Part shown: piece after piece, positions 1 to 38,552 of the stretch | Layout of the letters: the number at the start of each line of letters is the position of its first letter | Numbering within the stretch: position 1 is the stretch's first letter | DNA from: Lentisphaeria bacterium | GTDB lineage: Bacteria; Verrucomicrobiota; Lentisphaeria; Victivallales; UBA1829 | Length of the DNA: 38,552 bases | Reading direction: 5' to 3' | Assembly: GCA_017524965.1 (NCBI GenBank) | Contig: JAFXUM010000190.1 | Location: forward strand, 1 to 38,552 | Program-made: the position numbers and the translations under genes | Notes under the pieces: generated by a model | Told to the model about the DNA's origin: nothing | What the model saw: the letters and a program-made list of their open reading frames with translations, nothing else | The model's database searches: none

Positions 1-341
1 ACGATGGCGACCATCAGGGGGCCGAGTTCGCGCAGGATGGTGCAGCCGATGACCATGGGCAGGAAATTGTCCGCGCCGTATTTGTGCGACTGGACTTCCG
101 CCTGATACGCCAGCACCACACCCATCAGCGCGCTGATCATGATCGTGATCGGCACGCCGTCCGGGCCGCAGGTGTTCATGTAGAACAGGAAATCCTTCCA
201 GCGGAGGCGTTTCGGGTGACAGATGCCCTCCCACAGGGCGGCCGTGACATCCCCCACGAACGAGATCAGGGAAATGACCTCGTCCTTGAACTGGAAGGCC
301 ATGTCTCCGCATTGAATGATGCTGTCCGAAGGCGTTTTCAT
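1..341 (-). CDS. mlaE: MlaE-type lipid ABC transporter permease, N-terminal part
   Basis: The gene runs off the left edge of the window, so only the first 113 or so residues are visible. They contain the family pattern of the MlaE/YrbE permease: an N-terminal amphipathic region, a segment reading PDGVPITIMISALMGVVLAY, a Gln-rich exit from that helix, and a later ILRELGPLMVAIV stretch. In the Mla system this inner-membrane permease works with an ATPase and an MCE protein to move phospholipid between the inner and outer membranes. The ATG at 341 is the first usable start, because an upstream ATG meets a stop at once; its Shine-Dalgarno is weak. It lies 100 nt downstream of the NYN gene and is probably co-transcribed. 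Family assignment is sound; which MlaE paralogue it is cannot be told from a fragment. Confidence 0.85.
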   Translation of the reverse strand, partial: MKTPSDSIIQCGDMAFQFKDEVISLISFVGDVTAALWEGICHPKRLRWKDFLFYMNTCGPDGVPITIMISALMGVVLAYQAEVQSHKYGADNFLPMVIGCTILRELGPLMVAI

Positions 342-366
342 GTGTGCTTCATCTGATCGGTTGAAG

Positions 367-396
367 CCGGGGCGCGCGACTGTCCGCCGCGCCCGG
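367..396 (-). other. GC-rich intercistronic hairpin upstream of mlaE
   Basis: An imperfect palindrome of about ten base pairs (CCGG/CCGG outer arms, CGCG inner arms with one bulged base) sits between the NYN gene and mlaE. No T-tract follows on the minus strand, so it is not a clear terminator. It may stabilise or process the transcript between the two genes. Confidence 0.4.
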
Positions 397-402
397 CGTT
401 TC

Positions 403-441
403 CGGGATCATCGCTTAGTTTTAGATAAGGAGGTGATCCCG
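403..441 (-). promoter_or_regulatory. Hairpin with a 16S-rRNA-tail (anti-Shine-Dalgarno) sequence
   Basis: Directly after the NYN stop codon is a perfect 8-bp stem, CGGGATCA (434-441 read on minus) pairing with TGATCCCG (403-410 read on minus). On the minus strand, positions 439 to 426 read GGATCACCTCCTTA, identical to the conserved 3' end of 16S rRNA. The CCTCCTTA core lies in the loop of the stem. On the plus strand the same bases are an ideal Shine-Dalgarno, but no start codon follows at the right distance. The hairpin is seen directly; any ribosome-binding or mRNA-pairing role is inference. Confidence 0.5.
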
Positions 442-1455
442 TCAGAAAGACTGGCTGCCGTTTCCTTCGTCCTGTTTATCTTCGTTATCCGGGGCGGCCG
501 GGGCGGCGTACGGGATCCCGTCGGGATCCAGCCAGAGGACTTTGCGTGCGCATTCGCCGCGGTCGTTCGTGCCGACTTCGAACTCGACTTTCTCGCCGAT
601 TTTCAGCTCGTCGAACTCGCAGTTCTCAAGATCTTCCCACAGGAAGAAGAAATCGTGGTCGCCGCGTTCCGGCGTGATGAACCCGTATCCGCTCTTCAGC
701 TGGACCACGGTGCCGAGGCGGCGTTCGGCCGGAGCCGGTTCGGCGTAGTCGTCCTCTTCATCGTAGCCGTCGTCCGGTTCGCTGACCTCGGATGAGGAAT
801 AATTGGACCCGCCGCCGGAGACGAAGAGCGCGTCGATCTTGTCCTGCGGATAAAGCTGTTTTTCGATGATGTCCTGCATCCAGATGCCGTAGGTGGCTTC
901 GGCCATCAGACGGCCGGACGTCATGGTCTGGCGGTGGCCGCCGTTGTCGTCTTCGTAGGAATATTCCCAGCCGATCACCATGACGCGCGCGCCGAGGGAA
1001 TTGAGCTTGCGGACGAGCGGGACATAATCGCCGTCGCAGGCCACGAGGACCACGACGTCGAATCCGATGTGGACCATCTGCTCGTAGGCTTCGAGGGCGA
1101 GCGAGATGTTCGCGCCCTTTTCGGACCCGTGGCTGACGGGGAGGAAATGCGCCACGACGCCTTCACGCGTCAGGACGTCGTCGAAATTGCGTTCGGAGAA
1201 TAACAAATGCCGCAGATTGGCTTCGGCCGCGGTCAGGCGGCCGCGGAAATAATGGCTGTCGACGATGCGGCAGAGGTTTTCGCTGACATGTTCGCGTTCC
1301 GCCACCATGGTGCGGATGAGGCTGTGCAGGCCGGGGACGCTGATGCGGCTCCTGCGGGGATGGCCGTGATAGTAATAGTTGCTGACGTGATAGAAATAAT
1401 TTCCATCGTAGAAAATGCCGATCCGGATCAGTTTGGAGTCGTTTTTCGCGTCCAT
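442..1455 (-). CDS. NYN-domain putative ribonuclease fused to a cold-shock domain
   Basis: A 337-residue soluble protein. Residues about 9-185 form a NYN (LabA/DUF88, PIN-like) domain: the strand-1 motif with D17 and N19, and the ACDGDYVPL motif with D141 and D143. Residues about 246-306 form a cold-shock OB domain with the nucleic-acid-binding GYGFI motif and an FFF stretch. NYN domains are metal-dependent RNases, so an RNA-targeting nuclease is likely. The ATG at 1455 was preferred to an upstream GTG at 1521 because AAAGGA lies about ten bases before it. A middle acidic, Ser/Tyr-rich linker (about 200-243) joins the domains. Where many family members have an Asp in the KGxD motif, this one has N116, so activity is not assured. 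Confidence 0.8.
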   Translation of the reverse strand: MDAKNDSKLIRIGIFYDGNYFYHVSNYYYHGHPRRSRISVPGLHSLIRTMVAEREHVSENLCRIVDSHYFRGRLTAAEANLRHLLFSERNFDDVLTREGVVAHFLPVSHGSEKGANISLALEAYEQMVHIGFDVVVLVACDGDYVPLVRKLNSLGARVMVIGWEYSYEDDNGGHRQTMTSGRLMAEATYGIWMQDIIEKQLYPQDKIDALFVSGGGSNYSSSEVSEPDDGYDEEDDYAEPAPAERRLGTVVQLKSGYGFITPERGDHDFFFLWEDLENCEFDELKIGEKVEFEVGTNDRGECARKVLWLDPDGIPYAAPAAPDNEDKQDEGNGSQSF

Positions 1456-1543
1456 GTCGGGCAAATCCTTTCCATTTTTGTTCTGTTCAGTGAATACGGG
1501 ATGATACTGAAATCGTTTCACACTCGAAACATTTCATGACCTT

Positions 1544-1571
1544 AACATAGCACGTTTTTTTCAAAAATCCA
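1544..1571 (-). promoter_or_regulatory. Putative promoter of the NYN gene
   Basis: On the minus strand TGCTATGTT supplies an extended -10 (1549-1544) with a weak -35, TGGATT (1571-1566), 16 nt upstream. The -10 matches those in front of nadD and the PL11 genes. The -35 is poor, so this is tentative. Confidence 0.4.
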
Positions 1572-1590
1572 GTGCTTTTGAAAAAAAACG
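1553..1590. repeat. A/T-rich inverted repeat overlapping the NYN promoter
   Basis: Two arms, CGTTTTTTTCAAAA and its near-perfect complement (one extra A in the right arm), are separated by about nine bases. The palindrome covers the spacer and -35 region of the putative NYN promoter and lies 3' of the TPM gene. It could be an operator, a weak terminator for the TPM gene, or only A-tract DNA. Confidence 0.4.
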
Positions 1591-1715
1591 CCGAAACAAT
1601 TAGATTTTTTCCGTTTTTGTTCCTTTCTTCCAAGTCATTCTGTGCGATTCGCTAACATATTTTCCATATTGATGTTTTCCGCAAGGCAACCATTGTGAAA
1701 AACAGTTTGTCGTTT

Positions 1716-2636
1716 TTACCATCTTCCGGACGCGCCGCCTCCGCCGAAGCTTCCGCCCCCGCCGCCGCTCCGGCTGCTTCCGCCTCCGCCGCTTCTTCCG
1801 CCTCGGCCGCCGCCGCGCGCCATTCCCTTCAGGACTTCCAGCAGGATCCGCAGGATGATGATCATGGCGACCAGGCCGACGGACTTTTTGACGTCCGGGT
1901 GGATCATGATGCGGGCAACGATCGTCCCGATAAGCTCAAGGACAATAAGGATGGCGATGACGCAGAACAGAACCCCCTCGGCATCGGTCCCCGAGGATGC
2001 CGGATAGCCGCCCTCGTATTCGTCTTCATCTTCGGTTTCGGCGGGTTTTTCCGGTCCGTTTTCTTTCAGGACGAACGCCGAGACGCTGTCGATCGCGAAC
2101 GCGATGGCATGGGCGTACTGACCACGGCGCAGGAACGGCGCCATGTCGCGGAGGATGTCGCCCGCCCGGGCGTCGTTGATGACGCCCTCCAGACCGTAGC
2201 CGATCTCCAGACGGTTTTCGCGGTCGTCGACGGCGAGGAGCAGCAGAACGCCGTTGTCTTCGCCGCGCCACCCGATCTTCCATTTCTCGGCGACGGCGAG
2301 GGAGAAATCCTCGATCGCGTCGCCGTGGAGCGACCGGATGACGAAGACCGCCATCTGGCCTTTCGAGGCCGCCTCGTAGGCGTCGATCCGCGCAGTCAGG
2401 GAGCCGATCTCATCCTGCGTCAGCACTCCGGCCTCGTCGACCACGCGCCGCGTACCGAGGGCCGGGATGCGTTCGTCCGTGGACTTGAAGTCGTCCGGAT
2501 CGAAGACGTTCAGGTCGAATGCGGCTTGCAGGACGAACAGCGCGAGGCCGATCAGGAAGAGGACGAAACACACGTTTCCGAGCTGATTCGGAAACGCCGA
2601 TCTCCAGAAACCGAATTGTTTCGCTTTGCTTCTCAT
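1716..2636 (-). CDS. TPM-domain membrane protein (YgcG/Psb32-like)
   Basis: A 306-residue protein with an N-terminal membrane helix (about 22-41), a TPM domain (about 60-190, starting with the RRVVDEAGVLT motif and containing the NGVLLLLAVDDR strand), two closely spaced hydrophobic segments (about 225-275) and a Gly/Ser/Arg-rich tail ending GASGRW. TPM proteins of this layout are usually encoded beside LemA, as here, and are thought to act at the envelope. Their biochemical activity is not settled; some were reported as phosphatases. AAAGGA lies close upstream of the ATG. The Gly-rich tail is normal for the family. Domain assignment is firm, function is not. Confidence 0.85.
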   Translation of the reverse strand: MRSKAKQFGFWRSAFPNQLGNVCFVLFLIGLALFVLQAAFDLNVFDPDDFKSTDERIPALGTRRVVDEAGVLTQDEIGSLTARIDAYEAASKGQMAVFVIRSLHGDAIEDFSLAVAEKWKIGWRGEDNGVLLLLAVDDRENRLEIGYGLEGVINDARAGDILRDMAPFLRRGQYAHAIAFAIDSVSAFVLKENGPEKPAETEDEDEYEGGYPASSGTDAEGVLFCVIAILIVLELIGTIVARIMIHPDVKKSVGLVAMIIILRILLEVLKGMARGGGRGGRSGGGGSSRSGGGGGSFGGGGASGRW

Positions 2637-2663
2637 CCTGATCCTTTTTTCCGGGACGTCCGA

Positions 2664-2719
2664 CCGCCCGTTTCTTCCTGTGCGATTAAGAAAATCCCGG
2701 GCGGACGACCGAGCGTCCG
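2664..2719 (-). other. Competing hairpins between lemA and the TPM gene
   Basis: Between the two genes CCGCCCG (2664-2670) can pair with CGGGCGG (2698-2704), while CGGAC (2702-2706) can instead pair with GTCCG (2715-2719). The two stems share bases. There is no clear T-tract, so this may be a processing site or attenuator that lowers expression of the second gene. Confidence 0.35.
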
Positions 2720-2740
2720 ACCGGGAGAAATGAACTCAAA

Positions 2741-3313
2741 TCAGAATTCGACTTTCGGGGCCTTGACCACGGCGTCGTGCCCCTCCGGGGGCTCGAAGTA
2801 TTCGCGGGTGCTCAGGCCGAGGCTGCCGGCGAAGAGGGAGCCGGGGAACTGGCGGATCGCCATGTTGTAGCGCTTGACGATCTCGTTGTATCTCTTGCGG
2901 GCGACGGCGATGCGGTTTTCGGTGCCGGCGAGTTCGTCCTGGAGACGGATGAAGTTCTCGTTGGCCTTCAGTTCGGGATAATTCTCGGCGATGGCGAGCA
3001 GGCGGCCGAGGCTGCTGGTCAGGGCGGCGTCGGCTTCGGCCTTGGCCGCGGGAGTCGTGGCTCCGGCGAGTTTGCTGCGGGCTTCCGCGATGCCGTTGTA
3101 GACGCTGTCTTCATGCGCGGCGTAGCCCTTCACGGTGGAGACCAGATTCGGGATCAGGTCCGAGCGGCGCTGCAGCTGCGTGTCGACGTCCGACCAGGCT
3201 TTGTTCACGTCTTCGTCCAGGGCGATCAGGCCGTTGCGCTGGGAGATGAACCATCCGAACCCGATCGCGGCGATCGCGACGACAATACCGATACCGACCA
3301 GAAACGATTTCAT
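2741..3313 (-). CDS. lemA: LemA family protein
   Basis: A 190-residue protein with one N-terminal membrane helix (about 3-22) and a LemA coiled-coil body. The family landmarks are present: NGLIALDEDVNKAWSDVD, then QLQRRSDLIPNLVSTVKGY, and late in the protein NEIVKRYNMAIRQFPGSLFA. The ATG at 3313 is preceded by AAAGGA at about ten bases; an upstream in-frame start would add 13 non-conserved residues. LemA proteins sit in the inner membrane with a mostly helical extracytoplasmic part, and their role is unknown. The gene is first in a two-gene unit with the TPM protein, a very common pairing. Confidence 0.92.
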   Translation of the reverse strand: MKSFLVGIGIVVAIAAIGFGWFISQRNGLIALDEDVNKAWSDVDTQLQRRSDLIPNLVSTVKGYAAHEDSVYNGIAEARSKLAGATTPAAKAEADAALTSSLGRLLAIAENYPELKANENFIRLQDELAGTENRIAVARKRYNEIVKRYNMAIRQFPGSLFAGSLGLSTREYFEPPEGHDAVVKAPKVEF

Positions 3314-3417
3314 GCTGTTGTTATCCTTTCCTGTTGAGTTTTTTAGAAGCAAAAGAATGAAGGTATCCGGGCGGAGTCATGTCGGCTCCCGTTCAGAACA
3401 CCGGATTTTGTCTATAT

Positions 3418-3445
3418 AAAATACAATCTTTTCAGGGAAAAGCAA
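3418..3445 (-). promoter_or_regulatory. Promoter of the lemA-TPM unit
   Basis: On the minus strand TTGCTT (3445-3440) and TATTTT (3423-3418) are 16 nt apart, about 105 nt before the lemA start. The rest of the gap (3446-3558) holds only A/T-rich sequence, including an AAAAAAGA/TCTTTTTT palindrome at 3497-3518; no gene is visible there. Confidence 0.5.
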
Positions 3446-3558
3446 GCCCGTTTCGACTAAAAAAAAGGATTTTCTTTCTTCTGAAACAGCGGAAGCAAAA
3501 AAGAACGGGCTCTTTTTTCCGACAGGACGAAAAGCGACGCGGAAACCGGAAACGAAAC

Positions 3559-3609
3559 GCCCCGGACAGCGGTCGCGGCCGTGCCGGGGCTTCCGCCGTT
3601 TTGAGGCGG
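3559..3609 (-). terminator. Terminator-like double hairpin after cysE
   Basis: Two hairpins follow the cysE stop: GCCCCGG/CCGGGGC (3559-3565 with 3584-3590) and a smaller CCGCC/GGCGG pair (3593-3609). The downstream minus-strand sequence is T-enriched (GTTTCGTTTCC) but lacks a continuous T-run, so this is only a moderate terminator call. Confidence 0.45.
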
Positions 3610-3620
3610 CGGACGATTAT

Positions 3621-4556
3621 TTACGGGCGCGGCTTCGTCTCGCAGGTCAGATCGGGCTTCGCGATGGTGATGCGCGTGCCGGGATCGGTCGAATGCGTGA
3701 GCCAGACGTTGCCGCCGATCACGGAGCCCTTTCCGATCACGACCGCGCCGAGGATGGTCGCGCCGGCGTAGATCGTGACGTTGTCCTCGATCGTCGGGTG
3801 GCGTTTCGCGCCCTTGATGATCATGCCGCAGGCGTCCTTCGGGAACGACAGCGCGCCGAGCGTGACGCCCTGGTACAGCTTCACGTTGTCGCCGATCTCG
3901 GCGGTCTCGCCGATCACCACGCCGGTGCCGTGGTCGATGAAGAACGCGCGGCCGATCTTCGCGCCGGGGTGAATGTCGATCCCCGTGATGCGGTGGGCGT
4001 ATTCGCTCATCATGCGCGGGATCATCGGGACTTTGCGCGTGAAGAGAGCGTGGGCGATGCGGTGAATGGTGATTGCGCGCAGCCCGGGATAGCTCATGAT
4101 GACTTCCGGTTTGTTGCGGGCGGCGGGGTCGCCCTCGTAGGCGGCCTGCACGTCGGTCTTCATGACGTCGCGGATGCCGGGCAGTTCGGCGAGGACTTCG
4201 CCCGCCACGGTCGCGGCGCGCGCCCTGCAGTCGCAGTTTTCATCGGCCGTTTTGCACGTGTAGCGGAACACGCGGCAGAGCAGATCGGTCAGGGTGTGGT
4301 GGGACCGGATGAGCAGGTCGCCGACGGAGAACCGGATGGTGTCGGCGGACTCGGCCTCGCGTTCGGCGAATCCGGGGAAGATCAGTTCGATCAGGTCGTC
4401 CAGGAGTTCCAGGATCTCGGCCTCGCGGGGCAGATTCAGCCCCTCGGAGTGGTTCACCCCGATCCCGTCGGCATACGAGGCGCAGAGGCGTTCGACCAGA
4501 TCGTCGATCTGAGCGGGTCCGGGCGACTGCGGCTGATTTTTCGGGCAGGTTCTCAT
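3621..4556 (-). CDS. cysE: Serine O-acetyltransferase
   Basis: A 311-residue enzyme that makes O-acetylserine from serine and acetyl-CoA, the first committed step of cysteine synthesis, in the cytoplasm. The N-terminal helical domain (about 15-190) precedes a left-handed beta-helix of hexapeptide repeats (about 195-295) with the hallmark [10 protein letters not shown] and [12 protein letters not shown] motifs; the His in the second is the expected catalytic base. The N-terminal region is longer than in E. coli CysE and resembles the longer helical form seen in other phyla. AAAGGA lies about eight bases before the ATG. It is last in the lipoprotein-yicC-cysE unit, 56 nt after yicC. The C-terminal tail ends KPRP rather than the Ile known to insert into cysteine synthase. 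Confidence 0.93.
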
Positions 4557-4612
4557 GAGGTCGTTCCTTTCTGAAAAGTGACGTTATGCGGAAGCGCCGG
4601 GGAAAGGCGCGG

Positions 4613-5488
4613 TCATTCGATGTTCTGAATCTGCTCGCGGACTTTTTCCAGCCCGGTCTTCATCTCCACCACGAGCGGGGAGATCTCGGCCGTCCCGGCC
4701 TTGTTTCCGAGCGTATTGATCTCCCGGAACATCTCCTGCATGAGGAAATCGAGGGAGCGTCCGGGGGTGTTTCCGGCGGCGAGCGAACGGAAGTGGCTGA
4801 AATGGGCGTCGAGGCGCGTCAGCTCCTCGGTCACGTCCAGACGGTCGGCGAAGATCACGAATTCGCGGAGCATGCGCTCGTCGTCGGCTTCGGCGTTGAA
4901 TCCGGCGTCCTTCAGGCGTTCGCGCATGCGTGCGGCCTGCTGTTCGGGCAGACCGGGCGTGAGCGTCCGTATCTTCGCGACGATGGCCTCGAATTCACCG
5001 ATGCGGGCGAGGATGTCGCGTTCGAGCGCGGCGCCCTCGGTACGGCGCATTTCGATGTGGCGGGTCAGCGCCTCATCGAACACGCCGAGCATGAACGTCT
5101 CGAACTCGGGATTCGAGCTGAGCGCGGAGACCGGGACCACGACGCCCGGCACGGCGAGGATCTGGCTGATGTTCAGCGAGGCGTCCAGGCCGTTCTTTTC
5201 GGCGGCGGCGCGGGCTTCCCGGATCACGGTGTTCAGAAACGCGTGGTCGATGCGGGAGGCCGCCGGAGCGTCCTCCAGGAAATTCAGTTCGGCGCGGACC
5301 ATGATGGAGCCGCGCGTGAGACGTTTCGCGAGGCGGGCGCGCAGGACGCCTTCGTGAATGGCGAGCTCCTTCGGCAGCGAGAATTTCGCATCGAACTGCT
5401 TGCGGTTCACGGAGGAGATCTCGAAGCGGAGCGCCACGCCGTGGCCGACGCCTTCGGCGCGGCCGAATCCTGTCATACTGTTCATCAT
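4613..5488 (-). CDS. yicC: YicC/YloC family endoribonuclease
   Basis: A 291-residue cytoplasmic protein with the two diagnostic ends of the YicC family: MTGFGR at the N terminus and EISPLVVEMKTGLEKVREQI near the C terminus (DUF1732). The middle contains the FLMQEMFREINTLGNKAG motif. Members are hydrolytic endoribonucleases that act on small RNAs and single-stranded RNA. The start was set at 5488 (or 5485, since two ATGs are adjacent) because a longer in-frame extension would overlap the upstream lipoprotein gene in a different frame and is not family-like. It begins 11 nt after the upstream stop, so translation is probably coupled. Confidence 0.92.
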   Translation of the reverse strand: MMNSMTGFGRAEGVGHGVALRFEISSVNRKQFDAKFSLPKELAIHEGVLRARLAKRLTRGSIMVRAELNFLEDAPAASRIDHAFLNTVIREARAAAEKNGLDASLNISQILAVPGVVVPVSALSSNPEFETFMLGVFDEALTRHIEMRRTEGAALERDILARIGEFEAIVAKIRTLTPGLPEQQAARMRERLKDAGFNAEADDERMLREFVIFADRLDVTEELTRLDAHFSHFRSLAAGNTPGRSLDFLMQEMFREINTLGNKAGTAEISPLVVEMKTGLEKVREQIQNIE

Positions 5489-5499
5489 AGACGCACCTG

Positions 5500-6414
5500 T
5501 CAGAACTTGAATGCACCGCCCTGCGGCGATTTTTCGTAGCCGGGAGAATCGTACGGATTGCGGGACGGATCGTCCTGCGTGGGGAAGACGAGATTGCGCG
5601 GGGCGTATTTCTTTTCGATCGCGTCGATCTCCTCGCGGGTCAGACGGGCGTTGTTCAGCTTGTTCACGTCCATCAGCTCCGCCGTACGGAGTTTCCATCC
5701 GTTGAACGTGCCGGTTTTGGAGAATCCGGTCACCACGATGCACTGGAGCGGATCGTCCGCGGGCCACATCAGGGAAAGCTGCGTGTACGGCGAAGAACCG
5801 GTACGGCCTTCCTTCTCGTTCAGGTATTCCTCCCAGGAGGAAAGGTCCCCGTCGTCCTGATCCTCGGGATCGACCGGAAGCTTCGTGTAAACGGTCTCGG
5901 GGTTGTCGAAACGCACCCGGTTGAGTTCGGCCGTGGAAAGATACTGCATGTTGTTCCGGACGAACGTCGCGGCCGCACCGGTCGCCTGTTTCAGTCCGGT
6001 ATCGCCGGGATCGTACCGTTTCACGAGCACGCGGTACGGCTTCCAGAACATCATGGACCGCTCGCCCTCGCCCGCGACCACGACGCGCGCACCGAGGTCC
6101 GGCGGATTCCAGACCACGCAGCTGTGCATCAGGTCGTGTTCCGGGGCCACGGGGAAATGCCGCACATCGTCGATCTCGACATGTTTCGCGCCGCGGTCCA
6201 GCGGGATCACGTAACGGGGATAGACGATATTCTCGTAGATGACCGGCTGGGTGTACCGGATGAAATTCCGCTGATTGTCCGAAAGCCCCTTCAGATTGTT
6301 CAGCGCATACTCACGCGCGCGCTCCACGGCGGACTTGGAGTAATCCGTCCGGCATCCGGGCAGAAGGACCAGCGCGGCCACGATCGCGAATATGCTCAGA
6401 AGAAAGCGTTTCAT
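5500..6414 (-). CDS. Predicted lipoprotein of unknown function
   Basis: A 304-residue protein with a short basic start, a hydrophobic core and a lipobox LPGC with Cys21 as the predicted lipidated residue. The mature part is hydrophilic, rich in Arg, Asp and aromatic residues, with no family I recognise. It is first in an operon with yicC and cysE and has its own promoter at 6519-6548. No transmembrane segment is present after the signal. The Pro/Asp/Gly-rich C-terminal tail (last 30 residues) looks disordered. It is likely anchored in the inner or outer membrane on the periplasmic side; a specific role cannot be inferred. Confidence 0.8.
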   Translation of the reverse strand: MKRFLLSIFAIVAALVLLPGCRTDYSKSAVERAREYALNNLKGLSDNQRNFIRYTQPVIYENIVYPRYVIPLDRGAKHVEIDDVRHFPVAPEHDLMHSCVVWNPPDLGARVVVAGEGERSMMFWKPYRVLVKRYDPGDTGLKQATGAAATFVRNNMQYLSTAELNRVRFDNPETVYTKLPVDPEDQDDGDLSSWEEYLNEKEGRTGSSPYTQLSLMWPADDPLQCIVVTGFSKTGTFNGWKLRTAELMDVNKLNNARLTREEIDAIEKKYAPRNLVFPTQDDPSRNPYDSPGYEKSPQGGAFKF

Positions 6415-6518
6415 GAATGTTGTTCCTGTGTCGTTTTGCGTGTGTCGGCCCGGCGGGACCCGGTGCGGTTTGCGCGCCCCGTTTTCTCACGGCAAGCCCG
6501 GCTTCTATCTTGAATAGA

Positions 6519-6548
6519 ATAATATAACCTCTTTTTTTTATCCTGCAA
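6519..6548 (-). promoter_or_regulatory. Promoter of the lipoprotein-yicC-cysE operon
   Basis: TTGCAG (6548-6543) is followed after 16 nt by TATATT (6526-6521), or after 18 nt by TATTAT (6524-6519), on the minus strand. It sits about 105 nt before the lipoprotein start. Confidence 0.6.
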
Positions 6549-6591
6549 GGAAAAAACGGAAAAAGAACGGAAAACTTTGCATTTTCCGCGC

Positions 6592-6633
6592 ACAAAAACG
6601 AAGCAGCGGTCCGGCCGGAACCGGAACCGCCGC
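6592..6633 (-). terminator. Terminator after bamA
   Basis: On the minus strand a GC-rich hairpin (GCGGT-CCGG arms against CCGG-ACCGC, 6603-6633) is followed by a CGTTTTTG T-tract (6600-6592). It lies just after the bamA stop and before the lipoprotein promoter, so it plausibly ends the long core operon. Confidence 0.6.
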
Positions 6634-6659
6634 GAAATGCCGTGCTTTTTTCGTCTCCG

Positions 6660-9020
6660 TCAGCGTCCGAGCGGCGAGAAGGAGAAGCCCATGTTGAAAT
6701 GGAAGCGCAGACGCCTGTGCACGCCTTCCTGATTGCAGACGATCGGGTACGCCAGGTCGAGACGGATCGGCATGCCGAGCTGCGGGATCATGATGCGGTG
6801 GCCGTAGCCGACACCGACGTTCGGCTGGCTGATCGGGCCGATGTGACCGCTGGTGGCGTCGCCGACGTCGCAGAAGACCGCGCCGCGCAGGAACTTGTAG
6901 ATCGGGTGGGACAGCTCCGCGGTGAAGAGGTACATGAACTCGCCGCCGTAGTTGTCGTCGTTCTGGTCCACCGGGCCGATGCTGCGGTACGGGAAGCCGC
7001 GCACGGAGTCGCCGCCGCCCAGGAAATACCGGTCGTACAGCGGCACGCGGTCGCCGTTGAACGTGCCCATGGTGCCGACCTTCGCGCCGGTGGTCAGGAC
7101 GAACCAGTCGTGGAAGAACGGGAAGTAGTTGATGGCGCGCAGTTCGAACTTGTAATAGTCGTTGGTGGCGCCGAGGCCGCGCGTGGTCAGGTAGGTGTAC
7201 GCGCCGACGTCGTAGCCGGAAGTCGGGTTCAGGATGCTGTCGCGCGTGTCGCGGTTGAGGGACAGGAAGACGCGTCCGATCAGGTCGCCGCCGACGGAAT
7301 CCTGGAAGATCGGCCCCATTTTCTTGTCCATGTCGAGGATGCGGACGTACTCGAACGTGTAGCCCGCGCTGACGGACGTGAATTCGTCGAAGATGCGTTT
7401 CGTGAGCGACACGGTGAATCCGAGCCGCTGTTCGTTCCAGTCTTCGTACAGAACCTCGCGCCAGTAGGCGGAAACGTCGAGGCGGAGCGGAATGCCGAAG
7501 AGGTACGGCTCCGTGAAGTCGGTCTGCACGTCGAAGTGTTCCAGGCCGACGAGCGCGCCGATGCGGAGACGCTGGCCGCCGCCCGTGAACCAGTTCTGCG
7601 GATCGAGGATGTCCATGTTGGAGTGCCACAGCTGAAGCGACCCGGCAAGGCCGTCGGAATCGCTCCATCCGAAGCCGATGTTGCCGCCGAGGAACTGTTT
7701 TTCCTCGACGTTCACGTAGACGTCCTTCTTGCCCGGCTCAGGCGAATCCATGGACAGGATCTCCACGCCGTCGCCCTCGCCGTTCGCGGACTGGAAATAC
7801 CCCATGCCCATGAGGCGGCTCTTGCCGATGTCGAGCAGTTCCTTGTCGAGCAGATCGTCGGACTCGAACGGCAGTTCGCGCCGGATCACGTAGTCCTTGG
7901 TCCAGCGGTTGCCGGAGATGTAGACCTCGCCGATCGTGTACTGCGTGCCTTCCATGATCTCGTATTCCACGTCCACGGAGTGCGTGCTGTAGTCGGGATA
8001 ACGCACCGCCCGGGCCTGGAAATCCGCAAAACCGAGCGGGGAATACTTCGATTCCAGAGCCTTCAGGTCATCGTCCTCGCGGCTGCTGCTGTAGACCTGC
8101 TCCTCGCGGGCGGAAAGAAGCGGCAGAAGCTGTTCCTCGGAAAACTCCTTCGCGCCGACGATGCGGATGCTGTTGATGAAGTAGGGGTCGCCCTCCTCCA
8201 CCACGAACTTCACGTCGACCAGTTCGGGATCGTCCGCGTGCTCGGTCACGACCACGTCGTTCACCTTGAAATCGAGGTAGCCTTTCTGCCAGTAGAGTTC
8301 GCGCAGGCGGATCTTGTCGCGCGTGACGAAATCCCTGTCGTAGAGGCCGAGGTTCGGAGGCGTCCCGAGCCACTCCCACGGCATGAACGAAAGCCATTTG
8401 GCGCTGCCGAAGAAATACCGCGTTTCGAGCAGGTCCTTCACCTCGGACGGCTTGTAGACGTTCATCCCCTCGAACTCGACGTTGTCGATGCGCACGCGCA
8501 GGTGCTCGGCGATCTTGAAGATCACCTTCACGCTGCCCTCGCCGTCGGCTTCCAGCGCGGAGTCGACCTGCGCCTCGGTGTAGCCTTTTTCCTCGTAGAA
8601 CTTCCGCAGTTCGCGGGTGGATTCGATCAGCAGGGCGTCGTTCAGCGGCATGTCCGTGCGCAGCTTCACGAGCTTCATCAGCTCCTTGTCGCCGAACTTG
8701 CGGTTGCCCTTGAACTGGATCTCGGAGACGTTTTTCTTCGCGTAGACGATGAAGACGACTTCCTTGTTTCCGTTGGCAAGGTCTTTCACCTCGGAGTCGA
8801 TCTCCTCGAACATCCCCAGGGCGAAAAGACGGCGGACGTCCTCGTTGACGATGCGTTCGGAGTACTGCATGCCGGCCTTCGTCTGCGTGTTCATCTCGAA
8901 GATGTCTTCGGAGAAAGGATACGCGCCCTGCTGGCGGAAGACGACCCGGTCAATGCTCTGAGCGGACGCGGATGCGGCCGTCAGCATTGCCAGCACTGTC
9001 AAAAGCCGTTTGTATTTCAT
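6660..9020 (-). CDS. bamA: Outer membrane protein assembly factor BamA
   Basis: A 786-residue Omp85 protein that inserts beta-barrel proteins into the outer membrane. A cleavable signal peptide ends near ASASAQ. POTRA repeats occupy about residues 24-435 (for example NVSEIQFKGNRKFGDKELMK and VDNVEF-like strands), and a 16-strand barrel follows, with the conserved VRGF motif in the GGGDSVRGFPYRSIGP loop. GGAG lies about nine bases upstream of the ATG. It follows dnaB by 28 nt and seems to be the last gene of the ribosomal/replication operon, rather than sitting beside skp or lpxD as is usual. After the expected barrel signal strand the protein has a short extra SPLGR tail, so it does not end in an aromatic residue. 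Confidence 0.95.
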   Translation of the reverse strand: MKYKRLLTVLAMLTAASASAQSIDRVVFRQQGAYPFSEDIFEMNTQTKAGMQYSERIVNEDVRRLFALGMFEEIDSEVKDLANGNKEVVFIVYAKKNVSEIQFKGNRKFGDKELMKLVKLRTDMPLNDALLIESTRELRKFYEEKGYTEAQVDSALEADGEGSVKVIFKIAEHLRVRIDNVEFEGMNVYKPSEVKDLLETRYFFGSAKWLSFMPWEWLGTPPNLGLYDRDFVTRDKIRLRELYWQKGYLDFKVNDVVVTEHADDPELVDVKFVVEEGDPYFINSIRIVGAKEFSEEQLLPLLSAREEQVYSSSREDDDLKALESKYSPLGFADFQARAVRYPDYSTHSVDVEYEIMEGTQYTIGEVYISGNRWTKDYVIRRELPFESDDLLDKELLDIGKSRLMGMGYFQSANGEGDGVEILSMDSPEPGKKDVYVNVEEKQFLGGNIGFGWSDSDGLAGSLQLWHSNMDILDPQNWFTGGGQRLRIGALVGLEHFDVQTDFTEPYLFGIPLRLDVSAYWREVLYEDWNEQRLGFTVSLTKRIFDEFTSVSAGYTFEYVRILDMDKKMGPIFQDSVGGDLIGRVFLSLNRDTRDSILNPTSGYDVGAYTYLTTRGLGATNDYYKFELRAINYFPFFHDWFVLTTGAKVGTMGTFNGDRVPLYDRYFLGGGDSVRGFPYRSIGPVDQNDDNYGGEFMYLFTAELSHPIYKFLRGAVFCDVGDATSGHIGPISQPNVGVGYGHRIMIPQLGMPIRLDLAYPIVCNQEGVHRRLRFHFNMGFSFSPLGR

Positions 9021-9048
9021 GGTTTCGTACTCCGGGATATGGTAACGG

Positions 9049-10686
9049 TCAGGATTTCGGTTTCTCTTTCATGGAATCCGGAATATCTCCATTGCCGTAT
9101 TTATGCGTGATCGAACGGAATTCCATCAGGCTCGGGAAGAAGTTCACATGCACCTCGCCGGTCTTTCCGTTACGGTTTTTTTCGACTAAAAGAAGAGATT
9201 CCACCCCGTTGCGGTTCTTTTCGCGGTTGTCGAGGCCGGTTTCCTTTGCTTCGTCGCGGTCGCGGTGCAGGAAGATCACCACGTCCGCATCCTGCTCGAT
9301 GGAGCCGGATTCGCGAAGATTGCTCAGCCGGGGGCGCGCCGTCTTGTTGTTCGGCGTCTTCTCGACTTCGCGGTTCAGCTGGGAGAGCACAAGGACCGGG
9401 ATGTCCAGATCCTTGGCGAGTTTTTTGATGCCGCCGGAAATGGCGGACACTTCCACCTGGCGGCCGTCGCGGGACGACACGTCGCCGGCGCGCATCAGCT
9501 GCAGGTAGTCGATGATGACCAGGTCCAGGCCGGCCTCGGATTCCTTGAGCTTGCGTGCCTTCGCACGCAGCTCGAATACGGAAAGACCGCCGGTCGGGTC
9601 GATGAAAAGCCTGGCGTTGGTCAGCGCTTCCGCCCCGCGGGAAAGCCTGTTGGTCTCCTCGATGTTGAAGGTCCCGTCCGAAATGGACGACAGCGAGACT
9701 TTCGATTCGGTGCAGAGAAGACGCTGCGCCACCTGCTCCGCGCTCATTTCGAGCGAGAAGAACGCGACGCTTTTGAGCTGTTTGTTCACAGGCTGCTGGT
9801 CCGGGTCCGTGATGCGTTTGTCCGGCAGGTTTCTCATCGCGATGTTGCGCGCGATGTTCAGCGCCAGCGCGGTCTTGCCGATGGACGGACGGGCCGCGAG
9901 CACGACCATTTCCTGTTTTTTCAGGCCGCCGCCCAGCAGGTTGTCCAGCTGCGGAAATCCGGTCGGGATCCCCGGCTCGATCTCCTTGTTCATGAGGGCG
10001 ACGAAATGATTGAACGCGTCCGTGACGAGCTCGCCGATGCTCCTGATCTCGGAGCGGACGAAATCGTTGCGGACGGCGAAGAAGGACTGTTCGATCCCGT
10101 CCAGAAGTTCGTGGATCTCTTTTCCGCCGGGTTCCCGGCAGATCTGAAGCGCGGACGTGCAGGCGTTGATCATTTCGCGGAGCATGGCCCACTGGCGCAG
10201 GATGCCGCACCAGGTTTCCACGTTCGCCACGCTGCCGATGGACGCCTGAATATCGAACAGAGCGCCGGTCCCGCCGATCATCTCAAGACGGCCGGAACGG
10301 AGCAGATCGTCCTCGACCGACAGCAGATCGGGCGGATTGCCCGTCCGGCTGTTGACCTCGAGCATGCTCTGGTAGATCGCGGCATACTTCGGATCGCGGA
10401 ACATGATCTTCGCGTTCCGCGCGTATCCGGTCAGGGCCCTGTCGGCGGAGTCCTTTCCCTGAGAACCGGGCAGGATCCGCACGCCGAGCCTGGTCGCGAC
10501 CGTGTTGAAGCAGGTCGGGTCGGCCAGGACGCAGGCGAGGACGGAGCGTTCCATCTCGTAGTCCGCGTAGTCCGCGGTCTGCGGGATGGAATTGGAAGAA
10601 CGGGCTGCCGGAACGGCGTTCCGGGAAGAATCCTCCCCGGTCCCTGCCGCCCCGGCGCCGTGTGCATGATCGGAACGATCAGGCAT
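9049..10686 (-). CDS. dnaB: Replicative DNA helicase DnaB
   Basis: A 545-residue hexameric helicase that unwinds DNA at the replication fork. The N-terminal DnaB domain starts near residue 38 after a Ser/Ala-rich leader; the RecA-like domain carries Walker A ARPSIGKTAL (K271), FFSLEMS, and Walker B LVIIDYLQLM (D393), plus the DLRESGSIEQDAD-type motif seen here as NLRESGSIEQDAD. It is longer than the roughly 450-470 residues typical of the family because of the N-terminal leader and two inserts, near residues 65-85 and 290-305. GGAG precedes the ATG. It follows rplI by 17 nt, the classic rpsF-ssb-rpsR-rplI-dnaB order. Confidence 0.95.
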   Translation of the reverse strand: MPDRSDHAHGAGAAGTGEDSSRNAVPAARSSNSIPQTADYADYEMERSVLACVLADPTCFNTVATRLGVRILPGSQGKDSADRALTGYARNAKIMFRDPKYAAIYQSMLEVNSRTGNPPDLLSVEDDLLRSGRLEMIGGTGALFDIQASIGSVANVETWCGILRQWAMLREMINACTSALQICREPGGKEIHELLDGIEQSFFAVRNDFVRSEIRSIGELVTDAFNHFVALMNKEIEPGIPTGFPQLDNLLGGGLKKQEMVVLAARPSIGKTALALNIARNIAMRNLPDKRITDPDQQPVNKQLKSVAFFSLEMSAEQVAQRLLCTESKVSLSSISDGTFNIEETNRLSRGAEALTNARLFIDPTGGLSVFELRAKARKLKESEAGLDLVIIDYLQLMRAGDVSSRDGRQVEVSAISGGIKKLAKDLDIPVLVLSQLNREVEKTPNNKTARPRLSNLRESGSIEQDADVVIFLHRDRDEAKETGLDNREKNRNGVESLLLVEKNRNGKTGEVHVNFFPSLMEFRSITHKYGNGDIPDSMKEKPKS

Positions 10687-10703
10687 GAATCACTCCGGGC
10701 GCA

Positions 10704-11159
10704 TCAGGCGGCGCCGACGACCTTGATCGTCGCGACGGCGGTGACGGTCTGGTGGAGCTTGATGTCGACCTTGAATTCGCCGATCGTGCGGATGGGGGCG
10801 TCCAGACGGATCTTGTTGATGTTGACCTTGACGTCCATCGACGCGAGCTTTTCGAAGATGGTGCGTTCGGAGACGGAGCCGAAGAGGTGTCCGTCTTCGG
10901 AGGCCTGCATCGGGATCGTGATGTCGAGGCCGGCGATCTTCGCGGAGAGAGCCTGGGCGGCTTCGAGGTCGGCTTTGCGCTTCGCTTCGATTTTCTCCTT
11001 GCGGGCTTCGAGCTGACGGAGCACGCCGGTGGAGGCGATGGTCGCGAATCCGCGCGGGATCAGGTAGTTGCGGGCGTAGCCGGCCGTGACGTGAACTTCT
11101 TCGCCGGCGAGGCCGAGGTCTTCAACGTCCTGCAGAAGGATCAGTTTGACATGTGCCAT
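10704..11159 (-). CDS. rplI: 50S ribosomal protein bL9
   Basis: A 151-residue large-subunit protein. The N-terminal domain carries the signature VKLILLQDVEDLGLAGEEVHV followed by GYARNYLIPRGFA; a long linking helix and a C-terminal domain with FGSVSERTI follow. The length matches the family. bL9 binds 23S rRNA and helps keep the reading frame during translation. It lies between rpsR and dnaB in the core operon. Confidence 0.97.
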   Translation of the reverse strand: MAHVKLILLQDVEDLGLAGEEVHVTAGYARNYLIPRGFATIASTGVLRQLEARKEKIEAKRKADLEAAQALSAKIAGLDITIPMQASEDGHLFGSVSERTIFEKLASMDVKVNINKIRLDAPIRTIGEFKVDIKLHQTVTAVATIKVVGAA

Positions 11160-11190
11160 GATTGAATTTCCTTTGCTGATGGGTTCCGGC

Positions 11191-11427
11191 TCAGAGAGCC
11201 ACGCTGATGATACGGGCGCGCTTCAGGGCCGTGCTGAGCATCTTCTGATGGTTCAGGCAGGTGCCGGTGATGCGGCGGGGAAGGATGCGGCCTTTTTCGG
11301 TCTGGAAACGGCGGAGCTGTTCCCCGTCCTTGAAGTCGATGTAGTTCACGTGATTCTCGCAGAATCTGCAGATCTTCGCTTTGTTGGTGCGACGCTTCGC
11401 GTGGCGTCTTTTCTGTTGCATTGCCAT
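11191..11427 (-). CDS. rpsR: 30S ribosomal protein bS18
   Basis: A 78-residue small-subunit protein that pairs with bS6. It has the family core YIDFKDGEQLRRFQTEKGRILPRRITG followed by the H-Q-x2-L-x3-IKRAR-like end. Cys pairs in KICRFC and in TGTCLNHQ suggest the zinc-binding (C+) form. Two in-frame ATGs lie three codons apart and either could be used. The gene sits 31 nt upstream of rplI. Confidence 0.96.
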   Translation of the reverse strand: MAMQQKRRHAKRRTNKAKICRFCENHVNYIDFKDGEQLRRFQTEKGRILPRRITGTCLNHQKMLSTALKRARIISVAL

Positions 11428-11464
11428 ATTTGGTCTCGCTTGTTAGTTGGTTTGTCTGAATGGA

Positions 11465-12088
11465 TCAGAAGGGGATGTCGTCCACGTTTTCGAGCGGGTC
11501 CGGACCGGAATCCGGCATGCCGCCCTGGCCGGGCTGCATGTTCGGAGCCGGATTGTACTGCGGCTCGTCGAACTGCTGACGGCGGTACGGCTGCCCCTGC
11601 GGAGCGCGGTTCTGGAAACCGCCCTGCCCCTGGTAGCCGCCCTGGGACGGATAACCGCCCTGGGGCTGGTAGCCGCCCTGGCGCGGAGCGCGCTGCTGGA
11701 AACCGTCGTCTTCCGGCGGCATTTCGCCGGGCGCGCCGCCCTGGTCGTCGCGGCGTCCCGAGAGGAACTGCACGCGTTCGGCCGTCACGCGGACGCGGGA
11801 GCGCTTCTTCTGGGTGTCCTTTTCGGTCCACTGATCGTAGACCAGACGCCCTTCGATGAAGACCGTGCTGCCCTTCTGGAGAAAACGGGAGCAAGTCTCG
11901 GCCTGTTTGCCCCAAACAACGATCTCCAGGAAACACGTTTCATCTTTCTCCTGGCCGCTCGCCTGCATGAAGCGGCGGTTGATCGCAATTCCGAACTCGC
12001 AAACGGCGGAATTGCCGCCCGTCAGATACCGGAGTTCCGGATCCCGGGTCAGATTCCCGATCAAAAGCACTTTGTTCAGAGAAGCCAT
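11465..12088 (-). CDS. ssb: Single-stranded DNA-binding protein
   Basis: A 207-residue SSB that coats single-stranded DNA during replication and repair. The OB fold spans about 1-110, beginning MASLNKVLLIGNLTRDPELR. A Gly/Gln/Tyr-rich flexible linker (about 120-185) contains several QGGY repeats, and the protein ends in the canonical acidic tip DDIPF that recruits partner proteins. The gene is between rpsF and rpsR, the standard position. The QGGY-type linker is longer than in many SSBs but ordinary in kind. Confidence 0.96.
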   Translation of the reverse strand: MASLNKVLLIGNLTRDPELRYLTGGNSAVCEFGIAINRRFMQASGQEKDETCFLEIVVWGKQAETCSRFLQKGSTVFIEGRLVYDQWTEKDTQKKRSRVRVTAERVQFLSGRRDDQGGAPGEMPPEDDGFQQRAPRQGGYQPQGGYPSQGGYQGQGGFQNRAPQGQPYRRQQFDEPQYNPAPNMQPGQGGMPDSGPDPLENVDDIPF

Positions 12089-12119
12089 GTGACTCGCCTC
12101 CTTTCTTCAGTTTGATGGA

Positions 12120-12485
12120 TTACTCGGCGTCGGCCGCGGGGCCGGCGGGAGCCGTCGTCGCCGGTTCCGGGATCGCCAGCTTGGAGCGGACGTGTTCCGG
12201 ACGGTCGTAGACGATGGAGAGGAACCGCAGGACGCGTTCGTCCAGGCGGAACTCGTCGCGGAGCGTCGCTTCCTTGGCCTGTTCGACTTCGAACACGAAA
12301 TCGAAATAGTAGCCGGCTTTGCGTTTCTTGATCTCGCGCGCAAAGGTCTTGCGGCCCATCGCGACGTTCTCGATCATCTTTCCGCCCCAGCCGTTGATCA
12401 GCTTTTCGAACTGATCGGCAAAGGCCTTGCCCTCATCGTCGACTTTGCGCGGGTCGAGGATGAATACTGCTTCGTACTTTTTCAA
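12120..12485 (-). CDS. rpsF: 30S ribosomal protein bS6
   Basis: A 121-residue small-subunit protein beginning MKKYEAVFILDPR, with the ferredoxin-like fold landmarks YYFDFVFEVEQA and VLRFLSIVYD. A short Ala/Pro tail replaces the Glu-rich tail of E. coli S6. It binds 16S rRNA with bS18. Only 21 nt separate it from pth, so there is no room for a separate S6/S18 autoregulatory leader here. Confidence 0.96.
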   Translation of the reverse strand: MKKYEAVFILDPRKVDDEGKAFADQFEKLINGWGGKMIENVAMGRKTFAREIKKRKAGYYFDFVFEVEQAKEATLRDEFRLDERVLRFLSIVYDRPEHVRSKLAIPEPATTAPAGPAADAE

Positions 12486-12506
12486 GACTGCACCTCCAGG
12501 TGTTGC

Positions 12507-13160
12507 TTATTTGTTGTTTACAGACGTTTCTGTTGTTGTTTTGTTCGGTTGGCTGTCTTCGTCCGCGCTGAAGTCGCGCGGATTGTATTGGTTCATTGCC
12601 ATTGCGATGCCTCGTCTCAGGATCAGGACGGCCGCTTCCGCAGCTCCGGCCAGCACCCGGTCGAATACCGCGCGCTCTTCCTCGCTGAACTCCGAAAGGA
12701 CGTAATCGATCACGTCCCCGCGGCTTTCCGCGTGTCCGACGCCGATCCGCATCCGGTTGAATCCTTCCGATCCGATCTCTTCGATCAGAGAATTGATCCC
12801 GTTGTGTCCGGCGCTGCCGCCTCCTTTGCGGATCCGGATCCGCCCGAGGGGGATGTCCATGTCGTCATGGGCCACCAGCACCTCGTCCGGCGCGATCCCT
12901 TCGCTCCGCATCAGCGGGGCGACCGCCTCGCCGCTCAGGTTCATGTACGTCAAAGGCGTCTGAACGATCAGCGGCGCTCCGGCGTAGGTCCCCTTCCAGT
13001 AGTAGGACTGGAACCCGTGGACCCTCTGGAAGGAACGCGGAAGTCTGGTCAGGAGGCGTTCGGCAAACATGAATCCGGCGTTGTGACGTGTGCCGTCGTA
13101 TTTGCTTTCCGGATTTCCCAGTCCGACGATGAGCCGGATCCGATGTGTTCCGTCCGCCAT
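12507..13160 (-). CDS. pth: Peptidyl-tRNA hydrolase
   Basis: A 217-residue enzyme that frees tRNAs from prematurely released peptidyl-tRNA. The family motifs are present: LIVGLGNPESKYDGTRHNAGF (with the catalytic His in RHNAG), PLTYMNLSGEAV, VAHDDMDIPLGRIRIRKGG and SAGHNGINSLIEEIG. The ATG is preceded by AAAGGA. A C-terminal Thr/Asn-rich tail beyond the enzyme fold is not conserved. The gene lies between rplY and rpsF. Confidence 0.96.
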   Translation of the reverse strand: MADGTHRIRLIVGLGNPESKYDGTRHNAGFMFAERLLTRLPRSFQRVHGFQSYYWKGTYAGAPLIVQTPLTYMNLSGEAVAPLMRSEGIAPDEVLVAHDDMDIPLGRIRIRKGGGSAGHNGINSLIEEIGSEGFNRMRIGVGHAESRGDVIDYVLSEFSEEERAVFDRVLAGAAEAAVLILRRGIAMAMNQYNPRDFSADEDSQPNKTTTETSVNNK

Positions 13161-13226
13161 GTCGCGCTGTCCTTTCCGTGTTCTTCCGTCCGGAGGCTCT
13201 TCCGCATCGCAAACAAAGCAGGAAGA

Positions 13227-13904
13227 TTACTCCGCTTTCTTGCGGTCCTCGCGGGCCGCGGCGCGTTCTTCGGTCTTCTTCTCGGCGATGACTTCGGGTT
13301 CGGCGGCTTCCTCGCCTTCGGCGGGAGCGGCTTCTTCTTCCTCGGCAGCGGCGGATTCATCGACTTCGGTGAACACGACGAGGTCGGCGTGGGTCACGGC
13401 GGTAACGCCTTCGGGCATCACGATGTCGCCGACGTGGATGATGTCGCCGAGGTTCATGCCGGAGACGTCCACGATGATCTCTTCGGGGAGGTCCTGCGGG
13501 AGGCTTTCCACTTCGATTTCGTGGAGGTTCTGCTCAAGCAGACCGCCCGCGGCAGCGCCGGCGGGCACAGTGTGACCGGCGCGGACCGCGACGTGCGCCT
13601 TGATCTTCTGGTCCATGCGGATGGCCTGGAAATCCAGATGGCGGGTGCGGTTCTTGATCGGGTCGTGCTGGACTTCCTTCAGCAGGACGAGCGTTTCCTT
13701 GCCATCCTCGACGAGGGAGAGGATGTTCAGCTCGTTGCGGGAGAGCAGCTGCCATTCCGTGGCGTTCACGGAGATGCACTTCGGCTCAATGCCTTTGCCG
13801 TAGACGATCGCGGGGATCAGTCCGGTCTTTCTCAGGCGGCGTGCGTCGTTGGTGGTACCGGCCGTACGCGCCTGCACGTTCAACACATGTTTGACTTTTG
13901 CCAT
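13227..13904 (-). CDS. rplY: 50S ribosomal protein bL25 (Ctc/TL5 form)
   Basis: A 225-residue protein of the long general-stress form: the N-terminal 5S-rRNA-binding domain (about 1-95, with LRKTGLIPAIVYGKG and a later RHLDFQAI) and a C-terminal TL5 domain (about 100-185, with GAAAGGLLEQNLHEIEVESLP). The tail is a low-complexity Glu/Ala run ending in Lys/Arg residues. It follows prs by 75 nt and precedes pth, the usual prs-ctc-pth order. Confidence 0.95.
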   Translation of the reverse strand: MAKVKHVLNVQARTAGTTNDARRLRKTGLIPAIVYGKGIEPKCISVNATEWQLLSRNELNILSLVEDGKETLVLLKEVQHDPIKNRTRHLDFQAIRMDQKIKAHVAVRAGHTVPAGAAAGGLLEQNLHEIEVESLPQDLPEEIIVDVSGMNLGDIIHVGDIVMPEGVTAVTHADLVVFTEVDESAAAEEEEAAPAEGEEAAEPEVIAEKKTEERAAAREDRKKAE

Positions 13905-13979
13905 TTTCGGTCCTTTCGTGTAATGTGTCGGTTATGTGTGGGTTGTTCGTTTCGTGTTTCGTTTCGGGGGCTTTTCCGC

Positions 13980-14924
13980 TCAGCGCTGGAAAAGCGAATT
14001 AAGGGAATCGCCGTTGTGGATGCGGCTGATCGCTTCGGAGAGGAGCGGGGCGATGTCCAGCGTGTGGACGCTGTCGCCCTTCAGGTCGGTCGGAACGGAG
14101 TTCGTCGTGATCAGCTCTTCGATGCAGCTGGCTTTCAGCTTCTCGAACGCTTCTTCGCGCGCCAGGAAGTGCGACACCGCCGCGAGAACGTGGGACGCGC
14201 CTTCGCGTTTCAGAAGCTCGGCTGCGGCGCAGAGCGTGCCGGCCGTGCTGGTCATGTCGTCGACCAGGACGCACGTGCGTCCCTTCACGTCGCCGACCAG
14301 ATGCGAGGACGCCACGTGGTTCGCGTCGAGGCGGCGTTTTGCCACCACTGCGAATCCGCAGCCCAGGCGGTCGGCGAACGACTGCGCCATCTTCACGCTG
14401 CCGGAGTCGGGGGAGACGATCACGGATTCCGAGTCGGTCTTGCCGCGCAGATACGGGATCAGCACGGATGCCGCGTACAGGTGGTCGACCGGGATGTCGA
14501 AGAATCCCTGGATCTGCTGGGAATGGAGGTCCATGGCGAGGATGCGGTTCGCGCCCGCGGTCGTCAGCAGGTTCGCGACGAGCTTGGCCGTGATCGGCAC
14601 GCGCGGCTTGTCCTTGCGGTCCTGGCGGGCATATCCGAAGAACGGGATCACAGCGGTGATTCTGGCCGCGGACGCGCGGCGGGCGGCGTCCAGCATGATC
14701 AGAAGCTCCATCAGGTTTTCGTTCGTCGGATTGGACGTGGATTGGATGATGAATGCGTCCGCATTCCTCAGGGTATCCTTGTACTGGACAAAAATTTCGC
14801 CGTCCGGGAATCTCTGCACGGTCACGTGGCCGAGCTGCTGTCCCAGGCACTGCGCGATCGATTCGGCGAGTTTCGGATGTGATGTCCCGCTGTAGAGTCG
14901 GATGTCTCTCGCGTTTCCTTCCAT
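13980..14924 (-). CDS. prs: Ribose-phosphate pyrophosphokinase
   Basis: A 314-residue cytoplasmic enzyme that makes PRPP from ribose 5-phosphate and ATP, feeding purine, pyrimidine, His, Trp and NAD synthesis. Motifs: the substrate region RFPDGEIFVQ, the ATP loop FFGYARQDRKDKPR, the PRPP-synthetase signature DLHSQQIQGFFDIPVDHL, and the PRPP-binding loop VLVDDMTSTAGT. The ATG at 14924 gives the family start (RDIRLYSG soon after) and has ACAGGA five bases upstream. A second in-frame ATG at 15053, with AGGA about seven bases before it, would add 43 basic residues not typical of the family. First gene of the core operon. Confidence 0.94.
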   Translation of the reverse strand: MEGNARDIRLYSGTSHPKLAESIAQCLGQQLGHVTVQRFPDGEIFVQYKDTLRNADAFIIQSTSNPTNENLMELLIMLDAARRASAARITAVIPFFGYARQDRKDKPRVPITAKLVANLLTTAGANRILAMDLHSQQIQGFFDIPVDHLYAASVLIPYLRGKTDSESVIVSPDSGSVKMAQSFADRLGCGFAVVAKRRLDANHVASSHLVGDVKGRTCVLVDDMTSTAGTLCAAAELLKREGASHVLAAVSHFLAREEAFEKLKASCIEELITTNSVPTDLKGDSVHTLDIAPLLSEAISRIHNGDSLNSLFQR

Positions 14925-15185
14925 GGTGTCCTGTGTCTTTCCGTTCGTGGTTGAGGGTTGGTGTCGAACAAATCCCTGTCCGAGGTACGGAAGACGGCCG
15001 AACGCGAGTCCTTTTTTCCGCAGCCGGAGCGAACGCTCCCGACGCTGCGCCATGCCGGGATCCTGAAAAACGAGGCGGCATAAACAGCCGGAAATCCCTG
15101 CGCATGAAAGAAAACCCCGCGGTCATGCGGGTCCTGCGACCCACCGAATCCGGACATGCGGATTAAGGTTTCTGTTTCAACGTGT
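14925..15185 (-). promoter_or_regulatory. Long structured leader of the prs operon
   Basis: About 260 nt separate the promoter from the prs start. The leader contains a GGGTC/GACCC stem with a four-base loop (15129-15142) and a larger hairpin (15019-15049) with CGCAGC/GCTGCG outer arms and a GGAGCG-CTCC inner stem. Neither is followed by a clean T-run. The second hairpin falls inside the possible upstream extension of prs. I do not recognise a known riboswitch class. Confidence 0.4.
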
Positions 15186-15191
15186 CTAAAT

Positions 15192-15219
15192 AATATAGAC
15201 CATCTTTCCGGAAAATCAA
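15192..15219 (-). promoter_or_regulatory. Promoter of the prs-to-bamA operon
   Basis: TTGATT (15219-15214) and TATATT (15197-15192) are 16 nt apart on the minus strand. No other strong promoter is seen before bamA, so this may drive all nine genes. Confidence 0.6.
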
Positions 15220-15267
15220 GTTGGATTCCGTTATTTTTCACTCATTTCGTGCATTTTTCGCAAAAAG

Positions 15268-15283
15268 GGAGGGCAGGCCCTCC
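15268..15283. other. Short hairpin before the tandem repeat
   Basis: A perfect GGAGGG/CCCTCC stem of six pairs closes a CAGG loop. It lies ten bases before the first 41-bp repeat unit and may belong to the same structured region. Confidence 0.4.
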
Positions 15284-15292
15284 ACTGATACT

Positions 15293-15374
15293 GTGCTCTG
15301 CTGCGCGAGAGCACACACGGAGTGTGCCAGGCAGTGCCGTGCTTCGCGACGGCACACACGGAGTGTGCCGGAAA
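15293..15374. repeat. Two tandem 41-bp hairpin units with compensatory changes
   Basis: Unit 1 spans 15293-15333 and unit 2 spans 15334-15374. Each starts with a 7-bp stem (GTGCTCT/AGAGCAC in unit 1, GTGCCGT/ACGGCAC in unit 2) closing an 8-base loop that differs at one base. The two stem positions that differ are changed on both sides, so pairing is kept. An 18-base block beginning GCACACACGG (15311-15328 and 15352-15369) is identical in both units and can itself fold as GCACAC/GTGTGC, competing with the first stem. The function is unknown. Confidence 0.7.
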
Positions 15375-15397
15375 AGCGAAAAACCGTTTTTTTCCGG
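15368..15397 (+). terminator. Terminator-like hairpin in the GH51 leader
   Basis: CCGGAAAA (15368-15375) pairs perfectly with TTTTCCGG (15390-15397) and is followed on the plus strand by a T-rich run (TTTCTTTCTCTTTTTC). It overlaps the end of repeat unit 2 and lies 135 nt before the GH51 start. It could be an attenuator if transcription of the gene begins upstream. Confidence 0.4.
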
Positions 15398-15532
15398 TTT
15401 CTTTCTCTTTTTCACTGGATTTTTGCGGGAAATGCTGTTACATTATCGAAGAAAATCAGCGCCCCGCCCTGCCCTGCACGGCGGACGGGACGTCATTGCC
15501 GTTTTTCCAATCCACAACAGAAAGGATTTTGC

Positions 15533-17530
15533 ATGAAACACAAGGCTCTCATCGGCATCACCGCCGCGGCCGCGCTCCTCTCGGCCGGCGCCGGGCTTGA
15601 CGCGCAGAACCAGGACGCGCCGAAGACCATGACCGGCACGCTCGACCCCGCCAAGGTCAAGTTCGACATCAGCCCGACCATGTACGGCGTCTTCTTCGAG
15701 GACATCAACTTCGCGGCGGACGGCGGACTCTACGCCGAGCTCATCAAGAACCGTTCCTTCGAGTTCCCGAACGGCCTCTCCGGCTGGGAGACGGACGGCA
15801 GGGTCCAGGTCGTCAAGGGCAGCGAGGGCGACGTGCCGTTCCCGCGCAATCCGCATTTCGCGCGCCTGACCGCCGAATCCCACCGCGACCAGTGGACCGC
15901 GCTTGACAACGGCGGATTCCGCGGCCTCGCGTTCGAAAAAGACAAGACGTACCACCTGACGCTGATGGCGCGCCTCGCCCCCGGCACAACGGAACCGGTC
16001 AAATTCGACGCCGCGTTCGTCCGGGAGGACGGCACGATGGAAGCCCGCACGCCGTTCACGGTGAACAGCCGCGAATGGAAGGAGTACAAGGTCGACGTGA
16101 AGGCGGTCAGCACGCAGACGCGCGGCAAGTTCCGTCTGCTCCTGAACGGACACCGGGGCGCGGTCGACATGGACCACATCTCGCTCTTCCCGGAGGACAC
16201 CTGGAAGGGGCGCGCGAACGGCCTCCGCAACGACCTCGCGCAGGCGATCGCCGACCTCAAGCCGAAGATCTTCCGTTTCCCCGGCGGCTGCATCATTGAG
16301 GGCACCAAGCTCGAGGACCGCTACCAGTGGAAGAACTCCGTCGGCGCGGTCGGCAACCGTCCGCTGAACGGCAACCGCTGGAACAACACGTTCGTCGACC
16401 ACCTGACCCCGGACTACTTCCAGAGCTACGGGCTCGGCTTCTTCGAGTTCTTCGAGTTCTGCGAGGACATCGGGGCGGAACCGCTGCCCGTGCTGAACAT
16501 CGGCCTCGCGTGCCAGTTCCAGAACGACGCGAACGACCTCACCGCGCAGGTCGCGCTCAATGAGCTCGGGCCGTACATCCAGGACTGCCTCGACCTCATC
16601 GAGTTCGCCAACGGCCCTGTCACCTCGACCTGGGGCAAGCTCCGCGCCGACATGGGCCACCCCGAGCAGTTCAACCTGAAATACATGGCCATCGGCAACG
16701 AACAGTGGGGCAAACTCTACACCGACCGCCTCCCGATCTTCCTGCGGGAAATCCGCGCGAAGCACCCCGAGATCAAAATCATCGGCAGCTCCGGCCCGAA
16801 CCCGGACGGAAGGGATTTCGACTACCTGTGGCCGAAGATGCGCGAGTTCAAGGCGGACCTCGTCGACGAGCACTACTACCGCGATCCCGACTGGTTCCTC
16901 AGCCACATTGACCGCTACGACAAGTACGACCGCACCGGCCCGAAGGTCTTCGCCGGCGAATACGCCTGCCACGACAACCCGACCAACTCCCTCCGCGCCG
17001 CGCTCTGCGAAGCCGCGTTCCTGACCGGCATCGAGCGCAACGCCGACGTCGTCCGCATGACCTCCTACGCGCCGCTCCTCGCCAACTACTACGCGTGGCA
17101 GTGGGCGCACGACATGATCTGGTTCGACAACACCACGGTCGTGAAGACGCCGAGCTATTTCGTGCAGAAACTCTACAGCACCAACGCCGGAACGCACACG
17201 CTCGACCTCTCCGGTCTCGGCGCGCTCCCCGCCGACTGCTACTGCGGCGCGGTCCTCGACGAATCCGAGGACGGCGACAGCGTCATCGTGAAGTTCGTCA
17301 ACCTCGGCAAGACCGTCGTCCCGATCTCCATCAACATCCCGGGCGCGGCCGACGGCGCGGAAGTCTCCGTGGTCGGCATCAAGGGCGCGGACCTCGCGGA
17401 CAAGAACGACCTCGCGAATCCCGAGCTCGTCAAGCCGGAGGAATCCAAGCTGAAGATCAGCGCCGGCATCTTCGAGGCGAAACAGGATCCCTTCAGCTTC
17501 ATGGTCTACCGGATCCCGGTCAAGAAATGA
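15533..17530 (+). CDS. Secreted GH51 alpha-L-arabinofuranosidase
   Basis: A 665-residue enzyme that removes arabinofuranosyl side groups from arabinan, arabinoxylan or pectin. A signal peptide (about 1-25, ending near LDAQ) is followed by an N-terminal carbohydrate-binding-like jelly roll (about 40-225), the catalytic barrel and a C-terminal beta domain. The acid/base Glu is E390 in AIGNEQWG and the nucleophile is E476 in FAGEYA, both intact. FRFPGGCIIEGT is another family landmark. AAAGGA lies eight bases before the ATG at 15533; longer in-frame starts would read through the repeat region. It is alone on the plus strand, with an IS200 element just after it. Confidence 0.93.
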   Translation: MKHKALIGITAAAALLSAGAGLDAQNQDAPKTMTGTLDPAKVKFDISPTMYGVFFEDINFAADGGLYAELIKNRSFEFPNGLSGWETDGRVQVVKGSEGDVPFPRNPHFARLTAESHRDQWTALDNGGFRGLAFEKDKTYHLTLMARLAPGTTEPVKFDAAFVREDGTMEARTPFTVNSREWKEYKVDVKAVSTQTRGKFRLLLNGHRGAVDMDHISLFPEDTWKGRANGLRNDLAQAIADLKPKIFRFPGGCIIEGTKLEDRYQWKNSVGAVGNRPLNGNRWNNTFVDHLTPDYFQSYGLGFFEFFEFCEDIGAEPLPVLNIGLACQFQNDANDLTAQVALNELGPYIQDCLDLIEFANGPVTSTWGKLRADMGHPEQFNLKYMAIGNEQWGKLYTDRLPIFLREIRAKHPEIKIIGSSGPNPDGRDFDYLWPKMREFKADLVDEHYYRDPDWFLSHIDRYDKYDRTGPKVFAGEYACHDNPTNSLRAALCEAAFLTGIERNADVVRMTSYAPLLANYYAWQWAHDMIWFDNTTVVKTPSYFVQKLYSTNAGTHTLDLSGLGALPADCYCGAVLDESEDGDSVIVKFVNLGKTVVPISINIPGAADGAEVSVVGIKGADLADKNDLANPELVKPEESKLKISAGIFEAKQDPFSFMVYRIPVKK

Positions 17531-17563
17531 ACAGCTGAATTGTTGCTGAAATAGAAAATCAAA

Positions 17564-17743
17564 ACCACCAGCTGAGCTGGTGGTATGCACTGCGCCTAGA
17601 AGGCGATATTACTGGCGGCCCGACACGGGCCCTGAATGGACTGCCAGTCGCATTCCCTTCACGAGCCGCCGCTAAAGCGGCCCATGAGTTTGTTTTTGTT
17701 GTTATGAACCAGTTCGAGGTCTAGAGGATTCGTCTTCTAGACC
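17564..17743 (-). ncRNA. Structured non-coding tail of the IS200 element
   Basis: The 190 or so bases after the tnpA stop fold into a chain of perfect stems: GGTCTAGA/TCTAGACC (17718-17743), GCCGC/GCGGC (17668-17681), a nested pair ACTGGC/GCCAGT enclosing GGCCC/GGGCC (17611-17648), CGCCT/AGGCG (17593-17605), and the right-end hairpin (17564-17584). That is much more structure than transposition needs. The layout recalls the omega RNA region at the 3' end of tnpB elements, but no tnpB is here. An RNA product is inference; the stems are seen directly. Confidence 0.45.
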
Positions 17744-17754
17744 CCTTTTCTGCC

Positions 17755-18225
17755 TTACTTATTCTTGCCACCCGTAAACGGGTCAATGTATTCTTTGAAG
17801 GTCATTTGTTCATACGCCTCATCCTCGTCCAGTTGATGGCGGATGTATTCCTCGATTGCCTTTTTGTTGGCCCCCACCGTACTCACGAAGTATCCCCGAC
17901 ACCAGAAGTACCGGTTTCCATATTTGTACTTCAGGTTCGCATGACGGTCGAATATCATCAGAGAACTTTTTCCCTTCAGATACCCCATGAATTGCGACAC
18001 GCTCAGGTTCGGTGGGATACTCACCAGCATGTGGATGTGATCCGGACATGCGTTCGCTTCCAGAATCTCCACCTTCTTCTGCTCGCACAGCGTCCGGAGG
18101 ATTTTCCCGATGCTCACTTTGATCTTACCGTACACAGCCTGTCGACGAAATTTCGGCGCAAATACGATATGGTACTTGCAATTCCATCGGGTGTGTGATA
18201 AACTATCTGTGTTGTCTTTTGGCAT
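17755..18225 (-). CDS. tnpA: IS200-family Y1 transposase TnpA
   Basis: A 156-residue HUH single-strand transposase. The metal-binding HUH motif is H63-I64-H65 in CPDHIHMLVSIPP, and the catalytic tyrosine is Y127 in IEEYIRHQ; both are intact and the length is normal, so it is probably active. The start KYHIVFAPKFRRQ is typical of the family. The ATG at 18225 has AAGAGG about seven bases upstream; a longer in-frame start would add 20 atypical residues. It acts as a dimer on the end hairpins of the element. Confidence 0.95.
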   Translation of the reverse strand: MPKDNTDSLSHTRWNCKYHIVFAPKFRRQAVYGKIKVSIGKILRTLCEQKKVEILEANACPDHIHMLVSIPPNLSVSQFMGYLKGKSSLMIFDRHANLKYKYGNRYFWCRGYFVSTVGANKKAIEEYIRHQLDEDEAYEQMTFKEYIDPFTGGKNK

Positions 18226-18329
18226 TGTTGGGCCTCTTGGGTTACTTTGGGCTTTGACCGGCAGTCTAAGCTTAATGTACTCCAAGAGGCTTTTCTGCGC
18301 AACTTGAATCTAAAGTTTTTTCGGCTACT

Positions 18330-18346
18330 TACCGGCTGAGCCGGTA
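18330..18346. repeat. Left-end hairpin of the IS200 element
   Basis: TACCGGC and GCCGGTA form a perfect 7-bp stem around a TGA loop, flanked by a T-run (18347-18354). It is the likely TnpA recognition hairpin upstream of tnpA. Confidence 0.75.
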
Positions 18347-18376
18347 GTTTTTTTGACCTAAAGGTGTATAAAAACG

Positions 18377-18416
18377 ACCTCATGGCCTCTTCGCGGGACC
18401 ATGAGGTTTTTCTTTT
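18377..18416. terminator. Bidirectional terminator between GH51/IS200 and the LRR gene
   Basis: ACCTCATGG (18377-18385) pairs perfectly with CCATGAGGT (18399-18407). On plus it is followed by TTTTTCTTTT; on minus the far side gives CGTTTTTATA. It is thus a good terminator for both converging genes, GH51 and the LRR protein. The IS200 element lies between it and GH51. Confidence 0.75.
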
Positions 18417-18585
18417 CCATCGGCGACCGGCACACGGGCATTTCACTCTCGGACAACACGATTTGAGAAACGGAACAGGTGAGCCTGCAGCGCCCTGCCT
18501 GCCGGTCGAGGCGTGCTTTCGCGCAACGCTGTTTCTTCGTCGCGGACGCCGGATCAGCGGACGCCGGGTCCGCACCACATTTCAA
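18417..18585. other. Non-coding spacer after the LRR gene with short direct repeats
   Basis: No convincing gene is present. An 11-base sequence, GCGGACGCCGG, occurs twice (18542-18552 and 18557-18567), and the second copy forms a GCGGAC/GTCCGC hairpin (18557-18573). A 75-codon minus-strand reading frame covers the stretch but has no start signal and a random composition. Confidence 0.5.
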
Positions 18586-20853
18586 TTAGTCTCTAAATAC
18601 CTTTGGTCGCGGTCGCCGTTTTTTTGCCTCTATGTTCAGGATGATCTCCTTGACTTGTTCCTTCGGGACCTGCGTCCCCTCGAACGCATCGGGGGCAAGC
18701 TCCGTCAGGCCCTCGATGTGCTCGACGCCGGAGGTGTCGCGCACGATTTTGTAAACAGAAGAAAAATCAACGTTTTTCAAGCTGGAACACCCGGAAAAAG
18801 CCCGTTTGAGGATAACACGCACGTGGTCCGGGATGCGGATCTCCGTCAGGGCGGTGCAGCCGGAAAAAGCCTCCTCCCCGATCGCGAGGAGCCGCCCGGG
18901 CGACAAGGTAACACGCTTCAGCCCGGTACAGCCCCGGAACGCCCTTTCCTCCAAACGATTGACGTTCGGCGGGATCGTGATCTCGAGCAGCCCGGTACAA
19001 CCGTCGAATGCGGATTCCCCGATCCGGGCGAGGCCGTCCGGCAGATGAATCGTCTCCAGGGCCACGCACCCGGCGAACGCGCCGCGCAGGATGTCCGTCA
19101 CGCCGTCCGGCAGAACAATTTGCTTCAGGCGTATGCAGTCGCGGAACGCACCGTCTCCGAATCCCGAGACCGCGGCGGGCAGATCGATCGACTCGAGCTG
19201 GACGCATCCCCGGAACATGCCGCCGGGAATCCCGTTCAGATTCGCCGGCAGCCGGACGCTTTTCAGATTGGTGCAGCCGGAAAAGACACCGCCCCCGCGC
19301 AGGCGGACTCTGTCCGGAAGCCTGATCTCCGTCAGGCCGGTACAGCCGTAAAACGCATTTCCTTCTATCGTGGTCAGGGAATCCGGCAGGTCGATATGCG
19401 TCAGGGCGGTGCAGCCGGAAAAGGCGTCCTGCGAAATCCACGTCACGCCCTCGGGAACCGTGAAGGACCCCTCCACGGACGCGCAGGAGAGGATCTTCGT
19501 GCCGTCCCCGGAATAGAAGACGCCGTCCCGGAACCGGAAAAGCCGGTATTTGTCGCTTTCCTCGACCGTGATCCGGCAGCCGGTCCCCGAAAACGCGCCG
19601 TTCCAGACGGAACCGAGGTTTTTCCCGAGGACGAGGGGCGGGAGGCCGGTACACCCGAAGAACGCACAGGCGCCGATGTGGGTCACATTGTCCGGGATGG
19701 CGATGTCGGAGAGCCCGGCGCAGCCGGAAAAGGCTTTGTCCCCGATTGAGAAACACCGCGCGGGCAGCACGGCCTTTTTCAGGCTCGTGCAGTTCATGCA
19801 CACTCGTTCCGGCACGCCCCCGGCATAGGCCTCATAACCCACTCCGCCCAAATCATATACCCTCTCCACGACGGGAAGCCGGATCTCCTCCAGAGCGGTG
19901 CAGTTGCAGAACGCCGCCTCGCCCATGCTGTTCACAGTATCCGGGAGCTCGACACTGCGCAGGGCGGTGCAGTCCTGAAACGCGTTTCTGCCGATCGTCA
20001 CGTTGTCCGGCGGTTTCGGAGGCGGCGGAGACTGGATGCGGACCGATGTCAGGGCGGTGCAGCCCCGGAACACGTCGTCGCCGATCACCTTCACGCTCTG
20101 CGGGATCACGATCTCGCGCAGGCTCGTACACCCGCAGAACGCCTTATTGCCGATCGCTTTCAGCCCTTCCGGCAGACGGACCGCCGTCAGGGATTCGCAC
20201 CCGAAAAACGCTACGTCGGCGATCGACTCCACGCTGTCCGGGATCACGATCTCGCGCAGGCTCGTACACCCGTAGAACGCCTTATTGCCGATGGTCTTCA
20301 CGCCGTCCGGGATGCGGATCTTCTCCAGGGCGGAGCAGCCCTGGAATGTCATTTCCGCGATCTCCGTGATGCCGGACGGCAGTTCGATGCGCCTCAGTTT
20401 GTCGCAGGAGGAAAATGCTTGTCCGCGGATCACCGTGACGCTCTCCGGGATATGAACGCCGCGCAGTTCGGAACGGCGGGCAAAGGCTCCCCAGTCGAGC
20501 TCCGCCGTGCCGTCGGACACGACATAATCCCGGTAGCGGTATTTCAGCCATTCCCGGACCGGCGGAGGCAGATACTTCTTTCCCCACGCACTGCCGTCGA
20601 TGTATTCGCCCAGACGCGAAAACTCCTTGACGTCGGCGGATTCGACGACCGTCTTCGCCGGGATGGTGTACCGGTACATGTAATACGAAACGATCGGAAA
20701 AAGCACCGCGGGCAGGAACAGCAGGGCGATCACCAGGACCGCCTTCCTGATCCGGTCGAGACGCATTTCGCGCATGGCTTTTTCTTCGGATGGAGAGATA
20801 TCGGTGCCGCCCATGCCTGCTTTCTCCTCAGAAATCGGTTTTTCGCACTTCAT
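18586..20853 (-). CDS. Membrane-anchored BspA-like leucine-rich repeat protein
   Basis: A 755-residue protein with a short charged cytoplasmic start, one membrane helix (about 38-60, uncleaved in appearance) and about 22 BspA-type (LRR_5) repeats of roughly 23 residues with the pattern AFxGCTxLxxIxIPxxVxxI. The repeats fill about residues 120-700 and are interrupted near 430-470 by a non-repeat strand region. The C-terminal tail is basic. Such repeats mediate adhesion or protein binding in gut and oral bacteria. GGGGA lies about seven bases before the ATG. It has its own promoter and terminator. The ligand is unknown, and the lack of a cleavable signal suggests anchoring in the inner membrane. 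Confidence 0.88.
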   Translation of the reverse strand: MKCEKPISEEKAGMGGTDISPSEEKAMREMRLDRIRKAVLVIALLFLPAVLFPIVSYYMYRYTIPAKTVVESADVKEFSRLGEYIDGSAWGKKYLPPPVREWLKYRYRDYVVSDGTAELDWGAFARRSELRGVHIPESVTVIRGQAFSSCDKLRRIELPSGITEIAEMTFQGCSALEKIRIPDGVKTIGNKAFYGCTSLREIVIPDSVESIADVAFFGCESLTAVRLPEGLKAIGNKAFCGCTSLREIVIPQSVKVIGDDVFRGCTALTSVRIQSPPPPKPPDNVTIGRNAFQDCTALRSVELPDTVNSMGEAAFCNCTALEEIRLPVVERVYDLGGVGYEAYAGGVPERVCMNCTSLKKAVLPARCFSIGDKAFSGCAGLSDIAIPDNVTHIGACAFFGCTGLPPLVLGKNLGSVWNGAFSGTGCRITVEESDKYRLFRFRDGVFYSGDGTKILSCASVEGSFTVPEGVTWISQDAFSGCTALTHIDLPDSLTTIEGNAFYGCTGLTEIRLPDRVRLRGGGVFSGCTNLKSVRLPANLNGIPGGMFRGCVQLESIDLPAAVSGFGDGAFRDCIRLKQIVLPDGVTDILRGAFAGCVALETIHLPDGLARIGESAFDGCTGLLEITIPPNVNRLEERAFRGCTGLKRVTLSPGRLLAIGEEAFSGCTALTEIRIPDHVRVILKRAFSGCSSLKNVDFSSVYKIVRDTSGVEHIEGLTELAPDAFEGTQVPKEQVKEIILNIEAKKRRPRPKVFRD
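20101..20292 (-). repeat. Near-identical 54-bp repeats inside the LRR gene
   Basis: Positions 20101-20154 and 20239-20292 differ at one base. The offset is 138 bp, exactly two 23-codon LRR units. Other units of the gene are diverged at DNA level, so these two probably reflect a recent duplication or gene conversion and could recombine in frame. Confidence 0.75.
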
Positions 20854-20906
20854 TCCGGTTCCCCGTCCCGCGCAGGGACATCACATAAAAAACGAATCAC
20901 ATGGTT

Positions 20907-20934
20907 ACTATAGCATATAAAAAACGGAAGTCAA
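20907..20934 (-). promoter_or_regulatory. Promoter of the LRR gene
   Basis: TTGACT (20934-20929) and TATAGT (20912-20907) are 16 nt apart, with a TGC just before the -10. It lies about 50 nt upstream of the start codon. Confidence 0.65.
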
Positions 20935-20969
20935 GCCCGGAAAGCGGAATCTTTTTTCTCCGTTCAAAA

Positions 20970-21020
20970 TTGAAAACGAAAAAGGGCTGCCGCTCGCCGT
21001 GACGGTTTTGCAGCAGCCCT
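20970..21020 (-). terminator. Rho-independent terminator after the GH31 gene
   Basis: On the minus strand AGGGCTGC and GCAGCCCT (21020-21013 and 20990-20983) form a perfect stem followed by TTTTTCGTTTTC. It is 29 nt after the GH31 stop. Confidence 0.85.
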
Positions 21021-21049
21021 GAACGTCAGACAAGGACTGACCGGTGCGG

Positions 21050-23476
21050 TCAGAGCTTGATGGAGACGGTTTTGCCGGAGTATTTGACGGTCTGGCACTT
21101 TTCGGCCGGGGTGCGCGTCTCCTCGACGCCGACGCCTTCGCCGACCTTAACGACGCGGAACGTGCGGTTCTTCAGCATGCCGGGGAAGGAGCCCTCGGCG
21201 TCGCCGATGGTGAGCGTGCCGTCCTTGTACGTGAACTCGATGGTGCTGAATTCGCCCTTCTCGTAGTTGTAGTTGTCGAACTCGTCCTCGTACAGCGTGA
21301 AGGAGCCGTTCGCGCCCGGATAGACGCGGATCTCGAGGTCGTCCCACTTCTTCTGCTCGGCGTATTCGACCGGCTCGGCGATCGGGATGATGCTGCCGGC
21401 CTTCACGAACAGCGGCACGAGGTCGAGCGGAGCGGCGATGGTGACGGTCTGTCCGCCCTCGTAGGACTTGCCGGAGTGGAAGTCAATGAACTTGGAGCCG
21501 GCGGGCAGATAGACGTCCCAGTTCTTCGTCTCGGAGACGTCGATGCGGTTGTTCTTCAGGTACATGGACTTCACGACCGGGGCGACGAGCAGGGATTTGC
21601 CGAAGAGGAACTCGGTGTCGAGCTTGTGCGTCTTCTTGTCGGCGGGGAAGTCGGCGAAGAGCGGGCGCATCATGGAGCCGCGGTTCGCGGAGACGTCGTG
21701 CATCATGGAGTAGATGTACGGGAGGAACGCGTAGCGCGTCTTGATGGCGCGGAGCATGGCGTCGTACACGGGATCGCCTTCCTTGCCGAAGAAGTACAGC
21801 TCGCGCGGGCCGTCGGTGCCGTGGCTGCGCATCATGGGCGTGAACGCGCCGAACTGCATCCAGCGGGCGTAGAGCTCGAAGAAGGAGATGTTGCGGCTGC
21901 GGTTCGGGTAGTTCCAGAGGAAGAAGCCGCCGATGTCGGCGTTCCAGTACGGGAGACCGACGAGGCCCATATTGAGGCCGCAGGCGATCTGGTCCTTCAG
22001 GGAATCCCAGCTGGTGACGGTGTCGCCGGACCAGGTGTTCGTGCCGAAGCGCTGCTGGCCGGCGTAGGCGCAGCGGGTCAGGATGAAGATGCGCTTGCCG
22101 TCGGGATTGTCGGCGCGCTGGTGCTCGTAGACGCCGCCGGTGGTATAGAACGGGTACAGGTTGCGGACGCGGCGGAACGTGCCCTGCGCGGTCATGAGGT
22201 CGAAGTCGGCGTCCTTGATGTTGTGGTGGTCCGGCTCGGTGGAGTCCATCCACCAGGCGTCGGGGCCGTAGTCCAGGAGCTTTTTCGCATAGCTCCAGTA
22301 GATGTCGCGGGCTTCCTTGCCGGAGGGATCGTAGGGACGCGCGCCGCCGGAGCCGCCGACGGAGGTGTCGTTCGGCCAGGTGTCGATGTCGAGGAGGAAT
22401 CCTTTCTGCTTCATCACGTCGAACTGCTCGGTCTTCTGACCGAAGTCGGGCCAGATCACGAGCATGGCGTGGGCGTTCAGCTCATGGACGCGGTCGAACA
22501 TCTTCTTCGGCTCGGGGAAGCCGGGGTTCAGGAACTGCATGGCGTTCCAGTAGTTGTTGTCCTCGCCCCAGTACTGCCAGTCCTGGATGATGCCGTCGAG
22601 CGGGATGTGGAGCTGACGGTATTTCTCGACGACTTCGAGCAGTTCCGCCTGCGTTTTGTAGCGTTCGCGGCTCTGCCAGAACCCGAGCGTCCAGAGGGCC
22701 TGCATCGGGCTGTCGCCGGTGAGCTTGCGCATCTGCGCGACGACGCCGTCCGTGGAGCCGCCGAACATGAAGTAGTAGTCGAGGTTTTCGCCGTCCTTGA
22801 ACATGAAGTTCAGGACGTTGTCCTTCTCCTCGAACTCGCCGCTGGCGGGGTTGTCGAGGAAGACGCCGTAGCCCTTGACCGTCTGGAACATCGGGACGGA
22901 GACGAAGCGGTAGCCCTGATGGATCGGGAACTTGCTGCCGCGCTGGGAGAACTTGTTGTTCTGCGGCTGGCCGAATCCGTAGACTTCCTCGTCCGCGTCA
23001 ATGCGGAACCGCGCCGTGACGGTGTCCGTCTTGCCGCTGGGATACTCCACGGGGGCCATCTTGAACGGCTGGGCGGCGTCCTCGGCGAGAAGGCGCGTGC
23101 CGTCCGGCTTCGAGAAGGTGATCGCGCCGGTCTTGCGGTCCAGGGACACGCTCACCGCGGAGGATTCCGCCGTATAGGTCGCATCGGTCTTTTTGACCTC
23201 GACCTGAACTTTTTCCGGCTTCAGGATGACGGTGGGCGTGACGAACGGCGTTTTCGTGCTGTTCGACGGGGTCTTGGTAACGCGGACGATCTCCGGCGAG
23301 TAGAAGACGACGCTCGTGACGATGCCGTTTTCCTCGAGCCGGAACCCGTTCTTTTCTTCGAATTTGCTCATGTTGATCTTCTGCGGTTCAAGCATTGACT
23401 GGTTTTCGTTCGCACAGGCCGCTGCCGCGGCGGCCGCCGCAATGGCCATGCAAACGGGGAGGATGAAGTGTTTCAT
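21050..23476 (-). CDS. GH31 family glycosidase (alpha-xylosidase/alpha-glucosidase type)
   Basis: An 808-residue exported enzyme. The signal region ends in an Ala-rich stretch followed by Cys21, so it may be a lipoprotein with a relaxed lipobox. The N-terminal beta domain (about 40-240), the catalytic barrel (about 260-600) and C-terminal beta domains including a DUF5110-like part follow. The nucleophile is D411 in WWMDSTEPD and the acid/base D485 in WSGDTVTSWD, both intact. The family acts on alpha-linked glucose, xylose or galactose residues; the long barrel insert after WPDFGQKT resembles alpha-xylosidases, but specificity is not provable here. Transcribed alone from a consensus promoter. 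Confidence 0.92.
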   Translation of the reverse strand: MKHFILPVCMAIAAAAAAAACANENQSMLEPQKINMSKFEEKNGFRLEENGIVTSVVFYSPEIVRVTKTPSNSTKTPFVTPTVILKPEKVQVEVKKTDATYTAESSAVSVSLDRKTGAITFSKPDGTRLLAEDAAQPFKMAPVEYPSGKTDTVTARFRIDADEEVYGFGQPQNNKFSQRGSKFPIHQGYRFVSVPMFQTVKGYGVFLDNPASGEFEEKDNVLNFMFKDGENLDYYFMFGGSTDGVVAQMRKLTGDSPMQALWTLGFWQSRERYKTQAELLEVVEKYRQLHIPLDGIIQDWQYWGEDNNYWNAMQFLNPGFPEPKKMFDRVHELNAHAMLVIWPDFGQKTEQFDVMKQKGFLLDIDTWPNDTSVGGSGGARPYDPSGKEARDIYWSYAKKLLDYGPDAWWMDSTEPDHHNIKDADFDLMTAQGTFRRVRNLYPFYTTGGVYEHQRADNPDGKRIFILTRCAYAGQQRFGTNTWSGDTVTSWDSLKDQIACGLNMGLVGLPYWNADIGGFFLWNYPNRSRNISFFELYARWMQFGAFTPMMRSHGTDGPRELYFFGKEGDPVYDAMLRAIKTRYAFLPYIYSMMHDVSANRGSMMRPLFADFPADKKTHKLDTEFLFGKSLLVAPVVKSMYLKNNRIDVSETKNWDVYLPAGSKFIDFHSGKSYEGGQTVTIAAPLDLVPLFVKAGSIIPIAEPVEYAEQKKWDDLEIRVYPGANGSFTLYEDEFDNYNYEKGEFSTIEFTYKDGTLTIGDAEGSFPGMLKNRTFRVVKVGEGVGVEETRTPAEKCQTVKYSGKTVSIKL

Positions 23477-23527
23477 GCGTCTGCTCCGGACGTTTTGGGG
23501 TGGATAAAAAGGAAAAAAGCATGCTTT

Positions 23528-23556
23528 ATTATAATGCAGAAAAGGCAGAAAGTCAA
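23528..23556 (-). promoter_or_regulatory. Strong promoter of the GH31 gene
   Basis: TTGACT (23556-23551), a 17-nt spacer and a perfect TATAAT (23533-23528) lie about 55 nt upstream of the start. Confidence 0.85.
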
Positions 23557-23667
23557 CCTCATTTTTCCAAAAAAACGAAGTTTCCGAAAAAGTCCCGCAA
23601 AGTCCGCAATAATCCGCGAGTTCGGTTTTCCCGGACTGATGCGCGTTTCACGGCTTTCCGCGCTTTC

Positions 23668-23687
23668 GGCGGAAGCGTCATTCCGCC
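23668..23687 (-). terminator. Hairpin after the U32-like gene
   Basis: GGCGGAA and TTCCGCC form a perfect 7-bp stem with a 6-base loop just after the stop codon. No T-run follows, so it may be a stabilising 3' end rather than an intrinsic terminator. Confidence 0.4.
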
Positions 23688-23691
23688 GCGG

Positions 23692-24840
23692 TCATTTGAA
23701 ACCCGGACTCAGTTCGAGCTGACCGGACGGCTTCCGTTCAGGGGCTTTCAGGTAGGTGTTATTGGTGAAGGAGAGGGAGGACGCACGCACGTCATAGTCG
23801 ACGTCGTATTTCAGCGTATTCCGCAGGATCTCCTCGCATTTGCCGCAGTGCGTGCAGTTTTCCGCGCATTTCGCCGCGATGCCGCCGGTGACCCAGTCGG
23901 AGGGGAACGATTTGTTGTCAATCCTGTACGGACGGAAGAACGCGCCCGGATACGGATCCATCAGGCGGAGCAGATTGCCGTCGTAGGTCCCGCTCAAATA
24001 TGCCTCCACGATCTCGAACGGATAGCGGACCTGGCGGGTGGAAAGCTTGATCGACTCGAGTTCCGGCTCGAAAACATGGACGTCTTCCGGGCGTATCCAG
24101 GAACAGCGCAGGAAATCGGCGGGATGCCCGCTTTTGAAAACGGTGCGGCAGATGAAATCCAGTCCCTGGGCATACATTTCGGGGAGCGCTCCATAGAAAT
24201 CGTGGGCGTGAAGCGTTTCATGAAAGACCTGCCACGGACAGTTCCGCACGCAGCCGCTGTTCACCAGCATGCAGAGTTTTTTGCCGTGGTCCCTGCACCA
24301 GGCCGCCATGCCGCGGAACGTCGGCAGGTCCCGCTGGACGTCACGGCAGATGTAGTAGGAATCGAACAGCGGCGCGAGGTATTCGAACGCCAGCGTGTTT
24401 CGCAGACGCATGCTGACGGACGCCCGGATCTCGATGTCGGGGAATTCGACCTTGAAAAGCTTTGCGATGTACGGCGACGTGGTCGTGACGATTTCGGGAT
24501 AAAGACCCGCCGAGGCCAGGCGCTCCACGATGCCGGTGAGCTGATGCCGCTGATCCGCCGTACACGCTTTTTCTCCGTAGCATGTGGCGTTCGCCAGCAG
24601 ATCCAGTTTCATCCCGTGTTCGCGGCAGCACTGCAGATCGGAGATGATGCGTTCCTCCTCGTTCTCCTTTCTGAGCCCGGTCGGGCGTCCGTTCAGAAGT
24701 CCCGGCCAGGCGAAATAGACCTCGCGGAGTCTGGACGCATAGCGTTTGGCCAGTTCGGCGAACGACTGCGGATCGTCCGGTTTTTTCGTCAGAAAATGGC
24801 CGACGGCGAATTTTGTTCTTTTTTCGGTCTCTGTATTCAT
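23692..24840 (-). CDS. U32-like TIM-barrel protein with a cysteine cluster
   Basis: A 382-residue cytoplasmic protein that resembles the U32 'collagenase-like' superfamily: a barrel with LDLLANATCYGEKA, VTTTSPYIAKLF, IRASVSMRL and a cysteine motif LVNSGCVRNCPW (C197, C201). A C-terminal C325-x3-C329-x2-C332-x2-C335 cluster could bind iron-sulfur or zinc. Characterised relatives act in rRNA/tRNA hydroxylation or ubiquinone synthesis, so 'peptidase' is doubtful. The classic U32 signature is not intact. The ATG at 24840 starts the conserved part but lacks a clear ribosome-binding site; one at 24894 would add 18 residues. Third gene of the PEP-CTERM/TPR operon. Confidence 0.6.
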   Translation of the reverse strand: MNTETEKRTKFAVGHFLTKKPDDPQSFAELAKRYASRLREVYFAWPGLLNGRPTGLRKENEEERIISDLQCCREHGMKLDLLANATCYGEKACTADQRHQLTGIVERLASAGLYPEIVTTTSPYIAKLFKVEFPDIEIRASVSMRLRNTLAFEYLAPLFDSYYICRDVQRDLPTFRGMAAWCRDHGKKLCMLVNSGCVRNCPWQVFHETLHAHDFYGALPEMYAQGLDFICRTVFKSGHPADFLRCSWIRPEDVHVFEPELESIKLSTRQVRYPFEIVEAYLSGTYDGNLLRLMDPYPGAFFRPYRIDNKSFPSDWVTGGIAAKCAENCTHCGKCEEILRNTLKYDVDYDVRASSLSFTNNTYLKAPERKPSGQLELSPGFK

Positions 24841-24921
24841 TTTCAGCAAAACGGAGGAATCGGTCCCGCCTGATCCATGCTCACGGCCGCACATTTTCCA
24901 TAAAACGACTCCGCCCCGGAT

Positions 24922-27528
24922 TCATTTCCCGCTGCCGCCGACCGATTCGTGACGGCGGATCCGCTGGATCTTTTCCGCATACTCCAGACCTTCCCTGTCC
25001 TCGGGGAAATAGATCAGGAGATACTTGACATTATCCTGAGCGGAAAGATAGCGCTCCTTGGCGAAATCGGCCTTGATCTGCGCACGGACCGCCCTGGACC
25101 AGAGGTCAAGCATCTTCTCCGGGAAGGATGCCATGTATTGCGGGAATTTGAGCACATCAACGGCGTCCTGATACTGCCCGGCCTCGAAAAGGCGCTTTCC
25201 GTAGATATACCGCGACAGCAGGTCGTTCCGGTTCTCCTCCCACGCCGTCCGGGCACAGGCAAGCGCATTGTCCGCGTCGCCTTTCCCCCGGTACAACTCG
25301 GAAAGGTTGATATTGACCAGGGCCTTGTCCGGGTAGGTGTTCCGGATGGAAAGATAGCGGTTGAACGCGGCGTCGTTCCGGCCGTTTCCGGCCAGACGGG
25401 ACGCGGCATGGAAGACAAAGAACGGATCGTCCGACGGGCTCTTTTCGAACAGGTCGAGCGCCTGGTCCTTTTTCCCCTCGGAAAGAAGGATTTCGGCCCG
25501 GACGAACGGGATCGCCATGCGGTTCGGGGAATCCGCCGGAAGGTTTTCGAGCCATTTCCCGAACGATTTCAGGGAATCGGAATAGCCGTTTTCGGCGCAG
25601 TACTCGAAATAAACATAGACCATGAAGCCGTCTTTTTCCTGCTCGACGATCAACCGGAATTCCTTCTGGGCATCTTCCTTGCGTCCGAGCTGGTCCAGCG
25701 CGAGCATGTGCAGGATCCGCATGGTCCTGCGGGTCTTTTCCGGAACGCCGTCCAGCTCATTGAACTCGGAAATATACTCCATGGTGCGGGCGGGCTGTTT
25801 CCGGGACAGGGAATACTCCGCCGCGATCTTCAGCAGGACCGGGTCGCCGGGGAAGGTCTTCAGCGCGGCCTGAAGTTCATCTCCGGTCATGATGTTTCGC
25901 TTGTAATGGTCAAGCAGGATGATGCGCCGGAGAAACGAGACGTCGTCGTCCGGTGTCTCGATCAGGGCGGCGATCCCGGCATACATGGTCAGGAGATCGG
26001 GATCGTTGACGGAATCCGTCCCGGCCTTGACCGTAAGATACTGAAGAGCCGCTGTCCGGGCGCGCGCCTGAAAATCCATGAAGGAACCGCCTTTCATGAT
26101 CTTTCCCAGCGTCAGCTGGATGTCCTTCGGGGAATCGATATGGATCGCCATCTGGAGTTTTATGAGGGAGGAAAGCGGCGTTTCGATCGTGGACCCGGAT
26201 TCCAGCATCGCAGTCTGAAGACGTTCGTTGTCCCCGTCGTTGAACGCGGTCAGGGCATCCAGGTACGAAGCGATCACTTTCGACTGGCGGCCGCGCAGAC
26301 GGCGGATCCTGTCCGCCAGAGGCGGGATCAGTTCCGGCTGACCGTTCAGGACGCAGCTTTCCCCGTACAGGACCGGCATGGACGCATTGACACGGCTTTT
26401 CAGGAATTCGTCGCAAATGCGGATCACGTCGTCGAAACGTTCGTGCAGGAAATAATAGTTGGCAAGCAGAGGCGCGCCCGCGTAGTCGTTCAGCTCGACG
26501 GCCTCCAGCAGAAGACGTTCCATCTTTTCGTCCGATTCGCGGTCGTGCTGTTTTGAAAGGAAATACAGCAGGACATTGCCCATTTCAAACCGGACCTGCG
26601 GATCCTTGATCTGGTCGAGGGAGGCAAGATGGTTCTGCATCTGCTCCTTGTTCATCTCGGCGCCGTTCAGCAGCAGATCGGCGAAGCGCCCCCGTTCCGA
26701 TTCGGTGAAATACTTCGGATTCGCTTTCTTCCTCTCCGCGTAGAAGCTTTTCCCGTTCGACACATGCCCGGAATGCAGCGCCGCGATCAGATAGAGCGCG
26801 CCTTCTTCCGGCGGCAGGTCGGGATTCTCCATGACTTTCAGGTTGAGAATGGAGTAGATCGAGCCGAAGTTTCTGGCGCGGAACGCGCTTTCCAGGAAAT
26901 CGTGGAAATACTCCTCGTTCAGCGGATTCAGGCGCATGATCCTCTGACGGAAAAACGACTCGTTGCCCCAGTCGCGGTAATGACGGTAGATGTCCGCCAT
27001 CGCCGCCACCGCGTCCTCTTTGTTCGGGTCTTCGTTGATCACCTTGATAAACAGGTCTTTTGCGGCCTCGTATTCGCCCGCCTCGTACAAGGCGGAAGCC
27101 CGCGCGTAGTCCCTGTATTTGCCGATGTCCCTCAGCGCGTAATACAGACTGCCGCAGATGCAGAGCAGGACGACCAGGAAAAAGAGACTCAGGATCAGGA
27201 TGCGTTTCGGAGTCAGACGGATGCCGCCGACCTTGACGCTCCGGACGATCTTCTTTTTCTCGTTCTTTTCATGGTCGAAAAGCATGGAAAAACGGGGATC
27301 GTTCCGGTACATCTCCTCAAGTTCCGCGCGGCTCAGGCGCTGCGAGGACGACACCTGCTCGTTGTCCCCGGCGTTCTCCCCGCTGTCTTCGGGGACGCCG
27401 TGCGCTTCATCTCCGGGAGTGTTTCCTCCGGCGACAGAAACAGAGTACCGGTTTTCATCCCGGTACTCTTCCTTCAAATCGGCGGACGCCGGTCCGCCCT
27501 TTCTGTCTTTTTCGGGTTCTCCGCTCAT
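24922..27528 (-). CDS. Large membrane-anchored TPR-repeat protein
   Basis: An 868-residue protein with a charged, probably cytoplasmic N-terminal region (1-107), one membrane helix (about 109-131) and a long helical-repeat domain (about 140-860) of TPR type, clearest at YEAGEYEAAKDLFIKVINEDPN and near the end at LFEAGQYQDAVDVLKF. The N-terminal region contains a short repeated motif, EEYRDENRYSV (20-30) and EEMYRNDPRFSM (71-82). Its ATG overlaps the stop of the PEP-CTERM gene (ATGA), so the two are translationally coupled. TPR proteins of this design scaffold export or polysaccharide assembly machinery; a link to surface-protein sorting is inference. Confidence 0.8.
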   Translation of the reverse strand: MSGEPEKDRKGGPASADLKEEYRDENRYSVSVAGGNTPGDEAHGVPEDSGENAGDNEQVSSSQRLSRAELEEMYRNDPRFSMLFDHEKNEKKKIVRSVKVGGIRLTPKRILILSLFFLVVLLCICGSLYYALRDIGKYRDYARASALYEAGEYEAAKDLFIKVINEDPNKEDAVAAMADIYRHYRDWGNESFFRQRIMRLNPLNEEYFHDFLESAFRARNFGSIYSILNLKVMENPDLPPEEGALYLIAALHSGHVSNGKSFYAERKKANPKYFTESERGRFADLLLNGAEMNKEQMQNHLASLDQIKDPQVRFEMGNVLLYFLSKQHDRESDEKMERLLLEAVELNDYAGAPLLANYYFLHERFDDVIRICDEFLKSRVNASMPVLYGESCVLNGQPELIPPLADRIRRLRGRQSKVIASYLDALTAFNDGDNERLQTAMLESGSTIETPLSSLIKLQMAIHIDSPKDIQLTLGKIMKGGSFMDFQARARTAALQYLTVKAGTDSVNDPDLLTMYAGIAALIETPDDDVSFLRRIILLDHYKRNIMTGDELQAALKTFPGDPVLLKIAAEYSLSRKQPARTMEYISEFNELDGVPEKTRRTMRILHMLALDQLGRKEDAQKEFRLIVEQEKDGFMVYVYFEYCAENGYSDSLKSFGKWLENLPADSPNRMAIPFVRAEILLSEGKKDQALDLFEKSPSDDPFFVFHAASRLAGNGRNDAAFNRYLSIRNTYPDKALVNINLSELYRGKGDADNALACARTAWEENRNDLLSRYIYGKRLFEAGQYQDAVDVLKFPQYMASFPEKMLDLWSRAVRAQIKADFAKERYLSAQDNVKYLLIYFPEDREGLEYAEKIQRIRRHESVGGSGK

Positions 27529-28181
27529 GCCTGTACGGCGCCGACGGCACGGCGTCTGCGGTTACGGTAGAGCAGGAACACGGCGCCTGCGCCAAGGGCC
27601 ACGAGCAAAGACACCGTGGAAGCGGGCAGAGGTTCGCCGATGACGAGGATCTCGATCGTGCCGTCGAAAGGCTTTTCCGAGAAGTCAAGCTGGAAGAACC
27701 CGTCCGCATTGTATCCGGCATAGTATCCGGGATCGGCCGCGACGTTGAGCGAAACCGTACTGCCCGAGAAATCGGAGCCGTTCGCATTGGAGCCGTATCC
27801 GAAACGGATGGTGTCGTCCTTGTTGAACTTTCCGAGGGAGATCGAGGCAAGCTGCTCATTGTCGAGAGAAACGACCTCGGCATCGTTCATGGCGTCCTTC
27901 AGGGAAACAAATTCGCTCCCGTTCCGAAGATATCCGAAATCCTTGTTGTTTTCGTTCTGGGACGCCTGCGCCAGATTGTCCTTCAGGGACACATCGGACG
28001 AACCCATGACAAGAAGCTTCAGGTTTTCGGACACGCTGGAAGACAGCTGGCCGTCCTGAAAAGAAACTTTTCCCAGGGCGGTATAGTTTTCGGGCGCGGC
28101 TTCTTCATCGGCCGCGGAAACGGCCAGTCCGCCAAAGGAAAGAGCAAGTGCGAGAGCAGCGGCAAATAATGTTTTGTTCAT
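27525..28181 (-). CDS. PEP-CTERM-like sorted surface protein
   Basis: A 218-residue secreted protein: signal peptide (about 1-22, ending VSAA), a beta-rich Ser/Asn/Asp-rich body, and a C-terminal tripartite sorting tail with an EPLPAS motif, a hydrophobic helix and an RNRRRR basic cluster. That tail is the PEP-CTERM arrangement recognised by exosortases, with a somewhat atypical motif. The start at 28181 has AGGAG ten bases upstream. The body has no family I recognise. It is first in an operon with the TPR and U32-like genes. No exosortase lies in this window. Confidence 0.75.
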   Translation of the reverse strand: MNKTLFAAALALALSFGGLAVSAADEEAAPENYTALGKVSFQDGQLSSSVSENLKLLVMGSSDVSLKDNLAQASQNENNKDFGYLRNGSEFVSLKDAMNDAEVVSLDNEQLASISLGKFNKDDTIRFGYGSNANGSDFSGSTVSLNVAADPGYYAGYNADGFFQLDFSEKPFDGTIEILVIGEPLPASTVSLLVALGAGAVFLLYRNRRRRAVGAVQA

Positions 28182-28298
28182 GTTTTTCTTCTCCTGTTCA
28201 GATGCCGGATACGCCTGTTTCAAATCCCGGCGTCATCCGGCGGACAGACTTCACTGTCTGCGGGTTGCTGTCTAAAAAACAAAAAAACGTTGTCCGTA

Positions 28299-28326
28299 AA
28301 AATAGCTCTTTTTTTCTATTTTTCAA
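28299..28326 (-). promoter_or_regulatory. Promoter of the PEP-CTERM/TPR/U32 operon
   Basis: TTGAAA (28326-28321) and TATTTT (28304-28299) are 16 nt apart on the minus strand, about 118 nt upstream of the start codon. Confidence 0.55.
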
Positions 28327-28349
28327 GTATTCCCGTTAGAAATTAATCC

Positions 28350-28386
28350 AAAAAAACGAAAAAAAGATGCGGTTCGAGGCGGAACG
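28350..28386 (-). terminator. Weak terminator after the anti-sigma gene
   Basis: A short GTTC/GAAC stem is followed on the minus strand by two T7 runs separated by CG. The stem is only four pairs, but the T-tracts are strong. Confidence 0.35.
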
Positions 28387-28392
28387 GGAAAA

Positions 28393-29292
28393 TCACTCGC
28401 AGAAGAACTCGAACCGGAGGAACACCGGACCGTCGTCGCCGGAGGAAGGTTCTCCGCGCAACAGGAACAGCTCGAACGCGCCGTCCGTTTTCGTCATGCT
28501 CATGTCGAACATGCCGGCGGATTCCAGGCGGATGGTGGTGAAAAGCGAATTGCCGCGGCTTTCCGTATCGACCGAGACGCCCGGCACGTCCAGCGCGGTC
28601 AGGTCGCGCCGGATCGACTCCAGCATGCGCATGGCGTCGAACGCGGGATCCCCGTGAAGGGGTATCCGCCGCATCCCGCCGTCGTCGGCCCCGAAGAAAA
28701 ACGGAACGGGGATGCGTTCGTCCTCGGGGATCGCGTCAAGCTCGGCGGGGATCAGCGCCGGATCGATGTCGATCGCATATTTCCGTTCCGTGGGCGAGTT
28801 GGAAACGAGACGCGCCCGGACATAGTCGCCGGGGTCCGGCTCCGCGGCAAACGTTCTCACTGGCAGGGAGGAAGGACGCCCGGGCTCGGCAGAGACGACG
28901 TGCGGACGCGCGTTCTTCGTCCGGTTCGCATCCATCTGGTCCATCAGGAGATACACGAAGAATCCGCTCAGGATGAACAGCGCGGCGATGCGGAAGATCC
29001 AGGCCGCGCGGGAGTCGGAGAAATCGCGTTCGCGGGGGGCGACGGGCGGGAGTCCGGCGGATTCCGCACGGACATACGCCGCGATCCGGGCGTTCATGCC
29101 GGGATCCGGCTCGGACGCGACGGCGCGCGACAAAGCTCCGCGGATCGTTTCGTAATCCGCGAGCCGCCGCACGCAGTCCGGACACGAACCGAGGTGCGCG
29201 CGTACAGACTCGTCCGGCTTGTGTTCGCCGTCGAACACCGCCGATATCGTTTCCAAATCCGGGCAGCCGGGAGAAGTCGCCTTATCGTTCAT
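28393..29292 (-). CDS. Anti-sigma factor with zinc-finger (ZAS-like) domain
   Basis: A 299-residue single-pass membrane protein. The N-terminal cytoplasmic part carries the H33-x3-C37-x2-C40 motif of the zinc anti-sigma domain, a membrane helix follows (about 98-117), and the C-terminal part (about 120-299) is extracytoplasmic. That part has no family I recognise and may sense an envelope signal. The gene follows its ECF sigma gene by 44 nt, the standard pairing, so it should hold that sigma factor inactive until a signal arrives. Confidence 0.85.
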   Translation of the reverse strand: MNDKATSPGCPDLETISAVFDGEHKPDESVRAHLGSCPDCVRRLADYETIRGALSRAVASEPDPGMNARIAAYVRAESAGLPPVAPRERDFSDSRAAWIFRIAALFILSGFFVYLLMDQMDANRTKNARPHVVSAEPGRPSSLPVRTFAAEPDPGDYVRARLVSNSPTERKYAIDIDPALIPAELDAIPEDERIPVPFFFGADDGGMRRIPLHGDPAFDAMRMLESIRRDLTALDVPGVSVDTESRGNSLFTTIRLESAGMFDMSMTKTDGAFELFLLRGEPSSGDDGPVFLRFEFFCE

Positions 29293-29336
29293 TTCTTTGC
29301 CTCAAATGGGGGTTGCGGCTGTTGAAGCTGTCGAAC

Positions 29337-29966
29337 CTATTGTTGAACGCCGCCCGGGGACGGGAGGATCCCGACGGCGGCGAGGTAATCGCGGAGCATT
29401 TCGCGGCCGCGCGACAGCCGGGATTTCACGGTCCCGACCTTGCAGTCCAGTTTCTGCGCGATCTCCTCGTACGGCATGTCGTTCACGTGCCGCAGCACCA
29501 TGGTCTCGCGGAGATTGTACGGCAGGCTGTTCAATGCTTTCATGATATTCGTTCCGATTTCGTTCTGTTCCAGGACCAGGTCCGGTTCCATCCGGCGGTC
29601 CGGCACGTCTTGTTCGTTTCCCGGACCGGAATCGTCGTCGGGGCCGTCTCCGGCGGTCAGGCTCACGTTCAGGCCGCTTCCGCGCCGGTGGTTCCACTGG
29701 TACTTGTTCCGGGCCAGGTTCAGGGTGATGCGATGAAGCCAGGTCTCCAGGCTCGAATCGCCGCGGAACGCCTGCAGAGCGCGGTACGCACGCAGAAACG
29801 TATCCTGCACGACCTCCTCGGCGTCCTGACGGGACCCGAGTATCGCGTAGGCCACTTTGTACAGCTTCGCGGAGTACAGCCCGATCAGGCCGTCGAACGC
29901 GGTGTCGTCGCCGCTTCGGAAGGCCTTCAGGAGCGCCTCTTCACGAGTCTTCTGTTCCTGTTCCAT
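29337..29966 (-). CDS. ECF-type RNA polymerase sigma factor (RpoE-like)
   Basis: A 209-residue sigma factor. Region 2 (about 20-90) has AFDGLIGLYSAKLYKVAYAI and DAEEVVQDTFLRAY; region 4 (about 145-195) has the helix-turn-helix MPYEEIAQKLDCKVGTVKSRLSRGRE. A Gly/Asp-rich linker (about 100-125) lies between. It is co-transcribed with a zinc-type anti-sigma factor and may start from a promoter of its own type at 29987-30011. It probably controls an envelope response. There is nothing to show the regulon, but the promoter motif could be used to look for it. Confidence 0.94.
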   Translation of the reverse strand: MEQEQKTREEALLKAFRSGDDTAFDGLIGLYSAKLYKVAYAILGSRQDAEEVVQDTFLRAYRALQAFRGDSSLETWLHRITLNLARNKYQWNHRRGSGLNVSLTAGDGPDDDSGPGNEQDVPDRRMEPDLVLEQNEIGTNIMKALNSLPYNLRETMVLRHVNDMPYEEIAQKLDCKVGTVKSRLSRGREMLRDYLAAVGILPSPGGVQQ

Positions 29967-29986
29967 CGCTGTCCCTGTGTTTTACA

Positions 29987-30011
29987 GACAATTCATTTGC
30001 CGTTTTGTTCC
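29987..30011 (-). promoter_or_regulatory. Putative autoregulated ECF promoter
   Basis: GGAAC (30011-30007) is followed after 17 nt by GTCTG (GTC at 29989-29987) on the minus strand, like the GGAAC-N16/17-GTC sites of RpoE-type sigma factors. It lies 21 nt upstream of the sigma gene start. No good sigma-70 site was seen in the same gap. Confidence 0.45.
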
Positions 30012-30060
30012 GCGAAATCTGCATTTTTTCCGCTTTTTCCCGCGAAATGCCCGGAAAAAC

Positions 30061-30666
30061 TTATTTCCGTTTCATTTCCCGGCGGTATTTCCGGATCTTT
30101 TCCAGCACCTCGTCGCGCATCTTGAACGCGTCCTTCAGGAAATCGTCGCGGATCGCGTCCGGGAACTTCTCGTATTCGCCGATCAGCTCGTTGAGGTCGG
30201 CGAGGAACCGCTTCGTGAGCGCGATGCGGAACGTGACGAGTTCGCCGTCCTCCAGACGCAGCACGTCCAGAGACCGCGCCATCAGTTTCCCGAGCAGCGT
30301 CAGCGCCCGCATCATGGCGCGCGCGGCGTCCTGGTCCCGCTCCACGGCGAAATACTCGGTCAGGTCGATCGCCATGTGGGACGCCGCCGTGTACACGTCG
30401 CTGCCGTCGCGGTGCCGCACGAAATCCTCCTCCGGCACGTCGTCGTAATCGTCGTCATCGTAGTCGTCCTGCGGCGCGTCGAAATCGTCGTCCCAGGAGG
30501 ATCCGCGTCTGCGGATGCGCTTCGAGATGACTTTGTCCTCGTCCGGGAGGTCGATGTAGCGCGGGAGTTCGACGAGGTAGTCGTGGACCCGGTCGTCGTC
30601 CTTGCGGATCTCCTTCTCCCATTCGAATTCGTCGCGGTAATCGCCGTCGTTGAAGGGGTCGGTCAT
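30061..30666 (-). CDS. Acidic protein of unknown function downstream of rsfS
   Basis: A 201-residue soluble protein. The N-terminal half is very acidic (an Asp/Tyr-rich stretch near residues 58-82), and the C-terminal half is a helical region rich in Lys, Arg and Leu, ending in a basic tail. I recognise no family. The ATG overlaps the rsfS stop (ATGA), so the two are translationally coupled. The longer reading frame that runs back through rsfS in another frame is not real. Coupling to a ribosome-silencing factor hints at a ribosome or RNA link, but nothing in the sequence proves it. Confidence 0.75.
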   Translation of the reverse strand: MTDPFNDGDYRDEFEWEKEIRKDDDRVHDYLVELPRYIDLPDEDKVISKRIRRRGSSWDDDFDAPQDDYDDDDYDDVPEEDFVRHRDGSDVYTAASHMAIDLTEYFAVERDQDAARAMMRALTLLGKLMARSLDVLRLEDGELVTFRIALTKRFLADLNELIGEYEKFPDAIRDDFLKDAFKMRDEVLEKIRKYRREMKRK

Positions 30667-31133
30667 TCGTCTGCTCCGGAGCCGATGCCCTTTTCGGCCT
30701 GTTTCCGGCGGGCGGCGGCCAGCTTTTCGTGTTCCGCGTCCAGCTTCGCCATGGCGTCGAAACTCGGCACGTCGCCCCAGAGCTGTTCCAGCTGGTAACG
30801 GTCGCGCGTCTCGTTCGTCATGATGTGGATCAGCAGGAATCCGTAGTCCACGATGATCCACTGGCTTTGCGGCGTGCCGTCGACCGTGATCGCATGGATG
30901 CCGAATTCCTCGCGCACTGCCCGCTGGATGCGTTCCGCGATGGCGCCGATATGCGGTTCGGAAAGTCCGGTGCAGATCAGGTAGTAGTCGCCGATCGCGC
31001 CGTCCTGTTTGGTCATGTCGAGCCGGAGGATGTGTTCGGCCTTGTGATCGTAGGCTTCCTTTTCGCACAGTTCGATCACTTCCGTCACTTTGAAGTTCAT
31101 TCTCGGCTTTTTCGTTTCCTGTTCGTCGTTCAT
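30663..31133 (-). CDS. rsfS: Ribosome silencing factor RsfS
   Basis: A 156-residue protein of the Iojap/RsfS family, which binds bL14 on the large subunit and blocks subunit joining in starved cells. Family motifs: IGDYYLICTG, QSQWIIVDYGFLLIHIM and YQLEQLWGD. The C-terminal 35 residues are a charged extension beyond the usual fold. It begins 4 nt after the nadD stop, the common nadD-rsfS order, and overlaps the next gene by 4 nt. Confidence 0.95.
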   Translation of the reverse strand: MNDEQETKKPRMNFKVTEVIELCEKEAYDHKAEHILRLDMTKQDGAIGDYYLICTGLSEPHIGAIAERIQRAVREEFGIHAITVDGTPQSQWIIVDYGFLLIHIMTNETRDRYQLEQLWGDVPSFDAMAKLDAEHEKLAAARRKQAEKGIGSGADE

Positions 31134-31137
31134 GTGA

Positions 31138-31776
31138 TTATTCTCCGTTTCTTTGAGGATAAAGTTTGTGTTCTTCGATGTAGTTCAGCACGGGGCCCGG
31201 CAGGAAGTCCCGGCACGCGTCCGCGCCCCGATCAAAAAGGCGCTGCCGCACGGCGGTCGAGCTGGGGTCGAACTCCGGCGCGCCGGTCAGGACACTGTCG
31301 CGAAGCTTTTCGAACAGCTCCGGCGGCCAGACCTTTTTCAGCAGCTCGAAGTCCGCCTCCGCGCCCGGCCTCGGATACGACAGAAACCGGTTTTCGCGCA
31401 CAAGGCGTTCCGCCTCGTACCACAGGTGCAGCTGGTTCAGCGAATCCGTCCCGACCACCCACACGAAATGCTCCGCCGGATACCGTTTCTTCAGGACGTC
31501 CAGCGTGTCGACCGTGTAGGAGGGACCGGGGCGTTCCGCCTCGATCTCGCTCACGCTCATGCCCGGATGCCCCGCGATCGCCGCGCGGAGCATCGCCGCG
31601 CGGTCCGCGAACGGCACGGGCGCAAATCCGTCCTTGTGGGGCGGATGCGGCGCGGGCAGGAAGACGACGCGGCTCACGCGGCCGGTTTTCAGCAGATAAT
31701 CCGCAAGCCCGATGTGCCCGTTGTGAACGGGGTCGAACGTGCCGCCGAAGACGGCTGTCAGGTTTTCTTCACTCAT
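31138..31776 (-). CDS. nadD: Nicotinate-nucleotide adenylyltransferase
   Basis: A 212-residue enzyme that joins ATP and nicotinate mononucleotide to make deamido-NAD in the cytoplasm. It has the nucleotidyltransferase motif GGTFDPVHNGHIGLADYL, then PAPHPPHKDG and the late motif SSTAVRQRL. The length matches the family. It is first in a unit with rsfS and the acidic protein, read from the promoter at 31866-31893. Confidence 0.95.
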   Translation of the reverse strand: MSEENLTAVFGGTFDPVHNGHIGLADYLLKTGRVSRVVFLPAPHPPHKDGFAPVPFADRAAMLRAAIAGHPGMSVSEIEAERPGPSYTVDTLDVLKKRYPAEHFVWVVGTDSLNQLHLWYEAERLVRENRFLSYPRPGAEADFELLKKVWPPELFEKLRDSVLTGAPEFDPSSTAVRQRLFDRGADACRDFLPGPVLNYIEEHKLYPQRNGE

Positions 31777-31822
31777 TCGGGTCTTTTTCGGGGTTCTTTT
31801 TGCGGAAATCTTTCATGCGCGC

Positions 31823-31851
31823 TTGCATTCGGGCAATCCCGCGCGTATTTT
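31823..31851 (+). promoter_or_regulatory. Promoter of cca
   Basis: TTGCAT (31823-31828), a 17-nt spacer and TATTTT (31846-31851) lie 60 nt upstream of cca on the plus strand. The site falls inside the leader of the divergent nadD transcript. Confidence 0.5.
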
Positions 31852-31865
31852 AAATGCACCCTTTA

Positions 31866-31893
31866 AACATAGCAGATTCCGCAAAAAAGACAA
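31866..31893 (-). promoter_or_regulatory. Promoter of nadD
   Basis: TTGTCT (31893-31888), a 16-nt spacer and TATGTT (31871-31866), with TGC just before the -10, lie about 90 nt upstream of nadD. The site falls in the leader of cca. Confidence 0.6.
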
Positions 31894-31911
31894 GCCGCAA
31901 TCCGTTTTTTC

Positions 31912-33267
31912 ATGAAAATCTCTTCTTTTCCCGGAGACATCCCGCAGACCCCGCTCTTCGCCGCTGCCTCGAAAGCCGCCGCCGTGCTCCGCGCAGCCGG
32001 ACACAAGGCGTATTTCGTGGGCGGGGCCGTCCGCGACCTCCTGCTCGGACGCACCCCGGACGACGTCGACGTCACCACGTCCGCGCGCCCGGAGGAGATT
32101 CAGGCGCTGTTCGAAAAGGCGATCCCCATCGGCGCGGCGTTCGGCATCATCACGGTCGTCGTCGACGGTATCCCGATCGAGGTCGCGACGTTCCGCGCGG
32201 AACGCGGCTACAGCGACGGCCGCCGCCCCGACCATGTGGTCTACACGGACGACGAGGTCCTGGACGTGACCCGGCGCGACTTCACGATCAACGGGTTGCT
32301 GTTCGACCCGGCGGAACGCACCGTGGTCGACTGCGTGGGCGGGCTCGACGACCTCCGCGCGGGCGTCCTGCGGACCATCGGCGATCCCGTGGTCCGCTTC
32401 GGCGAGGACCATCTCCGCATCCTCCGCCTCGTCCGGTTCGCGTCGCGCCTCGGATTCGAAGTCGATCCCGCCTCGGAACAGGCGGCCGCCGGCGCGGCGG
32501 AAAAACTCCGTCTGATCGCCGCCGAACGCATCCGCGCCGAACTCGAAAAGATCCTGCTCTGTCCGCATCCGGCGGAGGGATTCGAGATGCTCGCGCGCCT
32601 CGGCATCCTGCGGGTCGTCCTGCCGGAAGTCGACGCCATGCGCGGCGTGGAACAGCCGAAGCAGTACCACCCGGAGGGCGACGTCTTCGTCCACACCATG
32701 CTCCTGCTCCGACACGCCGCCTGGCGCACCCCGGACCTCATGTGGGCCGCCCTGCTCCACGACGTCGGCAAGCCCGGCACGCAGACGTTCAAGGACGGCG
32801 TGCCGCATTTCTACGGACACGAAACGCTCGGCGCGGACATGGCGGCGGACATCCTCGCGCGCCTGCGCTTCTCGTCCGCCTCGGCCGAATCGATCACCGC
32901 CGCCATCCGGCATCACATGCGGTTCGCGTCCGTCCACGCCATGAAAAAAGCCAAGTGGATGCGGATCATCGCCGATCCGAATTTCCCGCTCGAACTCGAG
33001 CTGCACCGCCTCGACTGCATCGCGTGCCACGGACTGCTCGACAACTACGTCCTCATGCTCGACCGCATGCGCGAATACGCCAAACTCCCCGCCCCGCGCA
33101 AGCCGTTCCTGAACGGCAACGACATCATCGCGCTCGGCGTGAAGCCCGGTGCCGTCTTCAGCCGCATCCTCAGCGAGGCGGAAGACCTCCGGCTCGAGGG
33201 CGAACTCCAATCGCGCGAGCAGTCCCTCGAATGGCTCCGCGCCCGCGTCGAACACCTCGACCTCTGA
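31912..33267 (+). CDS. cca: CCA tRNA nucleotidyltransferase / poly(A) polymerase family
   Basis: A 451-residue class II nucleotidyltransferase that adds or repairs the CCA end of tRNA, or adds poly(A). Motifs: FVGGAVRDLLLGRTPDDVDV with catalytic D51 and D53, RRDFTINGLLFD, and RFASRLGFEVDP. A metal-binding HD domain follows (about 255-370; LLHDVGKPGT). The HD domain and absence of a basic tail favour a CCA-adding enzyme over PcnB, but both share the fold. No Shine-Dalgarno is visible before the ATG, which is unusual in this window. Confidence 0.9.
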   Translation: MKISSFPGDIPQTPLFAAASKAAAVLRAAGHKAYFVGGAVRDLLLGRTPDDVDVTTSARPEEIQALFEKAIPIGAAFGIITVVVDGIPIEVATFRAERGYSDGRRPDHVVYTDDEVLDVTRRDFTINGLLFDPAERTVVDCVGGLDDLRAGVLRTIGDPVVRFGEDHLRILRLVRFASRLGFEVDPASEQAAAGAAEKLRLIAAERIRAELEKILLCPHPAEGFEMLARLGILRVVLPEVDAMRGVEQPKQYHPEGDVFVHTMLLLRHAAWRTPDLMWAALLHDVGKPGTQTFKDGVPHFYGHETLGADMAADILARLRFSSASAESITAAIRHHMRFASVHAMKKAKWMRIIADPNFPLELELHRLDCIACHGLLDNYVLMLDRMREYAKLPAPRKPFLNGNDIIALGVKPGAVFSRILSEAEDLRLEGELQSREQSLEWLRARVEHLDL

Positions 33268-33292
33268 AAGCATACAATCAAGCCATAAGGAA

Positions 33293-33325
33293 ATCCCCTT
33301 CGGACCGGTTCAGCCTGAAGGGGAT
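33293..33325. terminator. Terminator between converging cca and PL11 genes
   Basis: ATCCCCTTC and GAAGGGGAT (33293-33301 and 33317-33325) form a perfect 9-bp stem. Only short T-enriched sequence follows on each strand, so termination strength is uncertain. It serves both converging genes by position. Confidence 0.6.
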
Positions 33326-33353
33326 CATGCGTTTTGAAAACCGTTTTTTTCGC

Positions 33354-35276
33354 TCAGTGCACGTACACCCGGAGCACGGTCCCGCGGAACAGCACCCCGC
33401 GGTCGGGTTTCGCCGCCTTGAAGATGAGGTCGGGACCGAAGTAGAACCCCGGCTGCGTCGGCTGGTTGTACGCCACGTTCTGCGTGGCGAGGCTGATGCG
33501 GTACACCGGGTCCTCCAGGAACGTGTGGAACCGGTACGCGGTCGGGATGGTCGAGACATACAGGCGGAGGTGAGCGTTGTCGTTGGTGCGCATGAGCACC
33601 TCCTCGCGCCAGTCGCCGAAGATGTCTCCCTGGAGGCACGGCGTGGACTTCGTGCCGTTGTTGGACGAGCATCCCTCGAACCGCATGAGCGGCGTGCACG
33701 TCCCCTGCGCGGCGTTGTACTTCGTGACCGTGTTGCCGTCGAGCAGTTCGCGGCACAGGTCGTCGTCCCACCACACCGCCATGTTGATGGAAAGCCCGCG
33801 CGGATTGCCGCCCAGCGCCTCGCCCTTCACGGTCTGCGGCGGGATGCCGGACGCCCACATTTCGACGCCGGGGCTGGTCGGGTCGATGTCGGCCGCCATG
33901 CAGCGCCCGACGTCGGTGTTGTGCCGGACCTGGTGCAGGATCTTCCCGGTGGCGGCGTCGCGGAACGTCGCGCCGTCGCGCTTGTTCTCGTGGCAGCACC
34001 ACACCTGGAGGCCGGGCATGTCCCACGCGAACTGCGTCAGGTGCATGGCGTCGCCGTGCCCGAGCCCGGTCGTGTACAGACCCTTTCCGTCGTGGTCGAT
34101 CGTGCACGATCCGTACACGATCTCGTCCTTGCCGTCGCCGTCCACGTCGCCCACGCGCAGATTGTGGTTGCCCTGCCCCGCGTAGCCCCGGTTGTCCGGC
34201 TCGTTGGAATCGAACGTCCAGCGTTTTTTGAGGTACTGACCGTCCCAGTCGTACGCCGCCAGATACGCCCGCGTGTAGTACCCGCGGCACATGATCACGC
34301 TCGGACGTTCGCCGTCCAGATACCCGACCGCCGCCAGGAACCTGTCGCAGCGGTTGCCGTAGTTGTCGCCCCAGTCGCGCATGTTGCCGCGCGGCACGTC
34401 GTACGGGATGGTCTCGAGCGCGGCCCCGGTTTTGCCGGAGAAGACGGTCAGATATTCGGGTCCGGTGAGGATGCGACCCGCCGGGGTGCGGTAGTCGGCG
34501 GACGCGTCGCCGATGACCTTGCCTGTGCCGTCGACCGTGCCGTCCGCGGTCTTGCAGACGACCTCCGCGATGCCGTCGCAGTCAAGGTCGTAGACCATGA
34601 ACTGCGTGTAATGCGCCCCGGCGCGGATGTTCCTGCCGAGATCGATGCGCCAGAGTTTTTCAGGGCGTCCGAGCTTGTAGCAGTCCAGATACACGTTTCC
34701 GGTGTAGCCGTCGTGCGCGTTGTCGTGCGCGTTCGAGGGATCCCATTTCAATATGATCTCGAACTCGCCGTCGCCGTCCACGTCGCCCACCGAAGCGTCG
34801 TTCGGCGAATACGTGTACGCTTCTCCGTTCGGCGCTTTGCCGTCCGCGGGCTTGTCCAGCGGGATGTCCACGTACCCGGCCGGGGCGTTCTCCGGCAGCG
34901 TGTACGACGCGGACGCTTCGTCCAGCTCCTTCCCCCCGGCGACCGGCTTCACCGTGTACACGCCGCCGCCTTTGTTTTTATCGACAAAATACGTCGCCTC
35001 GCTGACAGGGTATTCGTTGAGCTTCTTCCCGTCGCGGTACACATTGAACGACGTAAGCCGCGCATCCTTCGAGAGATAGCGCCAGGTCACGAACACCTCG
35101 TCGGCGTTCATGCGGACCGCGATCACGCCGCGTCCGAGCTTTTCGCGTTTGAGCTTCGTGAAATCGTATTTGGTCGGCGGCTGGATCTCCACCGGCTCGC
35201 GCTGGGCGAAAAGGCTCTGCGCGGGGACCGCCAGCGCGAACGCCGCCGCGGCCGCGAATAAGAATCTGTGCAACAT
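33354..35276 (-). CDS. Secreted PL11 rhamnogalacturonan lyase (second copy)
   Basis: A 640-residue lyase that cuts the rhamnose-galacturonate backbone of pectic rhamnogalacturonan I by beta-elimination. A signal peptide ends near SLFAQ. An N-terminal fibronectin-like strand region (GRGVIAVRMNADEVFVTWRYL) is followed by an eight-bladed propeller with calcium-type DVDGDGEFE and DVDGDGKDE loops and the family motifs WGDNYGNR, MCRGYYTR and GDWREEV. It follows its paralogue by 23 nt with AAGGAG nine bases upstream, so both are read from one promoter. Whether it is endo- or exo-acting (YesW or YesX type) is not clear. Confidence 0.92.
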   Translation of the reverse strand: MLHRFLFAAAAAFALAVPAQSLFAQREPVEIQPPTKYDFTKLKREKLGRGVIAVRMNADEVFVTWRYLSKDARLTSFNVYRDGKKLNEYPVSEATYFVDKNKGGGVYTVKPVAGGKELDEASASYTLPENAPAGYVDIPLDKPADGKAPNGEAYTYSPNDASVGDVDGDGEFEIILKWDPSNAHDNAHDGYTGNVYLDCYKLGRPEKLWRIDLGRNIRAGAHYTQFMVYDLDCDGIAEVVCKTADGTVDGTGKVIGDASADYRTPAGRILTGPEYLTVFSGKTGAALETIPYDVPRGNMRDWGDNYGNRCDRFLAAVGYLDGERPSVIMCRGYYTRAYLAAYDWDGQYLKKRWTFDSNEPDNRGYAGQGNHNLRVGDVDGDGKDEIVYGSCTIDHDGKGLYTTGLGHGDAMHLTQFAWDMPGLQVWCCHENKRDGATFRDAATGKILHQVRHNTDVGRCMAADIDPTSPGVEMWASGIPPQTVKGEALGGNPRGLSINMAVWWDDDLCRELLDGNTVTKYNAAQGTCTPLMRFEGCSSNNGTKSTPCLQGDIFGDWREEVLMRTNDNAHLRLYVSTIPTAYRFHTFLEDPVYRISLATQNVAYNQPTQPGFYFGPDLIFKAAKPDRGVLFRGTVLRVYVH

Positions 35277-35299
35277 TGATCAGTCTCCTTGGGGGTGGT

Positions 35300-37312
35300 T
35301 CATTTGGGGATGGGAGCAAGTTTCGGGAAATAGGTGCCGCGGAAGAACGCGCCGGAACCGAAGAGGTCGGGTCCGAAGTAGAATCCGGGCTGCGTCGGCT
35401 GGTTGTAGCAGATGTTCTCCAGTGCGAGGCTGATGCGGTACACCGGCTCCTCCAGGAACGTGTGGAATTTGAACGTGGTCGGGATGGTCGAGACGTACAG
35501 CCGGAGGTTGCGGTTGTCGGTGGTGCGCATCAGCACCTCCTCGCGCCAGTCGCCGAAGAGGTCGCCCTGGAGGCACGGCGTCGCCTTCGTGCCGTTGTTC
35601 GAGTCGCAGTTGTCGAACGTCATCATGGTGACGAACGCCCCGCTGTCGTAGTCGTACTTGGAGACGCGGTTCTTGTCGAGGAGTTCGCGGCACAGGTCGC
35701 CGTCCCACCACACCGCCATGTTCACGGAGATCCCGCGCGGATTCGCCGCCACGGACTCGCCCTTCACGCTCTGCATGCCGATGCCGGACCACGCCCACAT
35801 TTCGAGGCCGGGATTCACGGAATCCACGTCCGCCGCCATGCAGCGTCCGACGTCGTTATTGTTCCTGATCTGGAAGATGATCCTGCCCGTGGCGGCGTCG
35901 CGAAGCGTCACGCCGTCGCGCTTGTTCTCATGGCAGCACCACACCTGAAGCCCGGGCATATCCATCGCGAACTGCGTCATCTGCATGGCGTCGCCGTGTC
36001 CGAGCCCGGTCGTGTAGAGGCCGGTGCCGTCGTGGTCGATCGTGCAGGAACCATATACAATTTCGTCCTTTCCGTCGCCGTCCACGTCGCCAACGCGCAG
36101 ATTATGGTTGCCCTGCCCCTCGTAGCCCTTCCAGCGCGGGTCCTTCGCGGTATCGAAATTCCACCTCATTTTCAGGTCCTTGCCGTCCCAGTCGTAGCAC
36201 GCCAGCGCGGCGCGCGTGTAATACCCCCGGCACATCACCACGCTCGGGCGTCCGTCGTCGGAGAAGAACCCCATCGCGGCGAGGTAACGGTCGCTCCGGT
36301 TCGCGTAGTTGTCGCCCCAGGCCATGCCGTCGCCGCGCGGCGGCTCGTAGTCGATCGTCTTGAGCGCCGCGCCGTCCTTGCAGGAGAACACGGTCAGGTA
36401 TTCCGGGCCGCTCATGATGCGGCCGCGGTTGTGCGTCCCGGCGGGATTTGCCCCGGTCTTGCGGAAATCGACCTCGGGGAGCTGGACCATGTCGCTGCCC
36501 TTCTCGCGCCAGTCGGCGTCCGGGTCGCCGATGACCTTGCCCGTGCCGTCGACCGTGCCGTCCGCGGTCTTCATCACGATCTCGGAGACGCCGTCGCCGT
36601 CGAAATCGTACACCACGAACTGCGTATAGTGCGCCCCGGCGCGGATGTTCCTGCCCATGTCGATGCGCCACAGCTTCGTGCCGTCGAGCTTGTAGCAGTC
36701 GAAATACACGTTGCCGGTGTACCCGTCGTGCGCGTTGTCGTGCGCGTTCGAGGGGTCCCACTTCAAGATGATCTCGAACTCGCCGTCGCCGTCCGCGTCG
36801 CCCACGGACGCGTCGTTCGGCGAATACGTGTACGCCTCGCCGGACGGGGTCACGCCGTCGGCGGGCTTGTCGAGCGCGATGTTGATGTAGCCCTCCGGGG
36901 CTTTGTCCGGCAGCGTGAACGCCGCGCTCCGTTCGTCCTTCTCGCGCCCGTTCACGACCGGCTTCACGCTGTACGTGCCGCCGCCCTTGTTGGAGTCGAT
37001 ATAAAAGGTGGTCAGGCTCACGGGCGTGGGATTGACGCGCTGTCCGTCGCGGTACACGTTGAACGCGACATCGGCGGGGTCGCCCGAGAGATACCGCCAC
37101 GAGACGAAGACTTCATCTTTGTTCCGGCGGACCGCGATCACGCCGCGTCCGAGTTTCTCCATCCTGAGCTTCGAGAAGTCGTATTTTCCCTGCGACGCGG
37201 GCAGGATCACGGCGTCGGACGGGATGGCGGAGGGCGTTTCGCGGGCGGAGTCGCAGGAGACGAGTCCGGCGAGAGAAAGGACGGCGAGCGGAATCAGGCG
37301 GTTCAGTTTCAT
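35300..37312 (-). CDS. Lipoprotein PL11 rhamnogalacturonan lyase (first copy)
   Basis: A 670-residue paralogue of the next gene with the same domain order and motifs (GRGVIAVRRNKDEVFVSWRYL, DADGDGEFE, MCRGYYTR, GDWREEV). Unlike that copy it carries a lipobox LVSC with Cys20, so it is likely surface-anchored, whereas the other is soluble. It has an extra stretch of about 20 residues before GRIMSGPEY and a longer loop after FDTAKD. The ATG at 37312 gives the signal peptide; a longer in-frame start would add 22 residues. Expressed from a near-consensus promoter. Confidence 0.92.
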   Translation of the reverse strand: MKLNRLIPLAVLSLAGLVSCDSARETPSAIPSDAVILPASQGKYDFSKLRMEKLGRGVIAVRRNKDEVFVSWRYLSGDPADVAFNVYRDGQRVNPTPVSLTTFYIDSNKGGGTYSVKPVVNGREKDERSAAFTLPDKAPEGYINIALDKPADGVTPSGEAYTYSPNDASVGDADGDGEFEIILKWDPSNAHDNAHDGYTGNVYFDCYKLDGTKLWRIDMGRNIRAGAHYTQFVVYDFDGDGVSEIVMKTADGTVDGTGKVIGDPDADWREKGSDMVQLPEVDFRKTGANPAGTHNRGRIMSGPEYLTVFSCKDGAALKTIDYEPPRGDGMAWGDNYANRSDRYLAAMGFFSDDGRPSVVMCRGYYTRAALACYDWDGKDLKMRWNFDTAKDPRWKGYEGQGNHNLRVGDVDGDGKDEIVYGSCTIDHDGTGLYTTGLGHGDAMQMTQFAMDMPGLQVWCCHENKRDGVTLRDAATGRIIFQIRNNNDVGRCMAADVDSVNPGLEMWAWSGIGMQSVKGESVAANPRGISVNMAVWWDGDLCRELLDKNRVSKYDYDSGAFVTMMTFDNCDSNNGTKATPCLQGDLFGDWREEVLMRTTDNRNLRLYVSTIPTTFKFHTFLEEPVYRISLALENICYNQPTQPGFYFGPDLFGSGAFFRGTYFPKLAPIPK

Positions 37313-37368
37313 GGGGAAGATCCGTTTATCTGGCTGAAAAAGATACGCGTTACAATGCGGACGGGGCA

Positions 37369-37397
37369 AATATAGCACGATTCCGGCGGATTGTCAA
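37369..37397 (-). promoter_or_regulatory. Strong promoter of the PL11 pair
   Basis: A perfect TTGACA (37397-37392), a 17-nt spacer ending in TGC, and TATATT (37374-37369) lie about 57 nt upstream of the first PL11 start. Confidence 0.85.
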
Positions 37398-37429
37398 GGT
37401 TTTTTTGCCGTTTTCTTTGCCTTTCAAGA

Positions 37430-37457
37430 TTGATTTCCGCTGTTCCCGCTGTATGTT
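37430..37457 (+). promoter_or_regulatory. Promoter of the oligopeptide-type ABC gene
   Basis: TTGATT (37430-37435), a 16-nt spacer and TATGTT (37452-37457) lie 30 nt before the start. An overlapping TATTAT (37458-37463 region) is an alternative -10. Confidence 0.5.
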
Positions 37458-37487
37458 ATTATAGTGTATTTATCCCGGAGACCAGCC

Positions 37488-38507
37488 ATGCCTTTGCTCG
37501 ACGTCAAAAACCTTTCCGTTCAGTTCCGCACAGACGGCGGACTTCAGCCCACCGTCACCGATGTCTCGTTCACGCTCGAAAAGGGCGAAATGCTCGCGCT
37601 CGTCGGCGAAAGCGGCTGCGGCAAAAGCGTCACCTGCATGTCGCTCGCGCGCCTGCTCCCGGAACCCCCGGTCGTACTCTCCGGCGAAGTCATGCTCGAC
37701 CGCGGCCCGGCGCTCGGCGGCGTGGCGGACGTGCTTCAGCTCAACGAACGCAGCCTGCGCCAGGTGCGAGGCGGCTGCATCTCGTATATCTTCCAGGAAC
37801 CCTCCGTGTCCCTGAACCCGGTCTTCCGCGTGGGCGACCAGATCGCCGAGGCGGTCAAACTCCACCGCAAGGACGTCTCCGACCCGTTCGCCGAAGCCGT
37901 CGAACTGCTGCGCCAGGTCGGCATCCCAGACCCCGCCAACCGTGCGAAACAGTATCCGCACGAGATGTCCGGCGGCATGCAGCAGCGCGTGATGATCGCC
38001 ATGGCGCTCGGGTGCGCGCCCTCGATTCTGGTGGCGGACGAGCCGACCACGGCGCTCGACGTAACGATCCAGGCGCAGATCCTCGATCTCCTGCTCTCGC
38101 TCAAGAAGGACCGCGGCATGGCGGTGATCCTCGTCACGCACAACCTCGGCATCGTCGCCGAACTCGCCGACCGCGTCGCCGTCATGTACGCCGGACGCAT
38201 CATCGAGACGGCGCCCGTCGCCGAGCTCATCGCGCATCCGAAGCATCCGTACACCTCCGCGCTCATCCGCGCCGTCCCCGTGCTCGGCGGCGAACACAAC
38301 CGCCTGAACACCATCCGCGGCACGGTCCCCTCCCCCGACAAGTTCGGGCGCGGATGCCGTTTCTGCGACCGCTGCGAACACGCCGACACGCTCACGCCGG
38401 AGCAGCGCCGCCGCTGCCAGGAGGAGCCGCCGGCCCTCCGCGAACTCGTCCCCGGCCACGCCTGCGCCTGCCATTATCCACCCTGCATGACGGGGAAGGA
38501 GGCCTGA
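37488..38507 (+). CDS. Oligopeptide/dipeptide-type ABC transporter ATP-binding protein (OppD/DppD-like)
   Basis: A 339-residue ATPase. Walker A is GESGCGKS (40-47), the signature is MSGGMQQR, Walker B is ILVADEPTTALD, and the switch His is in LVTHNLG. The C-terminal oligo/dipeptide domain follows, with a cysteine set beginning GRGCRFCDRCEHAD that in this family can bind an iron-sulfur cluster. GGAG is seven bases before the ATG at 37488; a start 24 bases earlier is less likely. It pairs with a downstream gene whose start overlaps closely. The substrate may be peptides or, given the neighbours, oligosaccharides; the sequence does not decide. Confidence 0.9.
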   Translation: MPLLDVKNLSVQFRTDGGLQPTVTDVSFTLEKGEMLALVGESGCGKSVTCMSLARLLPEPPVVLSGEVMLDRGPALGGVADVLQLNERSLRQVRGGCISYIFQEPSVSLNPVFRVGDQIAEAVKLHRKDVSDPFAEAVELLRQVGIPDPANRAKQYPHEMSGGMQQRVMIAMALGCAPSILVADEPTTALDVTIQAQILDLLLSLKKDRGMAVILVTHNLGIVAELADRVAVMYAGRIIETAPVAELIAHPKHPYTSALIRAVPVLGGEHNRLNTIRGTVPSPDKFGRGCRFCDRCEHADTLTPEQRRRCQEEPPALRELVPGHACACHYPPCMTGKEA

Positions 38508-38508
38508 C

Positions 38509-38552
38509 GTGCCCTCCGTTTCCGCCACAGCCGACAGAAAAAACAGCCCGGC
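38509..38552 (+). CDS. Start of a second gene, likely the paired ABC ATPase (partial)
   Basis: A GTG at 38509, one base after the previous stop codon, has a full AAGGAGG six bases upstream and opens a frame that runs off the right edge. Only 14 residues are visible and they are not diagnostic. By position it is probably the OppF/DppF-like partner. Confidence 0.55.
   Translation, partial: MPSVSATADRKNSP

Follow-up and report, generated by a model that had tools for sequence, protein, structure and literature searches.

Members of the GTAG-tagged REP super-family (Di Nocera 2013, PMC3733652) are intergenic, lie 3′ of genes, often provide a TAG stop codon and occur as single and tandem copies. 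In the portions of that paper drawn on here, a tag precedes a stem of 6–9 bp, GYAG tags can be degenerate, stems carry alternative complementary residues and loops have GC/GC ends; head-to-tail arrays are described as rare, and other families keep the tag in more than 90% of their members. REPtrons may be missing where REPs occur, and a RAYT is not strictly defining for GTAG-REPs. The nearest precedent for the arrangement reported below is found in structures of P. putida and P. fluorescens, where an unrelated stem-loop lies next to a degenerate GTAG-1 unit. By a published rule (Hirao; summarized in PMC4686876), DNA mini-hairpins are extraordinarily stable when two G-C pairs close a GNA or GNNA loop.

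In the present study, a 38,552-nucleotide stretch of DNA from a Lentisphaeria bacterium (hereafter, the window) was analyzed together with related genomes. A dispersed repeat made of two hairpins is represented in the window by one array, which consists of two units followed by a third hairpin A. A genus-specific, GTAG-type REP/BIME-like dispersed repeat built from a two-hairpin unit is probably the best explanation of these copies. A REP-like repeat was one of three options offered by the initial annotation of the window, and it is the one that fits best.

Results

Architecture of the repeat unit

Each unit comprises a hairpin A with a variable stem of 5–7 bp, a spacer of 5–9 nt that ends in a GTAG or GCAG tag in most units, and a hairpin B with a 7-bp stem (GTGnnnn/nnnnCAC) and a loop of GCTNCGC or GCTNNCGC. 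The order from A through the spacer to B is fixed and head-to-tail; copies stand singly or in tandem, with a period of 41–46 bp in most arrays. Two classes of hairpin A were distinguished. Class I reads GGAGGC, CGAGGC, TGAGGC, GGAGGAC and similar, followed by ACTnnGGnA, and its first pair varies among copies (G-C, C-G or T-A), while class II reads CACAC, CACCGC or CACTGC, followed by 5–8 nt. A pattern search of the loci from the window's own genome and 681 kb of the relative G005 placed a hairpin A upstream of 118 of 121 B hairpins. The tag before B was GTAG in 46 of these 118 units (an exact match in 39%), GCAG in 30 and another sequence in 42.

The window's array is set out in Table 1. As the initial annotation had described, positions 15293–15374 contain two 41-bp units, 86% identical over 36 nt, whose 7-bp stems (GTGCTCT/AGAGCAC and GTGCCGT/ACGGCAC) differ at two pairs, T-A to C-G and C-G to G-C, with both sides altered. 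The units themselves are real; their extent was cut too small. The hairpin A of the first unit, just upstream, was missed. The competing stem GGCACAC..GTGTGCC is also present and forms part of the minimum-energy fold on either strand. The two-state switch built on it finds no support: this stem belongs to a module of its own, hairpin A, and B is overlapped only where A is of the CACAC type. Compared with shuffles, the fold of the 88-nt window stretch was only mildly more stable (z −1.7, and −1.8 for the other strand), so the single window sequence is weak evidence; it is recurrence across the genome that lifts the window's hairpins above chance.

Table 1. Coordinates of the array and of the conserved block before GH51 in the window
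Feature	Positions	Strand	Basis or further occurrence
Hairpin A, first unit, class I, GGAGGGC-AG-GCCCTCC	15268..15283	+	Sequence; also at the same locus in G003 and G012
Spacer ACTGATACT; ACTG at the tag position, not GTAG/GCAG	15284..15292	+	
Hairpin B1, GTGCTCT-GCTGCGCG-AGAGCAC; bottom strand GCGCAGC (GNA loop)	15293..15314	+	22-mer identical at C78:6353 and C97:206
Hairpin A, second unit, class II, GCACAC-ACGGA-GTGTGC (the competing stem of the initial annotation); overlaps the 3′ end of B1	15311..15327	+	
Spacer CAGGCA; with the next G, tag GCAG	15328..15333	+	
Hairpin B2, GTGCCGT-GCTTCGCG-ACGGCAC; bottom strand GCGAAGC (GNA loop)	15334..15355	+	Covariance model
Third hairpin A, class II, without a following B (half unit)	15352..15368	+	Sequence
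Block kept before GH51, CACTGGATTTTTGCGG..GTTACATTATCG; not part of the repeat	15413..15449	+	Upstream regions of G000, G002–G006, G008 and G010–G012

Copy number and distribution

The sequence GGCACACACGGAGTGTGCC occurs within 2 mismatches at 12 places in the window's own genome, all of which read as part of the larger repeat, and its reversed control at none. A covariance model was built from 13 hand-picked copies, which match it by construction. With 150 of 2354 candidates scored, it returned at least 126 matches in this genome at E ≤ 1, the E-values being rough, and the window's B2 was the top match (60.6 bits). Twelve of the 13 genomes of the genus gave 67–133 matches each at E ≤ 0.01. 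At this threshold, no matches were obtained in the remaining member, G007, or in 28 genomes of other genera, and a sample of 289 genomes of the phylum searched with stricter filters yielded matches in genus members only. A pattern scan of genome contigs brought up two matches, both weak, one in a Deltaproteobacteria MAG and the other in an Opitutus MAG. The GH51 of G007 shows 64% identity, compared with 88–95% for the other full-length orthologues, making G007 the most divergent member by this gene; as it also lacks copies, the family may date from after the G007 split. Searching positions 15000–15600 against Rfam 15 produced no covariance-model match above chance level, and a literature search on repeats of Verrucomicrobia and Lentisphaerae found nothing useful.

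Stem covariation and the loop rule

When the tag side, 5′ arm and loop were fixed and the 3′ arm was left free, all seven positions were paired in 56 of 75 hairpins and six in a further 12; the reversed control gave no match. The alignment comprised 42 of 43 distinct sequences, leaving out an unpaired match in a coding region (window 31984–32004). Across these copies, 93.1% of cells were paired, compared with 80.7 ± 1.1% after shuffling; cells altered on both sides numbered 41, compared with 10.4; and the covariation score was 0.353, compared with 0.131 ± 0.016 (0 of 500 shuffles in each case). Stem covariation, on which the initial annotation relied, is thereby supported across copies. Counts of pairs and of pair types did not exceed those of shuffles. 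The copies are related, so shuffles overstate significance; slid registers, which preserve relatedness, all scored far lower than the true register.

The loops follow a strict rule. In the loci from the window's own genome and the 681 kb of G005, 126 GTG stems are perfect over 7 bp and enclose a loop of 4–12 nt, and the bottom strand of the loop read GC-GNA-GC in 71 and GC-GNNA-GC in 25 of them (together 96 of 126), with all four bases at N. The orientation of the loop relative to the GYAG tag was 71:1. This rule may reflect recognition of the hairpin as single-stranded DNA. Nearest-neighbor energies of the two strands are almost equal, neither strand being clearly favored. By a hand tally, about two thirds of the two-N loops also satisfy the GNRA rule of RNA, and these loops therefore do not discriminate between RNA and DNA.

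Placement relative to genes

Gene positions were counted for the fetched loci and the 681 kb of G005, with genes called by a codon model trained on G005, whose starts are approximate. Arrays are mostly 3′ of genes. The gene context of units was ++ in 39 cases, +- (convergent) in 30, -- in 29 and -+ (divergent) in 1; 11 of 118 units fell within called ORFs. The window's array, between prs (-) and GH51 (+, start at 15533), is a second divergent case and was scored inside an ORF solely through an over-long TTG start.

Heads of 32 arrays lay within 100 nt after a same-strand stop codon, and 14 of them began exactly at the stop (8 TAA, 6 TGA). With a uniform null, to which real intergenic lengths conform only approximately, the binomial tail for this exact abutment is 3e-20. 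The reading frames of seven further genes enter the unit and end at the TAG of the tag. No such abutment was seen at the B end, where the minimum distance was 6 nt. A bare stop trinucleotide was considered as the insertion target and rejected, as one precedes only 2 of 79 array heads away from gene ends. All 14 abutting units follow TAA or TGA, compared with 2 of 79 others, indicating that placement tracks the gene end and not the bare trinucleotide. One conceivable account is a self-spreading two-hairpin element that lacks a RAYT and is set at functional stop codons by machinery recognizing the GNA/GNNA DNA mini-hairpin of the bottom strand; we consider it rather unlikely.

GC-rich hairpins 3′ of genes also bring intrinsic transcription terminators to mind. 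However, TTTT occurs within 12 nt after B at only 2 of 93 array ends, and a terminator function is highly improbable. Placement mostly 3′ of genes, in many cases exactly at the stop codon, would further suit RNA elements, that is, transcribed 3′-end hairpins that guard mRNA ends or tune neighboring genes, with pairing maintained by selection on RNA. The predicted RNA hairpins are stable, the stems covary, and published REPs can function as RNA elements according to PMC3733652. Nevertheless, units occur in either orientation relative to genes (the ++ and -- contexts above), T-runs are as scarce as stated, no Rfam family matches, gain and loss are fast, and the window's array lies in the divergent prs/GH51 region. 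Such a role appears distinctly unlikely; it would leave dispersal unexplained, and it can coexist with the REP/BIME-like explanation.

The GH51 locus in relatives

The conserved block before GH51 (Table 1) is present both with and without the repeat and is probably the promoter region of this gene; a simple sigma-70 scan made no promoter call at these positions. The array lies upstream of this promoter-like block and is thus probably outside the GH51 mRNA, which makes a GH51 leader RNA unlikely and speaks against the RNA regulator of GH51 that had been suggested. Hairpins A and B as the alternating states of a riboswitch or leader switch would be in keeping with the overlapping alternative stems within one fold and with the position upstream of GH51. 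However, the unit also occurs at more than 100 unrelated loci, has no Rfam match and is absent from the GH51 locus of G006, G004 and G002, where the promoter-like block is retained. We regard such a switch as extremely doubtful.

The window's hairpin A and the sequence around it recur at the GH51 locus of G003 and G012. In these two relatives, the spacer of the first unit is ACGTGGGCA, which yields a GCAG tag. Their B1 stems read GTGCCGA..ACGGCAA and GTGCCGT..ACGGCAC, respectively, whereas that of the window reads GTGCTCT..AGAGCAC and follows another spacer; the window's B1 matches two other copies in the genome letter for letter (Table 1). With B1 of the CCG/CGG type in both relatives and identical copies elsewhere, replacement by another genomic copy is the simplest reading, and it appears likelier than the compensation by two rescued point mutations that the two changed pairs had suggested. 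Grounds against a conserved structure named by the initial annotation, namely a lack of other copies together with lost pairing in the closest relatives, did not materialize: copies abound, and in G003, the closest relative, B2 is fully paired and B1 is partly unpaired, lacking the outer and innermost pairs.

Other features of the region were recorded. In G003 (L192, G003:C6), about 1.1 kb of unrelated DNA lies between the orthologous array and the promoter-like block. On the minus strand of the window, positions 10704–15053 carry the co-directional genes prs, L25, peptidyl-tRNA hydrolase, S6, SSB and L9, and a DnaB helicase (9049–10686) lies further along from this row.

Turnover at orthologous sites

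Between species, orthologous sites were variously occupied, empty, expanded or altered. The site in G005 opposite L134 is empty, and L148 differs from its orthologous site by one unit versus several. At L118 (G000:C242), compared with G005, a unit replaces the C-terminal codons and the stop, and the TAG of the tag terminates the shortened ORF. At L104 (G000:C137, about 962–989), the corresponding site in G005_C2 has a small fragment from the middle of the unit, inverted in the manner that a template switch would produce, and L096 and L051 differ at several pairs at once within flanks that are 95% identical.

Template switching at replication, which copies one arm onto the other, would make pairing a by-product at palindromes whose structure is unused. 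Such switching produces multi-base compensatory changes and spacer inversions (PMC8794818; PMC8604942), in line with the inverted piece at L104 and the multiple differences between L096 and L051. However, inversion should then be frequent, whereas the loop keeps its orientation relative to the tag almost without exception; a common tag, spacer and loop at unlinked loci require copying between loci; and the window's B1 is exactly equal to other genomic copies. As the source of the pairing, template switching is improbable, and it may still add to the variety of stems.

Search for a transposase

An IS200-type element (17560–18350) with end hairpins CCACCAGCTGAGCTGGTGG and TACCGGCTGAGCCGGTA lies directly downstream of the GH51 stop. 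Its tnpA (17758–18285, minus strand; NF033573, E 1.3e-44) gave the genome's sole Y1 transposase match; it was considered as a RAYT and rejected, being IS200 by its match. Searches of the 13 genomes of the genus with PF01797 and NF047646 found no RAYT, only IS200 and fragments. The sole weak NF047646 match in the genus is the window's IS200, a fragment in G001 matches this same element, and pieces in G005 and G002 look, by eye, like remnants of IS605-type TnpA. The genomes are 69–94% complete, and it is unlikely that a RAYT was overlooked in all 12 that bear the repeat.

In the sister genus, a RAYT gene of G013 (L195, G013:C202) is flanked by GTAG-REPs. This REP, GTAGTGCCGTCAGTCCCTTGACGGC, has about 26 mostly identical copies within 3 mismatches in that genome (L199–L208 among them), and the REPs begin GGGTAGTGCCGT, as do some units of the genus studied here. 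Nevertheless, the two repeats have the tag in common and differ in the loop, the covarying stems and hairpin A, which is lacking in the ten G013 copies read, so that they need not descend from one ancestor.

Discussion

RAYTs are regarded as the enzymes that move REPs. The present REP-like family differs in copy number and location among members of a genus whose searched genomes yielded no RAYT. This genus and its sister genus with both a RAYT and REPs lend themselves to a paired comparison on the question of whether REPs can be maintained or dispersed when their transposase is absent. Moreover, covariation between paralogous repeats is unsafe proof of selection on RNA, and the window locus serves as a warning in this respect. 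The strict GNA/GNNA loop rule makes recognition of the hairpin as single-stranded DNA directly testable.

For the REP/BIME-like repeat that we favor, the following course can be proposed. Hairpin B would be recognized in the way that HUH transposases of the IS200/IS605-like type recognize REPs, as single-stranded DNA folded into a hairpin, which would make the repeat a candidate substrate for binding and cleavage by such an enzyme. The family may have spread early in the genus together with an enzyme of this kind, which was presumably later lost or replaced. Present change would then proceed through tandem amplification, deletion and copy-to-copy replacement, and units may gather at gene ends, where they would do least harm and sometimes provide the stop codon.

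The family shows most features of the GTAG super-family; the two-hairpin unit and the failure to find a RAYT in the genus set it apart as a variant. It is a high-copy, mostly intergenic palindrome of 20–50 nt with alternative complementary stem residues among copies. As far as the portions of PMC3733652 drawn on here describe them, GTAG-REPs share with it the GC/GC loop ends, the alternative stem residues, the location 3′ of genes and the use of TAG as a stop, a GTAG/GYAG tag stands before the stem in part of its units, and GTAG-3 is nearest in loop design. Unlike them, the genus repeat joins B at a fixed distance to a second, unrelated hairpin A that also covaries; its arrays run head to tail, A can lie directly against a stop codon, and no RAYT was found; those portions contain no mention of a partner hairpin abutting stop codons exactly. 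The loop design of the bottom strand of B is that of the GNA/GNNA DNA mini-hairpins, which are a physical motif, not a repeat family, and whose importance in the cell is presumed. As in BIMEs and REPINs (PMC3116915), a composite unit of more than one hairpin is dispersed as a whole. REPINs are inverted pairs of one REP, whereas the genus repeat joins two different hairpins in direct order, and identity with REPINs was rejected for this reason.
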